Shown in pieces: positions 1-64,000 of a stretch of 64,000 nt of DNA. The DNA is taken from the NCBI GenBank assembly GCA_026993805.1, contig JALWSA010000018.1, positions 1 through 64,000 on the forward strand. The letters run 5' to 3'. The DNA is from Thermotogaceae bacterium. Its GTDB lineage: Bacteria; Thermotogota; Thermotogae; Thermotogales; Thermotogaceae. The notes beneath the pieces are model-generated. The model was not told the origin of the DNA and did not search any database. It saw only the letters and a list, made by a program, of their open reading frames with translations. Both the position numbers and the translations under genes were made by a program. How positions within the stretch are numbered: position 1 is the first letter of the stretch; each line of letters begins with the position of its first letter.

Positions 1-345
1 GATTCGATCTCGGCGGCGGGGCTTCAGGACGGCGAGTACGAGCTCGGTGGGAAAAGAGTGCTTGTGAAGGACGGCATCGCGAGACTTGAGGACGGAACTC
101 TTGCAGGATCCACGCTGAGCTTTTCAAGGGCTATTAAAAACCTCTGGCAGTTCACTGGATGCAGCTTGAAAGATCTTGCGAAGGTCAGTTCTTACAACGC
201 AGCGAAGAATATGGGCCTTCGGGGAAAGGGAAGGATAAGCGTTGGCGCAGATGCAGATTTCGTCATTCTGGATTTCGATTTGAACATACTTGAGGTTTAC
301 AAAGAGGGGGAAAGGATTTGGGGAGGTGAGGGTGATGACGGTTAG
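1..345 (+). CDS. nagA: N-acetylglucosamine-6-phosphate deacetylase, C-terminal part
   Basis: The reading frame is open from base 1 to TAG at 343-345, so only the last ~114 codons are in the window. The residues GTLAGSTLSFSRAIKN, SSYNAAKNMGL and ISVGADADFVILD are typical of the end of NagA, an amidohydrolase-superfamily enzyme that removes acetate from GlcNAc-6-phosphate to give glucosamine-6-phosphate in the cytoplasm. The metal ligands of the TIM barrel lie mostly upstream of the window. The next gene starts inside its last codons (11-bp overlap), so the two are probably cotranscribed. A PIG-L deacetylase and a BadF-type sugar kinase elsewhere in the window would fit amino-sugar use, but that link is inference. 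Confidence 0.85.
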   Translation, partial: DSISAAGLQDGEYELGGKRVLVKDGIARLEDGTLAGSTLSFSRAIKNLWQFTGCSLKDLAKVSSYNAAKNMGLRGKGRISVGADADFVILDFDLNILEVYKEGERIWGGEGDDG

Positions 346-793
346 AGAGCTCATAGAGACTGCAATAAACATAGAAGAGGCCGGAAAGAAATTTTATGAA
401 AAACTTACCGCTTATGTTGAAAACGAGAAATTCAAAGAGTTTTTCACCAGAATGGCACAGGAAGAAGAAAAGCACATGCAGAGATTCAAGGCGCTCGGAG
501 AAAAGTACGGGCAAGATATATACATCGAAAGTGACGAGGCTCTGCTTTACCTGAAGAAATACACAGAAGGAAGAGTTTTCCCGGCTCTCGAAGACATGCT
601 GAGCTGGGTTGAAGAGAAGAGCTTTGAAGAGGTCGTGGATTATTCGATATCCATGGAAAAGGAATCCATAATCTTTTACACCGAGCTCAAAGCGTGGCTC
701 AGGGAAGAGAACACAAGGAAACTCCTTGACGCCATAATAGACGAAGAAAGAGAACACATAAGAATGCTCGTTGCCATGAAAGAAGAAGGATGA
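335..793 (+). CDS. ferritin-like / rubrerythrin-type diiron protein
   Basis: 152-residue all-helical protein with the paired carboxylate motifs of the ferritin-like fold: EEAGKKFY near residues 14-21 and EEEKH near 43-47, then a second pair EKESIIFY and EEREH in the C-terminal half. These are the E-x6-Y and ExxH ligands of a four-helix-bundle diiron site. There is no C-terminal rubredoxin domain, so it is a short rubrerythrin-type protein, in anaerobes usually linked to peroxide reduction or iron handling. The start was placed at ATG 335 because GGGAGGTGAGG lies directly before it; this overlaps the end of nagA by 11 bp. Confidence 0.8.
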   Translation: MTVRELIETAINIEEAGKKFYEKLTAYVENEKFKEFFTRMAQEEEKHMQRFKALGEKYGQDIYIESDEALLYLKKYTEGRVFPALEDMLSWVEEKSFEEVVDYSISMEKESIIFYTELKAWLREENTRKLLDAIIDEEREHIRMLVAMKEEG

Positions 794-833
794 TACTTTA
801 ATTATCCGTGCTGTTTCAAATTAGGGTGATCGT

Positions 834-1097
834 ATGGAAGAATTCTTTAAAGCGCTTTCGTGCAAATGGAGGATAGAGATAGTTAAAGCCTTGAAAGACG
901 GCGAGAAGTGTCAATGTGAAATTGCAAAAATCCTTCCCATAGATCCCTCCACGCTTTCTCGCCACCTTTCCATGCTCAAATCTGCCGGAATCCTCGAAGA
1001 GAGAAGAGAAGGAAGGGAAAAGCGCTGGAGAGTAAAGGACGAAAGGGTGTTTGATATCATAGAATTGGCAGAAAAGATGGTCTGCAATGCCCGATAA
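834..1097 (+). CDS. ArsR-family winged-helix metalloregulator
   Basis: 87-residue winged-helix repressor. The recognition helix reads IDPSTLSRHLSMLKSAGI and is followed by the wing RREGREKRWRVK, both typical of ArsR/SmtB. The helix before it carries CQCEI, resembling the CxC metal/arsenite-binding motif of ArsR, so the sensed ligand may be a thiophilic metal or metalloid (inference). ATG 834 follows an AGGGTGATC ribosome site. It faces a ferredoxin gene and lies 41 bp after the ferritin-like gene; the target genes are not shown by the sequence. Confidence 0.8.
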   Translation: MEEFFKALSCKWRIEIVKALKDGEKCQCEIAKILPIDPSTLSRHLSMLKSAGILEERREGREKRWRVKDERVFDIIELAEKMVCNAR

Positions 1098-1110
1098 AAT
1101 CCCTTATCTT

Positions 1111-1138
1111 AAAAAAGGGGGGATACCCCCCAAATTTT
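1111..1138. terminator. bidirectional intrinsic terminator
   Basis: Six G (1117-1122), ATA loop, six C (1126-1131). T4 follows on the plus strand and T6 on the minus strand, between the convergent arsR-like and ferredoxin genes. Confidence 0.75.
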
Positions 1139-1171
1139 AAGCTCCTGATTCCGGTAAAAATTTTGGATATC

Positions 1172-1594
1172 TTACTCCATATTAGGTTTCGTCTCGACTT
1201 CCTCCTCCGAGAGATTTTCCTTCGATAGGAGCGGTCTGATTATCTCAAAGGCTTTTTTAACAACTTTGTTACGTGCCACCAAGGTTTTTATATAAGAAGC
1301 GTCAGGGAAGCTTATTGCCCCTGTTGGACAGAGATTGGCGCATGTCTGGCATGCCACCATACAGTTATCTGGATATGCCACTACAACTTTTTTATCTTTT
1401 GCATCAAAATCAAACACCCTTCTTCCACAGGTGACAAAGCAAATACCGCATGTAGCGCATTTGTCGTAATCTATTGTGGGATACCACTTTATCTCGGGCC
1501 TGTCCATACCCCACCACGGAACCATCGAAAGATCCTTGACTACTCTTCCTAATGCATCCTTTCCAATTACTGGCGCGTTCTCTGGCGTAGACAT
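1172..1594 (-). CDS. 2[4Fe-4S] ferredoxin-domain protein
   Basis: About 140 residues with one classic CxxCxxC motif (CATCGIC, followed by VTCGRR) and a second CMVACQTCANLCP block, enough cysteines for two [4Fe-4S] clusters. The N-terminal ~35 residues (PWWGMDRPEIKWYPTID) are conserved in a group of ferredoxins of anaerobes. It is presumably an electron carrier or a subunit of an unidentified redox enzyme. Three start codons GTG-ATG-ATG follow GAGGAGGT; the ATG at 1594 has the best SD spacing (7 nt). It is divergent from the TDT transporter and may share its intergenic control region. Confidence 0.8.
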   Translation of the reverse strand: MSTPENAPVIGKDALGRVVKDLSMVPWWGMDRPEIKWYPTIDYDKCATCGICFVTCGRRVFDFDAKDKKVVVAYPDNCMVACQTCANLCPTGAISFPDASYIKTLVARNKVVKKAFEIIRPLLSKENLSEEEVETKPNME

Positions 1595-1786
1595 CATCAC
1601 ACCTCCTCATGAAATTTTCACTATATCAAACCTCGTATATTATATTGCGTTGTTGTCCAATTATGCAAGTATACGTTTAACACCAAACCGTGTCTCTCAT
1701 TATGATTTGCTTGCCTGTACAAACATACAAAATACTTTAAAATACACCATATGATATAACTCATACCGTAATAAGGAGGTGATACC

Positions 1787-2809
1787 ATGAAAGATATCGT
1801 CAAAAACTTCCCACCGTCTTGGTTTGCGTGCACTATGGGAACAGGGATACTGGCGAATGTAAGTTTCATGTACTCTTCATGGCTTCCCTTTTTGAAGGGA
1901 TTTTCGCTCTTTCTTTTCTGGATGAACTTTTTCGTTTTCTTCTTTTTGCTCGCGCTCTGGCTTGTAAGGTGGATGTTTTTCCCCGGTGATGCGATAAGAG
2001 ACCTGAAAGATCCCGTAGTTGGGAACTTCTATCCGACAGTCGGAGTGGGAATGCTCGTGATAGCTGTCGGCTCGCTCCTTATAATAAAGAACACCGCTCT
2101 TGCGTGGATCTTTTGGTCCTTCGGAACTGCTCTCACCCTTATCTTTTCGTTTCTCATCCCCATGATTTACTTCACGGGAGAGCATGTGGAGGTTCATCAC
2201 CTGAACCCTGCATGGTTCATTCCGCCCGTCGGTTTGATCGTGATACCGATAGCCGGATCGAGCCTTGCGGCAAACGCTTCAGGGATGGCTCGTGACTTTT
2301 TAGCGACCCTCAACCTCTTTTCATGGGGAGCGGGCTTTTTCCTTTACATAGCTCTGCATGCCGTCATGATGCAGCGTTTTGTCCTTCACAAACCCCTTCC
2401 TTCAACGCTCGCCCCCACGGTTTGGATAAACCTTGGACCCGTCGGTGCAGGAGTGCTTTCCCTGGTTGTGACCGTTAAAGCCTTCTTTCCCCATGTTCTT
2501 GAAGGAGCTGTCACATTTTCCTTGCTTTTCTGGGGAATCGGGCTTTGGTGGCTCGTGGTCGCTGTGGTCATGATGTTAGTTTACATGGCAAAGAAAGAGC
2601 TCCAGTTTGCCATGTCTTGGTGGGCTTTCACATTTCCGCTTGGGGCTTACATCGCATCTTGCCATCTTCTTTCGGGTCTTTCTTCACTAAAGACCGTCGA
2701 TCACATCGGTTTTGCACTTTACTGGCTCCTTCTTGTTCTCTGGGCAGTTACATTCACGAGAAGTTTCACGATGGGAATCATCGTACCGATGTTTGGCAAA
2801 AAACATTGA
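1787..2809 (+). CDS. TDT-family (TehA/SLAC1-like) membrane transporter
   Basis: 340 residues with about ten hydrophobic segments. The opening NFPPSWFACTMGTGILAN is the signature of the tellurite-resistance/dicarboxylate transporter (TDT) family, which includes TehA anion channels, malate transporters and sulfite exporters. Substrate cannot be read from sequence; C4-dicarboxylate, sulfite or another small anion are all possible. AAGGAGGTGATACC directly before the ATG is a near-perfect ribosome site. It is divergent from the ferredoxin gene. Its stop codon sits on the 5' boundary of a truncated ABC permease, suggesting a recombination junction at its 3' end. Confidence 0.85.
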   Translation: MKDIVKNFPPSWFACTMGTGILANVSFMYSSWLPFLKGFSLFLFWMNFFVFFFLLALWLVRWMFFPGDAIRDLKDPVVGNFYPTVGVGMLVIAVGSLLIIKNTALAWIFWSFGTALTLIFSFLIPMIYFTGEHVEVHHLNPAWFIPPVGLIVIPIAGSSLAANASGMARDFLATLNLFSWGAGFFLYIALHAVMMQRFVLHKPLPSTLAPTVWINLGPVGAGVLSLVVTVKAFFPHVLEGAVTFSLLFWGIGLWWLVVAVVMMLVYMAKKELQFAMSWWAFTFPLGAYIASCHLLSGLSSLKTVDHIGFALYWLLLVLWAVTFTRSFTMGIIVPMFGKKH

Positions 2810-3548
2810 AGTTATAGAATTGAGCAATGGCAGAGTCTACAGTTTTCCAATAAGGTATCTTACCTCCAGAGCTTCTTTTCAGAATTACCAGAAGCTCTTC
2901 AGCTACGCACACTTTGGAATGTATTTCAAAAACAGTCTTGCCGTTGCGACGACTTCCGCTCTTATATCGGCAGTTCTTGGATCTCTTGCTGGATATGCAC
3001 TCGACAGGTTCAAAAGCAGATGGGTTTTTCCCGTTGTTTTATTCCTTTTCTTCGCGCAGATGATCCCAGCATATCTTGTAATGACTCCGCAATACATAAT
3101 GTTTTCGAAGCTTAGCATGATAGACCGGCTCTGGAGCGTTATTCTGATCTATTCCGGAATAGGTGCAGCTTTTTCCACGATAATGGCTCGGGGATTCATG
3201 TCGAGAATACCTGTGGAGCTTGAAGAAGCCGCGATGATAGATGGGTGCACAAGGCTCGGGGCTCTCTTCAGAATTACCCTTCCGCTGGCGCTTCCCGGAC
3301 CTTCCGCCGTCTTTGCCTTCAGTTTCGTGAACAGCTGGAATGAAATCTTCGTGGCTTCCCTTTTCCTGAACACTGACGAGAAGATGACCGTCCCGGTTGC
3401 TCTTTACTCGTTCATATCGAAAGCCGGAGTGAACTGGGGATTTCTGTCTGCTGGGCTCGTCGTGGCACTAATGCCAACGATCGTCGTCTTTGCATTCGCG
3501 CAGAGATACATCGTGGAAGGTCGGACGAAGGGTGCGATGAAATATTAA
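2808..3548 (+). pseudogene. 5'-truncated MalG-type sugar ABC transporter permease
   Basis: The frame from about 2820 to 3548 encodes all but the start of a carbohydrate ABC permease of the MalG/UgpE family: LQNY-like segment FQNYQKLF, membrane segments, the EAA loop (ELEEAAMIDGCTRLGALFRITLPLALPG) and the usual C-terminal EGRTKGAMKY. The first membrane helix and initiator region (roughly 40-60 residues) are missing, there is no SD site, and homology begins immediately after the TDT transporter stop. Without the N-terminal helix it is unlikely to form a normal permease, so I read it as a remnant of a sugar transport operon. An internal start giving a short product cannot be excluded. Confidence 0.7.
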
Positions 3549-3587
3549 TGAAATATTGATACGCACTTTTTCGCCTCCTTAGAAATT

Positions 3588-3616
3588 TGACTTTTTACAC
3601 AGGAAGGAGTATAGTC
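3588..3616 (+). promoter_or_regulatory. sigma70-type promoter of the cold shock gene
   Basis: TTGACT at 3588-3593, 17-bp spacer, TATAGT at 3611-3616. This predicts a leader of about 45 nt before the csp start, with AAGGAGGAG as ribosome site. Confidence 0.75.
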
Positions 3617-3666
3617 AGATAAGCTCCGTTAGGGGCGAGTATCTTTGGGTAAGGAGGAGTTATGTT

Positions 3667-3867
3667 ATGAAGGGTACTGTTAAGTGGTTTGATCCAAAGA
3701 AAGGGTATGGTTTCATCACCAAGGAGGATGGCGAGGACATTTTCGTCCACTGGACAGCCATCAAGATGGATGGCTTCAAGACTCTCCAGGAAGGACAGAC
3801 CGTCGAATTCGATGTTGTGGAGGGAAGGAAGGGACCACAGGCTGCGAACGTTAAAGTCGTGGGCTGA
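3667..3867 (+). CDS. cold shock protein (CspA family)
   Basis: 66-residue single cold-shock domain starting [20 protein letters not shown]1 (KGYGFI) and RNP2 (DIFVHW) are intact, so it should bind single-stranded RNA/DNA as a five-stranded OB barrel and act as an RNA chaperone. Its own promoter and terminator make it a monocistronic unit. The long poly-basic loop seen in eukaryotic Y-box proteins is absent, and length is normal for bacterial Csp. Strong SD TAAGGAGGAG and no other start possible. Confidence 0.95.
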
Positions 3868-3893
3868 TCCCGAGCATAATGAGAGCCTGAGTC

Positions 3894-3926
3894 AAGGGAG
3901 CCCAGAAAGGGCTCCCTTAGATTTTT
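3894..3926 (+). terminator. intrinsic terminator of csp
   Basis: Perfect 10-bp stem AAGGGAGCCC / GGGCTCCCTT (3894-3903 / 3909-3918) with AGAAA loop followed by AGATTTTTTA. Confidence 0.85.
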
Positions 3927-3973
3927 TATATGGTATATTTCAAAGGGCGAAGAGAGCAGGAGGTGAGATTCCC

Positions 3974-4486
3974 ATGGATCTCAGATCTTACATAAGGGAT
4001 ATTCCTGACTTTCCAAAAGAAGGGATCATTTTCAGAGACATAACGCCTCTCTTGAAAGATAGGGAAGCCTTTTCGAAGGCCATCGATGAGCTCTGCGCTC
4101 TTGTGAAAGATACCGACTTTGACCTGATAATCGCGCCCGAGGCAAGGGGATTCATCCTTGGCTCTGCAATGGCTTACAAATTGGGCAAAGGCTTTGTGCC
4201 TGTGAGAAAACCCGGGAAGCTCCCCTACAAGACCGTTTATGAGGAGTTTGAGCTCGAGTACGGAAAGGATCAGCTTCATATACATGTCGATGCCGTGGAG
4301 AAGGGTCAAAATGTTCTCATCGTGGACGACGTTCTTGCAACAGGAGGAACAGCCTCAGCGCTTGCGAGACTCGTTGAGAAGGTAGGAGGAAAGGTCGCTG
4401 CCATGGTCTTCCTAATAGAGCTTACATTCTTGAATCCCCGCGAGAAATTGAACGGCTACAGGGTGGAAAGCCTGATAAAGTATTAA
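3974..4486 (+). CDS. apt: adenine phosphoribosyltransferase
   Basis: 170-residue type I phosphoribosyltransferase. The PRPP-binding loop is [14 protein letters not shown], and the N-terminal [21 protein letters not shown] is diagnostic for Apt, which salvages adenine to AMP using [18 protein letters not shown] is the flexible catalytic loop region. The ATG at 3974 was chosen because CAGGAGGTGAG precedes it; a longer open frame upstream reads through the csp gene and terminator and is not coding. It is followed by a terminator shared with a convergent ABC gene. Confidence 0.93.
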
Positions 4487-4516
4487 AGAAAATAGGAGGG
4501 ACACCCGTCCCTCCCT
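4485..4516. terminator. terminator between apt and the convergent ABC operon
   Basis: Stem GGAGGGAC / GTCCCTCC (4495-4502 / 4507-4514), loop ACCC. The minus-strand side is followed by TATTTTCTTT, so it works best for the leftward operon. Confidence 0.65.
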
Positions 4517-4529
4517 TGAAATTCCCTCA

Positions 4530-5357
4530 TCAGCCTTCACCTCTCAGAACGTCTGTAGCGCTGAGAATCGAAGATTTCTCATCTTTTTTAAGATAAGCCA
4601 AGACAATTTCTCTTAAAGACGGATACCTTCCTTTATCTTCTTCTGTCCTGACGAGCCAGCCGCTCTCCACAATCTGAATGACTTCGTCATACTGTCCTAT
4701 CTCGCTCTGCGAGACCACCCTGTGTTTTTCTTTAGCTGCATCTATCTCATCCTGATAAAGCACCCTTCCTTCGTTTATTATCACGAACCTGTCTGCAAAG
4801 CTCTCTACTTCTTCCATGTGATGAGATGCCACAACAACAATCCGATCCTGACCGAGCTCTTTCAGCATCTCCTGAACATCGTTTATCCTGACGGGATCGA
4901 GGTGCTGAGTGGGCTCATCCAATATCAAAACCTTCGCATTGCTCGCGACTGCCACCGAGAATAGAAACAGCGTCTTAATGCCCGCAGATAGCTTCTCAAC
5001 TAACTTCTCTCTTCCTATTGAAAAGTGAGCAAGGAGCCTTTTAAATAGCCTTCCGTCCCAGTTTTTGTAAAGGAGCGGGAGCGTCTGCTCGTAATCTTTT
5101 ACCCTGAACTTTCTAAAGACCCTTCTCGTCTCGTCCAAGAAGGCAATTTCTTCTTTTACTCTCTCCGGACTTTTACCGAATATCTCTATGCTTCCCGAAT
5201 CGGGACGCAAGATTCCTGCTAAACACTTCAAGGTCGTTGTCTTTCCCGCACCGTTCGGTCCTATGAGAACATTCACCCCTCTGTCCATAACGAATGAAAC
5301 GTCGGCGAGGGCAACGACATCGGAAAAGCTTTTAGAAATACCCGATACCTTTATCAT
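4530..5357 (-). CDS. ABC transporter ATP-binding protein (YtrB-like)
   Basis: 275-residue ATPase with Walker A GPNGAGKTTT, Walker B VLILDEPT and H-loop VVASHHMEEV. The signature loop reads LSAGIKTLF in place of LSGGQ-x-Q-R, an unusual substitution seen in some YtrB-type subunits. It overlaps the permease gene by 4 bp (ATGA) and is the last gene of a leftward operon with a GntR regulator, the layout of YtrA-type operons associated with cell-envelope stress or export. Substrate is unknown. Hydrolysis is likely retained because the Walker A, Walker B and switch histidine are intact. Confidence 0.85.
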   Translation of the reverse strand: MIKVSGISKSFSDVVALADVSFVMDRGVNVLIGPNGAGKTTTLKCLAGILRPDSGSIEIFGKSPERVKEEIAFLDETRRVFRKFRVKDYEQTLPLLYKNWDGRLFKRLLAHFSIGREKLVEKLSAGIKTLFLFSVAVASNAKVLILDEPTQHLDPVRINDVQEMLKELGQDRIVVVASHHMEEVESFADRFVIINEGRVLYQDEIDAAKEKHRVVSQSEIGQYDEVIQIVESGWLVRTEEDKGRYPSLREIVLAYLKKDEKSSILSATDVLRGEG

Positions 5358-5914
5358 ATTTCCGCCCCCTCGAAGGTCTTAATATCCGAATACAACAGGG
5401 CAGCAAGGACAAATACCCCCAACGAGACAATAGCGGAAATAAAGGAGCCCTGGCATATCGGGCTTACATATCGCCACGGAGTCTTACAAAAAGCCACGTC
5501 TATTATCATGAACACAAGAGGAAGGATGAAATTGCTCTTCAAATACTTGGCACTCAGTACACAAAGCGCGTAGACATAGGGCATGGCAAGAAAACTCCTC
5601 GAGAGGGTCCAAAGCCTGAGCCACCTTAGGTCCCCTTTTGCACCCAGAGCCATTATGAACAAACCTGAGATCAGCAGCGGAATGGCTCCGGAGAGAAATT
5701 CATATAGAAATAGCTCCCACTTTCTCAGAGGGAGCTGGAGCGAGAGCTCATCGTCACCCCTTTCAATATCACGTGGCAGCAAACCTGAGAACAGGAGAAG
5801 TTCCACGAAAACCTTCCAGGTTTGCGTTGGAAGCATGAAGGCGAAGAACATCAAAAAAATTCTGATCCCCCTCTGGCGGTAAACCTTTCTCAAAACGAAT
5901 TCAAACTTTTTCAT
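5354..5914 (-). CDS. ABC-2-like permease of the GntR-ABC operon
   Basis: 186 residues with about five to six hydrophobic segments (for example LRIFLMFFAFMLP and LPLVFMIIDVAFC regions), short for an ABC-2 permease. No family motif is recognised with certainty; its role is assigned from position between the GntR regulator (14-bp overlap) and the ATPase (4-bp overlap). With such overlaps the three are translationally coupled and probably form one exporter. The charged loop ERGDDELSLQLPLRKWE is like the cytoplasmic loop that follows the first helix in YtrC/ABC-2 subunits. Confidence 0.65.
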   Translation of the reverse strand: MKKFEFVLRKVYRQRGIRIFLMFFAFMLPTQTWKVFVELLLFSGLLPRDIERGDDELSLQLPLRKWELFLYEFLSGAIPLLISGLFIMALGAKGDLRWLRLWTLSRSFLAMPYVYALCVLSAKYLKSNFILPLVFMIIDVAFCKTPWRYVSPICQGSFISAIVSLGVFVLAALLYSDIKTFEGAEI

Positions 5915-6260
5915 CGCTCCACACCTCCTGAATTATCATCATGGCGAGACTTATCTCTACCTTGCACTCTTTGAGCATCCTGGCTGCCTCCCTTAAGAGC
6001 TTTACAGCCTGATCCGACACCCCCAAATCCTCCTTGACGAAAAATCCCTTTCCCTGTTCTGACGCCACAATACCTTCAACGCTGAGTCTTTCGTAAGCCC
6101 TTAGAACAGTGTTCACATTCACGCCGAGCATCTTCGAAAGATCCCTTACAGATGGGAGCCTGTCTCCCTTCTTCAATCTGCCGAGAATTATTTCTTTTTT
6201 CACCTGAAGGATTATCTGCTTGTATACGGGTATGGGAGAAACCCTGTCTATTCTTATCAT
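5901..6260 (-). CDS. GntR-family regulator, YtrA subfamily
   Basis: 119 residues: N-terminal winged helix with IPVYKQIILQVKKEIILG and the recognition part LPSVRDLSKMLGVNVNT, then AYERLSVEGIV and a short helical C-terminal dimerisation tail with no ligand domain. This short form is the YtrA subfamily, whose members sit beside and repress ABC transporter genes. It lies in the middle of the operon it probably controls; a palindrome over the operon promoter (7133-7152) is the obvious candidate operator. Confidence 0.88.
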   Translation of the reverse strand: MIRIDRVSPIPVYKQIILQVKKEIILGRLKKGDRLPSVRDLSKMLGVNVNTVLRAYERLSVEGIVASEQGKGFFVKEDLGVSDQAVKLLREAARMLKECKVEISLAMMIIQEVWSDEKV

Positions 6261-6265
6261 CGCGG

Positions 6266-7117
6266 CTACCTCCTGATTATTTCTACTTCGTTGGAAAATG
6301 CAGGGGTCACTTCCTTCTCAACACGCACGCTCCCATCCTTTGGAACATAAATCTTCACGTGGTTGTCCATGCCGCTGACTTTGACTCCAATGGTGCCGTA
6401 AGTCGCCCCGGTCAGATCGATCTTGACGCGGTTGTCCATCCCAGAAACCTCCAACCTTCCAGGAACTTTCGCTTTGAGCTCCAAAGAGTTGTCCATTCCA
6501 GCCACTTGCGCATCGAAGCTTTCATCAAGCTCCAATCTCACCTCGTTGTTCATTCCGTTGAGTTCTATATCAGTGTAAATTCCTGTTCCCGCCACTTTCA
6601 TACCCATACCGTCCACTTTCATCGTCCTTATTGGAGGAAGGATTACCTTTCCACCCGTCTTCGAGAAAATTTCAAGCTTAGAAGCTGAAACCCTATAATA
6701 GAGTCCCTTTTCAAGGCAAGCCGATGTTGCATCTTTTGAAATGAAGATCTCTATATTCCTTCCAAGAAGCTCTATTTCGTTTATACCTGAAAGATACGTC
6801 TCACTCTTCGCCTCACCGAAACCGTATGGAATCCTCTCACCAGTCTCCCTCCATCCTCCTGTCCATCCATGTGGAATCATGAAATTTTCCCACGGAAAGT
6901 GAGCTACGGCGTATTCGAACATCACAGGAACGAGCAGAATAATACCTGAAAAGATCAATCCCAGAACGAGAGCCGCTCCTCCCATGGACGCAAAGAACAG
7001 CATCGCCGCCAGAAATGCAAGAATGAGGGAATAGGGATAGGGCATGAGAAGTATCAGAATCGCTACTGCTAAAGCCGAAAGCACAAGCTTCGTTTTCTTC
7101 ACATTCGTCACAGACAT
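6266..7117 (-). CDS. membrane protein with GMDN-repeat beta-domain
   Basis: 283 residues. The first ~75 contain two to three membrane helices; the rest is soluble and beta-rich. From about residue 165 a ~20-25-residue unit recurs with the core G-M-(D/N)-N-x-(V/L), as in NGMNNEVRLEL, AGMDNSLELKA, SGMDNRVKIDL and SGMDNHVKIYV. Such periodic short strands suggest a right-handed beta-solenoid like the adhesin/bactofilin or DUF4097 group. It heads the operon (promoter 7144-7171) and is 5 bp from the GntR gene, so it may be an envelope sensor or partner of the transporter. No catalytic motif is seen; function unknown. Confidence 0.75.
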   Translation of the reverse strand: MSVTNVKKTKLVLSALAVAILILLMPYPYSLILAFLAAMLFFASMGGAALVLGLIFSGIILLVPVMFEYAVAHFPWENFMIPHGWTGGWRETGERIPYGFGEAKSETYLSGINEIELLGRNIEIFISKDATSACLEKGLYYRVSASKLEIFSKTGGKVILPPIRTMKVDGMGMKVAGTGIYTDIELNGMNNEVRLELDESFDAQVAGMDNSLELKAKVPGRLEVSGMDNRVKIDLTGATYGTIGVKVSGMDNHVKIYVPKDGSVRVEKEVTPAFSNEVEIIRR

Positions 7118-7132
7118 CCACCCTCTTTATGC

Positions 7133-7152
7133 TGTTATAGATAAGTATAACA
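7133..7152. promoter_or_regulatory. candidate GntR operator
   Basis: Palindrome TGTTATA-N6-TATAACA. It overlaps the -10 element of the leftward promoter at 7144-7171, so a bound dimer would block that promoter; autoregulation by the operon's GntR protein is inferred. Confidence 0.6.
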
Positions 7153-7171
7153 CATGGGGTGATTATGTCAA
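7144..7171 (-). promoter_or_regulatory. promoter of the GntR-ABC operon
   Basis: On the minus strand TTGACA (7171-7166), 16-bp spacer, TATACT (7149-7144). The start of transcription would be about 20 nt before the ATG at 7117. Confidence 0.75.
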
Positions 7172-7260
7172 ACGCCCTTTCGATTTCACCCCAACACGCA
7201 TCACGAGAGATGTTAAGAGTTTTTCACAATCTTACAAATTCAAGCTCTCATCTGGGAAAT

Positions 7261-7290
7261 TTGCACTTTCGATAACGGGTGATATATAAT
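7261..7290 (+). promoter_or_regulatory. promoter of the liv operon
   Basis: TTGCAC at 7261-7266, 18-bp spacer, perfect TATAAT at 7285-7290, giving a leader of about 40 nt before livH. Confidence 0.7.
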
Positions 7291-7339
7291 TCAAAAAATC
7301 TTTCGTACGTATTAGATGACGAACCGGGGGTGATATTGG

Positions 7340-8254
7340 ATGGGCTACAGCCCGGGAACGTTTTTTTTGCAGAACCTCTTCAACGCCACGATGTTAGGCG
7401 GTCTCTACGCACTCATAGCAGTTGGATATACCATGGTATACGGTATCTTGAGACTCATTAACTTCGCGCACGGCGACATCATGATGATGGGAGTCTACTT
7501 CGCTTTTTACGCTGCCACCATAATTTACGCGCCACCACTCCTCGCGGCAATAATAGCCATAGCAGGTGCTGCCGGACTCGGCTTTCTCATAGACAGAGTC
7601 GCATATAAACCTTTGAGAAATGCCCCGAGGATATCGGCGCTGATCACCGCCATAGGAATGTCCTTCTTCCTCGAAAGCTTCGCGGTCGTCGTCTTCGGAG
7701 CCATACCAAAATCCTTCTTGGACGTTTTCAAAGACAAGACGATACTCAACAAAGTGCTACTCGTCGGAGGCGCAAGGATTCCCCTCCTGACCTTCCTCGT
7801 CATACTCATAACCGCTGGAATATTCGTGGTCCTCTTCTGGATCGTCTACAAGACCAAGATAGGCATGGCGATGAGGGCGATATCCATGGACATACCAACA
7901 ACTTCCTTGATGGGAATAAACGTCGATATGGTCATAGGATTCACCTTCGCACTGGGTTCTGCACTGGCCGCGGCAAGTGGTGTCATGTGGGCTATGAGAT
8001 TCCCGAACGTGTATCCCTACATGGGATTCATGCCAGGTATGAAAGCCTTCATAGCAGCTGTGGTCGGAGGAATCGGATCCATACCTGGAGCCATAATAGG
8101 TGGACTGCTCCTGGGATTCATAGAGATATTCGCAGTCGCGTACTTTCCAAACTTCTCTGGCTACAGAGACGCCTTTGCTTTCATAATATTGATCATCATT
8201 CTGCTCATAAAACCTTCTGGAATATTAGGAAAAAAAGCTATAGAGAAGGTGTGA
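7340..8254 (+). CDS. livH: branched-chain amino acid ABC transporter permease LivH
   Basis: 304 residues, about eight membrane helices. The opening GGLYALIAVGYTMVYGILRLINFAHGD is diagnostic of LivH-type permeases, and AAVVGGIGSIPGAIIGGLLLG is the conserved cytoplasmic loop that contacts the ATPases. It forms the membrane channel with LivM for uptake of leucine, isoleucine, valine or related amino acids. GGGGGTGAT precedes ATG 7340. First gene of a tight five-gene operon; the next start is 4 bp after its stop. Confidence 0.93.
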   Translation: MGYSPGTFFLQNLFNATMLGGLYALIAVGYTMVYGILRLINFAHGDIMMMGVYFAFYAATIIYAPPLLAAIIAIAGAAGLGFLIDRVAYKPLRNAPRISALITAIGMSFFLESFAVVVFGAIPKSFLDVFKDKTILNKVLLVGGARIPLLTFLVILITAGIFVVLFWIVYKTKIGMAMRAISMDIPTTSLMGINVDMVIGFTFALGSALAAASGVMWAMRFPNVYPYMGFMPGMKAFIAAVVGGIGSIPGAIIGGLLLGFIEIFAVAYFPNFSGYRDAFAFIILIIILLIKPSGILGKKAIEKV

Positions 8255-8258
8255 TAGC

Positions 8259-9338
8259 ATGGTGGAGAAGAAGCTTTCAAACAAAACCAAATTTTGGCTA
8301 ACCATAGCCTTTATCATCTTCATAGGCTTCTTGCTCTGGCTCGCCGATAGGTACTTCGACGACTACAAGCTCAGGGTCTTGAGACTCATAGCGATCTACG
8401 GAGTAATGGCCGTAAGCCTTAACCTGATAAACGGTATAACCGGTGTGTTCTCACTCGGGCACGCTGGTTTTATACTCGTAGGAGCGTACACCGCTTCCCT
8501 TTTAACCCTCAGTCCGGAACAGAAAGCGATGTCCTACCTTTTCGGTATACAGCCATGGATTGAGAAACTGCACGCGGACTTCTTCACTGCAACCATAGCG
8601 GGTGGAATCGCGGCTGCCATTTTCGCATTCCTGATAGGTTGGCCGGTTCTGAGGCTCTCCGGAGACTACCTTGCCATCGCGTCGCTCGGTTTTGCAGAAG
8701 TCGTAAGAATATGGGCTAACAACGCTCTTTCCATAACGAACGGGCCCTTGGGACTCAAAGCCATTCCAGAGTACTCCAACACTTGGTGGACTTACGGATG
8801 GCTTTTGGCAACGGTCGTGTTCATCGCGAGCCTCGTGAACAGCAGTTACGGAAGAGCATTGAAGGCGATAAGAGAAAACAGAATTGCGGCGGAAGCCATG
8901 GGAATAAACGTCTTCAAGCACCAGCTGATGTCCTTCGTAATAGGCGCATTCTTTGCCGGTGTGTCCGGCTCCCTGTACGCACACTGGCTTACGACGATAG
9001 ATCCAAGGCTAACGACAATGGGACCGATGCTCACCTTCTACGTATTAATAATGATCGTTCTTGGGGGCTTGGGAAGTATCACCGGAGCGATCATCGGAGC
9101 AGCCATATTCGCGATACTCTTTGAGTGGTTGAGAGATCTGGAGCAACCCTTCTCCTTCTTTGGGATACAGGTTCCCGGAATCCCTGGTATGAGGATCCTC
9201 ACAGTCTCCGCGATATTCATAATCGTCATGATATTCTGGCAGAGAGGAATAATGGGAAGGGAAGAGCTCACCTGGGACAACCTGATAAAATGGTCGAGGA
9301 AACTCGCCTCCCTTTCCAGAAAGAGGGGTGAGGGATGA
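8259..9338 (+). CDS. livM: branched-chain amino acid ABC transporter permease LivM
   Basis: 359 residues with about ten hydrophobic helices. Family landmarks are NLINGITGVFSLGHAGFI, RLSGDYLAIASLGFAE and the interface loop VLGGLGSITGAIIGAAIF. Pairs with LivH in the inner membrane. The N-terminal ~15 residues are basic and cytoplasmic. GAAGGTGTGAT precedes the ATG. Its stop overlaps livG start (ATGA at 9335), so the subunits are translationally coupled. Confidence 0.93.
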   Translation: MVEKKLSNKTKFWLTIAFIIFIGFLLWLADRYFDDYKLRVLRLIAIYGVMAVSLNLINGITGVFSLGHAGFILVGAYTASLLTLSPEQKAMSYLFGIQPWIEKLHADFFTATIAGGIAAAIFAFLIGWPVLRLSGDYLAIASLGFAEVVRIWANNALSITNGPLGLKAIPEYSNTWWTYGWLLATVVFIASLVNSSYGRALKAIRENRIAAEAMGINVFKHQLMSFVIGAFFAGVSGSLYAHWLTTIDPRLTTMGPMLTFYVLIMIVLGGLGSITGAIIGAAIFAILFEWLRDLEQPFSFFGIQVPGIPGMRILTVSAIFIIVMIFWQRGIMGREELTWDNLIKWSRKLASLSRKRGEG

Positions 9339-10216
9339 TGGAGAACAAAACGGCAGTAATGGAAAACAAAACCGATAAGGGCACAAAAGGTCTTCTCGTT
9401 CTGGACCATGTCACGATGCAATTCGGGGGACTCGTGGCAGTTGATAATTTCACCAACGAGGTTAAAGAAGGGGAACTTTTGGGACTCATAGGACCAAACG
9501 GAGCGGGAAAGACCACTGTGTTCAACGTCATAACGGGAATCTACTACCCTACAAAGGGTAAGATAATCTTTGACGATATAGACATAACGCCGCTCAAACC
9601 TCACCAGATAACACACCTTGGAATAGCAAGAACATTTCAAAACATCAGGCTCTTCTACGATCTCTCTGTCCTTGAAAACGTTCTTGTGGCACAGCATCAC
9701 GAGATATCCAATCCCGACGGCGATAGGATATTGCTTCACCACGGAAAACCCGCGAAAAATTACCAGAGATTCTGGCTCTGGAGAGCCATCACCAAATTAG
9801 GTTATTTGAAAAAAGAAAGGGAGATGCTCGAAAGAGCTAAGGAACTCATAGAAAAAGTCGGGCTTGCACACGTCATGTATGAAAAGGCCTCGGCACTGCC
9901 ATACGGTGAACAGAGAAAGTTAGAGATAGCCAGAGCTTTAGCAACTAAACCCAAGCTTCTTCTTCTGGACGAGCCCGCTGCAGGAATGAACCCCAAAGAA
10001 ACAGAAGACCTCATGGAATTCATTAAGAAAATCAGAGACGAATTCGATGTCACGGTCTTCCTGATAGAACACGATATGAAAGTCGTCATGGGAATATGCG
10101 AAAGAATCATAGTCATGGACTACGGAAAGATCATTGCCGAAGGAACTCCAGAGCAGATCCAGAGCAACCCGAGGGTTATCGAGGCTTACCTCGGAAAGGA
10201 GTGGAAACATGTCTGA
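9335..10216 (+). CDS. livG: branched-chain amino acid ABC transporter ATPase LivG
   Basis: 293 residues. Walker A GPNGAGKTT, LivG-type signature LPYGEQRKLEIARAL, Walker B LLLLDEPAAGMNP and H-loop FLIEHDMKVV are intact. The AGMNP after Walker B and ARTFQNIRLF are characteristic of LivG. An extra segment near residues 120-160 containing PAKNYQRFWLWRA matches the insertion found in this subfamily. Powers import with LivF. The N-terminal ~22 residues (MMENKTAVMENKTDKGTKG) contain a doubled MENKT, so a downstream ATG could also be used. Confidence 0.93.
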   Translation: MMENKTAVMENKTDKGTKGLLVLDHVTMQFGGLVAVDNFTNEVKEGELLGLIGPNGAGKTTVFNVITGIYYPTKGKIIFDDIDITPLKPHQITHLGIARTFQNIRLFYDLSVLENVLVAQHHEISNPDGDRILLHHGKPAKNYQRFWLWRAITKLGYLKKEREMLERAKELIEKVGLAHVMYEKASALPYGEQRKLEIARALATKPKLLLLDEPAAGMNPKETEDLMEFIKKIRDEFDVTVFLIEHDMKVVMGICERIIVMDYGKIIAEGTPEQIQSNPRVIEAYLGKEWKHV

Positions 10217-10940
10217 AGCCGGCGAAAAGCTCGTTCTTGAAATAAAAGACCTCCATGTTTACTACGGGGCTATACACGCAATAAAGGGGATTAGCATAAA
10301 AGTTCCGCAGGGAAAGATCATAACCCTAATCGGTGCTAACGGCGCTGGAAAAACGACGACACTTTCAACTATATCCGGTCTCGTTAAGGCAAGAAGCGGG
10401 AAGATATTCTTCAATGGAGTCGATATAACGAACAAACCCGCCCATGCCATAAACAGAATGGGAATAGCGATGGTTCCAGAAGGAAGAAGGATCTTTCCCG
10501 GACTGACAGTATATGAAAATCTCATGATGGGCGCTTACAACAGAAAGGATAAAGAAGGCATCAAAGAGGATCTCGAATGGATCTTCTCACTATTTCCAAG
10601 GCTGAAGGAAAGGCTGTCTCAAATGGGCGGAACACTCTCAGGGGGCGAGCAGCAGATGCTCGCGATAAGCAGAGCCCTCATGAGCAGACCCAGACTTTTG
10701 ATGATGGACGAACCTTCGCTTGGACTCGCACCTATACTTGTTGAGGAAGTCTTCGAAGTCATACAAAAAATCAACAAAGAGGGAACGACTATACTCCTGG
10801 TCGAGCAGAATGCATATGGAGCCCTTAGGATATCGGATTATGGTTATGTGCTTGAAACTGGTAATATAGTACTTGAGGGACCGAGCAGCGAGCTGCTTGA
10901 AAACGAGATGGTCAAGAAGGCTTACTTGGGCATGAGCTGA
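10209..10940 (+). CDS. livF: branched-chain amino acid ABC transporter ATPase LivF
   Basis: 243 residues. Walker A GANGAGKTTT, signature LSGGEQQMLAISRALMS, Walker B LLMMDEPSLGLAP and H-loop LLVEQNA are those of LivF. The start at ATG 10209 has AAGGAGTGG upstream and overlaps the livG end by 8 bp. Acts as heteromeric ATPase with LivG under the LivHM channel. Confidence 0.93.
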   Translation: MSEAGEKLVLEIKDLHVYYGAIHAIKGISIKVPQGKIITLIGANGAGKTTTLSTISGLVKARSGKIFFNGVDITNKPAHAINRMGIAMVPEGRRIFPGLTVYENLMMGAYNRKDKEGIKEDLEWIFSLFPRLKERLSQMGGTLSGGEQQMLAISRALMSRPRLLMMDEPSLGLAPILVEEVFEVIQKINKEGTTILLVEQNAYGALRISDYGYVLETGNIVLEGPSSELLENEMVKKAYLGMS

Positions 10941-10953
10941 TGGGGGTGATGCA

Positions 10954-11598
10954 GTGCTTGTTAAAGATGTCATGACCATGACTGTGATCTCCGTAGAACC
11001 TTCGACTACTTTGACGGAGGCCATGCGACTGTTGAGAGAGAATAAGATAAGAAGACTTCCCGTAGTCTACGAGGGAAAAATAGTCGGAATAGTCACGGAG
11101 AAGGATCTGCTTTCCGCTTCCCCATCGTCTGCAACTACACTTGATATATGGGAAATAAACTACCTTTTGTCCAAAATAACCGTCGATGAAATTATGACGA
11201 GAAACGTGGTCACAGTGAGAGATGATGTTCCATTAGAGGAAGCGGCAAAGATAATGGCTGAAAGAAAGATAGGTGCCCTTCCCGTTCTCGATGAAAATGG
11301 CAGACTCGTTGGAATAATAACCGAGACAGATATATTCAAAACCTTCGTGGATATGCTCGGAGCGAACACCGGAGGTGTGAGGTACACCTTTGAAGTTCCA
11401 GACAAGCCAGGAATAATATACGAAATCGCCAAAAGGGTGCATGACTGTGGAGGAAACATAATCGCAATATCGAGTTATCCCGAAAGAAGAGGATTCTACA
11501 AGGTTGTCATCAAAGTGAGAGGCATCGACCACGACGCGTTTTTAAAGAGCCTTGAAGGTTACAAAGAAGCCATCTTGCTCTATCATCATACGCTGTAA
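10954..11598 (+). CDS. CBS-CBS-ACT domain regulator (AcuB-like)
   Basis: 214 residues: two CBS motifs (MLVKDVMTMTVISVEPSTTL... and VDEIMTRNVVTVRDDVPLEE...) each ending in a G-(I/L)-(V/I)-(T)-(E) signature (GIVTEKDLL, GIITETDIF), then an ACT-like domain beginning YTFEVPDKPGIIYEIAKRV. CBS pairs bind adenosyl nucleotides and ACT domains often bind amino acids, so this could sense energy state and amino acid supply and act on the transporter next to it (inference). GTG start at 10954 after GGGGGTGAT, 13 bp behind livF; last gene before a strong terminator. Confidence 0.85.
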   Translation: MLVKDVMTMTVISVEPSTTLTEAMRLLRENKIRRLPVVYEGKIVGIVTEKDLLSASPSSATTLDIWEINYLLSKITVDEIMTRNVVTVRDDVPLEEAAKIMAERKIGALPVLDENGRLVGIITETDIFKTFVDMLGANTGGVRYTFEVPDKPGIIYEIAKRVHDCGGNIIAISSYPERRGFYKVVIKVRGIDHDAFLKSLEGYKEAILLYHHTL

Positions 11599-11601
11599 AC
11601 A

Positions 11602-11631
11602 AATCCCCCCAGAACCGGGGGGATTTTTTAT
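11602..11631 (+). terminator. terminator after the livHMGF-CBS genes
   Basis: AATCCCCCC / GGGGGGATT (11602-11610 / 11617-11625), AGAACC loop, T-rich tail. It lies only 28 bp before the livK1 start. Confidence 0.9.
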
Positions 11632-11658
11632 TCAAAACTTCAGGGAGGTGGTGGCCAG

Positions 11659-12804
11659 ATGAGGAAGTTCGCAGTTTTGACATTGGCTCTTCTAAGTTTG
11701 TTAGCGCTCGCGGCAGTCATAAAGATTGGTGTTGTGCTACCAATGACAGGAGGAATTTCTGCATTCGGTCAAATGGCTTGGGAAGGGGTCCAGATAGGAT
11801 ACAGCATGAAACCCTCCGTCGCTGGAAACGAAATAAAACTCATACTCCTTGACAACAGAAGCGAAAAAACAGAGGCCGCAAACACGGTGGCAAGGGCCAT
11901 AGAGAAAGAAAGAGTCGCGGCAATAATAGGTGAAATCGCTTCTTCTCACTCTCTTGCAGGCGGAGCTGTGGCCGAGGAAAGGCATGTTCCCATGATTTCT
12001 CCAACCTCGACGAACCCATTGGTCACGCAGGGTAAGAAGTACATCAACAGGGCATGCTTCATCGACCCATTCCAGGGCGGTGCAGCTGCTGTCTTCGCCT
12101 ACAAAAAGCTCGGTTTAAGAAAAGCCGTTGTCTTCACCGATATCGAACAGGACTACTCCGTCGGTCTGAGCAGATTCTTCATGAAAGCTTTCACCAAGCT
12201 CGGCGGAAAGGTTGACGTCGTTTACTACAAGACCGGTGACCAGGACTTCTCTGCTCAGGTCTCACTCGTCATGGCTAAGAATCCCGATGTCATCTACATC
12301 ACCGGATACTACCCAGAAGCTGCCCTTATAGCCAGACAGGCGAGGCAGATGGGATACAAAGGATACATAATGGGCGGTGACGGTCTCGAAGCTCCTGAGC
12401 TTGTCAAGATAGGCGGTAAAGCCGTTGAAGGCGTCTACCTGACCACACACTTCAACGCTAAGGGTGCTGCAACGCCGATGTCCGAAAAATTCGTGAAGAT
12501 GTACAGAGAAAAATTCAACAAAGAACCTTCCGCCTTCGCAGCTCTCGGATTCGACGCCTACCTGATACTCGTAGACGCCATAGAAAGAGCTCTTAAAGCC
12601 AATCCTGGCATCATAAACGATCTCAAAAAGTTCAGAGACGCCATAGCGGTCGAAATCAGACGCACGAAGAACTTCGAAGGTGCTTCCGGTTACATCACAA
12701 TAAACGAGATAGGTGACGCAGTGAAATCCGTCGTCGTCGATGTCGTGAAGAACGGCGAATTTGACTTCGCAGGCCTTGTCAATCCCGACGAGATACCACA
12801 TTGA
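11659..12804 (+). CDS. livK: branched-chain amino acid-binding protein, copy 1
   Basis: 381-residue type I periplasmic binding protein (LivJ/LivK family). A cleavable signal peptide (MRKFAVLTLALLSLLALAA) lacks a lipobox cysteine, so the protein should be free in the periplasm/toga space. IGVVLPMTGGISAFGQMAWEG is the conserved entry to lobe 1, LLDNRSEKTEAANTVARAI and ASSHSLAGGAVAE line the ligand cleft. Delivers ligand to LivHM. SD GGAGGTGGTGG. It sits directly after a terminator with no room for a separate promoter, so it may depend on read-through. A near copy follows at 12998. Confidence 0.92.
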   Translation: MRKFAVLTLALLSLLALAAVIKIGVVLPMTGGISAFGQMAWEGVQIGYSMKPSVAGNEIKLILLDNRSEKTEAANTVARAIEKERVAAIIGEIASSHSLAGGAVAEERHVPMISPTSTNPLVTQGKKYINRACFIDPFQGGAAAVFAYKKLGLRKAVVFTDIEQDYSVGLSRFFMKAFTKLGGKVDVVYYKTGDQDFSAQVSLVMAKNPDVIYITGYYPEAALIARQARQMGYKGYIMGGDGLEAPELVKIGGKAVEGVYLTTHFNAKGAATPMSEKFVKMYREKFNKEPSAFAALGFDAYLILVDAIERALKANPGIINDLKKFRDAIAVEIRRTKNFEGASGYITINEIGDAVKSVVVDVVKNGEFDFAGLVNPDEIPH

Positions 12805-12828
12805 TCTTTCAAGACACATAAAATCAAG

Positions 12829-12855
12829 CCCCGGCGTCTTGCCGGGGTTTTTTTG
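12829..12855 (+). terminator. terminator of livK copy 1
   Basis: CCCCGGC / GCCGGGG stem (12829-12835 / 12841-12847) with GTCTT loop and seven T. Confidence 0.92.
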
Positions 12856-12882
12856 TTCATTCCCTTGTGCTGCCTTTAGCAC

Positions 12883-12913
12883 TTGACGACCTGGGGCAAT
12901 TTTGGAGTATAAT
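12883..12913 (+). promoter_or_regulatory. promoter of livK copy 2
   Basis: TTGACG (12883-12888), 19-bp spacer, perfect TATAAT (12908-12913). The spacer is longer than ideal, but the site lies cleanly between a terminator and livK2, with a ~78-nt leader. Confidence 0.6.
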
Positions 12914-12997
12914 AACCAAAACTGGGGGAGTGTAACCTTTCTGATTAAAATCATGTAATTTGGGTTTCCAAAAAACGGTTCTGGGGGTGATGGGTTT

Positions 12998-14143
12998 ATG
13001 AGGAAGCTCGTGGTGCTGCTCACCTTGGTAGTTGCCGTTTTGGCGCTATCAGCAGTTATCAAAGTAGGTGTGGTCCTCCCGATGACTGGTGGTATATCCG
13101 CGTTCGGTCAAATGACTTGGGAAGGTATACAGCTCGCCCACAGTCTGAAACCCTCCGCTGCGGGTAACGAAATAAAACTCATTCTTCTCGACAACAGAAG
13201 CGAAAAGACCGAAGCGGCTAACGCTGTGGCAAGAGCCATTGATAAAGAGCATGTCGTAGCCATAATAGGTCAAGTGGCGTCTTCTCACTCCCTCGCAGGA
13301 GGGGCCGTCGCAGAAGAAAAACACGTTCCGATGCTCTCACCGACATCAACGAACCCACTCGTTACTCAGGGTAAGAAGTATGTCAGCAGGGCATGCTTCA
13401 TCGACCCATTCCAGGGCGGTGCAGCTGCTGTCTTCGCCTACAAAAAGCTTGGCGCAAGGAAAGCCGTTGTCTTCACCGATATCGAACAGGACTACTCCGT
13501 CGGTCTGAGCAGGTTCTTCATGAAAGCTTTCACCAAGCTCGGCGGAAAGGTCGACGTCGTTTACTACAAGACCGGTGACCAGGACTTCTCTGCTCAGGTC
13601 TCGCTCGTCATGGCTAAGAATCCTGATGTTATATTCATAACTGGATACTACCCAGAAGCTGCCCTTATAGCCAGACAGGCGAGGCAGATGGGATACAAAG
13701 GATACATAATGGGCGGTGACGGTCTCGAAGCTCCTGAGCTCGTCGAAATAGGTGGAAAGGCAGTTGAAGGCGTCTACCTGACCACACACTTCAACGCAAG
13801 AGGTGCCGCCACCCCGATGTCAAAGAAATTCGTTAAGATGTACAAGGAGAAATATGGAAAGGATCCTTCCGCTCTTGCAGCTCTCGGATTCGACGCCTAC
13901 CTGATACTCGTAGACGCCATGGAAAGGGTCTTGAAAGGCAATCCCGACCTCGTGAACGATCTCCAGGGCTTCAGAGACGCTCTGGCAGTTGAGATCAGGC
14001 ACACGAAGAACTTCGAAGGTGCTTCCGGTTACATCACAATAAACGAGATAGGTGACGCAGTGAAATCCGTCGTCGTCGATGTTGTGAAGAATGGTATCTT
14101 TGACTTTGCTGGAATAGTCAATCCCGACGAAATACCACACTGA
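12998..14143 (+). CDS. livK: branched-chain amino acid-binding protein, copy 2
   Basis: 381 residues, same length and fold as copy 1: signal peptide MRKLVVLLTLVVAVLALSA, then IKVGVVLPMTGGISAFGQM. Differences cluster in the first 130 and last 80 residues (for example AHSLKPSAAG and GKDPSALAALG), so ligand preference may differ slightly while the hinge and mid-domain are the same. It has its own promoter and terminator, allowing expression apart from the permease operon. SD: GGGGGTGATGGG. Confidence 0.92.
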   Translation: MRKLVVLLTLVVAVLALSAVIKVGVVLPMTGGISAFGQMTWEGIQLAHSLKPSAAGNEIKLILLDNRSEKTEAANAVARAIDKEHVVAIIGQVASSHSLAGGAVAEEKHVPMLSPTSTNPLVTQGKKYVSRACFIDPFQGGAAAVFAYKKLGARKAVVFTDIEQDYSVGLSRFFMKAFTKLGGKVDVVYYKTGDQDFSAQVSLVMAKNPDVIFITGYYPEAALIARQARQMGYKGYIMGGDGLEAPELVEIGGKAVEGVYLTTHFNARGAATPMSKKFVKMYKEKYGKDPSALAALGFDAYLILVDAMERVLKGNPDLVNDLQGFRDALAVEIRHTKNFEGASGYITINEIGDAVKSVVVDVVKNGIFDFAGIVNPDEIPH

Positions 14144-14168
14144 TCCCATTTAAAAGCACATGGAATCG

Positions 14169-14197
14169 GCCCCGGCTTTTGCCGGGGCTTTTCGTTT
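14169..14197 (+). terminator. terminator of livK copy 2
   Basis: GCCCCGGC / GCCGGGGC (14169-14176 / 14181-14188), TTTT loop, TTTTCGTTT tail. Confidence 0.9.
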
Positions 14198-14221
14198 ATA
14201 ATATATGCGCTGATTCCTTAA

Positions 14222-15658
<1,437 letters not shown>

Positions 15659-15664
15659 CGAAAA

Positions 15665-15690
15665 CCCCCACCCTCAGTGGGGGATTTTGT
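15665..15690 (+). terminator. terminator of gltX
   Basis: CCCCCAC / GTGGGGG (15665-15671 / 15677-15683), CCTCA loop, ATTTTGT tail. Confidence 0.85.
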
Positions 15691-15763
15691 AACCGAGGCT
15701 ACGTGAGTTTGTTCACATTTGGGTTATTATCAATTCGGATAACCTAAGTAGGAGGTGGTTTTT

Positions 15764-16201
15764 ATGTTGAAAAACCTTCAAGTTGTCATAGAAGCTGAGA
15801 GCCTTTCTCCAACGAAGACCAAGATAAAGTCAAGGCATTTTGAAATGGTGATAGACGAACCAGAAGCGCTCGGTGGTAAAGACGAAGCCCCGAACCCTGT
15901 GGAATACCTTGCAGCTGCACTTGCAGGCTGTTTAAACGTTACAGGAAACATCGTCGCAAAGGAGATGGGAATAAACGTGGAAAATCTGAAGATGGCCATC
16001 TCTGGTGAGATAGATTTAGACGGCTTCATGGGAAAGGAAGGGGTTAGACCGGGGTACAAATGGATGAAAGTGGAGCTGCAGTTTGAGAGTAGCGCTCCTC
16101 GAGAAAAGATCGAAGAATGGCTGAAAGAGGTAGAAAGAAGATGCCCCGTCAGTGACAATATAAAGAACCCCACGCCAGTAACAATAGAACTCAAATTCTG
16201 A
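15764..16201 (+). CDS. OsmC/Ohr-family peroxiredoxin-like protein
   Basis: 145 residues with the OsmC fold landmarks: DEAPNPVEYLAAALAGCLN including the first redox cysteine, and the second cysteine in RRCPVSDNIKNPTPV. The two cysteines are the pair used by OsmC/Ohr proteins to reduce organic hydroperoxides at the dimer interface. ATG 15764 was chosen because the more upstream GTG lies inside the SD (GGAGGTGG). Single gene; no terminator before purA, so read-through into purA is possible. Confidence 0.85.
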   Translation: MLKNLQVVIEAESLSPTKTKIKSRHFEMVIDEPEALGGKDEAPNPVEYLAAALAGCLNVTGNIVAKEMGINVENLKMAISGEIDLDGFMGKEGVRPGYKWMKVELQFESSAPREKIEEWLKEVERRCPVSDNIKNPTPVTIELKF

Positions 16202-16210
16202 AAAAGCCTT

Positions 16211-16283
16211 CTCCCCGCATCCTCCTTGCCCTTTTTGGAAAAATGTAGTTAATTACCTTCTGGGCGGATACGGATGCGGGGAG
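16211..16283 (+). promoter_or_regulatory. inverted repeat that could hide the purA ribosome site
   Basis: CTCCCCGCATCC (16211-16222) is exactly complementary to GGATGCGGGGAG (16272-16283), which contains part of the purA SD GGGGAGGTG (16278-16286). In an RNA beginning upstream of 16211 (for instance read-through from osmC) this 12-bp stem, with a 49-nt loop, would sequester the SD. Regulation is inference. Confidence 0.5.
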
Positions 16284-16292
16284 GTGCTCTCT

Positions 16293-17510
16293 TTGAAGGT
16301 AGCCGTTTATGGTCTTCAGTGGGGGGATGAAGGAAAAGGAAAGGTTGTAAGCTATCTTTCCAAAGACTTTGACTGGATCGTCAGATACAGCGGTGGGCCG
16401 AACGCAGGGCACACTATAGTGAAAGAGGGCATAAAGCTCGTTCACCACCACCTTCCGTGTATAGATCACGGGGGTAGCAACAGAGGCTATCTTGGTCCAG
16501 GAATGGTGGTAGATCTTTCTACCCTCATAGAAGAACTGGAAAGCCTCGAAAGAATCTTTCCGGGAATCTCCAAAAGATTTTACATAGATAAATATGTCTC
16601 TCTCATACTCCCATGGCATAAGCTGGAAGAGAGCGCCCTTGAAAAAGCAGAGAACATAGGCACCACTAAGCGCGGTATAGGCCCCACTTACAAGGACAGA
16701 ACAGCTCGTTTCTCAATAACGCTTTATGACATCGAAAACGACACGGCATTTGAAAAACTCAAAGCAATGAAAGCCATTAAAAGCCCCCTCGTAAATTCCT
16801 TCCTCGATGAAGCTGCCTTGTTAAAGGATCTCGAGACGCTTTACAACCGCCTGCTCGAACTTGGTGTAAAGGTAACGGATTTCGTCTCGATAAAGGAAGA
16901 TCTTGAAAAATCCTCCATACTCTTTGAAGGCTCTCAGGGATTCCTTCTGGATATAAACTGCGGTACATACCCCTATGTGACTTCGGCTCAGGTTGCTTCT
17001 GCGGGAATATCTTCTTTCTTCTCGTGGGTAAAGATAGACAGATACATTGGAGTAGCAAAGGCCTACACAACACGGGTTGGAGAAGGACCCTTCCCAACAG
17101 AGATAAAAGGAGAGATTGCACAAAAACTCAGGGAACGCGGCGGAGAATACGGAGCCACAACGGGAAGGCCTCGAAGAGTTGGCTGGCTCGACCTTCCAGC
17201 CCTCAAATATTCTGTTATATTCGCCCCGGCAACGGAGATAGTACTGACGAAAGCAGACGTCCTTTCGGGATTTGAAAAAATTAAGGTCGCAATATCGTAC
17301 AATGTAAAGGGAAAGCGCGTAGATACTCCAAGGGGATTTGGAGACTTTTTCGAGGCCGAGCCGGTATATACGGACCTTGCGGGTTGGACAGACCTGAATG
17401 ATCCCTTGTTCGAGGAGTTCGTATCCTTGATGGAAGAATTCACTGGGGTTAAGGTCAGCATGGTCTCTACCGGCCCTGAAACATCCCAGATGCTGATCAA
17501 GGAGGTGTGA
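16293..17510 (+). CDS. purA: adenylosuccinate synthetase
   Basis: 405 residues. GLQWGDEGKGK near the N terminus is the PurA GTP-binding P-loop signature, followed by SGGPNAGHTI with the IMP/aspartate catalytic histidine; GTTKRGIGPTYKDR and the TTRVGEGPFPTE switch region are also present. Joins IMP and aspartate with GTP in AMP synthesis. TTG 16293 is preferred over GTG 16284 because the latter lies inside the SD GGGGAGGTG. Ends two bases before the next gene's ATG. Confidence 0.93.
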   Translation: MKVAVYGLQWGDEGKGKVVSYLSKDFDWIVRYSGGPNAGHTIVKEGIKLVHHHLPCIDHGGSNRGYLGPGMVVDLSTLIEELESLERIFPGISKRFYIDKYVSLILPWHKLEESALEKAENIGTTKRGIGPTYKDRTARFSITLYDIENDTAFEKLKAMKAIKSPLVNSFLDEAALLKDLETLYNRLLELGVKVTDFVSIKEDLEKSSILFEGSQGFLLDINCGTYPYVTSAQVASAGISSFFSWVKIDRYIGVAKAYTTRVGEGPFPTEIKGEIAQKLRERGGEYGATTGRPRRVGWLDLPALKYSVIFAPATEIVLTKADVLSGFEKIKVAISYNVKGKRVDTPRGFGDFFEAEPVYTDLAGWTDLNDPLFEEFVSLMEEFTGVKVSMVSTGPETSQMLIKEV

Positions 17511-17512
17511 AG

Positions 17513-17899
17513 ATGGAACTGAAAACACACAAAATGGCTTCCGAAAAGCTGGTTGGGAGGGTCGTGAAGATAGAAGAAGGCAAAGCAGAGGCTGTCCTTG
17601 AGACAACTGAAGAGATGAAAGTGGATGAAAGAGGCCTCATTCATGGTGGATTCACATTTGGCCTTGCTGATCTTGCGGCCATGGCAGCCGTTAACGAACC
17701 TTATGTGGTGCTCGGAAAAGCAAACGTACTGTTCGTAAAACCCGTAAAGATGGGTGAAAGACTACAAGCAATTGCAAAAGTAAGAGAAAGGCAGGGGAAG
17801 AAGTTTGTAGTAGAAGTCGCGGTCTACGCGGGATCAAAGGAGGTTTTAAAAGGCGAGATGACCTGCTATGCTCTTGAGAAGCACGTCTTGGAATCCTAA
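17513..17899 (+). CDS. PaaI-type hotdog-fold thioesterase
   Basis: 128-residue hotdog-fold protein. The central helix region RGLIHGGFTFGLADLAAMAA carries the HGG motif and aspartate typical of PaaI-like acyl-CoA thioesterases. ATG 17513 is used; GGAGGTG overlaps the purA end, so the two are cotranscribed. Substrate unknown; small aryl or acyl-CoA housekeeping is usual for the family. Its stop codon overlaps the stop of the convergent acylphosphatase gene by 4 bp. Confidence 0.8.
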   Translation: MELKTHKMASEKLVGRVVKIEEGKAEAVLETTEEMKVDERGLIHGGFTFGLADLAAMAAVNEPYVVLGKANVLFVKPVKMGERLQAIAKVRERQGKKFVVEVAVYAGSKEVLKGEMTCYALEKHVLES

Positions 17900-18186
17900 A
17901 ACCAGCCCCTTCCCCTGTAATACTCTATGGTGAAATTGCCGAAACCTCTGGGTTCGATATCCTCCCTCATTACATTTTCGACAATAGCGGAAGCCGGCCC
18001 CCTTGCAACTTCCTCAAGAAAGCGGCTCAAGTTGGGCTCTTCGCCTTCGGCAACGACTTCAACCGAACCATCCGGCAGGTTCATAACATATCCTTTCACA
18101 CCATATCTGTGAGCCAGTCTGTAGGCGAAATACCTGTACCCAACCCCTTGAACGACCCCTGTTATCTTCAGTTTTACAGCTTTCAC
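17896..18186 (-). CDS. acyP: acylphosphatase
   Basis: 96 residues matching the whole acylphosphatase fold: GVVQGVGYRYFAYR holds the phosphate-binding loop with the catalytic arginine, and VKGYVMNLPDGSVEV the catalytic asparagine. Hydrolyses carboxyl-phosphate bonds such as acetyl phosphate or carbamoyl phosphate. The GTG at 18186 was chosen after the GGGGGGATTA site; a longer open frame starting at 18234 has a non-homologous extension. Confidence 0.92.
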   Translation of the reverse strand: MKAVKLKITGVVQGVGYRYFAYRLAHRYGVKGYVMNLPDGSVEVVAEGEEPNLSRFLEEVARGPASAIVENVMREDIEPRGFGNFTIEYYRGRGWF

Positions 18187-18274
18187 ACTAATCCCCCCTA
18201 AAACGCTTAGAAAGAAACTACGAATCCAGCACACACAAACATTCCATCGAATACATCTCCGTCTTGGTCACGAT

Positions 18275-18772
18275 TTAGAATGAAACTCCTACGGCTATGT
18301 AGTAATTTACCTCTCCGAACTTGAATCTCAGTTCTTTCAATTGGAGGTCTAATATCGACTCTATCTGGACTCCTCCCTCGACTGCCAATGCACCCATAAA
18401 CATCTGAATGCCCAAGTTAGATTTAAATGGTTTCTGGGTTTCCACAACATCCAGCCATTCCATAAACGGTAGATCCGCCGAGGCTCTCATAAATAGTCCC
18501 GACATAATCTCCGATCGAAACGCCACTCCCACTCCCATGAGCCTTTTCACTGTTTCCATGTCCATGGCTTTGAACTCAAATCCCTCTTCTCCATAATGTG
18601 CAAACGGAAGCATGAAATATGCTATCCACACATCCGCCCTTGCAAATATCTCATAGCCCATGGGTCCTTCCTCGAACTTTGGTGGAGCCGTTCGCACCTC
18701 TAATCCTACGAAGACGTATCCAAACGCTACGAGACTCACCGTCAAAACCGCCAATATCACCAACTTTCTCAT
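18275..18772 (-). CDS. small secreted beta-rich outer-envelope protein
   Basis: 165 residues: signal peptide MRKLVILAVLTVSLVAFG, then alternating hydrophobic strands and a C-terminal YYIAVGVSF ending in phenylalanine, the pattern of outer-membrane beta-barrels. No named family is recognised. It resembles in layout, not in sequence, the proteins at 25096, 35762 and 52494. The SD is GGGGGTGA. Probably located in the toga/outer membrane (inference from signal and C-terminal aromatic). Confidence 0.6.
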   Translation of the reverse strand: MRKLVILAVLTVSLVAFGYVFVGLEVRTAPPKFEEGPMGYEIFARADVWIAYFMLPFAHYGEEGFEFKAMDMETVKRLMGVGVAFRSEIMSGLFMRASADLPFMEWLDVVETQKPFKSNLGIQMFMGALAVEGGVQIESILDLQLKELRFKFGEVNYYIAVGVSF

Positions 18773-18825
18773 GCCAATTCACCCCCTTTCCTCCAATATT
18801 TTAAACACATATATGGAAAAAAGTG

Positions 18826-18854
18826 TTGCATACATTTCACTCCTGTGATAAACT
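18826..18854 (+). promoter_or_regulatory. promoter of the rplJ-rplL operon
   Basis: TTGCAT (18826-18831), 17-bp spacer, TAAACT (18849-18854) preceded by an extended -10 TGA. Confidence 0.65.
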
Positions 18855-18860
18855 CAAGCC

Positions 18861-18985
18861 TCGAGAGAGCCGAAGACGGCAGGAAGTAAACAAAGGGTCC
18901 ATGAGACCGCCTGCCTGAGGCTCCCCGGGCGTATGCTCGTGGACTGGGGACCTCGGCGGCGAGGTCCATTTTCTTTTTTGAAAGG
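18861..18985 (+). ncRNA. ribosomal protein L10 leader with attenuator
   Basis: The 5' leader contains GAGAGCCGAAGACGGCAGG and, about 40 nt on, GCCTGCCTGAGGCTC, the paired conserved halves of the L10 leader motif that binds the L10(L12)4 complex. It is followed by a hairpin GGACCTC/GAGGTCC with a T-rich tail (18948-18979), so autoregulation is probably by premature termination. Confidence 0.75.
18948..18979 (+). terminator. attenuator terminator in the rplJ leader
   Basis: GGACCTC (18948-18954) / GAGGTCC (18961-18967) plus one inner G-C pair, followed by ATTTTCTTTTTT, 20 nt before the rplJ start codon. Confidence 0.8.
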
Positions 18986-18998
18986 AGGTGCGAAGACT

Positions 18999-19544
18999 TT
19001 GGTCACGAGAGAAAAGAAAGCACAGATTCTGAAACACTTGCAGGAAGTTCTACCGAACGCGAGTCTCATACTCCTTACAGACTTCACCGGACTTTCCGTT
19101 GACCAGATGAAAGGTCTAAGGGAAAAGATAAGAGAGAAGTTCGGAGACGGCGCAAAGTACATGGTGGTTAAGAACACCCTTTTGAGAATTGCTCTCGAAA
19201 AGATCGGATACGATCCCTCAGAGCTCGGAAAGGCTCTTGAAGGACCTACTGCCATACTCTATGTCACCGAGGGAGATCCAATAGAAGCCGTTAAAACTCT
19301 CTACAACCATGTGAAAGACAACAAATGGGACAACTTCAAGTACAAAGCGGGATACTTGGATGGCAAGTATTTCCCTGGAGAAGAAGTAGAAAACCTCGCA
19401 AAGCTCCCATCCAAGCAGGAGCTATACGCCATGCTCGTTTCTGCAACACAGGGACCCATCAGAGGTCTTGTGTACGTGCTCTCGGGTGTTATGAGAAATC
19501 TGGTGTATGTCCTGAACGCCATAAAGGACAAAAAATCAGAGTGA
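18999..19544 (+). CDS. rplJ: 50S ribosomal protein L10
   Basis: 181 residues. The N-terminal [16 protein letters not shown], the middle [32 protein letters not shown] and the C-terminal [17 protein letters not shown] helix that binds L7/L12 dimers are characteristic and strongly resemble Thermotoga L10. TTG 18999 has AAAGGAGGTG at good distance; upstream in-frame codons lie in the attenuator. Forms the ribosomal stalk base. The usual upstream partners rplK-rplA are absent. Confidence 0.94.
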
Positions 19545-19557
19545 GGAGGTGTGCATG

Positions 19558-19950
19558 ATGGCTGATCTTGACGCCATCGTCGAAAGCATAAAACAGCTTA
19601 CGGTTGCCGAACTTGCAGAACTCGTAAAGAAGCTTGAGGACGAATTCGGTGTCACCGCCGCTGCTCCCGTAGTCGCTGCCGCTGTTCCTGCCGCTGGTGC
19701 CGCTGCTGGTGGAGCCGCTGCAGAAGAGAAGACCGAGTTCGATGTCGTCCTGAAGAGCTTCGGAAGCCAGAAGATAAAGGTCATAAAGGTCGTAAGAGAG
19801 ATAACCCAGCTTGGACTCAAAGAAGCCAAGGAGCTCGTCGAAAAGGCCGGAACTTCGGATGCTGTTGTAAAGAGCGGTGTGAGCAAGGAAGAAGCAGAAG
19901 AGATCAAGAAGAAACTCGAAGAAGTCGGAGCCGAGGTCGAGCTCAAGTAA
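19558..19950 (+). CDS. rplL: 50S ribosomal protein L7/L12
   Basis: 130 residues: N-terminal dimerisation helices ([20 protein letters not shown]), an alanine/glycine-rich hinge at about residues 36-56, and the C-terminal factor-binding domain with [20 protein letters not shown]. Recruits elongation factors to the ribosome. Two adjacent ATGs (19555, 19558) follow GAGGAGGTG; the second gives the better spacing. Followed by a strong terminator, not by rpoB. Confidence 0.95.
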
Positions 19951-19970
19951 TCCTGCCCTGCAGCAAACAC

Positions 19971-19999
19971 AAAAGGGAGCCCCACGGCTCCCTTTTTGT
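19971..19999 (+). terminator. terminator of rplJ-rplL
   Basis: GGGAGCC (19975-19981) / GGCTCCC (19986-19992), CCAC loop, T5 tail. Confidence 0.9.
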
Positions 20000-20089
20000 T
20001 TATTAAGTTTCACCCACCGTTGCAAAACCGCTCTTTTGAAGTATACTGCAAAAGTGGCAGGTTTCTGTCGCCGGAGAGGAGGTCGTAAT

Positions 20090-22747
20090 ATGAGGAAAAT
20101 ACTGGTAGCTGCTGCTGTGCTTCTCGTATTCGCCATTGCCCTTTCAAGCACATACATCATAGAAGGCTCTTTCGACGATGAGAGTCTAACGCTCCATGCA
20201 ACGCTCACCGCCGTTACTCCCGCCACGAGCTTTAACCTCTATCCAAACCTTCATGAGTTTCAAAACCCCTATGTCTCTCACTTCCAGAAAACCCCAGCAG
20301 GCTGGATAGAAATCGAAAGAGTGCTTGTAAATGGAAAAGAGGCGAGGTTCTCTATAAAAGAAAACCCGGCAGATCTCGGTCAGGAATACTCGAAAAGTCA
20401 TGCTTTCCTTGTCGTTGAAGATGCTCCCGCTGGCGTGAAAAACTACACCATGGTTTTCACACTCCATTTTCCAAAAGGCGAGATGCAGGATGAAGGCTGC
20501 TGGGAATCCTTCTGTGTCTGGAGATTCGGCTGGTACCCGATAGAGATCTTTCCAGAAAAAGAAGGAAAACAGCTCGGGATTGTTTACGCCCCCCACAGCT
20601 GTTCTTTGAACTTGAATCTCCCGAAAGGATGGAAGCTCGTCACGCACCAGGGAACTGGCATTGGATGCCCGCTGGTGCTTTTAAAGGGATACAAGGAATA
20701 CAAACTCGTCGGACGGTATTACACGGTAAAAGTACATTACCTTCCCGGAAGAGAAGAGAGAGCCGCTTTGATGGCTTCCCTGGAAATGAACGCACTCGAT
20801 CGTATATCCAAAAGATTCGGATTCCTCGATTACAAGGAGATAAACATCGTAGAATCACCTTTCTCCGGACTATATGGACTCGCTGCCCCCGGTGTGATCG
20901 TTCTTGGAGATAACGCATTTACCACCGCCGACCTTATCGTCCCCGGATTTTTCATGCCTCTTCAGAAATTTCTGCTCCTACACGAAAGTGCACACATGTG
21001 GTTCGGACTCGGTGCCGGTGTCGATTTCATGTACGATAATTTTCTATCCGAATCACTCTCTCAGTACGTATCGATAACTGAAATCGAAAAAGAATACGGC
21101 CCCTATGAGAACGTTTACGACAAAGATTCACCAGATGCTTTCGCACAGCAGCTCAGCCAGTTTCTCCTGTTCTCCTCTTTAAGAGAGCAGTATCTTTATA
21201 CCTACAGAAATCTCTGGCGTCTGGGGCTCGACACATCCGTCGCTGGAAAGCCAGAGTTCTTGAATCAGAGTTTTCCCATCGACTACGCAAAAGGCTACTT
21301 TGCAATGAGAACCCTTTCCTTGGAATTCAATGACTTTGATGCCGTTTTGAAACAATATCACGAAAAATTCAAAGGAAAAATCGTGAGTTACAGAGATTTC
21401 AGGAACTTTCTTGAAAGCGTCAAAAGAGGTGCCGGGAAGCTTGCTGACAGACTTTTCCTCGGCAAAAGCGATTTCGACGCCTCGGTCTCCTGCTCGCCAA
21501 GTGGTGTGAAGGTAAACGCCCCTGATGTGCCCTACGAGCTCCTACTTTGCCACATAAGAGAGGGAAAAGAAGTCTGCAGAACGGTCATTGAGAGGGGAAG
21601 CGTTGATTTAGATGGTTCCTACACAAGGGTGGAAGTTGATCCAAGATGGCTACTTCCAGACCCGGACAGATTCAACAATTCCTGCCCAGTGAAGTTTTTT
21701 GCAAGCGAGCCGCTCTTGACAGAAGAATCGACCCCCATCTCTCCACTTGAAGGTTATCAGATTTTGCCTTCCTTGCTCCAAGTGAGCATCACGGAGAACG
21801 AAATAGCCCTATCCGCTCAGATGGGGATCAGGAAGTTCGACGAGTGGGGATTTTATATTGGCGGCGGATCGCTGCTCATAGGAAACGAATCTGGCATATA
21901 TTCCGCGTCTTCATATCTCCTCTCACTCTCGGGCTTCGTCAGTCCCAATCCCTTAATATCAATCGATGGAGCTGCTATGTTTGAAATGACCGACGATAGT
22001 GACCTTATCTACCCCTTTTACATACGAGGGCTCTTAGATGTCTCTATCCCTGAAGAACTTTACATAGGATATTCATCCAGGTACTTTACGGCAAGGAACT
22101 TCATCAGCGTGGGAGGAGTCTACACGAAGGGCTACCTCCCAATGCTCTACGCCTACCACACCTTCTCAGACTTTACAAAATTACCCTTGCTCACTCAGAT
22201 CGGTGCCGCATATTACATTCCAATTGCCATTACACCGTTTTTGTCCCTGTACTACTTTCCCACGGATTTTTCGCACCTGCACCTTGAAGCAGATTACTCG
22301 CTCGCCGGCGATATTTTCACTGCTCCCACTGGATTTCCCCAGACCGAGACTTATTCCGGTATCTTCCAGGGCGACATAGGCCTTCACGCGAACCTGGATT
22401 TCTTCAACCGGACGAATATTTTAAACTTGGCGAGTTTGAGAGGCATCATCTTGGGAATATCTGGAGGAACTATATTCGGACTGAAAAGCTCTGGATACGA
22501 CTTGCGGCTAACCGCGTCGATGAGTATGTCGTTCAAACTCCAAAGCATTCTCGACATGACACAAGTTTTGAGTTTGATAGCAAAAGTGTATATAAACCCC
22601 GAGGATTGGAGCTTGTCATCCGCGCTTTTGTTCGGAACCGATATATCCGATTACATACTCGCATCCTTTAAAACCGCATTTCCGGGACTGAAGACGAACG
22701 AACGCCCCCCGCAGCCCGACCTTCCACGAGCTGCGGGAAGCCGTTGA
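20090..22747 (+). CDS. secreted M1-type metallopeptidase fused to a beta-barrel-like domain
   Basis: 885 residues with signal peptide MRKILVAAAVLLVFAIALSS. The zinc site is H298-E-S-A-H302 followed 18 residues later by E321 (LLLHESAHMWFG ... NFLSESLSQY), the HExxH-x18-E pattern of the M1 (gluzincin) family. The N-terminal ~200 residues resemble the beta-sandwich of M1 enzymes, but a GxMEN exopeptidase motif is not evident, so it may be an endopeptidase or use another substrate. From about residue 560 the chain is a series of amphipathic beta strands rich in Tyr/Phe/Gly, like an outer-membrane barrel. It is probably anchored in the outer envelope. SD GAGAGGAGGT; monocistronic. Confidence 0.75.
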   Translation: MRKILVAAAVLLVFAIALSSTYIIEGSFDDESLTLHATLTAVTPATSFNLYPNLHEFQNPYVSHFQKTPAGWIEIERVLVNGKEARFSIKENPADLGQEYSKSHAFLVVEDAPAGVKNYTMVFTLHFPKGEMQDEGCWESFCVWRFGWYPIEIFPEKEGKQLGIVYAPHSCSLNLNLPKGWKLVTHQGTGIGCPLVLLKGYKEYKLVGRYYTVKVHYLPGREERAALMASLEMNALDRISKRFGFLDYKEINIVESPFSGLYGLAAPGVIVLGDNAFTTADLIVPGFFMPLQKFLLLHESAHMWFGLGAGVDFMYDNFLSESLSQYVSITEIEKEYGPYENVYDKDSPDAFAQQLSQFLLFSSLREQYLYTYRNLWRLGLDTSVAGKPEFLNQSFPIDYAKGYFAMRTLSLEFNDFDAVLKQYHEKFKGKIVSYRDFRNFLESVKRGAGKLADRLFLGKSDFDASVSCSPSGVKVNAPDVPYELLLCHIREGKEVCRTVIERGSVDLDGSYTRVEVDPRWLLPDPDRFNNSCPVKFFASEPLLTEESTPISPLEGYQILPSLLQVSITENEIALSAQMGIRKFDEWGFYIGGGSLLIGNESGIYSASSYLLSLSGFVSPNPLISIDGAAMFEMTDDSDLIYPFYIRGLLDVSIPEELYIGYSSRYFTARNFISVGGVYTKGYLPMLYAYHTFSDFTKLPLLTQIGAAYYIPIAITPFLSLYYFPTDFSHLHLEADYSLAGDIFTAPTGFPQTETYSGIFQGDIGLHANLDFFNRTNILNLASLRGIILGISGGTIFGLKSSGYDLRLTASMSMSFKLQSILDMTQVLSLIAKVYINPEDWSLSSALLFGTDISDYILASFKTAFPGLKTNERPPQPDLPRAAGSR
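22708..22737. terminator. possible hairpin at the end of the peptidase gene
   Basis: CCCGCAGC / GCTGCGGG (22708-22715 / 22730-22737) with 14-nt loop inside the last codons; no T tract, so function as terminator is uncertain. Confidence 0.3.
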
Positions 22748-22750
22748 TTT

Positions 22751-23947
22751 TCATTCAAAGAGAGCCGCGAACACTTTCGCATCATCGACCAGGTGATTTA
22801 TCCTCTTGTACTCGTTCGGCTGATGTGCCGTCTCGTCTATGGTGGACCAAACCGCGGCGTGCCACCCCTTTCTTCTGAAAAATGCCGCACATGTCCCGCC
22901 GCCTATCCCACCGACTCTCACGTCTATTCCTCTGACGCGTTCAATCGTCTCCTTAAGCAGCCTCACAACCTCTGAATCTGCCGGAGTGGGCGGAGCTGCG
23001 TCCAGCCTCTGAAGAACCCGCACATTCACTTCGAAGTTCCCGCGCTCTTCTTCAACTATCTCTTCGGCGGCTTTCACAACATCGTCCAGGCTGTATTCCG
23101 GAAGAACCCTGCTGTCTATGCAGAAGACGAACCTTCCGGGTATCGTGTTCACATTGTCCACCGTCTTTTCCGCTTTTGTAGGTTCAAATGTGCTTTCCGA
23201 AGGTTCGAAGATTATATCCACCTTGTCAAACCTCGTCCTGAGCCCTTCGTCTATCTTCAAAAGAAGCTCGGCTCCTTTTCTGAACGCATTCCTTGACATG
23301 TGCGGAAGAGAAGCATGCCCCTGCTTACCGAGCACTTCAATTTCAAGCCAAAGTATTCCTTTCTCGGCGATCTCTATGAAATCACCTTCAGAGTTTCCCG
23401 CATCGGGTATTACAAAGAGATCATCCTTTGAGAAAACTCCCTTTTCTATGAGATACTCTATTCCCCATTTGCTCCCGTACTCCTCATCTGCAACAAGAGC
23501 CAAACCAAAGGTATATTCCGGCACGCGCCCCGCTTCCATCAAAGCTTTTCCGGCGTATATCGTCGCTATCATAGAACCTCCGTTGTCCTCCGAACCCCTA
23601 CCGTATATCTTTCCATCTTCAACCACCGGATCGAACGGATCGTGCTTCCAGAGGGAAATGTCACCCTCCGGAACGGTGTCTATATGTGTGACGAACCAGA
23701 GTGTCCTTTCCGTTTTCCCGGGTATTTTCGCTATCAGGCTCGATCGTACGAATCCATTATCATCTACGGGATCGTATCGGTGGATTTCGGGATAACCAAG
23801 ATCCTTCAAAAGGCTCTCGAGCCAATCCGCCTTCTCTTTCTCTCCCGGTCCACCGCCTGCCGGATTTACCGAATTTATCGACACGAACTTCCTTAAGGCC
23901 TCTATCATCTCTTTTTGAAGCTCTTCCACTACTCTAACGACTTTCAC
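22751..23947 (-). CDS. M20-family metallopeptidase (ArgE/DapE type)
   Basis: 398 residues. Metal-binding motifs are present in order: FVTHIDTVP (His, with catalytic Asp), GRGSEDNGG (bridging Asp), DEEYGS (general base Glu plus metal Glu), and a C-terminal HQPNEY histidine. It resembles archaeal/Thermotoga diaminopimelate-type M20 enzymes, which cleave N-acyl amino acids or dipeptides. A dimerisation lid domain lies at about residues 200-310 with KQGHASLPH. GTG start at 23947 after TTGGAGGTGA. It is 38 bp downstream of tdh on the same strand, consistent with an amino acid catabolic unit. Confidence 0.85.
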   Translation of the reverse strand: MKVVRVVEELQKEMIEALRKFVSINSVNPAGGGPGEKEKADWLESLLKDLGYPEIHRYDPVDDNGFVRSSLIAKIPGKTERTLWFVTHIDTVPEGDISLWKHDPFDPVVEDGKIYGRGSEDNGGSMIATIYAGKALMEAGRVPEYTFGLALVADEEYGSKWGIEYLIEKGVFSKDDLFVIPDAGNSEGDFIEIAEKGILWLEIEVLGKQGHASLPHMSRNAFRKGAELLLKIDEGLRTRFDKVDIIFEPSESTFEPTKAEKTVDNVNTIPGRFVFCIDSRVLPEYSLDDVVKAAEEIVEEERGNFEVNVRVLQRLDAAPPTPADSEVVRLLKETIERVRGIDVRVGGIGGGTCAAFFRRKGWHAAVWSTIDETAHQPNEYKRINHLVDDAKVFAALFE

Positions 23948-23985
23948 GCTTTCACCTCCAATATCATTTCAAAAGACGTTACCCC

Positions 23986-25026
23986 TCAATCCGAAACCTT
24001 GAGCACTACCTTCCCACTTTCTCCTTTTATCATCAGCTCGAATCCCTTCATCCAATCTTCAAACGGAAAGACATGGGTTACCACTTTGGAGAGATCCACC
24101 CTTTTACTCTTCAAAAGCTGATCCGCTATTCTCCAGGTCTCGAAGATCTTCCTTCCCGTTATTCCATAAAGCTTTATCCCCTTGAATGTCACGAGGTTGT
24201 TTATATCCAAAGTGACGGCTTCTCCCGGATAAACTCCAAGTATCGAGGCAAAGCCTCCCGGCGTAAGGGCCTCCAGCCCCTGTCTGAGAGCATTCGTGTT
24301 TCCGGACATCTCGAAGAACGCATCCACTCCCTCTCCACCTGTGAGCTTCATGATCTCCTCCACCAGATCCCGCTCCATGGGATTTATGACGACATCAGCT
24401 CCGTTCTTTTTTGCAAGCTCTATCCTATAAGGCTTCACTTCAGAAACCACGATGAGAGAAGCCCCTTCTGCCCTTGCCACCTGTATTCCCATAACCCCTA
24501 TAGGACCGGCTCCTGTTATGAGAACAGTCTTTCCGGTGAGGTCTTCCACTGTTACAGTGTGTATGGCATTGCCAAAGGGCTCCATCACGGAAGCGTACTC
24601 GGGATCTATCTCCGGTGAAACCTTCCAGAGGATCCTCGCCGGCACCTTTATGTATTCGGCATAAGCCCCGTCTACATCGACTCCCAAAATCTTCAAATTC
24701 TGGCATATATGTGCTCTTCCCGTTCTGCACTGGTAGCAGTGTCCACAGAAAATGTGCGACTCTGCTGCTACGTAGTCCCCAACCTCAAGTCCCTCGACCA
24801 TATCTCCTTTTTCTACCACTGTACCCGCAAATTCATGACCTATTATCATAGGAGGCTTTATCCTGGAAGCAGACCACTCATCCCATTTGTAAATATGAAC
24901 GTCCGTTCCGCATATGGAAACTCTCTTGATCTTAACAATCACTTCATCTGGGGCGGGATTGGTAGGCTCTGGAACTTCCTTCATGACAAGGCCCTCTCCC
25001 GGTTTATCTTTCAATATGGCCTTCAT
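23986..25026 (-). CDS. tdh: L-threonine 3-dehydrogenase
   Basis: 346-residue zinc-dependent medium-chain dehydrogenase. Catalytic zinc site: SICGTDVHIYKWDEW and IIGHEFAG; structural zinc cysteines CGHCYQCRTGRAHIC; NAD-binding TGAGPIGVMGIQVAR. HVHIYKWDEW-type residues and the GVDVDGAYAEY stretch match threonine dehydrogenases, in particular those of Thermococcales, so an archaeal origin is possible. Oxidises threonine to 2-amino-3-ketobutyrate. SD GGAGGTGACC. Confidence 0.88.
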   Translation of the reverse strand: MKAILKDKPGEGLVMKEVPEPTNPAPDEVIVKIKRVSICGTDVHIYKWDEWSASRIKPPMIIGHEFAGTVVEKGDMVEGLEVGDYVAAESHIFCGHCYQCRTGRAHICQNLKILGVDVDGAYAEYIKVPARILWKVSPEIDPEYASVMEPFGNAIHTVTVEDLTGKTVLITGAGPIGVMGIQVARAEGASLIVVSEVKPYRIELAKKNGADVVINPMERDLVEEIMKLTGGEGVDAFFEMSGNTNALRQGLEALTPGGFASILGVYPGEAVTLDINNLVTFKGIKLYGITGRKIFETWRIADQLLKSKRVDLSKVVTHVFPFEDWMKGFELMIKGESGKVVLKVSD

Positions 25027-25051
25027 CGACGGTCACCTCCTGAATGTTTAA

Positions 25052-25082
25052 AAAATAGAAAGGGGGCCTTGCGCCCCCTTTT
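25052..25082 (-). terminator. terminator of the barrel gene at 25096
   Basis: GGGGGC / GCCCCC stem with flanking A/T pairs (25059-25067 / 25073-25081); on the minus strand followed by TTTCTATTTTTT. Confidence 0.85.
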
Positions 25083-25095
25083 GATCTCCACGTTA

Positions 25096-25881
25096 TCAAA
25101 ATGTAAGATTTGTTCTAACAGCGAATGTTATGCCGCCATCCTTCGTTAGATACACCTCTACCCATGCCTTTATGGCATCGAGTGTTGCACCTGCAGCGAA
25201 ATACGTGCTATTTTTTAGTTTCTGCGAAACATGATCTATGTTATATCCTCCGCCAACCAAGAGTATTCCCTTTTCCAGAATGAAAATCCCTCTTATAAAG
25301 TCAAAGAGTTTCCCGCTCTCCTTCGTAAACGCCAGATCGAGCTTGACATCCGCGGAGATCTTTCCTTCGCCACCCCATGTGTCCATGTACATGCCAAGGT
25401 ACGCGTTCGTAAAGGAAAACTCTCCTGCGAAGTAGGGCTGATAATAAATGGCTGCAAAGCCGCGCCGCGAAAGCCCCCTAAGAAATCTGAAGTATTTGCT
25501 GGTGCTTCCTCCAAAGCCCGCCGCGATGTTCACAACAGACCCCGTGAGATCCGGCTTGGTCTTTAATGATGCCGCCAGAACCACATGCTCGCCAAGCTTC
25601 AAAACCCCTCCAAGCCCGAGATTCAACCAGCCATCCTTCGGGGAATTTATCAAATCCTCTCCTATGTACCATACGCTTCCTCCGAGCGTGTAGCCATATT
25701 CATCGTATCTTAGTGTAAAGCCCATTCTCTGATACTGGGGGGAGTAGTCAAAACCGAGTTCTCCCCATCCGACCCTGTATCTCAGCGCTATTGGGTTGAA
25801 CACGTAATAATCATTTCCCATCATGAGTCCGAAAACCGCTATACCGAGTACTATCAACGACATCACCGCTATTCGTTTCAT
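25096..25881 (-). CDS. secreted beta-barrel-like envelope protein
   Basis: 261 residues: signal peptide MKRIAVMSLIVLGIAVFG, then repeated amphipathic strands with many Tyr/Gly (YVFNPIALRYRVGWGELGF, FAAIYYQPYFAGEF) and the terminal AVRTNLTF ending in Phe. This is the outer-membrane protein layout; no named family recognised. CGGAGGTGATG precedes the ATG; a possible extended -10 (TGCTAAAAT) lies ~25 bp upstream. One of a set of such proteins in the window. Confidence 0.65.
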   Translation of the reverse strand: MKRIAVMSLIVLGIAVFGLMMGNDYYVFNPIALRYRVGWGELGFDYSPQYQRMGFTLRYDEYGYTLGGSVWYIGEDLINSPKDGWLNLGLGGVLKLGEHVVLAASLKTKPDLTGSVVNIAAGFGGSTSKYFRFLRGLSRRGFAAIYYQPYFAGEFSFTNAYLGMYMDTWGGEGKISADVKLDLAFTKESGKLFDFIRGIFILEKGILLVGGGYNIDHVSQKLKNSTYFAAGATLDAIKAWVEVYLTKDGGITFAVRTNLTF

Positions 25882-25939
25882 CGTGCATCACCTCCGATCT
25901 TTCATTTTAGCACAGCGTCACCTTTCAACACTGATTTTT

Positions 25940-27082
25940 TCAGCTTATGATCGATAGAAACACCCCGGCTGCAACAGCGGAACCTATAACCCCTGCAACA
26001 TTCGGTCCCATCGCATGCATCAAGATATGATTCGAAGGATCTACTTCCATAGCTATCCTCTGAGCCACCCTCGCCGAATCTGGAACCGCAGACACACCAG
26101 CAGCGCCGATCAAGGGATTTACCTTATCTTTCAAGAAAAGATTCATGAGTTTTGCAAAAAGTATCCCTGACGAAAGGGCAACCACGAAAGCAAACGCCCC
26201 GAGGCCGAATATCTTCAAAGAACTCGGACGCAGAAAGACATCTGCCCTTGCTGTGGACCCGACAGCCACCATCAAAAGAATCGTGACTGTATCGAGTATA
26301 TACCTGCTCGCTGCTTCAACGAGTCTTTTAACGACCCCTGCCTCCCTCAAAAGATTCCCAAACATAAGCATTCCTACCAAGGGCAAAGCCTTCGGTACGA
26401 GCATGGCAACCGCGATCGTGGTAATTATAGGGAAAAGAACTCTCTCCAACTTCGACACAGGCCTTGGAGGCTTCATTCTTATCTTCCTTTCCTCCCTCGT
26501 CGTCAATATCTTAGAGACCATCGGTTGCAAAACCGGTATGAGAGCTATATAAGAGTACGCGGCAACGGCTATCATTGAAAGGAGCTCGGGAGCAAAACGA
26601 GAAGCCGTGTATATCGACGTCGGGCCGTCGGCTCCTCCTATTATCGCTATCGATGCCGCCTGTTTCATCGTGAAACCAAACAGCTTTGCTACCCAGAAGG
26701 TAACGAATATTCCCACTTGCGCAGCCGCCCCAAGAAATATCGTTATGGGAGAGGAGAGCATGAAGGAAAAGTCCGTAAGTGCTCCTATTCCAAAGAATAT
26801 CAAGGGTGGGTACACACCCCAGTAAAGCCCTTGCTGTATGTACCAAAGGAGTCCTCCGGGAGTGTGTCCCGAAGGTGGGTTGAGTATTCCAGTAACATCG
26901 GGCGGTATGTTGGCAAGGATTATTCCGAATGCTATCGGTATTAAGAGAAGGGGCTCGGCTTCTTTCACTATCGCTATGTAGAGCAATGCTCCTGCTACTG
27001 CGAACATGATCAGGTTTCCTACCGTGAAATGAGCGAATGCTGTGCTGCCCAAATACTGAAGAACCGAGTTTAGCACATTCAC
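25940..27082 (-). CDS. oadB: sodium-translocating decarboxylase beta subunit
   Basis: 380 residues with about ten membrane helices. IAIIGGADGPTSIYTASRFAP carries the conserved Asp of the first sodium site in OadB/GcdB/MmdB subunits, and NHILMHAMGPNVAGVIGSAVAAG is the C-terminal signature. These pumps couple biotin-dependent decarboxylation of oxaloacetate or methylmalonyl-CoA to sodium export, but no alpha, gamma or biotin subunit is next to it. Its GTG start overlaps the pcm stop (GTGA), so it is translated as the last gene of the ftsY-pcm operon. Confidence 0.85.
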   Translation of the reverse strand: MNVLNSVLQYLGSTAFAHFTVGNLIMFAVAGALLYIAIVKEAEPLLLIPIAFGIILANIPPDVTGILNPPSGHTPGGLLWYIQQGLYWGVYPPLIFFGIGALTDFSFMLSSPITIFLGAAAQVGIFVTFWVAKLFGFTMKQAASIAIIGGADGPTSIYTASRFAPELLSMIAVAAYSYIALIPVLQPMVSKILTTREERKIRMKPPRPVSKLERVLFPIITTIAVAMLVPKALPLVGMLMFGNLLREAGVVKRLVEAASRYILDTVTILLMVAVGSTARADVFLRPSSLKIFGLGAFAFVVALSSGILFAKLMNLFLKDKVNPLIGAAGVSAVPDSARVAQRIAMEVDPSNHILMHAMGPNVAGVIGSAVAAGVFLSIIS

Positions 27083-28041
27083 CCCTCCCTGGTCACCGAG
27101 AAATTTTCCCTATCAAGGTCAAAAGCCACTTTTGCCCTTTCTATTCCGGGAAACCTCTCCCGCTCAAGTTCCATTATGACCCTCTCCAGTCTATCGACAT
27201 TCCCGCAGAGTCTCCACTTTTCAAACTTGTAAACCGCCTTCCCCTTCCCATCAGCAAATACAAAAAATCCCCGAATTTTTCCGATAGATGCTGTCAGAAC
27301 CTCGACCGCCCACATTCCAGATCTATCCATGTAAATCTCACCTTGCCAATCGCATTCCAGGGCATTGTACTCTTTTTCAACCATCTCATCGAGACTGCCA
27401 AGCTTCCCCTCAGCTTTAATGAAACTCGTGACAAATCTTTCCCTTCCCTCTATCCACTTTCCCTTTTTCACGAATACGAACGTTGGATGATACGCTACAC
27501 TTTTCAAATCAAGCGGAACGACGATTCGGCCCATTTCCGCCAGCTGCTTTGCCCATGACAGCGGAACAAAGTCCACTGCGACGGTCACTATTATCGCATC
27601 AAATGGGGCATATTCCCAAGCCCCATCATATCCATCCCTGTTGAGATATACCAGATTCCCGTACCGCTGCCTTTCAAGTATTTCTTTACCCCTTTTGTAT
27701 ATTCCCACATCGTATTCCAAAGAGACCACAAGTCCCTCTTTCCCGACCACCTCAGCCATAACCGCTGCGTTGTACCCGGTTCCTCCACCTATTTCCAAAA
27801 CCCTGCTTCCCCGCTTAATTCCAGCTTCTTGGATGTACTCGGCCATCAAGGACGGCTGGCTCGACGTCGAATAGACCTTCCCATCGTGATAAGTAATAAC
27901 GACATTGTCGGAATATATCTTCTCGAAGCTCTCACCGCTCAGCGCAAACTGCGCCCTATCCACGCTCATGAACGCCCTTGCGACATCTTCCCTTATACCT
28001 ATCCTTCTTAGATATTCATAAAGCTGCCTTGGTGATGACAT
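27079..28041 (-). CDS. pcm: protein-L-isoaspartate O-methyltransferase, long form
   Basis: 320 residues. The N-terminal ~200 are the PIMT fold with SAM motif VLEIGGGTGYNAAVMAEVVG and the substrate-side SSQPSLMAEYI; it methylates isoaspartyl residues in aged proteins. The extra C-terminal ~110 residues match the additional domain known in Thermotoga maritima PIMT. It overlaps the clamp-like gene upstream by 26 bp and oadB downstream by 4 bp, so it is embedded in a single transcript. Confidence 0.9.
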   Translation of the reverse strand: MSSPRQLYEYLRRIGIREDVARAFMSVDRAQFALSGESFEKIYSDNVVITYHDGKVYSTSSQPSLMAEYIQEAGIKRGSRVLEIGGGTGYNAAVMAEVVGKEGLVVSLEYDVGIYKRGKEILERQRYGNLVYLNRDGYDGAWEYAPFDAIIVTVAVDFVPLSWAKQLAEMGRIVVPLDLKSVAYHPTFVFVKKGKWIEGRERFVTSFIKAEGKLGSLDEMVEKEYNALECDWQGEIYMDRSGMWAVEVLTASIGKIRGFFVFADGKGKAVYKFEKWRLCGNVDRLERVIMELERERFPGIERAKVAFDLDRENFSVTREG

Positions 28042-29005
28042 ACCTGACCCCTCTTCTATCGGTGAAGACGGTCACGTTGCCTTCGGTGCGCACGCACACA
28101 TTTCTCGACGATATCATTGAAATAAAAGACCTGAATTTCTTTGTGGGAACGCAGGATCTGAAAGACACCTCATCCGAACACGTCTCTTCGAGTCTTAATC
28201 TCACTCTACCTTTTTTTCCATAAAGCCTTAACTTCCCAGATGAAGCCTCTACAAGCACATCGACGTTTCCGAGAACATCGTAAGCCTTCTCCATGAGTCT
28301 CATTAGTTTCGATTTATCCAGCAATTTGCATCCGTATGTATCTGGAAGTCTTATCCCCGAACTCAGCTCCTCTCTACAAAGGGCCATCTCGAAATCTTCC
28401 GATTTAACACAAAGATCCTCCCCACCCCAGACTTCGAAACTCTTCTTTTTCAAAAACGCCTTAACGAGCCGGCGCGTCGATTGATAAGGAAAAGACCCTG
28501 ACCATTCACCTTCAGCACCCTCTAATACATAGATAGCGGATATCCCACCGGATCTTCCAAGAAGGATGATTTTCCCGTTCTGAGCATAAAGCTCAACGGG
28601 ATCATCCTCCTCAAGGGGTCTGCTGACGAAATCCACAGCTCTTATGAACTCGCCGCCAAAAGCTCCTATTCGCTTTTCAAATTTACATGGCCTTGGAACG
28701 GCAGCCTGCTGGCTCTCTAAAATCAGGTCCATTCCACCTGTTCTGAATTCCACCATTCTCCCTCTGATGCTGATCCACACTTTTCCCTGCGAGTGCTTTG
28801 CAAGAGCCCAAATGACATCTGAAGGGACGACGAACCTTCCAGGTATTCCAACGCGTGCGAACACCCGCAAGCACCCATCCGTCGCTGCTGCTCTGCCATT
28901 TATGAAAAACACATGGCGGAATATATCCTCAGACCTTCCAATAACGGTCCTGAGAATTTTCATTATTTCCTTGAATTTTCCTGCTTCAATTTCCTTTGTA
29001 TACAT
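28016..29005 (-). CDS. divergent sliding-clamp-like protein (DnaN paralogue)
   Basis: 329 residues. Three clamp-like modules can be seen. Module 1 has FFINGRAAATDGCLRVFARV followed by RFVVPSDVIWALAK and VWISIRGRMVEFRTGG, the order found in DnaN (TDGHRLA, VPxK.. helix, strands). Module 2 is about residues 115-215 (LYAQNGKIILLGRSGG; SFPYQSTRRLVKAFLKK). Module 3 (from about 235) ends SCVPTKKFRSFISMI ... GVRYVITKAAL, like the DnaN end YVVMPMRL. It is shorter than a normal clamp (~366) and divergent, so it is probably not the replicative clamp. Overlaps its neighbours on both sides. Fold call is by eye. Confidence 0.6.
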   Translation of the reverse strand: MYTKEIEAGKFKEIMKILRTVIGRSEDIFRHVFFINGRAAATDGCLRVFARVGIPGRFVVPSDVIWALAKHSQGKVWISIRGRMVEFRTGGMDLILESQQAAVPRPCKFEKRIGAFGGEFIRAVDFVSRPLEEDDPVELYAQNGKIILLGRSGGISAIYVLEGAEGEWSGSFPYQSTRRLVKAFLKKKSFEVWGGEDLCVKSEDFEMALCREELSSGIRLPDTYGCKLLDKSKLMRLMEKAYDVLGNVDVLVEASSGKLRLYGKKGRVRLRLEETCSDEVSFRSCVPTKKFRSFISMISSRNVCVRTEGNVTVFTDRRGVRYVITKAAL

Positions 29006-30194
29006 AAACTCTCACTTCTCTTCTGGAAAGGCTCAAAGCCAGAGGAATGGAGGGGACATAAACATCAATACGCCTGCTCTTAACCAGTGCCCCTGTATCC
29101 TGGACCTTGAATATTCCGAAGCTCGGGGTGTCTGCAAACTCAGGAATGTAAACGATGCTGCCGAGCGGGATGACAGACGGATCTGCTGCAATGGTCCACC
29201 AAGACTGGACCAGCTCACCGGATCTCGTCAGCTTGAAAGTAGCCTGTTCTGGCAATATACCGTCTTCCCACTCCGAGTAAAAGCTCGTTTCGAACGTTCC
29301 TTTGTAAGAAAACAAAACCCTGAAAGGATCTCTGGGCTCACCATCTACCATAAGGGCAAACATCAAAACTCCATTTTTGAGAACACCGATCTCTTGTCCT
29401 GCTTTTACCCAATCTCCTTCCGATACATCTATCTTTCCAATCCACTTGTACGAGGTGGTAACACCGCTTCCATGATATATCTTCACGTATCCCGGCTTTG
29501 AAACATCTATTCTACCAGGCATTGAAGCCTTCACTACCGTCCCCGGGGCAAGTCTGAAGTAGACCCACCCGGTCTCATCGAACCCCTTTTCTACAGTTCC
29601 CTTTTCTATTCTTCCCTCAAAAGGAAGTGTCGCTACCTCGGAGAGACACGTAGGAACTTTCACAACCTCTCCAACTTTTAGCGTCCTTGGATCCCTTATG
29701 CTGTTCAGCTCCATTAATATCCTGACACCATCATCTCCGAGTTCGAACGCTTCGCTTATCTTCGCCAAAGTATCTCCAGACTGGAGTTTCACGTTCACAA
29801 ATTGAGCCAGAAGCGGCGGAATGGGAGCATTAAAACTCTCTTTGACATTGTTTATCTCTTTCTCCACCCTCATGATCTCGCTCCACATCCGTTTGTCTTC
29901 TTCGTCTTTCTTCTTTATCCACTCTTTCATCTCAGAGAAATCCGAATCAATCCCCCTAAGCCCTTCTGAAACCTCCCGTAAACGCACATCAAGAGAATTC
30001 AAGGAACTCAATATGTCATCGATGTTCCTGGTCTTCCTTTCTACAATATGGAGTCTTCCCTCAACATCGTCCATCCTTCCGGCTAAGCTTGCAACCTGAA
30101 AAAACAGAACAGCAATAGACAGGGCAACTACCACACCTATGGCTATGATTACACCCTGATCTACGGTGCTCACCTCCCCCTTATCTCTTGCCAC
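28986..30194 (-). CDS. membrane-anchored LysM / degenerate M23 / 3D-domain protein
   Basis: 402 residues: N-terminal helix (13-35), coiled coil (about 38-118), LysM motif (134-182; SGDTLAKISEAF ... LKVGEVVKVP), an M23-like lysostaphin fold (208-292) and a 3D domain (330-380). The three aspartates of the 3D domain are D338 (AADPSVIPLG), D366 (QDTGAL) and D377 (RIDVYV). In the M23-like part the usual YAHL is YKWI and HLHF is LMFA, so zinc ligands are lost. Likely a peptidoglycan-binding, possibly lytic-transglycosylase-like envelope protein. GTG 30194 overlaps the upstream gene by 25 bp; a later GTG (30173) is possible. Confidence 0.75.
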   Translation of the reverse strand: MARDKGEVSTVDQGVIIAIGVVVALSIAVLFFQVASLAGRMDDVEGRLHIVERKTRNIDDILSSLNSLDVRLREVSEGLRGIDSDFSEMKEWIKKKDEEDKRMWSEIMRVEKEINNVKESFNAPIPPLLAQFVNVKLQSGDTLAKISEAFELGDDGVRILMELNSIRDPRTLKVGEVVKVPTCLSEVATLPFEGRIEKGTVEKGFDETGWVYFRLAPGTVVKASMPGRIDVSKPGYVKIYHGSGVTTSYKWIGKIDVSEGDWVKAGQEIGVLKNGVLMFALMVDGEPRDPFRVLFSYKGTFETSFYSEWEDGILPEQATFKLTRSGELVQSWWTIAADPSVIPLGSIVYIPEFADTPSFGIFKVQDTGALVKSRRIDVYVPSIPLALSLSRREVRVYVYKGN

Positions 30195-30835
30195 CTCTCC
30201 ATAGCCGCTTTTACGTAAATGGTGGAAAGACCTCTATATTTATTAACGAGCGTTGAAAACCATTTAACTGCTTCCCTTTCATTTCCGAGCCTCGCGTTGA
30301 GCTCCCCAAGATAGAAAAGAATCATGGGTTCTTCCTCTTCCTTCGTTATGTCTTCCCTGTAGTGCTCTTCAAAGAATTTTAGGGCTTTTCCAAGGGCTAT
30401 AAGTTCCTCTTTTTTATCACCTTTTTCTCTAAAGAGCCAGCCGAGTTTCAAATAGGCTTCTGCTGCGTTTCTTTTATCCTGCAAAACAGTGTAAACCGCC
30501 GCCGCGATAGACAACAGTTTTATCGCATCTTCGAGAGTTCTGTCAGAACCCAAATTCAGCTTTCCAAACTCCTTCTTGGCGTTATCCAAGACCTTTGCAA
30601 CTGCAGGTCTTTTTTCTTCTGGTATGTTTAGCTTTCCGAAGTCTCGCTCGAAGAGTGTCAGATAGCAGCTTGGACATGTAACAGTCTGGTAAAAGAGAGC
30701 GTTAACTCCTTTGTAGTTGGGTTTTAGATCCGAATCGCGTGATTCGATGATTATTGCGGAAGAGAATATCCGTGTTTGATAGAAAACTTGCCCGCAGTAT
30801 TGACATCTAAACTCCTTTTCCCAAAAAGTCTCCAC
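30170..30835 (-). CDS. DUF2225-like protein with zinc-ribbon and TPR helices
   Basis: 221 residues. Two CxxC pairs (CQYC near residue 11 and CPSC near residue 54) form a zinc-ribbon-like head typical of DUF2225, followed by helical repeats with TPR character (AAEAYLKLGWLFREKGDKKE; ILFYLGELNARLGNEREAV). Function unknown. GTG 30835 follows GAAAGGAGGC; 23 bp downstream of ftsY and overlapping the next gene, so it belongs to the same operon. Confidence 0.75.
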   Translation of the reverse strand: METFWEKEFRCQYCGQVFYQTRIFSSAIIIESRDSDLKPNYKGVNALFYQTVTCPSCYLTLFERDFGKLNIPEEKRPAVAKVLDNAKKEFGKLNLGSDRTLEDAIKLLSIAAAVYTVLQDKRNAAEAYLKLGWLFREKGDKKEELIALGKALKFFEEHYREDITKEEEEPMILFYLGELNARLGNEREAVKWFSTLVNKYRGLSTIYVKAAMERWQEIRGR

Positions 30836-30858
30836 AACGAAAGCCTCCTTTCACCCTC

Positions 30859-31743
30859 TTACAAATCCACCGGTTCTTCCAGAAGAGCTTCCACAAATCT
30901 TTCCGGATCAAACGGTATGAGATCTTCTACTCCTTCGCCAACACCGATGAATTTTATCGGTATTCCAAGTTCCAGTGCTATAGCAACCGCTATCCCACCT
31001 TTTGCAGTTCCATCTATTTTCGTTAAAACGATACCGGTAACGTTCACGATCTCTTTGAAGGTCTTTGCTTGCAAAAGTCCGTTTTGCCCTGTCGTAGCAT
31101 CGATGACAAGTAGCACTTCATGAGGTGCTCCTTCGGATGCCTTTCCAACGACTCTGTATATCTTCCTGAGCTCCTCCATTAAATTCTTTTTGTTATGAAG
31201 CCTTCCAGCAGTATCGACTATAACAACATCCTTTCCCTTTGCTTTGGCATGACTTACCGCATCGTACGCAACAGCTGCAGGATCTGCTCCTTCAGAGTGA
31301 GCAATAACGGTGGATCCTGTTTTTTCTCCCCAAATCTTGAGTTGTTCTATGGCCGCTGCTCTGAAAGTATCCGCAGCTGCCAGTACAACACTCTTTCCTT
31401 CTCTTCTAAAGCGCCACGCGAGTTTTCCGCAGGTGCTTGTTTTTCCTGTTCCATTTACACCTACGACTAAAATTACTGAAGGTTTAGCTGCAACGATATT
31501 TGGTGAAGAGCTGTCCAGGATTTCCAACAAGGCCTCTTTAAGGGCTGTTTTCGGGTTTTGAGACTCACGAATCTGTTCGATTATCTTTTGTGTTGCTTTT
31601 ATTCCAACATCTGAGAGGATCAATATTTCCTCCAGTTCTTCGAGGCTTTCTTCGTCTATAACTTTCCTTTTAAAGATACCGAATATCTTTCCAAACATAC
31701 CTTTTTTCGTTTTCGATAGTGCATCTGTAAGACCCAATTTCAT
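30859..31743 (-). CDS. ftsY: signal recognition particle receptor FtsY
   Basis: 294 residues, the short form lacking the acidic A domain. N domain about 1-85, G domain after it with P-loop GVNGTGKTSTCGKLA, DTFRAAA, G3 DTAGR and G4 TKIDGTAKGG. Docks SRP-ribosome complexes at the membrane and activates GTP hydrolysis in both partners. Length and sequence agree with Thermotoga FtsY. First gene of a six-gene leftward operon ending with oadB; SD AAAGGAGAG. Confidence 0.95.
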   Translation of the reverse strand: MKLGLTDALSKTKKGMFGKIFGIFKRKVIDEESLEELEEILILSDVGIKATQKIIEQIRESQNPKTALKEALLEILDSSSPNIVAAKPSVILVVGVNGTGKTSTCGKLAWRFRREGKSVVLAAADTFRAAAIEQLKIWGEKTGSTVIAHSEGADPAAVAYDAVSHAKAKGKDVVIVDTAGRLHNKKNLMEELRKIYRVVGKASEGAPHEVLLVIDATTGQNGLLQAKTFKEIVNVTGIVLTKIDGTAKGGIAVAIALELGIPIKFIGVGEGVEDLIPFDPERFVEALLEEPVDL

Positions 31744-32075
31744 CTCTCCTTTTCTGGGTTTTCAATGAAACGCATGGGAAAACAACACGATATCCATGCA
31801 TCTATATTATTTTATTCTCCAGTTACTATTCTATAGTAGCATCATATACCATACGAAGTGTTCGGTTAACCTGTGAGTAACCTGAAGTGGTTTTTATGCT
31901 ATATGGGCTTTGTTCGAAAAGCGGGTTAGGTTACGGAAACATTTATGAAATTCCTCGTGAAATCCCCGATGTTCTGTTAAACGATTCAAATATCGAAACT
32001 GCGCTGCAAAAGTCAGAAAAAAGACGTTACTGTAAGGTTAAAAACAAAAACACAAAGGTTTACAAGCAAGGCGGA
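31744..32075. other. intergenic gap, AT-rich
   Basis: 332 bp between ftsY and the end of the ABC-2 operon. I see no convincing gene. It should hold the ftsY promoter. A palindrome TACTAT-TCT-ATAGTA lies at 31824-31838 about 85 bp upstream of ftsY. A rightward open frame from 31887 runs into the end of the convergent permease gene and resembles nothing. Confidence 0.6.
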
Positions 32076-32891
32076 TCAAAAACCCTGCAATCCATTTTTC
32101 CTTGCCTTGATTTGAAGAATTTTAAAAGAAAGCACCCCGAGCACCAGGTACATCACTGATAAGGCTGCTAAAACGAGTAACTCCCTTTTTGTATTGAGCA
32201 GAGTATTCGTGTTCATAAGAAAATGGCGAGTAAGGTCAAGCCCCCATGTAAAAGGAAAGGCATAGGAGATATACTGCAGAGTTTTTGGAAGAACGCTGAC
32301 AGGAAAGAACATGCCGCCTAATAAAGGAGCCGCGTTTCCCAGAAGGCTGACAAGCTCATCGCCTTCTTTGAAACTCAGGGTTGCTCCGAAAAAGGTAAAT
32401 ACCAAACCGAAAGATGCCGCAACCGAAAGAACAAGGACAGCAGCCGATAAAAGGAGGCCGGAAATCGTTAGGGTCATCACGTTTGAAAGCGCTGCGAGGA
32501 TTATTATGGGTATCGACTCGATGGTAACTCTGACAAGTCCCAGAGCCGACCAGGAAAAGATGTATCCGAGAGTGCTCACAGGCATGAGGAATATTTCTTC
32601 TATCTGTCCTATCCTCATGTAGTATCTCAGTGCGAAAACGGCGCCCCACAGAACCTCGACATAGTTCCAATATGCGGCTCCAAGGAGCAAGTATCCGAAT
32701 ATGTTCTTCGTATTCGTTGCACCGTAAAAGAAGTGTACAAGCCCTGATCGCGTTCCAAGGTAGTAAAGCAGAATGGCGGGAAGTATGGTAAGTAGTGGGC
32801 TCAGGAAAGAGCCGTACCAGTCTATCTTGTATCTCTTCGCGCTCAAAAGGGCGGCTTTTGTAAGAAAGAAGCTTCTCACCAACTCTCCCAT
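32076..32891 (-). CDS. ABC-2-type permease, second subunit
   Basis: 271 residues, six predicted membrane helices in the ABC-2 arrangement, with the characteristic GGMFFPVSVLPKTLQYISYAFP segment before helix 5 or 6 and FPFTWGLDLTRHFL near the end. It would form a heterodimeric exporter channel with the upstream permease (16-bp overlap). Substrate unknown. Last gene of a three-gene leftward operon. Confidence 0.8.
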   Translation of the reverse strand: MGELVRSFFLTKAALLSAKRYKIDWYGSFLSPLLTILPAILLYYLGTRSGLVHFFYGATNTKNIFGYLLLGAAYWNYVEVLWGAVFALRYYMRIGQIEEIFLMPVSTLGYIFSWSALGLVRVTIESIPIIILAALSNVMTLTISGLLLSAAVLVLSVAASFGLVFTFFGATLSFKEGDELVSLLGNAAPLLGGMFFPVSVLPKTLQYISYAFPFTWGLDLTRHFLMNTNTLLNTKRELLVLAALSVMYLVLGVLSFKILQIKARKNGLQGF

Positions 32892-33643
32892 TCTCCTTTC
32901 TTTCTAAGCTCGTTTTCAGCTTTTTTAAGAAAGAGAACGCCCACCACGAGATATCCGATCCCAAGCAGAGTTAAAGCGATGAAGCTTTTTGAAGCTTCCG
33001 AAGCGTTTATCTGCCCTGAAATGAATTTCCTTCCCATCGATATCAGATAAGTTAGCGGCACAGCGTAGGAAATGAATTTTATGTATAACGGGAAGTTTTC
33101 AACTGGATTCACCATTCCGGAGACTATTCCCAGAAAGAACTGAACGGTTGAGTTTACGCTCCCTATCCTTCGCTTCCACAGAGCAAGAGCCGCAAAGAAT
33201 ATCGAAAAAAACGTTATGTAGAGCCCGCTTGCTGCCAGAAGCATAAACATAAAAAGACTTATGCGAAGCGCAATTCCAGAAAGCCAGAAGAACACGAGAG
33301 TGAAGAAAGTGATATAAAGGTTCATCAGAAAAGTATCTATCGCTTTTGAAAAGAGAAATGAAAGAAGACTCACGGGTGATAAGACGACGGATATGAGAGC
33401 GCCTTCTTCCCTCTCTTCTGTGAAAGCGTCTCCCACACCGAAGAAATACTGATTCAGCCAATACCACAGAAGGGAACCAATGAGAACACTCTCCGTGAGC
33501 GACTCTACCTTCGCGATTTTCGAGGAAAAGACATAAGGCCCAATTATGAAAAAAGGAGTCAGGGCCATGTTTACCCAAACGAAGCGGTATTTAAGCCTTA
33601 TCTTAATCTCCTTGATCACCAGCCAGATCATTTTCATCTCCAT
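32876..33643 (-). CDS. ABC-2-type permease, first subunit
   Basis: 255 residues with six predicted helices. The cytoplasmic segment EEREEGALISVVLSPVS and the later GMVNPVENFPLYIKFISYAVP are standard ABC-2 permease features. Several starts are close together (GTG 33646, ATG 33643, ATG 33637); AAAGGGAAGTG favours 33643. It overlaps the end of the ATPase gene by about 40 bp and the second permease gene by 16 bp. Confidence 0.8.
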   Translation of the reverse strand: MEMKMIWLVIKEIKIRLKYRFVWVNMALTPFFIIGPYVFSSKIAKVESLTESVLIGSLLWYWLNQYFFGVGDAFTEEREEGALISVVLSPVSLLSFLFSKAIDTFLMNLYITFFTLVFFWLSGIALRISLFMFMLLAASGLYITFFSIFFAALALWKRRIGSVNSTVQFFLGIVSGMVNPVENFPLYIKFISYAVPLTYLISMGRKFISGQINASEASKSFIALTLLGIGYLVVGVLFLKKAENELRKKGEWESW

Positions 33644-34364
33644 CACTTCCCTTTATGAGCCTTTCAAAAACTTTGTAAACATCGTTCTTTTCACCTTTTA
33701 TATCCCTGTACCTTGCCTGGATCTCTATCTTTCCGTTACGAAGAAGCGCCACCTGCGCATTATCTGGAAGCACATGCAGGACATGGCTTATCATCACGAT
33801 GGTTAGTCCAGAGCTGTTCAGCTCGCTCAGATAATCGACCATCTCCCTCACGGCCGCAGGATCAAGCCCGTTCAAAATCTCGTCGATGAAAAGTATTTTT
33901 GGATTATGAATGAGTGCTTTGCAAAGAAGCAACCTTTTTCTCATTCCCGTGGAGAAATTTTCTACTGGCTTGTCTTTGTGTTCCCAGAGCCCGACTCTTT
34001 CGAGGAGCTCCTTTGCCTTTTCTCTTCTCACTTTTCTCGGAACGCCGTATATTCCCCCGAAGATATCGAGGTTTTCCCAAGCCGAGAGTTTCCAGTAAAG
34101 GCTTCTCTCGTTTGCGAGCACAACACCGGTTCTTGAAGAAAGTTTTTTCCAGTGCTTTTTTACATCTATCCCGAGAACCTTTACCTGCCCTTCATCTGGA
34201 AGGAGAAGGCCGATCATTATCTTTAAAAGGGTGGTCTTGCCAGAGCCGTTCTCACCAACGATGACCCTGAAGTCGCCTTCGCTTGCGAAAAAATCAACCC
34301 CGTTCAAAACGATGTGTTTTCCAAATGATTTCCTGATGCCGCGCAGCTCGATCACTCTCTTCAC
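33603..34364 (-). CDS. ABC transporter ATP-binding protein of the ABC-2 operon
   Basis: 253 residues. Walker A GENGSGKTTLL, signature FSTGMRKRLLLCKAL, Walker B ILFIDEILNGLDP and H-loop VMISHVLHV. The Walker B glutamate is kept, and the FSTGM form of the signature is common in DrrA/CcmA-type exporters. GTG 34364 is preferred because AAGGGTGACG lies 7 nt upstream, whereas the ATG at 34391 has no SD. Energises the two permeases encoded after it. Confidence 0.85.
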   Translation of the reverse strand: MKRVIELRGIRKSFGKHIVLNGVDFFASEGDFRVIVGENGSGKTTLLKIMIGLLLPDEGQVKVLGIDVKKHWKKLSSRTGVVLANERSLYWKLSAWENLDIFGGIYGVPRKVRREKAKELLERVGLWEHKDKPVENFSTGMRKRLLLCKALIHNPKILFIDEILNGLDPAAVREMVDYLSELNSSGLTIVMISHVLHVLPDNAQVALLRNGKIEIQARYRDIKGEKNDVYKVFERLIKGSDGDENDLAGDQGD

Positions 34365-34489
34365 AGTGGCGTCACCCTTTTGTAAAGACATGTCCGGGCT
34401 TTACCATGATTTTCTAATCAAGCGTATTCGTTAAGAACATCACAAGTTTATCATAGAGTGATCATTAGAATAAGTGAAAATGATAAAAC

Positions 34490-34518
34490 TTGACACGAAG
34501 CGGCATGGACTGTACCAT
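34490..34518 (+). promoter_or_regulatory. promoter of rpsF-ssb-rpsR
   Basis: Perfect TTGACA (34490-34495), 17-bp spacer, TACCAT (34513-34518), giving a leader of about 75 nt. Confidence 0.7.
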
Positions 34519-34524
34519 ACCTGT

Positions 34525-34597
34525 GGCTTGAAAGGGCAGCCCGTCTCCCGACGAGCGTGCGGGAGACCCGAAAAAATCGGTCCGAGGGAGGTGAAGG
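34525..34597 (+). ncRNA. structured leader of rpsF, possible S6:S18 binding element
   Basis: The leader folds as GTCTCCCG/CGGGAGAC (34543-34550 / 34560-34567, 9-nt loop) followed by CCGA ... TCGG (34568-34571 / 34577-34580) and then the SD. A structured element with CCG next to a stem is the known site for S6:S18 feedback in many bacteria; exact match to that consensus was not verified. Confidence 0.45.
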
Positions 34598-34599
34598 AA

Positions 34600-34983
34600 T
34601 TGGCGGATAAGCTCCGTGTCTATGAGAGCATGTTCATCATCGCACCCGATGTCCCAGAAGATGAGAGAAACGCGCTCGTGGAAAAGGCACTCAGTATAAT
34701 CAAGGAGAGAGTTGAAGGAACGCTCGAAGAATCACTTGGAGAAGGCGGAGTCGAAAGATGGGGTTTGAAGAAGTTCGCCTACAAGATCAAGGGCTACACG
34801 GAAGGAGATTACGTGATAATCTACTTCCGCGCAAAGGGTGACAAGCTCCAGGAACTCGAGCACTTCTACAGGGTCACTCCTCAGATAATCAGATGGCAGA
34901 CTTTCCGCAGGTACGATATAGAGAAAAAAGAGAGAAAGAGCAAGAAGAAGGAGAGCGAAGTGATAGAAGAGAAGGTGGAATGA
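34600..34983 (+). CDS. rpsF: 30S ribosomal protein S6
   Basis: 127 residues. LRVYESMFIIAPDVPEDER, the central KIKGYTEGDYVIIYFRA and FYRVTPQIIRWQTFRRYDI match Thermotoga S6 closely. Binds S18 and the central domain of 16S rRNA. TTG 34600 (7 nt after GAGGGAGGTG) is preferred; earlier in-frame codons lie in the structured leader. The C-terminal tail is very basic/acidic (KKERKSKKKESEVIEE). First of the conserved rpsF-ssb-rpsR trio. Confidence 0.95.
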   Translation: MADKLRVYESMFIIAPDVPEDERNALVEKALSIIKERVEGTLEESLGEGGVERWGLKKFAYKIKGYTEGDYVIIYFRAKGDKLQELEHFYRVTPQIIRWQTFRRYDIEKKERKSKKKESEVIEEKVE

Positions 34984-34984
34984 A

Positions 34985-35452
34985 ATGCAATCCTTCAATA
35001 GGGTGATATTAGTTGGAAGGATGGTGGCTGATCCTGAAGAGAGGTACACCACGACCGGCAGGCGCGTTGTGCGCTTTCGTCTGGCTGTGGATAGAAGACC
35101 GAGGACTTCGCAGACAGGAGAGCAGATCCGTGAAACCGACTTTTTCAACATAGTGGCGTTCCGGGATAATGTTACGAACTTCGTTTCCACGTACCTTGGG
35201 AAGGGAAGGCTGGTTCTCGTTGAAGGAGAACTCAGGAGGAGAACTTGGACGGACAATAGTGGCCAGAAAAGGGTTGTGTACGAGATAGTCGCTTTCAGGG
35301 TGGATCCGATGGATAGAAGACCGAGCGCGCCAGAGATTCCCGAAGAAGTGCCCGGCGAAAGCGTTATCGATTTGGAGGAGACCTTGGAGGATGAAACGAT
35401 AGATTTGGAAGAAGGTCCTGAGGATTTTGAAGATGACAATCCCCCGTATTGA
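34985..35452 (+). CDS. ssb: single-stranded DNA-binding protein
   Basis: 155 residues: an OB-fold of ~110 residues (SFNRVILVGRMVADPEERYT, FFNIVAFRDNVTNFVSTYL, RLVLVEGELRRRTW) and an acidic C-terminal tail. The tail ends DNPPY where most bacterial SSBs end in a DDIPF-type tip, so the aromatic tip is a tyrosine. Coats ssDNA in replication and repair. ATG 34985 is one base after the rpsF stop, so it is translationally coupled. Confidence 0.95.
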   Translation: MQSFNRVILVGRMVADPEERYTTTGRRVVRFRLAVDRRPRTSQTGEQIRETDFFNIVAFRDNVTNFVSTYLGKGRLVLVEGELRRRTWTDNSGQKRVVYEIVAFRVDPMDRRPSAPEIPEEVPGESVIDLEETLEDETIDLEEGPEDFEDDNPPY

Positions 35453-35466
35453 GGAGGTGAATGTTG

Positions 35467-35694
35467 ATGCCAATTAGAAGGAGAAGGAAGAAAGTTAAAA
35501 AGTGCAGACTGTGTGAGATGAAGATAGACTACGTTGATTATAAAGACGTGAAGCTTTTGAAGGAGTTTCTCAATGAAAAAGGAAAGATCGTCCCAAGGAG
35601 AATAAGCGGAAACTGTGCGAAACACCAGAGAATGATAAAGATTGCCATAAAGAGAGCGAGACAAATGGGACTTCTGCCATATTTGAAGCAGTGA
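35467..35694 (+). CDS. rpsR: 30S ribosomal protein S18
   Basis: 75 residues. Starts [15 protein letters not shown] and continues with [15 protein letters not shown] and [18 protein letters not shown]. The cysteines CRLC and NCAKH mark the zinc-binding (C+) form of S18 common in thermophiles. The third possible start (ATG 35467) has the proper spacing from GAGGAGGTGA. Last gene of its operon. Confidence 0.95.
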
Positions 35695-35710
35695 GATTTT
35701 AGGGAAAGAA

Positions 35711-35738
35711 AAAACCCCGCCGCGAGGCGGGGAAATTT
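35711..35738. terminator. bidirectional terminator after rpsR
   Basis: CCCCGCC / GGCGGGG (35715-35721 / 35726-35732), GCGA loop; T5 on the plus side, T6 on the minus side, serving the convergent barrel gene too. Confidence 0.9.
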
Positions 35739-35761
35739 TTACTCACGGCATTCAGCGCCGA

Positions 35762-36643
35762 TCAGAACGTGACCTGCGCGAACGCACCCCATCCAACGTA
35801 GTGGAACTCTTTATCGAATTTGAATTCTCCCCACACTTTTGCGAGATTTCTAAGTGCTATTCCCGCGCTGAACAGGTAGCCATCCTTGCCGTGATATGAG
35901 GCGCCAAGGACGAGGGCTTTCGATACAAACGACAGGGTGGCATCGACGAAGTCAAGAGGATTGATTTCTTCTTCCTCTTCCTGCGCTTTCAGGAAATTCA
36001 AATCAAATGAAACATCTAACAGCGACATTCCTTCGGGAGTTTTGACGTCCGATATTATTCCAACCCGTGCGTTAAGCCAATCTGGGTTTTGGTTGAAAAC
36101 GAAGTTACCCTCTTCATCAAAGCCAGCCAGTCCCATGTGATTGTAGTAAAGGGCGGCTCCACCTATGCTTATAAACCGCCTTCCAAATCTCCAGATGCTC
36201 TTTTTCTGAACACCTCCAAGTCCTATGGTTATGTTGAGTCTCCTACCTGTGAAATCGACAGTTCCTTCCGAGTAGCTGAGCGGCATCGCAGCGGCCAAAA
36301 CGACTCCGCCGAGATCTACGCCCGCTCCTGCAAAGAGTGACAGATTTCCACCTGAGAAGTCGTTGAATAGACCCACGCCTGAATATGCCACGCTGCCGCC
36401 GACTGCTAAGGGTCCGAGGTGTAGTCTGAGCGTTCCACTTACTCCCTGGTATGCCTCCCCTTCCAAGAGAGGTATATGGAAGCCCTCGACGTTAACCACG
36501 CCAGCCCTGAAGAGAATGTCGAGGGGGTTTCTGAAGTAATAAAGGCTTGAAAGCGTTGGTATAGGAACCCAGGGCCGTACCAAGGCGGCCGCTATGCCTA
36601 TAAGTAATATAGACACAAGCATCAAAGCGATCCACTTTTTCAT
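35762..36643 (-). CDS. secreted beta-barrel-like envelope protein
   Basis: 293 residues with signal peptide MKKWIALMLVSILLIGIAAA, then amphipathic beta strands (LAVGGSVAYSGVGLF, RRLNITIGLGGV, SIGGAALYYNHMGLAGF) and the final GWGAFAQVTF ending in Phe, the outer-membrane C-terminal pattern. An acidic EEEEE loop lies near residue 235. ATG 36643 follows GGAAGGGGTGG; an earlier GTG is inside the SD. No named family recognised; similar in style to 25096. Confidence 0.65.
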   Translation of the reverse strand: MKKWIALMLVSILLIGIAAALVRPWVPIPTLSSLYYFRNPLDILFRAGVVNVEGFHIPLLEGEAYQGVSGTLRLHLGPLAVGGSVAYSGVGLFNDFSGGNLSLFAGAGVDLGGVVLAAAMPLSYSEGTVDFTGRRLNITIGLGGVQKKSIWRFGRRFISIGGAALYYNHMGLAGFDEEGNFVFNQNPDWLNARVGIISDVKTPEGMSLLDVSFDLNFLKAQEEEEEINPLDFVDATLSFVSKALVLGASYHGKDGYLFSAGIALRNLAKVWGEFKFDKEFHYVGWGAFAQVTF

Positions 36644-36686
36644 AATAACCACCCCTTCCCAAGGATTTGCCCGCCTCTTATAGGGC

Positions 36687-37943
36687 TCACATTTTCTTGA
36701 GTTTGTCTATTATGAAATCCACCGCGAATCCCAGATCCACTTCGCTCTGCTCGCCACTCTCCATATCTCTTACGACTACGACATCACGCGAAAGTTCATT
36801 TTCCCCTGCTATTACCACTATACGCGCACCTATTCTATCTGCATGCTTAAGTTGTGCCCTGAGACTCCGTTCCATTACTTCCACATCGACTGTTATACCT
36901 TCTCTTCTCAGATCTTCTGCGAGTCTGAAGACGGGTTCCATCACATCTCCAACGTGCGCGATAAATACCTGATGCTGCAGGGCTTCAGGTGGTTTTACGC
37001 CTTCTTCCTTCATAGCAAGTATAATCCTTTCCATACCCATTGCAAAGCCAAGAGCTGGAACATGCGGGCCGCCGAGCTCTTCCACGAGCTTGTCGTATCT
37101 TCCACCACCGGCAATGGCGTCCTGTGCTCCCAAAAGCTCGTGTCTTATCTCAAAGACCGTTCTGTTGTAGTAATCAAGGCCGCGCACGAGCCTGTGGTCT
37201 TCTTCGAAGTCTATGTCGAGAAGCTTCAGGAGATCTTTGAGGCGTGTGTAGTGCTCTCGACATTCGTCGCAGAAGTAGTCCACGCTCTTTGGAGCTGCTT
37301 TGGCTATTTCCACATCGACCTTGCAGTCAAGGAGCCGGAGTATGTTGGTGCTGTACCTCCTCTTACAATCGTCGCAGACCTCGTCAAGGTGGTGGGAGTA
37401 ATATTCCTTCAGAGCTTCCTTGTAGCGCGGTCTGCATTTATCGCAGCCTATGGAATTTATTACGACTTTGAATTTGGAAAGTCCTATTTCCTTCAAAATT
37501 CTCACCGCTATGTGGATTATTTCGGCGTCGGCAGTAGGAGAAGGACCGAGCAGTTCGAATCCAACCTGATGGAATTGTCTCTGTCTCCCCTTTTGGGGCC
37601 TTTCGTATCTGAACATAGGGCCTATGTAAAAGAATCTTTGCGGAAAACCGAGGTTTATCATGGAGTTTTCTATAAAAGCTCTAACCACCGGCGCGGTGCC
37701 TTCCGGGCGGAGTGTTATGCTCCTTCCTCCCCTGTCGGTGAACGTGTACATCTCTTTTTGGACCATGTCTGTCTCCTGCCCGACGCTCCTAACGAAGAGT
37801 TCCGTGGGCTCGATTATCGGGGTTCTTATCTCCGAGTATCCGAAAAGATTTGCAACCTGTCGTGTAGCGTTTTCTATTGCGAGCCAGTAGTCCATCTCGT
37901 CACCATAGATGTCCACGGTCCCCTTTATCCGGGTGTACTTCAA
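36687..37943 (-). CDS. hisS: histidyl-tRNA synthetase
   Basis: 418-residue class II synthetase. RIKGTVDIYGDEMDYW opens the catalytic domain; motif 2 is FRYERPQKGRQRQFHQ; the histidine-A motif is RGLDYYNRTVFE; motif 3 GLGFAMGMERIILA-like GFAMGMERI. The insertion domain has several CxxC pairs (CDKC, CDDC, CDEC), a pattern found in many bacterial HisRS. C-terminal anticodon-binding domain from about residue 325. Overlap-free, 6 bp after trkH on the same strand. Confidence 0.95.
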   Translation of the reverse strand: MKYTRIKGTVDIYGDEMDYWLAIENATRQVANLFGYSEIRTPIIEPTELFVRSVGQETDMVQKEMYTFTDRGGRSITLRPEGTAPVVRAFIENSMINLGFPQRFFYIGPMFRYERPQKGRQRQFHQVGFELLGPSPTADAEIIHIAVRILKEIGLSKFKVVINSIGCDKCRPRYKEALKEYYSHHLDEVCDDCKRRYSTNILRLLDCKVDVEIAKAAPKSVDYFCDECREHYTRLKDLLKLLDIDFEEDHRLVRGLDYYNRTVFEIRHELLGAQDAIAGGGRYDKLVEELGGPHVPALGFAMGMERIILAMKEEGVKPPEALQHQVFIAHVGDVMEPVFRLAEDLRREGITVDVEVMERSLRAQLKHADRIGARIVVIAGENELSRDVVVVRDMESGEQSEVDLGFAVDFIIDKLKKM

Positions 37944-37949
37944 AACATT

Positions 37950-39458
37950 TCACCTCCTGCTCAAAACGAGCATGCTGTCTCTGATCAGCTTAAAGATTGA
38001 GTAGATTATAACCAAAAATTCGAGTCTTCCCAGGAACATTCCCACCGTTAGCGTCCACATAGCTCCTTTTGCCAGATTCGGCGCGGTTATCCCGCAGGAC
38101 AATCCCACACCGCTTAAAGCAGATGCGAACTCGAACATTGACTCTTGAAGAGGAAATCCGTAGAGGGTAAGAATCGTGACCCCGACGGTGTACGTGGTGA
38201 AGTAAAGTGTGAAAACGAGCAGGATTTCTCTGATCATCTCGCTGTCCACAACCTTGGGTTTATCCCCTTTCCAAACGACGATTCTTCTGACGGAGTCTCT
38301 CGGTCTTATGAACTTCAATATTGCATCGAAGATCACCCTTAGCGTCACGTATAACCTGAATTGCTTCAAGCCGCCCGATGTCGAATCCATCATACCGCCC
38401 AAGATCATCAAAACCGTGAGAATGAACATCCCCGTTGAAAAGAGAGGCCAGCCTCCTTTTGTGAAATCGACGGTTGAAAATCCCGTTCCAGTGAGAGCCG
38501 AGACGGCCTGAAAGAGACTGTACCTGAACGACTCCAGGGGAGTGTGGAAAATCCACCCCAATCCTTTCATGGCGATAGCAGCGGTTGCAACTGCTGTCGT
38601 GAAGAGCATGAGCCAAGGCTCACCATTTTTCAAAAAAGCTTTTATGTTTCCCTTCCAAAGAGTGTAGTGGATTCCGAAGCCGGTCGTTCCCAAGAACATG
38701 AGGACAATAGTTATCGCTTCGATTAACGGACTGTGAAACTCCCCTATGCTGCCCGCCTTTGTCGAAAATCCACCCGTTGCCAATGCGGTGAGCGAGTGGT
38801 TGAAAGCGTCAAAGGGGTGCATACCGGCGAGTATATAGGCCAAGGTTCCGGCTACAGCGTAGGTCAAATACATGATCATGATCATCTTCGTCGAGTCTTT
38901 TATGTTTGGAAGGATGTTGTCTGTTCTACCTTCAGCGGAGTAAAGGCCGAATCCGCCCGGACCTATGATCGATCCGACCATTATGATTGCGAATCCTGCA
39001 CCACCTACGTACTGCATAACACTTCTCCACACCAGAAACAGCTTCGAGACCTTCGTAACATCCACAACCGTGAGTCCCGTAGTAGTCCAGCCGCTGGTTG
39101 ACTCGAAAACAGCTTGGGAGAAGTTGAGAATTTTGGCGAATATGAAAGGAAGTGCAGATATGATTATCACACCTATCCACGAGAAGAGAACGATAACGGC
39201 ACCCTCCTGTATCATCACGATACTGGCCTCGCTTTTGCTAAGCCGCGATGCTTCTTTGAAAAGAAGACCTATGAGAAAGGAAACGAGGGCGGCTTCTAAG
39301 AAATATATGGCGCTGTGAAGCTCGTTTGGGTAAAAGATCGTGAAGAGTACCGGGAATAATACCAAGAGCGTGAACCCCTGAAATAGGCTCCCAAGGTTCC
39401 AAAAGATGACCCTGTAGCGGTGTTTAAGGATGGATAGATAATCACCAGGGGGTTTCAA
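37950..39458 (-). CDS. trkH: Trk-type potassium uptake channel subunit
   Basis: 502 residues with the four selectivity-filter loops of the TrkH/KtrB superfamily: STSGWTTTGLT, ALATGGFSTKA, ALTGTGFSTVDF and ALSGVGLSCG. About ten to twelve helices including the two extra N-terminal helices of TrkH. Moves potassium into the cell with the TrkA ring. Initiates with TTG at 39458 immediately after the trkA stop (TGATTG), so the pair is translationally coupled. Confidence 0.92.
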   Translation of the reverse strand: MKPPGDYLSILKHRYRVIFWNLGSLFQGFTLLVLFPVLFTIFYPNELHSAIYFLEAALVSFLIGLLFKEASRLSKSEASIVMIQEGAVIVLFSWIGVIIISALPFIFAKILNFSQAVFESTSGWTTTGLTVVDVTKVSKLFLVWRSVMQYVGGAGFAIIMVGSIIGPGGFGLYSAEGRTDNILPNIKDSTKMIMIMYLTYAVAGTLAYILAGMHPFDAFNHSLTALATGGFSTKAGSIGEFHSPLIEAITIVLMFLGTTGFGIHYTLWKGNIKAFLKNGEPWLMLFTTAVATAAIAMKGLGWIFHTPLESFRYSLFQAVSALTGTGFSTVDFTKGGWPLFSTGMFILTVLMILGGMMDSTSGGLKQFRLYVTLRVIFDAILKFIRPRDSVRRIVVWKGDKPKVVDSEMIREILLVFTLYFTTYTVGVTILTLYGFPLQESMFEFASALSGVGLSCGITAPNLAKGAMWTLTVGMFLGRLEFLVIIYSIFKLIRDSMLVLSRR

Positions 39459-40121
39459 TCACTCCACCCCCAAGAGGACTTCCGTAACTTTCGTCTGGAC
39501 GCCAGGAGAACACAGGACGAAAAGCCTATCTCCTGCCATCAGGACGGTATCTCCCCTCGGGATTATCACAGATCCACCTCTGAGAATAGCAGCAACGATG
39601 CTTTCAGCTGGCAAGGGAACGTCTTTGAGGGGTTTGTCCTTCACGGGAGATGCCTCGGTGAGCTCGAGTCTCAGAAACACCAATCTTTCCTCTTCTATTG
39701 GTATCTGCTGTTCGATCTCTTCCGCGAACATCATCGATTCCAAAGTTCTGTTTATAAGCGATGTTAAGTTCACCACCGTGGGGATGCCCAGTTTTTTGAA
39801 TATCTCAACGTTTTCGGGGTCATTCACGAGGCATACTATCCTCTGAACTCCAAACATCTTCTTAGCGAGGTGAGCGATCATTAGATTGTCGTGATCTCGC
39901 GGGGTTAAGATCACGACTATGTCTTCTTTCATGAGCTCAGCTTGCTCTAAAACAGGGAGCTTGCTTCCATCACCGTTTATAACAAGAGCTTTGAGCTTCA
40001 TGGCCATTTCCTTGCAAAAGCTCTCATTCTTGTTTATAACCACCACTCTGTATCCTTTGGAGATTATCGACCTGGCCAAATAGTACGAGACCTTTCCCCC
40101 GCCCACTATAACTACTTTCAC
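39459..40121 (-). CDS. trkA: Trk potassium uptake regulatory subunit
   Basis: 220 residues: one RCK_N Rossmann domain (VVIVGGGKVSYYLARSI; VINKNESF; VINGDGSKLPVL) and one RCK_C domain (about 140-220; PVKDKPLKDVPLPAESIVAAI). This half-size TrkA/KtrA form makes an octameric gating ring under TrkH and binds nucleotides. GTG start at 40121 after GGAGGGATGAT, one base after the end of the HD-GYP gene. Confidence 0.92.
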   Translation of the reverse strand: MKVVIVGGGKVSYYLARSIISKGYRVVVINKNESFCKEMAMKLKALVINGDGSKLPVLEQAELMKEDIVVILTPRDHDNLMIAHLAKKMFGVQRIVCLVNDPENVEIFKKLGIPTVVNLTSLINRTLESMMFAEEIEQQIPIEEERLVFLRLELTEASPVKDKPLKDVPLPAESIVAAILRGGSVIIPRGDTVLMAGDRLFVLCSPGVQTKVTEVLLGVE

Positions 40122-40122
40122 A

Positions 40123-41409
40123 TCATCCCTCCATGGATTCGAGGAGGAATTTCACGCTGTCTATTATCTCCTCGGTCATCGTTTTTTCTGGAAAAGTGTA
40201 TCCGTTTTTTATCAACCTTTCAAGGGCTTCGAACACATATGCATCGAGCCGACCTGCATCAACTTCTTTCCTTATAGCAGATAGGGCGGCCTCGTTTGGT
40301 AAAGCGTTTCTGTAAGGGCGCTCTTCGGTGAACGCTACGAACACATCTGCGACCTGCAGGATTCTCGATTGGATGGAGAGGTCTTTAGCGGTGAGGCGCT
40401 TTGGATATCCAGAACCATCGAGTCTTTCATGGTGCTGGGCTGCCCAAATTGGCCATCGATATCCTTCATCTCTGAAGTATCGCAAGAAGACCTCGGTATA
40501 GAATACATGCTTTCTCATTCGCCAGAATTCGCTCTTCGTTAAAGGGCCCGGTTTTTCGAGTATCGAAAGATTGACGGCGACTTTCCCTATGTCGTGGAAA
40601 AGGCCGGCTATGTAGAGCTCCGTTTGGACATTTTCAGGGAGACCCAGCTCTTCACCGAGATCTTTCGAGAGGACTGCTATTCTCTCGGAATGTTTCCTCG
40701 TGAACGGGCTTCGCGTATCCACTATATACGATGTGAAATGTCCCATTTCTATCAGGTCTTCTACAGGTGTTTTTTCCTGAGCCTCTCGTGTTATTACAGG
40801 AATGACATTGTTCACGAAGAAAAAGCGGGGATCTTCCATGGCCCACCAGGTGTAATCCTTCGAGATCGCAGTCAAAGTGGCTTCAAAGACCTCTGGGAAG
40901 AGAACGTGCTTGTTCATGCGAATGATATCGGGGATGACTTCCCTTGCCACCGACAGTTCCATTTTTTCGGCGTGTAGGGATATGATGTCCGCCGCTCCGA
41001 CGATGTTGGCGACTATGTGAGTAAACTCCGAAGGATCGAGCTCAGATGCTGGCGTATGATGGTAAAAGGCAACATCGGAATACTGGTTGAGTTTGAGAAA
41101 ATTCGAGAGGATGTACCCGCCTATCGTTGTATGGGCTGTGAAGAGAGAGGAATCCTCTCCATGGATCGTATCTAGAACGGCGTAAATCTCCCTTATCGTG
41201 TACATGGATTCTGAAAATCTCGGAACTATAAATCCGATGTCGTGAAGCATTCCCCCCACACCACAGAAAGATGCTCTATCTTCACCACCAAAGAATTCCA
41301 ACCCTATGAGATAAGAAAGGGCGGAAACCATGAGAGAATGTTTGCCGATGTTCGGAATGTTGGAAAGAATATCCATCCAAAAGTTTAAAATACTTCCTTT
41401 AATCTTCAT
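40123..41409 (-). CDS. double HD-domain protein with HD-GYP phosphodiesterase domain
   Basis: 428 residues with two HD modules. The N-terminal one has HSLMVS and MLHDIGFIV and is less typical; the C-terminal one is a full HD-GYP domain: RKHSERIAVLS, LFHDIGKVAVN, AAQHHERLDGSGYPKRL and QVADVFVAFTEERPYR. HD-GYP domains usually degrade cyclic di-GMP. No receiver or GGDEF domain is attached. It is directly upstream of and coupled to trkA-trkH, hinting at second-messenger control of potassium uptake or of another shared process. Confidence 0.85.
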   Translation of the reverse strand: MKIKGSILNFWMDILSNIPNIGKHSLMVSALSYLIGLEFFGGEDRASFCGVGGMLHDIGFIVPRFSESMYTIREIYAVLDTIHGEDSSLFTAHTTIGGYILSNFLKLNQYSDVAFYHHTPASELDPSEFTHIVANIVGAADIISLHAEKMELSVAREVIPDIIRMNKHVLFPEVFEATLTAISKDYTWWAMEDPRFFFVNNVIPVITREAQEKTPVEDLIEMGHFTSYIVDTRSPFTRKHSERIAVLSKDLGEELGLPENVQTELYIAGLFHDIGKVAVNLSILEKPGPLTKSEFWRMRKHVFYTEVFLRYFRDEGYRWPIWAAQHHERLDGSGYPKRLTAKDLSIQSRILQVADVFVAFTEERPYRNALPNEAALSAIRKEVDAGRLDAYVFEALERLIKNGYTFPEKTMTEEIIDSVKFLLESMEG

Positions 41410-41434
41410 ATTGATCCTCCATGGTTATAATACC

Positions 41435-42064
41435 TCAAACCTTGGCTAACACGTAAACGAGGACTTCTTTAGCGTTGGATGCATGTAGAGCAGAAACTGA
41501 GTCTTTTACGGTCGATCCAGTTGTGTAAACGTCGTCGATGAGGACGATTCTCTCTGGCAAGGGACTCGTTGATACGAATTTATTTTTAAGAGCTCTCCTC
41601 TCTTGAGATGTTGAAAAAGCTTGCCGTCTGTCTTTGACGGTCTTCAAAGCATAAACGAGCGCCAGATCCAGTCGTTCGGAGAGCTTTTTTGCTATCAATT
41701 TCATATGGTCGAAGCCTCGCATGTATAGGGAACTCTCTGTTGCAGGTATGAAAGTGAGATAACGGCACTTCGGAGGAAATCTTTGGAAAAGCTTTGCGTA
41801 AAGATCGGTTATTACGGAAGAGAGTCTCCACCTTCCGGATTTGTATGCAAGTATTAGTTCTTTCAAGGGATGGTCATAAGCGGCGTAATAGTAAAGCGTG
41901 AAATCGCGGTGCCTTTCCTCTTTGGAGGAAGATTCGAGAGAATTGAGTTTTTCTCTACAGGAGGAGCACAGGAGCTCGAAAGGACCGATGGCTCTTCCAC
42001 AGATGGGGCAGGTGTTGGGAAGAGTGGTGCTCAGAATCTTCTCAGCAAGAGCTTGCCACCGCAA
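41435..42064 (-). CDS. comF: ComF-family phosphoribosyltransferase-like protein
   Basis: 209 residues. A zinc ribbon CPICGR ... CSSC at the N terminus and the PRPP-type loop RIVLIDDVYTTGST near residue 172 define ComF, needed in several bacteria for DNA uptake during transformation. TTG 42064 with GGGAGGT 8 nt before it. It overlaps the upstream unknown gene by 34 bp. Type IV pilin genes at 53-54 kb would fit a natural-competence set, though unlinked here. Confidence 0.88.
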   Translation of the reverse strand: MRWQALAEKILSTTLPNTCPICGRAIGPFELLCSSCREKLNSLESSSKEERHRDFTLYYYAAYDHPLKELILAYKSGRWRLSSVITDLYAKLFQRFPPKCRYLTFIPATESSLYMRGFDHMKLIAKKLSERLDLALVYALKTVKDRRQAFSTSQERRALKNKFVSTSPLPERIVLIDDVYTTGSTVKDSVSALHASNAKEVLVYVLAKV

Positions 42065-43083
42065 GAACGTTTGACCTCCCTGGAAGCGTTTGTTGCTATT
42101 ATTCTTTTGTATTTCTCACAAATCTCTGGATTGAAAAGCTCGGAGCTTATGGCGAGGACTTCTCCATCCTTGAGTTCCCCAAGATATGGCTGTTCGGTTA
42201 TCCAGAATTTTCTTTGGATTGTTCTCACATCGTCGAAAACGAAGAGGCTTCTAAGCGGGGAGACAGCCACCAAAGCTACTGCGAGCCTTTCCACCTCACT
42301 AAGAAGTCTCATCTCTCTGCTTGCTCTTTGAGAGAACCTGGAAGTGCCGTATATTATCTCGTCTTCTTCGGATGGCGTGTAAATGACATCCGCCCTTCCA
42401 GAGCTTGCAACTACGAACCTGTGATCTTTGCCCTGCCACTGCCCGCTGTATATGAGTACATCCCCTTCCTTAACATTCTCTGCATCGTTCACATCCAGAG
42501 ACGCGTATATGGGAATACCTTTGGAGAAAATGGCGATGGCTCCGTCGGGGAGCGCATTCAAAACGGAAAGATATATGGGAAGCATTGGATAAAGGAGTTT
42601 TCCTCTTGTTCTTTCGGGACGATCGGTTAGGGCTTCCAGGATATATCCATTTCCGTATTCACTTTCAACGACCTGGAGTATCCGGTGCTCAAAATAGGAC
42701 ATACCGAATAGCTCTCCCATCCTTTGGTGCATCTTGGAAAAATGTGACAATATGTGAAACATCGCTTTTAGAGCAAGACGACGCCGTTCACTCACAGGAA
42801 CGTCTCCGGCTTTATCGAAGTAGTCGATGGCATCCTCGTAATCCTCTGGATCACAAAGGGGAAGGATGTCTTCGTGGTTTATTATCGCGTCCATCAGCGC
42901 TGAAGCGGCTTTCATATTCACGGAAGAAAAAAGCCGCGCGATAGATATGGGAAGTTCCGCAGGAAAATTCACCACGACCACGTCGTAAGGAGGATCCTCG
43001 ACCTTTTCGTGCCCGTCTTCTTCCAGCCATTTTTCTATAAGCTCGATGTTTCGCCTGTCGGCAACGTCTATGAATATCCTCAA
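42031..43083 (-). CDS. conserved-looking protein of unknown function
   Basis: 350 residues, not recognised. The N-terminal ~60 residues (RIFIDVADRRNIELIEKW; PYDVVVVNFP) look like an alpha/beta receiver-like fold; a helical middle (ALKAMFHILSHFSKMHQRMGELFG) is followed by a beta-rich half with DVLIYSGQWQGKDHRFVVASSG. No signal peptide or membrane helix. TTG 43083 is chosen because GAGGGTGA precedes it. It sits between grx and comF, overlapping the latter by 34 bp, so it may act in the same process. Confidence 0.65.
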   Translation of the reverse strand: MRIFIDVADRRNIELIEKWLEEDGHEKVEDPPYDVVVVNFPAELPISIARLFSSVNMKAASALMDAIINHEDILPLCDPEDYEDAIDYFDKAGDVPVSERRRLALKAMFHILSHFSKMHQRMGELFGMSYFEHRILQVVESEYGNGYILEALTDRPERTRGKLLYPMLPIYLSVLNALPDGAIAIFSKGIPIYASLDVNDAENVKEGDVLIYSGQWQGKDHRFVVASSGRADVIYTPSEEDEIIYGTSRFSQRASREMRLLSEVERLAVALVAVSPLRSLFVFDDVRTIQRKFWITEQPYLGELKDGEVLAISSELFNPEICEKYKRIIATNASREVKRSCGGKLLLRRF

Positions 43084-43167
43084 GTTTTTCACCCTCTGTA
43101 TATACACGTATCGAGGATGGAGTGTGTTAAGAACATTTTACCACCAAAGAGTGGATTACGGGTAAGG

Positions 43168-43410
43168 TCACCTCACACCGAGAAGAGAATCGATCTTCCT
43201 TCTATCGAATCCAACGACTGTTCTGTTCCCTATCTCGATGATGGGTGTTGCCATTACCTTTGTCTTTTTAAAGATCTTCTCCGCTTCTTTTTGATTTTTG
43301 GATATATCTATCTCCTTGAAGCGAAACCCCAGGCGTCTCAAATATTCTTTCACGGCTCTGCAGTATGGACAACCCGGAGATACATAGACTTTGATCTTTA
43401 TATGCTGCAC
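43168..43410 (-). CDS. glutaredoxin-like protein (NrdH/Grx type)
   Basis: 80 residues with thioredoxin fold: VYVSPGCPYCRAVKEYL contains the CPYC active site, and TPIIEIGNRTVVGFD holds the cis-proline and the GxxxVVGFD motif for thiol substrate binding. A dithiol electron donor for ribonucleotide reductase or protein disulfides. GTG start at 43410 after GGAGGGAAG. It heads a leftward gene string that continues to hisS. Confidence 0.88.
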   Translation of the reverse strand: MQHIKIKVYVSPGCPYCRAVKEYLRRLGFRFKEIDISKNQKEAEKIFKKTKVMATPIIEIGNRTVVGFDRRKIDSLLGVR

Positions 43411-43478
43411 CGTCTTCCCTCCTTTTCCAGTTGCTCTGAGTGCGAGATATTAGTTACAACAACTTTCACAATTTTTCA

Positions 43479-43492
43479 GTCACATTTGTGAC
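43479..43492. promoter_or_regulatory. palindromic site between grx and arcC
   Basis: Perfect 14-bp palindrome GTCACATTTGTGAC in the divergent intergenic region; a candidate operator for an unidentified regulator. Confidence 0.4.
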
Positions 43493-43527
43493 GCATTTTA
43501 AAGGATTTTTGGAGCGGGAGTTTAAGT

Positions 43528-43536
43528 TGCTATAAT
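43528..43536 (+). promoter_or_regulatory. extended -10 promoter of arcC
   Basis: TGC-TATAAT at 43528-43536; the -35 region is poor, as is usual for extended -10 promoters. Confidence 0.55.
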
Positions 43537-43571
43537 CACAACATCCAGCCGAAGTGTGGGAGGTGTCTCAT

Positions 43572-44510
43572 GTGAAGAAAACAGCCGTGGTTGCCATAGG
43601 TGGGAACGCCGTTAACAGGCCGGGAGAGGCTCCCACAGCCGAGAACATGATGAAAAACCTCGCGGAGACGGCGAAATACCTGGCCGATATGCTCGAAGGT
43701 TGGGATATAGTGATAACACATGGAAACGGACCGCAGGTGGGAAATTTGCTTCTGCAGCAGGAAGCCGCCAAAGATCTCGTTCCGCCCTTCCCGCTCGACG
43801 TCAACGATGCTCAGACGCAGGGAAGCCTTGGCTACATGATAGCCCTTACCCTCCAGAACGAACTCATGAGAAGGGGAAAGAGCAGGGATGTAGTGGCCGT
43901 CGTCACCAGGATAGTGGTGGACGAGAACGACCCGGCCTTTCAGGATCCGACCAAACCGGTAGGACCGTTTTACTCCGAAGAAGAAGCGAAAAAACTCATG
44001 GAGAGTAAAGGCTGGAACATGGTGGAAGATGCGGGAAGGGGATGGAGAAGGGTCGTTCCATCTCCACAGCCTTTGGATGTCGTGGAAAAAGAAGTGATAA
44101 AGAGGCTCATCGAAGCTGACAAGATAGTCATAGCCGCAGGCGGTGGAGGCATACCGGTGGTGAGGGAAAAGGACGGAACATTGAAAGGAGTTGAAGCTGT
44201 AATTGACAAAGACAGGGCTTCGGCTCTTCTTGCGATAGAACTTGACGTGGATATGCTCATAATACTTACAGGAGTCGAGAAGGTCTACCTGAACTTCGGA
44301 AAGCCAGATCAAAAGGCACTTGACAAGCTAACGGTTGAAGAAGCAGAGCGTTACATGAAGGAGGGACATTTCCCAAGGGGAAGCATGGGACCAAAGATAG
44401 AAGCTTCCGTCAGGTTCGTGAGAGAGACTGGAAGGGAAGCTCTCATAACGGACATGGCAAAGTTGAGGGAAGCTCTTGAAGGGAGAACTGGAACCAGGAT
44501 AGTGAGGTGA
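43572..44510 (+). CDS. arcC: carbamate kinase
   Basis: 312 residues of the amino acid kinase fold. VVAIGGNAVNRPGEAPTAE, ITHGNGPQVGNLLLQQEAA and the nucleotide-side AAGGGGIPVVREKDGTLKG are ArcC signatures. Makes ATP from carbamoyl phosphate and ADP in arginine or citrulline breakdown. No arcA or arcB is beside it. GTG 43572 follows GGGAGGTG with 6-nt spacing; an earlier GTG (43554) lies before the SD. The GNAT gene starts one base after its stop. Confidence 0.93.
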   Translation: MKKTAVVAIGGNAVNRPGEAPTAENMMKNLAETAKYLADMLEGWDIVITHGNGPQVGNLLLQQEAAKDLVPPFPLDVNDAQTQGSLGYMIALTLQNELMRRGKSRDVVAVVTRIVVDENDPAFQDPTKPVGPFYSEEEAKKLMESKGWNMVEDAGRGWRRVVPSPQPLDVVEKEVIKRLIEADKIVIAAGGGGIPVVREKDGTLKGVEAVIDKDRASALLAIELDVDMLIILTGVEKVYLNFGKPDQKALDKLTVEEAERYMKEGHFPRGSMGPKIEASVRFVRETGREALITDMAKLREALEGRTGTRIVR

Positions 44511-44511
44511 A

Positions 44512-45042
44512 ATGGAAAGGTTTCTCAAATTAAAAAGCGGTGTTAATCTCTTCATAAGGGAGGCATTTGTGGAGGACGCAGAGCGCCTCCACGATTTTTA
44601 TAAAAAGGTAACTTCCGAGACGGAATATCTCATCACGAAGCCAGAGGAAGTCTTTGATGTTCCAACAGAAAGACAGATGATAAGAATCTATCGGAACCAG
44701 CACAACAGGCTCTATCTTGTTGCCCTCACATCTTCCAACGTTGTTGGCACTTTGAAACTTGCAGGCAATCGCAGAAAAAGGGTGGAACATGTCGCAGAGC
44801 TCAGCATAGCAGTTTTAAAGGATTGGTGGGGTTTCGGAATCGGAGGTGCACTCATGGAGAGCGCCATAGAATGGGCGAGGGGACACGGAATCGAGAGGAT
44901 AGAGCTCACAGTCGTTGATGAGAACGAAAGGGCCATAAAGCTGTACGAGAAATTCGGCTTTGCAGTCGAAGGTATAAAGAAAAAAGCGGCAAAGCTTTCG
45001 ACCGGCTACAGGGATGTTTACATGATGGCGCTTCTTCTGTGA
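44512..45042 (+). CDS. GNAT-family N-acetyltransferase
   Basis: 176 residues. The acetyl-CoA loop is [19 protein letters not shown] (motif A), followed by [24 protein letters not shown] (motif B), as in RimI/RimL-like or aminoglycoside-type acetyltransferases. Substrate unknown. Coupled to arcC (stop TGA at 44508-44510, ATG at 44512). Confidence 0.85.
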
Positions 45043-45115
45043 GAGACTCGTTTTAAACTCGTTCTGGGCTCAAGGGTCTAAGATACGGAGGCATGGAGTG
45101 TGGGGGGTGATCGAC

Positions 45116-45820
45116 TTGAAAAGGGTAAAGACGGGAATTCCCGGAATGGATGAGATCTTGGGCGGGGGTATACCCGAAAGGAATGTGGTCCTTCTTTCGG
45201 GCGGACCTGGAACCGGAAAGAGCATATTCTCCCAGCAGTTCATATACAAGGGACTCGAAATGGGAGAGAGTGGGGTTTATGTGACACTCGAAGAGCACCC
45301 TTTGCAGGTCAAAAAGAACATGGAGAATTTCGGGTGGAATGTTCAGGAGTACGAATCTTCTGGAAGCTTTGCGATAGTGGATGCTTTCACCGCGGGAATA
45401 GGGAGCTACGCCGAAAAGGAAAAGTATGTCGTAAAAGACCCTGACGATGTCAGAGAGCTCGTGGATGTCCTGAGAAGGGCGGTCAGCGATACTGGCGCAA
45501 AGAGAGTCGTAATAGATTCCGTAACCACGCTATATCTCACAAAACCCGTGGCGGCAAGGAATGTCGTGTTTCAACTGAAGAAAGTCTTGGCGGGCTTGGG
45601 CTGCACATCGATCTTCGTGAGTCAGGTCTCCGTTGCCGAAAGGGGATTCGGTGGACCAGGTGTGGAGCATGGAGTCGATGGAATCATAAGGCTCGACCTT
45701 GACGAAGTCGATGGAGAGCTCAGAAGAAGCCTGATAGTCTGGAAGATGCGCGGTACCGCCCACTCGATGAAAAGACATCCGTTCAAGATAACGGATAAAG
45801 GAATAGAGATAGAATCGTGA
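45116..45820 (+). CDS. single-domain KaiC/RadA-like ATPase, archaeal type
   Basis: 234 residues, one RecA-fold domain: [17 protein letters not shown], Walker [10 protein letters not shown], catalytic YVTLEEHP, Walker [13 protein letters not shown] and IFVSQVSV, with [10 protein letters not shown] near the end. This is the KaiC/GvpD/RAD55 family, abundant in archaea. Usually a signalling or switch ATPase rather than a recombinase. TTG 45116 (5 nt after GGGGGGTGA) fits family alignments; GTG 45098 is an alternative with GGAGG upstream. First gene of a three-gene cassette with an HTH protein and a PPC-domain protein. Confidence 0.85.
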
Positions 45821-45833
45821 AGGGGGTGGTGAG

Positions 45834-46235
45834 ATGAAACTGAACTTCCAGCCCATAGGAAAAGAAGAGATACACAGACTCGAGACAGCTCTTTTGGTTG
45901 GAAGTCTCTTTCGCCCGGAAGTTATGGAAGAGATAAGGAGCTCGGGCGAGCGGCTCACATGGGTCGACAGTCTGGCGGTTGCAGCAGGGGCTCTTGCAAG
46001 GAGCAAAGCGGGGATGAGCGTATCCGAAATAGCGGACGAGCTCGGAAGAACTGAACAGACCATAAGAGAGCATTTGAAAGGTCAAACGAAGGCAGGAAGG
46101 ATTGTTCAGCAGACCTACGAGCTCATGAAGGAAGGAAAGCTCGACATAGAGAAGATGACCTTCGATACAGCGCCCATCAAAGAAAGACTCGAAAAGATAA
46201 AGGGCGAAATAGACGAGATAATCTCCATGTTGTGA
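45834..46235 (+). CDS. helix-turn-helix protein of archaeal type
   Basis: 133 residues. The central AGMSVSEIADELGRTEQTIREHL is a clear helix-turn-helix; it is preceded by RLTWVDSLAVAAGALARSK and followed by helical TYELMKEGKLDIEKM and a C-terminal coiled coil. The layout matches the COG1318-type predicted regulators found mainly in archaea near KaiC-like genes (assignment from memory of the family). GGGGGTGGTGAG precedes ATG; 13 bp behind the ATPase gene. Confidence 0.75.
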   Translation: MKLNFQPIGKEEIHRLETALLVGSLFRPEVMEEIRSSGERLTWVDSLAVAAGALARSKAGMSVSEIADELGRTEQTIREHLKGQTKAGRIVQQTYELMKEGKLDIEKMTFDTAPIKERLEKIKGEIDEIISML

Positions 46236-46250
46236 ACGGGGGTGCCGCCG

Positions 46251-46670
46251 TTGCTTGTTAAAGAAAAAGAAAATGTTGTTTTGATAAGAATGGACGACGG
46301 GGAAGACTTTTTCGAGGCTCTGTACAGGGCTCTGAAGAGTCTTGGCATGAACTCTGGAGTCGTCGCGGGAGCTATAGGAATGTTGAGAGACTTCGAAATA
46401 GGATGGTTCGATGTGGAAAAAGGAGAATACGAAAAAGAGTTCGTATCGGTTCCGCATGAACTCGTCTCAGTTCAGGGGAACATATCTTTGAAAGAAAACG
46501 AGCCATTTGCGCACCTTCATGTTTCTCTTGCAGGACCTTCGAGAACGGTTGTGGGAGGTCATCTTTTCTCGGCTCGCGTCTGCAACACAGTTGAGATGTT
46601 TGTCTGCAAAACAGAGATAAAGCTCTTCAGAGAAAAGGTTGGGGCTTTCTGGAGACTCGCGAGCGAGTGA
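46251..46670 (+). CDS. PPC (DUF296) domain protein
   Basis: 139 residues. AHLHVSLAGPSRTVVGGHL is the hallmark of the PPC/DUF296 domain, a trimeric fold found alone in bacteria and archaea and in plant AT-hook proteins. The preceding SGVVAGAIGMLRDFEIGWFD is also standard. Function in prokaryotes is not well defined; DNA or ligand binding is suspected. TTG 46251 chosen after GGGGGTG. Third gene of the KaiC-HTH-PPC cassette, ending at a terminator. Confidence 0.85.
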   Translation: MLVKEKENVVLIRMDDGEDFFEALYRALKSLGMNSGVVAGAIGMLRDFEIGWFDVEKGEYEKEFVSVPHELVSVQGNISLKENEPFAHLHVSLAGPSRTVVGGHLFSARVCNTVEMFVCKTEIKLFREKVGAFWRLASE

Positions 46671-46672
46671 AA

Positions 46673-46693
46673 GAGCCCCCGCGGCGGGGGCTC
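46673..46693. terminator. terminator between the PPC gene and trpB2
   Basis: GAGCCCCCG / CGGGGGCTC (46673-46681 / 46685-46693), CGG loop, no long T tract; overlaps the trpB2 stop. Confidence 0.65.
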
Positions 46694-47963
46694 ACGCATA
46701 AGCAGTAAGGTCATGAAGACCGTGACCGCTCAGAGTGAAAACGATGACCATCTCTCTTTTTTGCTCTTTGGCTTTCAGGGCGTACTCAACTGCTGCCGCT
46801 ATCGCGTGTGCCGACTCAGGAGCCGGCACGATCCCTTCAAGTTGCGAGAAAATCTTGGCATACTTGAAGGTCTCTTCTTGGGAATGGCTCTTTGGCGTTA
46901 TCATCCCTTCTTTCACCATGCGGGCGATTATCGGCGCCGAGCCGTGGTATCTCAAACCGCCCGCATGGATTTTTGGCGGAATGAAATCCTTCCCAAGGGT
47001 GTACATCTTGAGAAGCGGCGTAAGACCCGCACTGTCCCCGAAGTCGTACCTGTACTCTCCTTCGGTCAATGAAGGGCATGCTGTGGGTTCTGCTGCAACG
47101 AACTCGATGTCTTTTCCTGAGAGTTTTTCCGGAAGGAATGGAAGTATCGTACCGCCGAAATTCGAGCCGCCGCCGTGGCATCCTATTATCACATTTGGTT
47201 CTTTATCTCCTATTATCTGGAGCTGCTTCTTTATCTCCTGTCCTATGACGGTTTGGTGTAGAAGGACGTGGTTTAGAACGCTTCCCAAAGAATACCGCGT
47301 CTTTTCATCAGATAGTGCCACTTCCAGGGCTTCCGCTATGGCTATTCCGAGACTCCCGGGGTTTTCTGGGTCTTTCTGGAGTATCGATTTTCCGAAGGAA
47401 GTCTTCTCGCTCGGGCTGGGCGTGACCGAAGCACCGAAAAGGTTCATAAGGTACTTTCTCATCGGTTTTTGCTCATAGCTTATCTTGACCATGTAAACAT
47501 CAACGGGAATGTCGAACTTCTTTCCCGCGTAGCTCAGAGCGCTTCCCCACTGCCCCGCGCCCGTCTCAGTCACGAGCCTCTCCGTCCCGTCGATCTTGTT
47601 GTAGTAGGCCTGAGCGAGAGCCGTGTTCACCTTGTGGCTTCCCGTAGGGCTGACCCCTTCGTACTTGTAGTAGATCCGGGCGGGGGTTTGCAGGTACTCT
47701 TCAAGGTAGGTTGCTCGGAAGAGCGGGGTGGGCCTGTAAACCGCGTACTCTTTCAAAACTTCTTCGGGGATGGGTATGAACCTTTGGTCTGAAGCTTCCT
47801 GCTCGACGATCGGCCTTGGAAAGATCGCAAGGAGCTTTTCTGGCTTTATGGGCTTCATGGTCTCTGGATCGAGTGGTGGGTCGAGCTCGAAGGGAAGATC
47901 CGCCAAAGCGTTGTACCAACTCCTTGGAAGCTCCTCTGGTTTTAAATCCACCCTGACTCTCAT
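46692..47963 (-). CDS. trpB2: tryptophan synthase beta subunit, TrpB2 type
   Basis: 423 residues, about 25-30 longer than ordinary TrpB, with the TrpB2-specific N-terminal part (LPRSWYNALADLPFELDPPL). PLP lysine K111 lies in TGSHKVNTA; phosphate-binding loop CHGGGSNFGG; catalytic glutamate region ETGAGQWG. Makes tryptophan from indole and serine and, in TrpB2, typically works without TrpA. No trpA or other trp gene is adjacent. ATG 47963 follows AAGGGAGGTGG. A longer open frame starting at 48071 crosses the terminator hairpin and is not the protein. Controlled by the attenuator at 47987-48145. Confidence 0.93.
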   Translation of the reverse strand: MRVRVDLKPEELPRSWYNALADLPFELDPPLDPETMKPIKPEKLLAIFPRPIVEQEASDQRFIPIPEEVLKEYAVYRPTPLFRATYLEEYLQTPARIYYKYEGVSPTGSHKVNTALAQAYYNKIDGTERLVTETGAGQWGSALSYAGKKFDIPVDVYMVKISYEQKPMRKYLMNLFGASVTPSPSEKTSFGKSILQKDPENPGSLGIAIAEALEVALSDEKTRYSLGSVLNHVLLHQTVIGQEIKKQLQIIGDKEPNVIIGCHGGGSNFGGTILPFLPEKLSGKDIEFVAAEPTACPSLTEGEYRYDFGDSAGLTPLLKMYTLGKDFIPPKIHAGGLRYHGSAPIIARMVKEGMITPKSHSQEETFKYAKIFSQLEGIVPAPESAHAIAAAVEYALKAKEQKREMVIVFTLSGHGLHDLTAYA

Positions 47964-47986
47964 AAAACCACCTCCCTTAGAGTAAT

Positions 47987-48017
47987 AAAAAAGGGGCTCT
48001 GCAATACGCAGAGCCCC
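47987..48017 (-). terminator. intrinsic terminator in the trpB2 leader
   Basis: Minus strand: perfect 10-bp stem GGGGCTCTGC (48017-48008) / GCAGAGCCCC (48002-47993), GTATT loop, T6 (47992-47987), 24 nt before the trpB2 ATG. Confidence 0.92.
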
Positions 48018-48043
48018 GATCCGGCACGAAGAAACTCCCCGTG

Positions 48044-48139
48044 TCAGACCGGGGCCATTTTCCACCACCAATCGCTGCTAATGAGATTTACTTTGAAAAA
48101 TCCGAGCCTCTCTCTCAAACCTATTTCCCCCCACTTCAT
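48044..48139 (-). CDS. trpL: Trp leader peptide
   Basis: 31 codons from ATG 48139 to TGA 48046-48044. The peptide has Trp at residue 3 and three consecutive Trp at 24-26 (SSDWWWKMAPV); UGG codons at 48070-48062. Four Trp in 31 residues just before a terminator and a tryptophan synthase gene is the hallmark of a ribosome-sensing leader peptide. The ATG is only ~6 nt after the predicted transcription start with no SD, so either leaderless initiation or initiation at in-frame TTG 48118 (GGGGGGA upstream; 24 residues) is likely. Not in protein catalogues as far as I can tell. Confidence 0.7.
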   Translation of the reverse strand: MKWGEIGLRERLGFFKVNLISSDWWWKMAPV

Positions 48140-48151
48140 CTGTTTTGCGGG

Positions 48152-48181
48152 AGTATACCACGCCGCGGCGCAAGATGACAA
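48152..48181 (-). promoter_or_regulatory. promoter of the trp leader-trpB2 unit
   Basis: Minus strand TTGTCA (48181-48176), 18-bp spacer, TATACT (48157-48152) with extended -10 TGG. Confidence 0.7.
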
Positions 48182-48223
48182 GATGGCGATAAATGCAAAA
48201 TTCGTCGAGTTTGGTATAGCGAG

Positions 48224-49468
48224 TCACTCCAACGCAAACCCGTTCGCCGCGATGAGTTCGTCAAGGAGATCTCGTGCGTTTTCGGCTTTTGGACCGAGCG
48301 GATGTGAAAGGAGGGCCTTGAGAGCCAGCTTTTTTGAAGATTTTTCATATGCCTCTATCGTGAGTCTTTCGAATGTTTTTATAGAATGTATGAAGGAAAG
48401 GGCGAACGGATCGGCACTTCCTTGCCTTCTCGGCTGCACTCTTAGCCTGAAGACATATGCCGGTATTTCCAGCACATAGTCGTCTGGAAGGTTCTTAACG
48501 GAGCCTTCGTTTCTGGTGTTCACAACATGCATCTTCCCCTCGCCGAGCACGAGGTCTCTTATCAAATACGCTGCAGCGGTCGAGTACATGCTTCCACCCC
48601 TTAGGGATAGTTCTTCGGGTATCTCACTCGATGTTTTGTACTTCTCTAAAAGCTCTCTTTCTATCTCCATCACTCTTTTTGCCCTTGGCTCTTCTTCCTT
48701 AAGGTGCTCCAGGACAGAACCAGTCATTAGGTAGTAGCGAAGGTATGGATTCGGAAGGAGCTCCAGAGTCTCTATGAGCCATGAAGGAAAATCCCCAATT
48801 GGCATGTTGGCTGGATTCACCCTGATCTGCTCAAAGACCTTGTGGGTCACATCTTCTCCTTTCACGAAAACCCTTTCAAGGAAAGAGAGATGATTTAGCC
48901 CGTAGTATTTTAGATCGACTTCTTCGAGTGATGTGCCAAAAAGCGATGCTATGGCTTTTATAAGGTTTATAGGGATGTTGCAAAGCCCCACGAACCGCTC
49001 GAACTTCAGGTGGTTAAGGACGAATTCCGTGATGTGACCGGAAGGGTTTGTGAAGTTCACGACGAAAGCCCTTGGGTTGGTCCTTTCAATTCTGTTTATG
49101 TAGTCTTCTATCACAGGAAAAGCCCTTAGCGCCGCCGCAAACCCGCCAACTCCGGTCGTTTCCTGTCCCACGAGCCCGTACTTCAGGGGAATTGTTTCAT
49201 CCTTCAGCCTTCCTTCGAGCCCGCCGGGTCTGAACTGAAAGACGACGAAATCCGAATCCTTCACGCACTCTTCGAATCTTTCCCTTTTCGAGATCTTCAA
49301 TGCACCTTTTACAAGTCTTCTCGAGAACTCGTAAAGCGTGTCCAGGCGCTCCTGATTTATGTCGTAAAAACAGATCTCGTCCACCGTTGCCGCTTCCCTT
49401 ATCTCCATTATTCCCTTTATCAGTTCCGGTGTATATGTGCTTCCCGCGCCTATTATCGATATTTTCAT
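48224..49468 (-). CDS. glycoside hydrolase family 4 protein (6-phospho-glycosidase type)
   Basis: 414 residues. NAD-binding IIGAGSTYTPELIKG at the N terminus, NFTNPSGHITE, metal cysteine in LCNIPINL and histidine in YYGLNHLSF are the GH4 signature; these enzymes cleave by an NAD and Mn-dependent oxidation-elimination route. The sequence is nearest 6-phospho-beta-glucosidases (LicH/CelF/BglT), but phosphate specificity cannot be read safely. ATG 49468 overlaps the stop of the BadF-type kinase (ATGA), so kinase and glycosidase are made together, suggesting a phosphorylated sugar or amino-sugar glycoside. An upstream extension to 49654 is inside the kinase gene. Confidence 0.88.
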   Translation of the reverse strand: MKISIIGAGSTYTPELIKGIMEIREAATVDEICFYDINQERLDTLYEFSRRLVKGALKISKRERFEECVKDSDFVVFQFRPGGLEGRLKDETIPLKYGLVGQETTGVGGFAAALRAFPVIEDYINRIERTNPRAFVVNFTNPSGHITEFVLNHLKFERFVGLCNIPINLIKAIASLFGTSLEEVDLKYYGLNHLSFLERVFVKGEDVTHKVFEQIRVNPANMPIGDFPSWLIETLELLPNPYLRYYLMTGSVLEHLKEEEPRAKRVMEIERELLEKYKTSSEIPEELSLRGGSMYSTAAAYLIRDLVLGEGKMHVVNTRNEGSVKNLPDDYVLEIPAYVFRLRVQPRRQGSADPFALSFIHSIKTFERLTIEAYEKSSKKLALKALLSHPLGPKAENARDLLDELIAANGFALE

Positions 49469-50427
49469 CTTTTCGCCTCCATGTAGCTTATGACCAGACG
49501 CTCGTAGATCTCCTGAGTTACCTTTTTTCCCGCTCTTTCCATAGCAAGCATCACGGCTCCCACGACGGGATCGTGCTCGGGTACTTTCAAGGTATGACTT
49601 GGCAGGCGCTCTTTGAGCCTTTCGGGCAGAATGTCGCCCAATGCCTTGAAGCAAGAGCCTTCCAGCGCCACTGCAGGCTTTCCCTGAAAATCGAGTTTAC
49701 TTTCGTGGGCTTTTACTATTATCGCTATTTCGTTGATAATCTTGTCCACAATGTCATGGGCGACTGCATCGCCTTTCTGATAAGCTTTTTTTAGCATGCT
49801 TATCAGTGTGGGAACGAGATCGAAGGGTGGTTCAAGGTCTTGGGCGTGCGAATAAATCGTGAGATCTTCAATTGGAGCGTCGGCTTTGTCTTCTATCATC
49901 TTCAAAAGCACAGTCTCTCTACCCCTCCCGTCTTTTGCCCGCATGGCCGCGCTTATGACGAGCCCTGCCACGTAATATGCTCCGAGTCGTTCCCCGAAAA
50001 AGAAGGAGTATCCACCTATACGATTGTAGTTTTTTCCGTCGAAAGCGTAGCTTATGCTTCCCGTTCCGCATGTAACGACTATGCCGGTGCCGTCGAGAAA
50101 AGCAGATCTGAGTGCTATGAATCCATCGTCTTCGTAGTCGTATTTTTCAAGATCTATCTCTCCCAGAATCTTCTTTACGACGGATCTGTCGTAATCCGTA
50201 TCGGCTCCGGCGACACCGAAAAAAGCGAAAGTAACATCTTCTTTGGAAAGGCCAGCTTTTTCTAAAGCGCCCATCACGGCTCTCTTTATAGACGAAAGAG
50301 CCCTTATCGTTCCGACAGTTTGAAAATTGCCGGGACCGTCAACATCAATGGCCGTTACATTTCCCTTCTCATCGGCGATGCAGGCAGATGTTTTGGTTCC
50401 GCCCACATCTACGCCAAGAAAGCGCAA
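49465..50427 (-). CDS. BadF/BcrA-type sugar kinase (N-acetylglucosamine kinase-like)
   Basis: 320 residues of the actin-like ATPase fold: phosphate-1 LGVDVGGTKTSACIAD, phosphate-2 GIVVTCGTGSISYAF, connect and adenosine motifs VALEGSCFKALGD. The BadF/BadG/BcrA/BcrD family includes N-acetylglucosamine kinases. Paired with a GH4 phospho-glycosidase gene, a sugar kinase role is more likely than an activator role. TTG 50427 follows GGGAGGGATAGCT. A sugar taken up unphosphorylated could be phosphorylated here and cleaved by GH4 (inference). Confidence 0.8.
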   Translation of the reverse strand: MRFLGVDVGGTKTSACIADEKGNVTAIDVDGPGNFQTVGTIRALSSIKRAVMGALEKAGLSKEDVTFAFFGVAGADTDYDRSVVKKILGEIDLEKYDYEDDGFIALRSAFLDGTGIVVTCGTGSISYAFDGKNYNRIGGYSFFFGERLGAYYVAGLVISAAMRAKDGRGRETVLLKMIEDKADAPIEDLTIYSHAQDLEPPFDLVPTLISMLKKAYQKGDAVAHDIVDKIINEIAIIVKAHESKLDFQGKPAVALEGSCFKALGDILPERLKERLPSHTLKVPEHDPVVGAVMLAMERAGKKVTQEIYERLVISYMEAKR

Positions 50428-50476
50428 AGCTATCCCTCCCGCTATAATTGTATCAGCAAAGAAAGGGGGTAAAAAG

Positions 50477-51595
50477 ATGAAGGTGAGAATAGAGAAAGTT
50501 CTGGAGGACAGGGAAGGCTTTGCGGCTATCAGCGAGGAAAGCCCTTTCTATCCGGATGGGAAGGGTGGCCAGCTTGGAGACAGGGGCAGAATAGGGGATG
50601 CCATGGTGAAGAGGGTAATTCAGAAGAAAGACGGTATTTACCACATACTGGACAGAGAGATAAAGCCCGGGGAGCATGAGGTAGTGATAGATGAGAATAG
50701 AAGACGCGACATTGCGGTTCAGCACACGGCACAGCACATACTATCTGCAGCTCTTGTGAAGGTCGCGGATATCGAGACGGTCTCTTTCCACATGGGAGAA
50801 GATTTTTCAACGATAGATCTGAACGCAGCCCCCATTCTCAAGGAAGTCCTTGAAGAAGCCGAGGAGCTCGCAAATCAGATCGTCTGGGAGTGCAGACCCG
50901 TTATAGAGCATTTGGTGAGTCGTGAAGAGGCCCGAATTTTTCCTTTGAGAAAGCCCATTTCAGAGAAAGTGAAGGGAACAGTCAGAATAATAGAGGTAAA
51001 AGATTTTGACTGGAATGCCTGTGCGGGGTTTCATGTGAAAAATACTGGGGAGATCGGGATGATAAAGATCATAGATTATGAGAAAGTGAAAGGCTCTCTC
51101 ACGAGAGTGTATTTCGTTGCTGGGAAAAGGGCTTTGAGAGAATTTTCGAAAAGGGTCGATCTCATAAGAAATCTCTCATCTATTCTCACGACATCGGTTG
51201 ATGAGATGCAAAGAAGGATAGAGAACCTCCTGAGCGATGTGAAGGAAAAGAGCGCGGATCTTGAGAAGATATCCGAGGAGTTCTCAAAGCTATTAGCGCC
51301 GAAGCTTCTAAAAGAGGCGAAAGAGATCAATGGAGTCAGGGTGATCTTTTACGACGGATTTGAAAGTGTTGGAAGATACCTTTTCAAATATCTCGGGGAT
51401 GAAGAGGGCGCGATCCTTTTTGTAAAGGTGGAGGGTGGATACGAAATTGGATCTGCAAGTATTGATGTTGGAAAGCTTATAGAAACTCTTTTGGAAAAGC
51501 TGGAAGGAAGGGGAGGCGGGGGAAAAAAGAGGGGAAGGCTTCAGACAGCAGCATCTGTAAAAGCTTTGGAAGAGGCTCTACGAGGGATTCTCTGA
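50477..51595 (+). CDS. alaX: AlaX-like alanyl-tRNA editing protein
   Basis: 372 residues. The zinc editing site is formed by HTAQHILSAAL and CAGFHVKNTGEIG, as in the AlaRS editing domain; ESPFYPDGKGGQLGD is the glycine-rich N-terminal part. A coiled coil (about 215-275) and a C-terminal DHHA1-like domain with GRGGGGKKRGRLQTA make it the long AlaX type. Removes serine or glycine mis-attached to tRNA-Ala. ATG 50477 follows AAAGGGGGT; divergent from the kinase gene. Confidence 0.88.
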   Translation: MKVRIEKVLEDREGFAAISEESPFYPDGKGGQLGDRGRIGDAMVKRVIQKKDGIYHILDREIKPGEHEVVIDENRRRDIAVQHTAQHILSAALVKVADIETVSFHMGEDFSTIDLNAAPILKEVLEEAEELANQIVWECRPVIEHLVSREEARIFPLRKPISEKVKGTVRIIEVKDFDWNACAGFHVKNTGEIGMIKIIDYEKVKGSLTRVYFVAGKRALREFSKRVDLIRNLSSILTTSVDEMQRRIENLLSDVKEKSADLEKISEEFSKLLAPKLLKEAKEINGVRVIFYDGFESVGRYLFKYLGDEEGAILFVKVEGGYEIGSASIDVGKLIETLLEKLEGRGGGGKKRGRLQTAASVKALEEALRGIL

Positions 51596-51613
51596 TAAGC
51601 GGATCCGGTGGAT

Positions 51614-51650
51614 GTAAAATATACTTGACATAATGTCAAATATACTTTAC
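51614..51650. repeat. 37-bp near-perfect palindrome over the XRE promoter
   Basis: Arms of 18 nt at 51614-51631 and 51633-51650 pair at 16 of 18 positions around A51632; the inner core is TTGACAT-A-ATGTCAA. The core contains the -35 element, so it is a strong operator candidate for the XRE protein encoded just after it. Confidence 0.75.
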
Positions 51651-51653
51651 TAT
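51625..51653 (+). promoter_or_regulatory. promoter of the XRE-membrane protein operon
   Basis: Perfect TTGACA (51625-51630), 17-bp spacer, TACTAT (51648-51653); the -35 is inside the palindrome. Confidence 0.65.
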
Positions 51654-51669
51654 ATAGACGGTGATGTGG

Positions 51670-51876
51670 ATGGTGATAAGACTGAAAGAGCTTCGACAAA
51701 AAAGGGATTTAACGCAAGAAGAGTTAGGAAAGATTGTGGGTGTTTCGCGCCAGACGATAAATTACATAGAACGCGGCAAGTACAAGCCCACGGTTCTCCT
51801 GGCACTGAAGATAGCAAAAGTTTTGTCATGCAGAGTGGAAGATATTTTCGAGCTGGAGGAAGGTGATTGGAAGTGA
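51670..51876 (+). CDS. XRE-family transcriptional regulator
   Basis: 68 residues, a bare helix-turn-helix: IRLKELRQKRDLTQEELGKI, recognition helix GVSRQTINYIERGKYKP and KVLSCRVEDIFELEE. This minimal form is typical of small regulators paired with a membrane protein gene. Start taken at ATG 51670; GTG 51661 and GTG 51673 are alternatives because the SD is poor. Stop overlaps the next start (GTGA). Probably represses its own operon through the 37-bp palindrome. Confidence 0.88.
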   Translation: MVIRLKELRQKRDLTQEELGKIVGVSRQTINYIERGKYKPTVLLALKIAKVLSCRVEDIFELEEGDWK

Positions 51877-52493
51877 TCTTGAGGGTTTTGGAAATAGGTT
51901 TTTTGGCTCTGGCTGTGGTGGCAAGTGCGAAAAGCGACATCTTCTTTCTCTTTTACTTCGTACCGCTCGTGATCGAGATAGTAAAGGATCTCAGAGCAGA
52001 TGAGATGATATCTTTTTTCAGAAAGAGGGCGAGTTCTCAAACCCTTCTTTTCATAGCAGTGATGGCTATCATCATGGCTTCCGCCGGTGTGAATTTTAGC
52101 CGAGAAGTCGTGAATGTTCTCATACTTTCTGGCTTTTTGATGAAAGGGGTTTTGTCCACAGATGCGCTTCTTAAGAGAAACGTGGTGATAAAGTGGACAG
52201 GAGGAGTAATGGCTCTGATGCTCGCACTCTTTGCTCTTCTCTCTCATGGCTTCTCTCTTGAAACGTTGATCGAGTTCATCCCGGCGGCTCTTGTTTTTGT
52301 CGCGACATTGCTTGCTCTCAAAAACAGATGGGCTGGATCATGCGCCTACTTTTGCATAGCGATTTTGGTCTTTTATTTCTCGCTCAGATCTTGGAACCCC
52401 CATCAGATTTCTGGAAGACTGGCTGTGATGCTTCTTTTGGGATTTCCTCTTGCATACCTCGGATTTCAATCGCTTAGAAAGGAGGTGGAATGA
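51873..52493 (+). CDS. integral membrane protein paired with XRE regulator
   Basis: 206 residues with about six membrane helices (for example FFLFYFVPLVIEIV, LLFIAVMAIIMASAGV, LIEFIPAALVFVATLLAL) and short loops; no transport or enzyme motif recognised. GTG 51873 overlaps the XRE stop, so the two are coupled; an alternative TTG 51867 is in the SD. XRE plus small polytopic protein pairs are common in bacteria and archaea, usually of unknown role. Confidence 0.7.
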   Translation: MILRVLEIGFLALAVVASAKSDIFFLFYFVPLVIEIVKDLRADEMISFFRKRASSQTLLFIAVMAIIMASAGVNFSREVVNVLILSGFLMKGVLSTDALLKRNVVIKWTGGVMALMLALFALLSHGFSLETLIEFIPAALVFVATLLALKNRWAGSCAYFCIAILVFYFSLRSWNPHQISGRLAVMLLLGFPLAYLGFQSLRKEVE

Positions 52494-52964
52494 ATGAGAA
52501 AGATAGGTGTCCTCGTTTTGATAGCACTTTTAACGGCTTCTCTCTTTTCGGCTCCTTACATATTCGCTGGTTTGGATATAGACGGGCACATCTTCCCATT
52601 CGTTGGGATGGGGATGAAGGCTGGGGATGGATACTTCAACTTCTCGCTGGGAATTACGTATGATGAGGGAGCATGGGCTTTTATAACGAAATCTGAGTAC
52701 TTTTTCATAACTTGGGGAGTCGAATACGGAGGATCTTTTACTGTGATATCGGCGTTCCCCGGCCTTGGAGAAGCTGCAGGTTTCAACGTGGGTCCTGACA
52801 ACTTCCTTTTCCTGATGGGTGGAAAGTTAGGTTATGTGATCAAAACTATGGGAGTGGATCTGGATCTGTCTGCAAATCTCTACTTCACCCTCCCCTTTGG
52901 AGCAACGACGAAGATAACGGGACCGATTCCGTTCTTTTCCCTGAGTGTTGGACAGGAGAAATGA
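52494..52964 (+). CDS. short secreted beta-rich envelope protein
   Basis: 156 residues: signal peptide MRKIGVLVLIALLTASLFSA, then glycine/aromatic-rich strands (YIFAGLDIDGHIFPFVGMG, YFFITWGVEYGGSF, LDLSANLYFTLPFGA). Looks like half of a small outer-membrane barrel. It ends SVGQEK, without the terminal Phe of the other barrels. AAGGAGGTGG precedes; its ATG lies right after the membrane protein stop, so it is the third gene of the XRE operon. Confidence 0.65.
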   Translation: MRKIGVLVLIALLTASLFSAPYIFAGLDIDGHIFPFVGMGMKAGDGYFNFSLGITYDEGAWAFITKSEYFFITWGVEYGGSFTVISAFPGLGEAAGFNVGPDNFLFLMGGKLGYVIKTMGVDLDLSANLYFTLPFGATTKITGPIPFFSLSVGQEK

Positions 52965-52978
52965 AATTTTCAAAAACA

Positions 52979-53006
52979 TTGCATTACTTGAGTTGTTTGG
53001 TATAAT
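52979..53006 (+). promoter_or_regulatory. promoter of the first pilin gene
   Basis: TTGCAT (52979-52984), 16-bp spacer, perfect TATAAT (53001-53006) with extended -10 TGG; about 50-nt leader. Confidence 0.8.
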
Positions 53007-53063
53007 TGAAGGCAGTTTAATGGGAAGAACTTCTGTTAATTTTTTCAAAGGGGAGGTAAGACC

Positions 53064-53543
53064 ATGAAAAGATCTGGCAAAAAGATGAGGGCCGGCTTTA
53101 CTCTGATCGAATTACTGATCGTCCTTGCCATTATAGGTGCTCTCATGGCTATAGGTATTCCGATTTACACCAACGCTCTTCAGAATGCGAAAGCTACCAC
53201 CGTGGCGGCGAACATAAGGACTCTGGCAGATCAGATTAGGCTGGACATAACGCTAAATGGGAAAGCTTCTCATGAACTGTCACAAACAATAAGTACTCTT
53301 AACGATGCCACAAAGCTGGATATAAGCGGCTATATCAAGTTGGACGATTCCAGCAATTACGTTGCTGCTTATGTAGAAGGAGATGCTACCTTTGCAGTGT
53401 ACGCTGGATATATTGGAAGCGATGTTCCTCATGATAAAGTTGAAGACAAAATCAAAGGCTGTGACAATGTGATCACGGATAAGGATATCGACAGCGCTTC
53501 TTCGGTGCTGTGTGAAATAGAAGTCCCCAAAACTTCTTTCTGA
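53064..53543 (+). CDS. type IV pilin-like protein, copy 1
   Basis: 159 residues with a class III prepilin leader KRSGKKMRAG cut before FTLIELLIVLAIIGALMAIG; Glu5 of the mature protein is present. The globular part has two cysteines (KGCDN and VLCEIE) that could form the C-terminal disulfide loop. Exported and assembled by a type IV pilus or competence pseudopilus machine (not in the window). Own promoter and terminator; GGGGAGGTAAG precedes ATG. Confidence 0.9.
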   Translation: MKRSGKKMRAGFTLIELLIVLAIIGALMAIGIPIYTNALQNAKATTVAANIRTLADQIRLDITLNGKASHELSQTISTLNDATKLDISGYIKLDDSSNYVAAYVEGDATFAVYAGYIGSDVPHDKVEDKIKGCDNVITDKDIDSASSVLCEIEVPKTSF

Positions 53544-53572
53544 GAAGCGACTCTTTTAAAGCGCGCAACCCG

Positions 53573-53602
53573 AGCCCCCTTTTTGCGGGGGCTTTTGTTT
53601 TG
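53573..53602 (+). terminator. terminator of pilin copy 1
   Basis: GCCCCC / GGGGGC (53574-53579 / 53587-53592), 7-nt loop, TTTTGTTTT tail. Confidence 0.85.
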
Positions 53603-53670
53603 GAGTATTATAAAGATGCATAGCTGTTCATTTTTACAATAAGTTTGAATGTTGAGGGAGGGTGGTTTGG

Positions 53671-54090
53671 ATGAGGGCTGGATTCACCTTGATAGAGCTC
53701 ATGATAGTTTTAGCGATAATAGGAGCCTTGATGTCCATAGGTATTCCCATATACACGAACGCCCTTCAGAGTGCGAGAGCGGTCGTTGTAGCAGCGAACA
53801 TGCGCATGATCGTTGATACGGTGAGGATGGATTTGATATTGAACGGACACCCCTCTGCAACTGCTTCTGGTACAGAATATGATATATCTCAGTATGTTAA
53901 GATAGATGACTATCAGGACTACAAGCTTACCATAGAAGACAAGGGAAATTCTTTCGACGTCAAGGTAATCTATTCCGGTGCAAGTGCAAAACCCGATCTC
54001 GTCCTTGAGAAACTTTCGGGATGTGCCACCAAGACGATGACAGATGACAATTACCCGCTCTGTGAGTTAGAAGTTTCCAAGAGCTTTTGA
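53671..54090 (+). CDS. type IV pilin-like protein, copy 2
   Basis: 139 residues. The leader is only MRAG before FTLIELMIVLAIIGALMSIG, much shorter than in copy 1. The stalk helix is nearly identical to copy 1 (PIYTNALQSARA versus PIYTNALQNAKA), the globular domain differs, again with two cysteines (SGCAT and PLCELE). ATG 53671 is taken because GGGAGGGTGG precedes; GTG 53662 is in the SD. Its 3' end overlaps the convergent dus gene by 40 bp. Confidence 0.88.
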   Translation: MRAGFTLIELMIVLAIIGALMSIGIPIYTNALQSARAVVVAANMRMIVDTVRMDLILNGHPSATASGTEYDISQYVKIDDYQDYKLTIEDKGNSFDVKVIYSGASAKPDLVLEKLSGCATKTMTDDNYPLCELEVSKSF

Positions 54091-55007
54091 TATTTTTCTA
54101 TGACTCTCAAGGCGTCTTCAAGCGATTCAACCTTCATAAATTCGCTTCTGAAAGTCCGGGCGTTTGGAAGGCCTTTTGTGTAGCCTGCTATCAGTTTTCT
54201 GAATTCCACGACTCCTTTTCTTTCACCGAGAAATGCCGTGTTGTCCAACAGGTGGCGTTTCATCAACTCGATTCTTTCTTGTGCTGTTGGAATCTGGTAA
54301 TTTCCTTTTTCGAGGTAATCTTTCGTCTGCTGGAGTAGCCATGGATTCCCGATCGCGCCGCGTGCAAGCAAAACCCCATCCGCTCCTGAAAGCTCAAGCG
54401 CGGCTTTTGCATCTTCCGGGCTGAAAAGGTCCCCGCTAACGAACAGGGGAATCTCGCACACCTTGGCCGCTTCTTTAAGCGCTTTCCAGTCCGCTTTTCC
54501 AGAAAAACCTTGCCTGACAGTCCTTGCGTGTATGAAGATGGCGTCAACTCCTGCTTTCATGGCTATTTCGCAGATCTTCACCGAATCGTTTTTGTCCCAT
54601 CCAAGTCTTGTCTTCACCGTTAAATACCCTTTAACGACTTCTCTTAGTTCTTTTAGAACCCTTTCAAAGCGCCTCAAATCTTCAAGGAGCGCCCCGCCCA
54701 TTCCCTTTTTTATCACCTTTCTCACAGGACATCCTGCGTTAAGATCAAGGAAGGCTCCCTTTCCTTCAAGCTCTTTGAAGGCGCGTTTTAGCCAGTAAAG
54801 ATCCGCTCCGAATATTTGAACGCCGGTAAAAGGCTCGTCTGGAGCAGGAAGCATTTTCTGGACTACTGAAGGGCTTTCAAAGACGCTCCTTGCCGAGATC
54901 ATCTCGGTGAAGGCAAAGCACGCGCCGTGCTCGTATGAGATCTTTCTGAAGGGAAGGTTGGTGTATCCTGCCAAGGGTGCAAGTCCGATGTTGCAGGGAA
55001 ATTTCAT
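54051..55007 (-). CDS. dus: tRNA-dihydrouridine synthase
   Basis: 318 residues, FMN TIM-barrel: LAPLAGYTNLPFR at the N terminus, FTGVQIFG, LNAGCPVRKVIKKGMGGALL with the catalytic Cys, KTRLGWD, IFIHARTVRQGFSG and DGVLLARGAIGNPWL. Reduces uridine in tRNA D-loops. ATG 55007 overlaps the aminotransferase stop (ATGA); a longer frame to 55157 is shadow. Last gene of the pfkB-CBS-mtaB-aminotransferase-dus operon. Confidence 0.92.
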   Translation of the reverse strand: MKFPCNIGLAPLAGYTNLPFRKISYEHGACFAFTEMISARSVFESPSVVQKMLPAPDEPFTGVQIFGADLYWLKRAFKELEGKGAFLDLNAGCPVRKVIKKGMGGALLEDLRRFERVLKELREVVKGYLTVKTRLGWDKNDSVKICEIAMKAGVDAIFIHARTVRQGFSGKADWKALKEAAKVCEIPLFVSGDLFSPEDAKAALELSGADGVLLARGAIGNPWLLQQTKDYLEKGNYQIPTAQERIELMKRHLLDNTAFLGERKGVVEFRKLIAGYTKGLPNARTFRSEFMKVESLEDALRVIEKYQKLLETSNSQSG

Positions 55008-55768
55008 GGCTTGGCGGCAAACTCCTTGAATTTTTCTTTCAAGAGCTTGGTTATCTTGCCTGGGGCTTTGAAGGTTTTGCCCCCAATTTCTTTCACGGGA
55101 ACAATTTCTCTGCTGGTGTGTGTAAGAAAGATTTCGTCTGCCTGGAAGACTTCCCAAGGATGGACGAGCCGCTCAACGACCTTTATTCCGAGGCTTTTTG
55201 CAAGTTCTATCGTGTACTTTCTGGTTATCCCATCAAGGATTCCCGTTTCAATGGATGGGGTTACAAGAACGTCGTCTTTTACCAAAAACACGTTGGAAAA
55301 GCTTCCTTCGGCTAAAAAGCCGCTGCTCGATAGCATTAAAGCGTCGTAAAAATCGCCTTTAAGAACTCTTGCTAACATTATGTCCGTTCTTGATACGATC
55401 TTGAGCTGTGCGGGTATGGAGCTTTCGGGGGCCTTTCTTATTGGAGAGAATGTCACCCTTTCGCTTTTGAGCAGGTCCTTTAGCTCTTTCGCTTCTATAT
55501 AAAAGTCCCCGCCCGGCTCGACATATATCCTGAAATAGCTCTCGCTGGCTGTCTCTTTGGCGAGATCTTTCAGAATGGATAAAAGGTCGCTGCTTGTGAA
55601 AGGGATTTTAATGGAGACATAGCTTGCAGAGCGTTGCAGCCTTTTAAAGTGCTCATCAAAGGCAAAAGGTTTTTTGCCGTAGGTTCTTACAGTTTCATAG
55701 ATAACAGGGAGAAAAGTAGGAAAAGAAAGCTCTTCTATCTCTTTCTTACCATTTTTCACTATCTTCAT
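55004..55768 (-). CDS. class IV (BCAT/DAAT/ADCL-fold) aminotransferase-like protein
   Basis: 254 residues of the PLP fold-type IV. The C-terminal signature SGFLAEGSFSNVFLVKDDVLVTP and GILDGITRKYTIELA are clear; the PLP lysine should be that in QLKIVSRTD. Family members include branched-chain aminotransferase, D-amino acid aminotransferase and aminodeoxychorismate lyase, and the short length favours a PabC-like or uncertain role. Overlaps mtaB by 23 bp and dus by 4 bp. Confidence 0.8.
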   Translation of the reverse strand: MKIVKNGKKEIEELSFPTFLPVIYETVRTYGKKPFAFDEHFKRLQRSASYVSIKIPFTSSDLLSILKDLAKETASESYFRIYVEPGGDFYIEAKELKDLLKSERVTFSPIRKAPESSIPAQLKIVSRTDIMLARVLKGDFYDALMLSSSGFLAEGSFSNVFLVKDDVLVTPSIETGILDGITRKYTIELAKSLGIKVVERLVHPWEVFQADEIFLTHTSREIVPVKEIGGKTFKAPGKITKLLKEKFKEFAAKP

Positions 55769-57032
55769 GTTTTGACACCATGCCCGTATCCGTTACACCC
55801 ACGATAGTCACTTTTTCAAGTTTTCCTGGTCTGCCTCCGAGCATTTCATGGAGCTGGTAGTATTCGTCATAACCGGTGGAGAATCCGTTCCTTCTTCTTT
55901 CTATAAGGACCCTTACCCGCCTTCCAACAAGGAGATTTCTGTATTTTTTGGCCACTTCCCTCGCCACTTTTTCGAGTTCAGTAGCCCTGTCTCTTTTCAC
56001 ATTTCCAGGAAGCTGCCCTTTCATTTTCGCCGCAGGAGTGCCTTCTTTAGGAGAGAATCTGAATATGTGAACGCGGGAAATGAGCGCTTTTTCAACGATC
56101 TCCACACTCTTTTCAAAGTCTTCCGCTGTTTCGGTTGGAAATCCCACGATGACATCAGTTGTTATCGAAAAGACTTCGTCGATTTCACGGAGCTTTTCAA
56201 CGATTTTGAGAAAATCCGACGAAGTATACCCGCGTCCCATGAGCTTTAATATTCTGTCCGAACCGCTCTGGAGTGATAGGTGAAGGTGATGGCAGAGCTT
56301 CTCGGAATTTCGGAAGACATTTAAGATTCCATCCGTTATATCCTCTGGATTAAGAGAAGAAAGTCTGTATCTGAAGTCCCCTTCTATGGTTTCAATTTGC
56401 CTCAGAAGATCTTCCAGTTTCAGCCCTATATCAACACCATACCTTCCAAGGTTTATACCGGTGATAACAATTTCTTGATGGCCTTTGTTCACCAACTTTT
56501 TGACCTCTTCCACCACAAGCTCGAGCGGTTTGCTCCTTATCTTGGTTCCGCGGGCAAGCCTTATGGCACAGTAGGTGCATGCTCTATCACACCCATCTTC
56601 GACTTTGACGAATGCTCGAGTTTTACCGGCGTATCCAGAGCTGACAGATTCGACGGCACCGTCTCTGAGCCAGTATGCTTTGTCAACGAAACTGCCCTTT
56701 TTGAGGGATTCTATGTACTTGAAAATCTCCTTTTTCTCTTTATTTCCAAGAGCAATATCCGCTCCATCTTTTATGGCTTCTTCTGGTTTCAGCTGGGGGT
56801 AGCATCCTACAACAGCGATCTTCGAATTAGGGTGAGTTCTCCTAATCCTTCTTATCTCGTGTTGTACCTTTCTCTCGGCTGTGTTCGTTACTGCACATGA
56901 ATTTATGATATAGACATCTGCTTCTGCTTCCTGGGGAACTATTATGTGTCCTCTTTCTTCCAATCTCTCTGCAATGTATTCGCTTTCGTACTGGTTGACT
57001 TTGCAACCAAAGGTGATAATAGATATCTTCAC
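55746..57032 (-). CDS. mtaB: tRNA t6A37 methylthiotransferase MtaB
   Basis: 428 residues. UPF0004 domain with three cluster cysteines (TFGCKVNQYES, INSCAVTN, VGCYPQ), radical SAM site DGCDRACTYCAIR, ITGINLGRYG and a C-terminal TRAM-like domain. TFGCKVNQ and SCAVTN favour MtaB over MiaB or RimO. Adds methylthio groups to t6A37 in tRNA using two [4Fe-4S] clusters and SAM. GTG 57032 overlaps the CBS gene stop (GTGA). Confidence 0.92.
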   Translation of the reverse strand: MKISIITFGCKVNQYESEYIAERLEERGHIIVPQEAEADVYIINSCAVTNTAERKVQHEIRRIRRTHPNSKIAVVGCYPQLKPEEAIKDGADIALGNKEKKEIFKYIESLKKGSFVDKAYWLRDGAVESVSSGYAGKTRAFVKVEDGCDRACTYCAIRLARGTKIRSKPLELVVEEVKKLVNKGHQEIVITGINLGRYGVDIGLKLEDLLRQIETIEGDFRYRLSSLNPEDITDGILNVFRNSEKLCHHLHLSLQSGSDRILKLMGRGYTSSDFLKIVEKLREIDEVFSITTDVIVGFPTETAEDFEKSVEIVEKALISRVHIFRFSPKEGTPAAKMKGQLPGNVKRDRATELEKVAREVAKKYRNLLVGRRVRVLIERRRNGFSTGYDEYYQLHEMLGGRPGKLEKVTIVGVTDTGMVSKHEDSEKW

Positions 57033-57478
57033 TCGAGTCCTCCCTCCAAGGCTGCCTTCAACACATCTATCTTGGTTATTATCCCGACAAGTCTTCCATC
57101 GTTATCGACCACGGGAATAGTCTTTATGTTGTGTCTCATCATCAGGTCTGCTGCGTGTATGAGCGGTGCGTCTTCTTTTATGACTATGGGTGGTTTGCTC
57201 ATGTATTCGCTGACCTTGTGCTCACGAATCCTGGCCATGTTCTTAACAAACTGGTTGGTGTCGGGCAAGAAGGATGCGGATTGCAAGAGGGCGAAATAAC
57301 TGGGAATGGAGGCTTTCATAATGTCGTTATCTGTTATGAATCCGACGACCTTCATATCTTCGTCCACCACGGGAATTCCAGTTACAAATTGTTTTGACAT
57401 CATGTCTATGACCCTTTCCACAGTTTCATCCTCAAAAACCGCGGATATATCGAATACCATTACATCTGAGACTTTCAT
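57029..57478 (-). CDS. two-CBS-domain protein
   Basis: 149 residues with two CBS motifs: KVSDVMVFDISAVFEDETV ... VVGFITDNDIMKA and KVSEYMSKPPIVIKEDAPL ... LVGIITKIDVLKA, each a ligand half-site for AMP, ATP or SAM. No effector domain, so it likely regulates a partner by protein contact. One base separates its ATG from the PfkB kinase stop, and it overlaps mtaB by 4 bp. Confidence 0.85.
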   Translation of the reverse strand: MKVSDVMVFDISAVFEDETVERVIDMMSKQFVTGIPVVDEDMKVVGFITDNDIMKASIPSYFALLQSASFLPDTNQFVKNMARIREHKVSEYMSKPPIVIKEDAPLIHAADLMMRHNIKTIPVVDNDGRLVGIITKIDVLKAALEGGLE

Positions 57479-57479
57479 G

Positions 57480-58442
57480 TTATCCCACCCTCTCGATCTC
57501 GAAGTACTGCATGAATGTTTCTATTTCATCAAGGCTGGGCAATTCTTTTTCGGCTGTTCTCGTGCTGGCGAGAGCAGCCACATACCCGAACTTTCCTATT
57601 TCCAGCATATCTCTTTCTCCTTGGAGATATTTGTAAACCATCCCGGCAACATAGGTATCTCCCGTTCCGAGCAAGTGAGAGTAATCTATCTCTATCGTGG
57701 GACCGATTATGTACGAAGCTTCGTCAAGGACGAGCACATCTTTGTCTATGAAATAAGAGAGAACAGCCAGTTTTGCTCCCGTTTTGAGGAGTTCCTTACC
57801 AGCGCTGACGAAGTCTTCAAGGGTCTTTAGATCTTTCCCCAAAAGGGTGTGGCTTGCCCTAAAATCCGGTTTTATGACATCTGGCATGGCGTCGTTTTCG
57901 TAAAGGGTTATGATGTATGGGTCGCGCACTTCCATAAAGGCAGGCACGCCTTTTTCTTTTGCCATCTTGACCATCTTCACATAGATATCCCTTGGGGCGT
58001 TTACGGGAATGCTACCGGAGATCACCACCGCTTCAACTCTCGTGAGAGACATGGCGTATCTTCTGAGTATGTGCTCTATGTCTTTTTCTTCTATTTCGGG
58101 ACCAGGAGAATTTATCTCGGTTATGGTGTGTGATTTTTCGTCTATTATCGCGATGTTCTCTCTTGTCTCTTCTTTTATAAAGACGAAGTTCGTCGTGATG
58201 AGATTGCTCGCCTTTCTCAGTTCTTCCAGAAGGATCCTTCCCATGTATCCGCCCAAAAAGCCGGTGGCGATGGAAGGGATTCCGAGTTTTGCCAGTGCCA
58301 GAGAAACATTTATTCCCTTTCCACCGGGGCTCAGAGTCATCTTTTCTTTGGAAGAGACCCTGTGGAGCTTGTCCACCTTGAATCCATCTATGAATATCTC
58401 CCTATCGAGCGCGGGGTTTAAAGTCACCGTCAAGACCTTCAA
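57480..58442 (-). CDS. PfkB-type phosphosugar kinase (1-phosphofructokinase/tagatose-6-P kinase family)
   Basis: 320 residues. TVTLNPALDREIFID and LSPGGKGINVSLALAKLG form the sugar-side motifs of the FruK/LacC group. The nucleotide/catalytic loop reads LLGTGDTYVAGM, where most family members have GAGD; the catalytic Asp is kept. Substrate (fructose-1-phosphate, tagatose-6-phosphate or another) cannot be fixed; no PTS gene is nearby. TTG 58442 follows GGCGAGGTGAT. A possible extended -10 (TGG-TAAAAT, 58471-58463) lies just upstream. Confidence 0.82.
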   Translation of the reverse strand: MKVLTVTLNPALDREIFIDGFKVDKLHRVSSKEKMTLSPGGKGINVSLALAKLGIPSIATGFLGGYMGRILLEELRKASNLITTNFVFIKEETRENIAIIDEKSHTITEINSPGPEIEEKDIEHILRRYAMSLTRVEAVVISGSIPVNAPRDIYVKMVKMAKEKGVPAFMEVRDPYIITLYENDAMPDVIKPDFRASHTLLGKDLKTLEDFVSAGKELLKTGAKLAVLSYFIDKDVLVLDEASYIIGPTIEIDYSHLLGTGDTYVAGMVYKYLQGERDMLEIGKFGYVAALASTRTAEKELPSLDEIETFMQYFEIERVG

Positions 58443-58586
58443 AAGGATCACCTCGCCGTCCAATTTTACCACAAAGGGTCGAAGTTGATTTGTTTTAAAA
58501 AAGGAAATGATATCGGATGGAAGGGCAAATCTGGAAAGCGGAGTCGTTTGGGGTGGTGCGAAAACGAGAATGGATATCGTCAGGGT

Positions 58587-58700
58587 TTAGAGATTTTCAA
58601 GGATTCTTTTGAACTCTTCTGGGGTTATTCCTATCTCTCGAATAATTTTTCTTATAAGCGGTTTGGGCAGATTTGGATCAACAATGGGAAGACGACTCAT
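58587..58700 (-). pseudogene. minimal HicA-like remnant
   Basis: 37 codons, start ATG 58700 overlapping the hicB stop (ATGA), stop TAA 58589-58587. The product opens SRLPIVDP, like the beginning of HicA, and ends PLIRKIIREIGITPEEFKRI, like the C-terminal helix of HicA. The middle ~25 residues holding the catalytic histidine are missing, so toxin activity is not expected. Either an internally deleted toxin or a small coupled peptide with a new role. Confidence 0.55.
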
Positions 58701-58915
58701 ACCTGCACTTCTATCATCTCAAGGGCTACGAACTCCTGGGCGTCTACTTCTTTTCCCGTTTCTTCTAAAACAAGCAGGAGTACTTCCTTCAAATTCCTTC
58801 TCACTTCTTCCAAGGTGTTTCCAACGGTGTGAGCACCGGGTACATCCGGAACGATCCCGATGTATTGCTTTGTCTCTGGATCGTATTCGATGATGGCGGC
58901 AAGTCTCTTTCGCAT
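58697..58915 (-). CDS. hicB: HicB-family antitoxin-like protein
   Basis: 72 residues with the HicB fold: [27 protein letters not shown] and [19 protein letters not shown]. The short form lacks a C-terminal ribbon-helix-helix DNA-binding domain. A 16-bp palindrome TCCTTT-TAGT-AAAGGA lies 50 bp upstream (58964-58979). Followed by a tiny HicA-like remnant, so it may be an orphan antitoxin. GGAGGGATATGA precedes the ATG. Confidence 0.82.
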
Positions 58916-58963
58916 TCATATCCCTCCTTTCGAGCCATACTTTGATGTGATTTGCCATTTTGC

Positions 58964-58979
58964 TCCTTTTAGTAAAGGA
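58964..58979. promoter_or_regulatory. palindrome upstream of hicB
   Basis: TCCTTT-TAGT-AAAGGA, 6-bp arms, in the divergent region between hicB and mtnA; operator role is inferred. Confidence 0.35.
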
Positions 58980-59122
58980 TCGTTTCGGTTAAATTGTAGC
59001 ATAGGGAGAAAATGGGTCTTGTTAGGTTATTTTGCGTGGCAAAGAGCGGACCGATTCACCGGTTCATCAAGGGCGCCGTGGATGTTAAAATCGCTTCGAA
59101 AAGACGAGAAGGAGGGATCCGG

Positions 59123-60166
59123 GTGATAGACACGATCACCATGAAGTGGAAGGACTGGACGCTCTATCTCATAGATCAGAGGAAGTTACCACTCGAAGAG
59201 ATATATGTTCCGTGCAGTGACTTTCGTGAAGTGGCAAGTGCCATCAAGGAGATGATAGTTCGCGGAGCTCCCGCTATAGGAGCCACGGCGGCCTTTGGCT
59301 TCGCACTCGGAGCAAGGGAGATGGCAGGGAAGGCGAGCGATTGGGGAGATTTCCTGGAGAAGATGAAGAAAGTGAAGGAGACGCTTGCCAAGACAAGGCC
59401 GACCGCGGTGAACCTTTTCTGGGCGCTTGAGAGAATGGAAAGGGTGATGAAGGAATTCGGGCACCTTAACGGCATCGCCGAAAGGCTCGAAGAGGAGGCA
59501 ATAAAGATAGCCCAGGAAGACATAGAGACCAACAAGGCGATAGGAAGGCATGGAGCGCAATTGATAGAAGATGGAACGGCACTGCTCACTCACTGCAACA
59601 CGGGTTCACTTGCCACGGTCGATTACGGAACGGCTCTTGGGGTCATAAGGACCGCGCACGAGCAGGGAAAGAAGATAAAGGTCTTCGTTGATGAGACCCG
59701 CCCCTACCTTCAGGGAGCAAGGCTTACCGCGTGGGAGCTTATGAAGTACGGAATAGAAGCCATCCTGATATCTGACAATATGGCGGGATGGATGATGAAG
59801 AAGGGCCTTGTGGACATGGTTATAGTGGGGGCGGACAGAGTTGTTGCCAACGGAGATGTTGCAAACAAGATCGGAACATACAGTTTGGCAGTCCTCGCAA
59901 AGCACCATTCAATACCCTTTTACACGGCTCTTCCGACAAGCACGATAGATCTTTCCAAAAAAACGGGAGATGAGATCCCGATAGAAGAGAGAAGCGAAGA
60001 CGAAGTCACGCACTGTGGCGGCAGAAGGATTGCCCCGGAAGGCGTGAAGGTTATGAACCCGGCGTTTGATGTAACGCCCGCAGAGCTCGTAACGGGGATA
60101 ATCACGGAAAAGGGAATAATAAAGCCACCTTATGAAGAGAACATAAGGAAAGTCGTGGGCTCATGA
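59123..60166 (+). CDS. mtnA: S-methyl-5-thioribose-1-phosphate isomerase-like protein
   Basis: 347 residues. The isomerase motifs are RGAPAIGATAAFG, the catalytic cysteine in THCNTGSLATVDYGTALG and the aspartate in VIVGADRVVANGDVANKIGT. Closely resembles Thermotoga MtnA. It isomerises methylthioribose-1-P to methylthioribulose-1-P in methionine salvage, though relatives act on 5-deoxyribose-1-P or ribose-1,5-bisphosphate. GTG 59123 (GAAGGAGGGA upstream) is chosen; a frame reaching back to 59012 is an unlikely extension. It overlaps the FGGY kinase start (ATGA). Confidence 0.9.
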   Translation: MIDTITMKWKDWTLYLIDQRKLPLEEIYVPCSDFREVASAIKEMIVRGAPAIGATAAFGFALGAREMAGKASDWGDFLEKMKKVKETLAKTRPTAVNLFWALERMERVMKEFGHLNGIAERLEEEAIKIAQEDIETNKAIGRHGAQLIEDGTALLTHCNTGSLATVDYGTALGVIRTAHEQGKKIKVFVDETRPYLQGARLTAWELMKYGIEAILISDNMAGWMMKKGLVDMVIVGADRVVANGDVANKIGTYSLAVLAKHHSIPFYTALPTSTIDLSKKTGDEIPIEERSEDEVTHCGGRRIAPEGVKVMNPAFDVTPAELVTGIITEKGIIKPPYEENIRKVVGS

Positions 60167-61701
60167 AGGATCTGGCGCTCGTCGTAGATGTTGGTACCCA
60201 GAGAATGAAAGTCTCTCTGATCTCTCCGAAAGGTGAGATCCTGAAAAAGGAAGCGGGGGAGTACGATCCCCCGTATGTGAGTTTACAGCCTGGATGGGCG
60301 GAAAAAGATCCGGATGATTACTGGAAGATGTTTCTCTCCCTTGCAAAAAGGGTTTTAGAAGGGTTTGAGAAGAGAGTCGGCGCAGTTGCGGTTACAACGC
60401 AAAGAGACAGCCTTGTGTTTCTTGACGAGAACGCAAACGCCCTGCGTCCGGTGATTCTCTGGCTCGACCACAGACTTGCTTCTTTTGACCTTAAGCTAAA
60501 TCCCTTCGAGCGGCTCATCTACACATTGGCGGGAAAGTGGCGCACGATCATGAATGTTTACAGGCAGGCAAAGCTCAACTGGGTGCGCCAGAACCAGCCT
60601 CAGATCTGGAAAAAGACTCACAAAATAGTACAGCTTTCGGGTTACTTCATCGCCAAGATGACTGGCCGTTTCGTTGACTCGGTCGCGTCTCAGATAGGTC
60701 ACATACCCTTCGACTACAAAAGAAGAAGATGGTGCACGAAAAGGGATATAAAGTACAAGCTCTTTTACATTCCCGAAGAAAAGCTTCCCGAGCTCGTCGA
60801 GCCGGGAACGGTCATAGGAAAACTCAAAAGAGAAGTTGCGGACGAGCTTGGAATAGACGCTTTCATGGTCGCGGCTGGCTCTGACAAAGGATGCGAGACC
60901 CTGGGGCTTTGCGTTCTTGCGGATGATGAAGCGTCGCTCAGCCTTTCAACTACCGCAACCGTCCAAACAACGACGAGAAAGTACTTCGAGACCCTTCCAC
61001 ACCTTCCGCCATATCCGGGAATGGTGGAAGGTACATACAACCCGGAAGTCGAGATATTCCGGGGATTCTGGCTTGTTCGTTGGTTTCGGGACGAGTTCGC
61101 CCACCTTGAAAAGGAGCTCTCAAGGAAAAGAAGCATCGAAGCCGAAAAGCTCCTTGACGAGCTTTTGCACAAAGCAGAGCCGGGGTCCTTGGGCCTTATA
61201 ACCCAGCCTTTCTGGACACCCGGGCTCGATAACCCAGAAGCAAGGGGCGCGATAGTCGGTTTTTCAAGCTTTCACAGAAGAGAGCATGTCTACAGATCGA
61301 TAATAGAAGGTCTCTTCTATGCCCTAAGGGACGGAATGGAGAGAATGGAAAGAAGGGGAAAGATCTCTTTCAGGGCAGTCAAAGTTGCGGGCGGCGGGAG
61401 CGGGAGCGATGAAGTGGTCAAAATCGCCGCTTCCGTTCTGAACCTTCCAGTTTACCGGGACAGAAGGGGAGAAGCGGCTTCTATCGGTGCCGCAGCGGCC
61501 GCCTTCAAAGGGATAGGAATATACAAAGACATAGCCAGTGCGGCAAAAGAAATGTGCGACCTTGAAGGACCTTTCGAGCCAGACCCGAAAGATGCCAACC
61601 TTTACGAAGAGCTTTACAAAAGAGTTTACAAAAAGCTCTATTCAAGGCTTCAAAAGCTCTACAAAAACCTTCAGAAGATATACAAGGGGGCGGGAAGTTG
61701 A
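60163..61701 (+). CDS. FGGY-family carbohydrate kinase
   Basis: 512 residues. Phosphate-1 motif VVDVGTQRMKVSLIS, sugar-site TTQRDSLVFLDENANALRPVI with LWLDHR, and the FGGY-type nucleotide site VKVAGGGSGSDEVVKIAASVL. The C-terminal ~35 residues form a basic repetitive helix (LYKRVYKKLY, LQKLYKNLQKIY) not usual in xylulokinases. Substrate unknown. ATGA coupling to mtnA suggests that it phosphorylates a pentose or 5-substituted ribose used by the isomerase; typical MtnK is a different fold, so this would be an alternative. Confidence 0.85.
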   Translation: MKDLALVVDVGTQRMKVSLISPKGEILKKEAGEYDPPYVSLQPGWAEKDPDDYWKMFLSLAKRVLEGFEKRVGAVAVTTQRDSLVFLDENANALRPVILWLDHRLASFDLKLNPFERLIYTLAGKWRTIMNVYRQAKLNWVRQNQPQIWKKTHKIVQLSGYFIAKMTGRFVDSVASQIGHIPFDYKRRRWCTKRDIKYKLFYIPEEKLPELVEPGTVIGKLKREVADELGIDAFMVAAGSDKGCETLGLCVLADDEASLSLSTTATVQTTTRKYFETLPHLPPYPGMVEGTYNPEVEIFRGFWLVRWFRDEFAHLEKELSRKRSIEAEKLLDELLHKAEPGSLGLITQPFWTPGLDNPEARGAIVGFSSFHRREHVYRSIIEGLFYALRDGMERMERRGKISFRAVKVAGGGSGSDEVVKIAASVLNLPVYRDRRGEAASIGAAAAAFKGIGIYKDIASAAKEMCDLEGPFEPDPKDANLYEELYKRVYKKLYSRLQKLYKNLQKIYKGAGS

Positions 61702-62594
61702 GAAAAAGGGGAATAGTCGTTGGCTTTCACTCTGCCATGGCAAGGGTGAGAGATCTTGAGAGCAAGCAGGAGATTTTGTGCAAGCTAAGGGGACGCTTTA
61801 AAAAGCAGGGAATAAAGATTCTCGTCGGGGATTTCGTTGAGTACACAGAAGACGGCGCCGGCGGCGGCGTAATAGAGAATGTTCTTAACAGAAAGTCCGA
61901 GCTTCCAAAGCCAAGAATCGCGAATGTAGATCAGGTAGTTCTCGTGACTACCCTGAAAGATCCAAAAGTGCCGCTCATAGTTCTTGACAAATTTCTCGTT
62001 CTCGTCGAGAAAGCTTCCCTTGATGTCGTCATAGTCTTCAACAAGATAGATCTTTTGTCTGGCAAAGAGCTAGAAGAGCTCCAAGAGCTTGAAGGGATAT
62101 ACGGCAAATACTACAGAACGCTCAGAACGAGCGCGGTGACGGGTGAAGGGCTCGACGAGCTAAAGGAAGTCTTCAAGGAAAAGGTTTCGACCATGGCGGG
62201 AATGTCCGGGGTTGGGAAAAGCTCGCTCCTTAACGCTATAAACCCAGGCCTGAAGTTAAAGGTAGGAGAAATCTCAGAAAAGTTCAAAAGGGGAAGGCAC
62301 ACCACGACGACATCATCCCTTCTCGAATTCGATTTCGGGGGATATGTTGCCGACACGCCCGGTTTTGCAAACCTTGACATATCCACGATAGATCCTCAGG
62401 AGCTAAAAGAGCTCTTCCCTGAATTCAGGGAGTACGAAGGGATGTGCGCCTTTGCAGACTGCATGCATGTCTCAGAACCAGGATGCTACATAAGAAGGCT
62501 CGTGAAGGAAGGCCAGGTCCCAAAGAGCCGTTATGATAACTACATAAAGATGCTAAAAGAGCTACAGGGTTTGGAGAAGGCAAGCGAGAGATGA
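61698..62594 (+). CDS. rsgA: ribosome small subunit GTPase RsgA
   Basis: 298 residues: N-terminal OB-fold, circularly permuted GTPase with G4 FNKIDLL before G1 GMSGVGKSSLLNAI and G3 DTPGF, and zinc motif CAFADCMHVSEPGC. Helps late maturation of the 30S subunit. The switch segment KRGRHTTTTSSLLEF is standard. Starts with TTG 61698, overlapping the kinase stop (TTGA). Confidence 0.93.
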   Translation: MRKRGIVVGFHSAMARVRDLESKQEILCKLRGRFKKQGIKILVGDFVEYTEDGAGGGVIENVLNRKSELPKPRIANVDQVVLVTTLKDPKVPLIVLDKFLVLVEKASLDVVIVFNKIDLLSGKELEELQELEGIYGKYYRTLRTSAVTGEGLDELKEVFKEKVSTMAGMSGVGKSSLLNAINPGLKLKVGEISEKFKRGRHTTTTSSLLEFDFGGYVADTPGFANLDISTIDPQELKELFPEFREYEGMCAFADCMHVSEPGCYIRRLVKEGQVPKSRYDNYIKMLKELQGLEKASER

Positions 62595-63184
62595 AGATGA
62601 AGGCGGAAGTCTTTATCCTTTGCGGCGGGCAGGGAAAAAGGCTTGGCGGCAAGAACAAAGGGCTTCTTACGCTCTGCGGCAAGACTTTCCTTGAGTATCT
62701 AACGGAAAAGTTCTCAAAACTTGGGAGTGTCACAGTTGTCGGGAGAAAAGATGAGTTTTCCGGGCTTGGGGTGAGAGCAATAGACGATGAAACTCCCGGG
62801 CTCGGTCCTATGGGTGGGATCCTTACGGCTCTAAAGGTCGCGTCTTCCGATTACATCCTCGTGCTTGCCTGTGACATGCCCATTTTTCCCGTTTCTGCTG
62901 GAAAGCGCCTTCTGGAAGCTGCAAGCTCTTTCGATGCGGACGCCGCGGTCATCTTCACAGACCGTCTCACGCCCATTCCCGGAGTCTACAGAAAAAATCT
63001 CATCGAGCTCTTTGAAAAGAGCGTAAAAGAAGGAAGGCTCTCGTTGACCCGCCTTGTTCTGAACATAAATGCGGTTTTGCTTCATCACAGGGGCTTTGAA
63101 GGGCTAAGAAGCGTTAACACCCCTCAAGATTACCAGATGCTCGTTAAAACCTACCATTGCGAGGAGGCTAAAGATTTGCCTTGA
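62591..63184 (+). CDS. mobA: MobA-like nucleotidyltransferase
   Basis: 197 residues. Opens VFILCGGQGKRLGGKNKGLL, the MobA/GlmU-type nucleotide loop, then DDETPGLGPMGGILTAL and VLACDMPIFPV with the metal Asp. MobA attaches GMP to molybdopterin; whether this organism makes the cofactor is unknown, and related enzymes act on other phosphates, so the name is tentative. ATGA overlap with rsgA; its last 17 bp overlap the convergent gene. Confidence 0.8.
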   Translation: MKMKAEVFILCGGQGKRLGGKNKGLLTLCGKTFLEYLTEKFSKLGSVTVVGRKDEFSGLGVRAIDDETPGLGPMGGILTALKVASSDYILVLACDMPIFPVSAGKRLLEAASSFDADAAVIFTDRLTPIPGVYRKNLIELFEKSVKEGRLSLTRLVLNINAVLLHHRGFEGLRSVNTPQDYQMLVKTYHCEEAKDLP

Positions 63185-63671
63185 CGAAAAAGACTATAAG
63201 AGCAGTTATTATTATTGCCGAAAAGAAAGCAAGAACGCTTTCCACTCTCTTTGAAATCCACTCTCTTTTCTTTTCAAACGCTTTTTGATAGAGCCAGTCA
63301 AGGTCTGTCTTGTAAGTTTTTCCCGAGATCTCTATTTCAAGGGACTCCTTTTTTGGAAGCCAGTAAGAAAAGAAGACAAGCTCGCCGCCAGGTGGAAGGA
63401 AAACGGCAGACTGAACGGCGCTCGAAGGAGATGAGAAAAACATGGGGGTGCCACCTACTTTCGGGAGAACCTGAAAGCTCTCATCGGATTCGTTCCTGAT
63501 CGTAAGGGTCAGAATTCCTCTTTCCGTTCTTCCAAGCCAGTAGTAGCTATACTCTATCGTCGCCTGGATGGGTCCAAACTCAAGCTCTGTGCTTTCCTGC
63601 AAAACCACATTTGCGTACCACCCAAAAGCCGTGGAAAACAAAACCGCCGCCAAAACCGCTGCAAATCTCAT
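63168..63671 (-). CDS. small secreted protein with C-terminal membrane anchor
   Basis: 167 residues: signal peptide MRFAAVLAAVLFSTAFG, a beta-sandwich-like middle (LGRTERGILTLTIRNESDESF; AVFLPPGGELVFFSYWLPKKE) and a C-terminal helix VLAFFSAIIITALIVFFV followed by a lysine. No family recognised. It should expose a small domain outside the inner membrane. Convergent with mobA (17-bp overlap). An SD (GGAAGGGGTGA) lies upstream of the ATG. Confidence 0.65.
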   Translation of the reverse strand: MRFAAVLAAVLFSTAFGWYANVVLQESTELEFGPIQATIEYSYYWLGRTERGILTLTIRNESDESFQVLPKVGGTPMFFSSPSSAVQSAVFLPPGGELVFFSYWLPKKESLEIEISGKTYKTDLDWLYQKAFEKKREWISKRVESVLAFFSAIIITALIVFFVKANL

Positions 63672-63749
63672 TGAGTCACCCCTTCCGGGTGTATTCTAAC
63701 AGGTGGATAATCTTATGTGACCGATTATAAAGAAAGGAGGCGATCTGGA

Positions 63750-64000
63750 GTGGACATAACCGAGTTTGTGGGAAAGGTGAGCGAAGATATAAAGCTTCTT
63801 GAGCACGAGAGGTATCTTTTCGTTTCGCCGCATCCGGACGATGCTGAGATAGGCTGCGGCGCGACGATGAAAAAGCTCGCGGGTCTTGGGAAGGAAGTCT
63901 ATCTTGCCGTGGTCACAGATGGAAGAAAGGGCTATTCAGATCCGAGCATGCAGGAAGAGAAAGTGGTGGAGATAAGAAAGCAGGAGCAGCTTCGAGCCGC
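63750..64000 (+). CDS. PIG-L/LmbE-type deacetylase, N-terminal part
   Basis: Open from GTG 63750 (AAAGGAGGCGAT upstream) to the window end, 83 codons. FVSPHPDDAEIGCGATM carries the PHPDDxE zinc and catalytic motif of the PIG-L family, and VVTDGRKGYSDPSM the next conserved stretch. These enzymes remove acetyl groups from GlcNAc-containing compounds such as chitobiose or sugar-inositol precursors. Substrate not decidable from this part. Confidence 0.85.
   Translation, partial: MDITEFVGKVSEDIKLLEHERYLFVSPHPDDAEIGCGATMKKLAGLGKEVYLAVVTDGRKGYSDPSMQEEKVVEIRKQEQLRA

Follow-up and report, generated by a model that had tools for sequence, protein, structure and literature searches.

The lone trpB2 gene in a 64,000-nucleotide stretch of DNA from a Thermotogaceae bacterium (the whole stretch is called the window below) is in all probability preceded by a ribosome-mediated transcription attenuator that senses charged tRNA-Trp, with the gene product most likely making tryptophan from scavenged indole. 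A preliminary description of the sequence had proposed attenuation of the trp type for this single gene, and the proposal is supported by the sequence elements, by conservation throughout the phylum, by the coding frame of the leader with its starts in the Trp frame, by covariation and by the missing pathway genes, while a T-box, TRAP, TrpR or a known Rfam family found no support as rivals.

The trpB2 gene and its upstream region

The features to which the text refers are the following.

46692-47963, minus strand: trpB2, encoding a 423-aa TrpB-like PLP enzyme, monocistronic
47968-47978, minus strand: Shine-Dalgarno sequence of trpB2, AAGGGAGGTGG
47987-48017, minus strand: intrinsic terminator (C:D), 10-bp perfect stem, loop GUAUU, U6 tail
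48012-48056, minus strand: antiterminator (A:C), 12 + 8 bp, excludes the terminator
48037-48054, minus strand: hairpin I (A:B), CCCCG-loop-CGGGG, immediately 3' of the Trp codons, overlapping the leader stop
48046-48044, minus strand: leader stop codon UGA
48062-48070, minus strand: regulatory codons UGG UGG UGG, kept in leaders phylum-wide
48044-48118, minus strand: leader peptide ORF with probable TTG start, M(L)RERLGFFKVNLISSDWWWKMAPV and stop, 24 codons
48139-48044, minus strand: longer leader ORF from ATG, MKWGEIGLRERLGFFKVNLISSDWWWKMAPV and stop, four UGG codons, three of them consecutive
48127-48132, minus strand: Shine-Dalgarno sequence of the leader ORF, GGGGGG, anti-SD duplex -9.3 kcal/mol, 8 nt before TTG 48118
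48152-48160, minus strand: extended -10 element, TGG-TATACT (TATACT at 48157-48152), 18 nt spacer from TTGTCA
48176-48181, minus strand: -35 hexamer, TTGTCA

The product of trpB2 is a TrpB2 enzyme of the COG1350 type. It possesses the motifs HKVN and ETGAGQWG and matches the TrpB2 profiles NF009057 (685 bits) and TIGR01415 (680 bits) over their cut-offs, against 163 bits for the TrpB1 model TIGR00263, of which the cut-off is 392; among its best matches of solved structure are 4qys and 6hte, with chains named tryptophan synthase beta chain 2. The downstream neighbour is convergent, so the gene stands alone, and TrpA, TrpB1, TrpC and TrpF were not found in the genome to which the window belongs, which is 99% complete (the family searches were positive in a T. 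maritima control). Without meeting a stop codon, the trpB2 frame extends upstream as far as a TTG at 48071, within the leader region (46692-48071, minus strand); automatic annotation could wrongly stretch the gene over the attenuator. Because of the strong Shine-Dalgarno sequence before ATG 47963, this ATG rather than the TTG is taken as the start.

The promoter TTGTCA-18-TATACT that had been proposed on the minus strand is present, with a TG extension in addition. It is the best promoter upstream of the leader, with a consensus score of 10/12 that was not equalled when the upstream region was shuffled 50 times (mononucleotide shuffles, which preserve base composition only); transcription is predicted to start at about 48145. 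The alternative hairpins and the perfect 10-bp, T-tailed terminator that had been noticed before trpB2 are likewise present. The terminator (GGGGCTCTGC-GTATT-GCAGAGCCCC, then T6) has a folding energy of -21.2 kcal/mol, and its stem is 29 nt away from the trpB2 ATG. The GGCCCCG segment, for which two partners had been envisaged, can indeed form either the CCCCG/CGGGG hairpin or an antiterminator with the 5' arm of the terminator. In the latter, strand A (48056-48045, GGCCCCGGUCUG) is paired with strand C (48023-48012), 48043-48036 form an inner 8-bp helix with 48032-48025, and 6 nt of the terminator 5' arm are taken. The 162-nt leader RNA folds far more strongly than shuffled sequences (z = -4.85). 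Most of the RNA folding was calculated for 37 °C. For 80 °C, the terminator (-8.0 kcal/mol) and the antiterminator (-9.2 kcal/mol) of the window come out nearly equal.

The Trp codon run TGGTGGTGG occurs once in the whole window (at 48070-48062), the expectation being 0.2. The genome contains 18 further TGGTGGTGG runs, all within long ORFs except two (L162 and L163). These two were considered as a second Trp leader and dropped, as they have no evident link to Trp genes, and the scan of the remaining runs did not reveal a second Trp leader in this genome.

Conservation in Thermotogota

A TrpB2 search over 103 Thermotogota genomes was positive in 75, and the upstream regions were readable for 73; G001 and G005 were left out of the upstream count because contig ends cut their regions. 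An alignment of upstream regions had been suggested as a check on the attenuator, and the Trp codon run, its frame and the terminator turn out to be kept: a short ORF with an in-frame run of Trp codons, followed by a terminator, is found in 65 of the 73 regions (54 in a first set, nine additional ones, with G004 as WYWW, and two with an intervening gene, G067 and G069). Leaders with Trp codons occur in many genera and in most families of the class, and a GC-rich hairpin and T tract are retained in the relatives. The pattern that had been named as counter-evidence, loss of the Trp codons or the reading frame in close relatives while the terminator stays, was looked for phylum-wide, and this attempt at refutation failed.

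The eight trpB2 genes without a leader (G089-G096) belong to seven genomes of genus g4, which we take to be Thermotoga, and to one sister. TrpA is kept in the genomes of all eight; of the 65 trpB2 genes with a leader, nine are in genomes with TrpA over its cut-off and 56 are not. No probability is put on this contrast because the leaderless genomes are close relatives, which perhaps count as one loss.

In one of the genomes with an intervening gene (G067; L187, G067:C4:165400-167100), a WWWW leader with terminator is followed on the same strand by a gene for a Peripla_BP_6 ABC binding protein and then by trpB2, and it is possible that the two genes form an uptake-plus-synthesis unit. In the other (G069; L190, G069:C1:1929900-1932100), a 414-codon antisense ORF lies between the trp leader and trpB2; on reading its sequence, we presume that it resembles an IS110-type transposase.

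Start and translation of the leader peptide

The preliminary description gave a leader ORF of 31 codons with four UGG codons and considered leaderless initiation at ATG 48139 or initiation at TTG 48118. The ORF and its three consecutive UGG codons are present (C-terminal residues SSDWWWKMAPV, last base 48044), but the sequence indicates that the translated part probably extends from TTG 48118 and comprises 24 codons with three Trp. This is because ATG 48139, the less likely start, is only 6 nt from the predicted transcription start, whereas TTG 48118 has a Shine-Dalgarno sequence and agrees with the start positions in relatives, which are 30-69 nt before the Trp run and mostly have a good Shine-Dalgarno sequence. 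The predicted start of a promoter-like site lies about 68 nt (median) before the Trp run in the leaders.

A start equipped with a Shine-Dalgarno sequence is present in the Trp frame of 46 of the 54 leaders, compared with 3 and 0 in the other two frames. Ahead of the run, 10 or more codons are free of stops in the Trp frame of all 54 leaders, compared with 20 and 11 leaders for the other frames. Beyond WWW, conservation of the leader peptide between families is absent; the residues after the Trp run (SPP, CPD, GGCPP) are mostly dictated by the overlapping C-rich RNA strand.

Alternative pairings and covariation

Three helices that overlap one another are possible in the leaders. Hairpin I is local and lies near the Trp codons, A:C is a long-range helix, and part of strand C is also used by the terminator C:D. 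The sequences of the A:C helix differ strongly between families (CCCCGAUUCGG, GGCAAUUGUCC, CCGGUAUUCUGG, CCCUGAUGCUGAA), and the helix persists. Compensatory changes in the hairpins, which had been put forward as a further check, were found for the antiterminator in two groups: in a group of 15 leaders 92% of the A:C cells are paired, with 7 two-sided pairs, and in a group of 17 leaders 88%, with 4. Slid controls gave 25-57%, and the paired percentage was reached by none of 500 shuffles in either group, relatedness among the sequences remaining in them. Covariation was counted per lineage group, as a joint alignment of the three groups shifts one terminator by two columns. For hairpin I, covariation in the Pseudothermotoga-type group was no better than that of shuffles (171/500).

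In every lineage, the distance from the first nucleotide of the first Trp codon to the beginning of strand A is 11-15 nt. A ribosome with this codon in its A site would end at about this point, its footprint reaching about 12-13 nt from the A site. Ribosome-covered folding with the first Trp codon (W1) in the A site left C paired upstream, with a probability above 0.5, in 52 of the 54 leaders, and with the third (W3) in the A site this was the case in 8 of 54. With the ribosome at the stop codon, 19 of 54 leaders were still above 0.5 in an equilibrium model, partly via pairs outside strand A, and the ribosome-free equilibrium fold favoured the antiterminator in 46 of 54. The stop codon lies in or beside strand A in Thermotogaceae- and Pseudothermotoga-type leaders and beyond strand A in Fervidobacteriaceae-type leaders.

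Proposed mechanism and alternatives

From these properties we infer how the system responds to ribosome stalling, in which direction it regulates trpB2, and that the enzyme serves indole salvage. With plentiful tryptophan, the ribosome would traverse UGGUGGUGG up to the UGA codon (48046-48044) and cover strand A (48056-48045), which would leave C free for D, so that the terminator forms and transcription ends before trpB2. With scarce charged tRNA-Trp, the ribosome would stall when the first UGG occupies its A site, with its leading edge just short of strand A; the freed strand A would then pair with C before D is made, no terminator would form, and trpB2 would be transcribed. In Thermotogaceae- and Pseudothermotoga-type leaders, a ribosome at the stop codon would mask A and the terminator could form. 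In Fervidobacteriaceae-type leaders, termination more likely occurs via a re-formed hairpin I, which contains the Trp codons, and would have to rely on this because of the position of the stop codon.

A T-box, a riboswitch or a protein-binding attenuator of the TRAP type, with the UGG run being incidental, could likewise explain a terminator that has an alternative helix. The leader even has a GAGAGAG stretch that resembles a TRAP site, but the search for TRAP (PF02081) was negative in all 103 genomes and positive in a Bacillus subtilis control, and TrpR (PF01371) gave no match over cut-off in the phylum. In the window, all Rfam families stayed below their gathering scores. A permissive Rfam scan of the leader yielded no T-box, no Trp leader (RF00513) and no riboswitch; the matches that it did return were below gathering scores and were judged to be due to chance. 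Since the UGG run is in frame with a start that has a Shine-Dalgarno sequence, which also speaks against these classes, we regard regulation by any of them as extremely improbable.

It is also conceivable that the UGG repeat is conserved for RNA pairing, as strand 1 of hairpin I, and is not translated. This would suit Fervidobacteriaceae-type and Pseudothermotoga-type leaders, in which UGGUGG pairs with CCACC, and in the Fervidobacteriaceae type 88% of the hairpin I pairs are kept. In leaders of the Thermotogaceae type (that of the window and those of its nearest relatives), however, the hairpin I stem does not include the first two UGG codons, which are nonetheless invariant, so pairing alone cannot explain their conservation, and the strong preference of starts with a Shine-Dalgarno sequence for the Trp frame also makes an untranslated repeat very unlikely. 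Nascent-peptide arrest of the TnaC type, by which free tryptophan would be sensed and trpB2 induced when tryptophan is high, can hardly be expected to account for three to four consecutive Trp codons, which fit sensing of tRNA charging and not a single critical Trp; moreover, it is implausible that tryptophan induces a tryptophan-making enzyme. The leaders are short and contain Trp, as in TnaC, and many have prolines after the Trp run, but these come from the C-rich antiterminator strand, and the peptide outside WWW is unconserved between families. The probability of such an arrest system is next to negligible, and attenuation by ribosome stalling at the Trp codons is the preferred reading.

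Relation to known systems and function of TrpB2

The system follows the logic of the trp attenuator of E. coli, with its strands arranged somewhat differently, and is ordinary ribosome-mediated Trp attenuation. Shared with E. coli trpL are a leader peptide with consecutive Trp residues, a hairpin of the pause type, an antiterminator competing with an intrinsic terminator, and a promoter just upstream. Whereas trpL has two UGG codons and controls trpEDCBA, the leader described here has three and controls one salvage-type gene, its antiterminator strand closely follows the Trp codons within the leader ORF, TrpR over cut-off is lacking in Thermotogota, and Rfam models do not recognise the leader. 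Actinobacterial trp attenuators (Corynebacterium, Streptomyces) possess leader peptides with double or triple UGG and GC-rich terminators, and in C. diphtheriae an attenuator was predicted before the trpB2A operon, of which the first gene is called trpB2 (PMC1262725). Their targets are biosynthetic operons with trpB2 beside trpA, in contrast to the lone COG1350-type trpB2 found here in another phylum, with the pathway absent.

According to a 2010 survey (PMC2965389), leader-peptide systems had been known only from Proteobacteria and Actinobacteria until it added cases from Firmicutes. The leaders described here add a phylum-wide case in a largely thermophilic lineage and provide 65 natural variants for studying the drift of such switches. 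Attenuation of trpB2 in Thermotogota had been thought to be undescribed; this is apparently so for the open-licence literature, in which no account of leader-peptide Trp control in this phylum was found, and a description elsewhere is possible. The mechanism is already known; what appears to be new is the phylum, the single target gene and how large the family is.

Work on TrpB2_o enzymes is said to include that of Hettwer and Sterner in 2002. As far as the consulted passages of two papers go (PMC1854888; PMC11917138), these enzymes, which are of the same family as the product of the controlled gene, are found outside operons and no regulation is described for them, whereas here the control points to tryptophan supply. 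The same papers show that the role of stand-alone TrpB2 has been disputed between serine deaminase, another function and use of indole. In Pyrococcus horikoshii, a lone trpB2 outlived the loss of the other trp genes, which had been read as pointing to a different function (Merkl 2007; PMC1854888), a serine deaminase role was proposed for TrpB2 (PMC1854888), and later work (Busch 2014, as cited in PMC11917138) describes phosphoserine-dependent tryptophan synthase activity with a high indole affinity. Control through Trp codons in genomes without the rest of the pathway implies that TrpB2 is used to make tryptophan, and thereby supports, at the level of the sequence, tryptophan synthesis as the selected function of the lone enzyme. 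Under tryptophan shortage, it would most likely use scavenged indole together with serine or phosphoserine. We infer that environmental indole is the likely substrate, and the idea of indole salvage becomes directly testable.

Other leaders and tryptophan control

A WWW or WW leader with terminator is also present before trpE in Petrotoga-like genomes, G008, G015, G053, G057 and G002 (loci L165, L172, L180, L173, L167, L170, L178 and L176). The peptide and terminator are of the same kind as before trpB2, but the target is trpE and the whole pathway, and the leaders of trpE and trpB2 in G008 look almost like copies of one another. No leader was seen before trpE in the g4 operons sampled (G090, G092), nor in G089, G075, G077, G100 and G101. 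Because TrpR gave no match over cut-off and TRAP is missing in the phylum, attenuation may be the main tryptophan control in Thermotogota. There is about an even chance that leader-peptide Trp attenuation is an ancestral and general switch before trpE and trpB2 in this phylum, that lineages which lost the pathway kept a lone TrpB2 under it as a starvation-induced synthase for indole salvage, and that other genes recruited the leader, examples being an operon with aldehyde ferredoxin oxidoreductase and the gene of an ABC binding protein.

The former operon, encoding Fe-S proteins and an aldehyde ferredoxin oxidoreductase (PF02730/PF01314), is preceded in G002 by a WWW leader (MKKLRLSLNLKRNAKINSAWWWHRSLFFEGSRVAV and stop) with terminator (L181, G002:C43:400-3000, at about 100-290), a sequence arrangement that suggests tryptophan control of aldehyde ferredoxin oxidoreductase in this one genome. 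Most of the weak leader-model matches outside trp genes that were inspected had no Trp codons.

Outside the phylum, trpB2 genes of Bacteroidota (L074, L053, L095) have short upstream ORFs rich in Trp (YWWWR, WRWRW, WRWWR), followed by terminator-like hairpins, so trpB2 may have come under Trp control on more than one occasion. Three Rhodococcus trpB2 genes (L087, L088, L089) are preceded by a short ORF of the form MYHR(V/L)VT...WW(L/P)DR, with an inverted repeat nearby that has no clear U tract.
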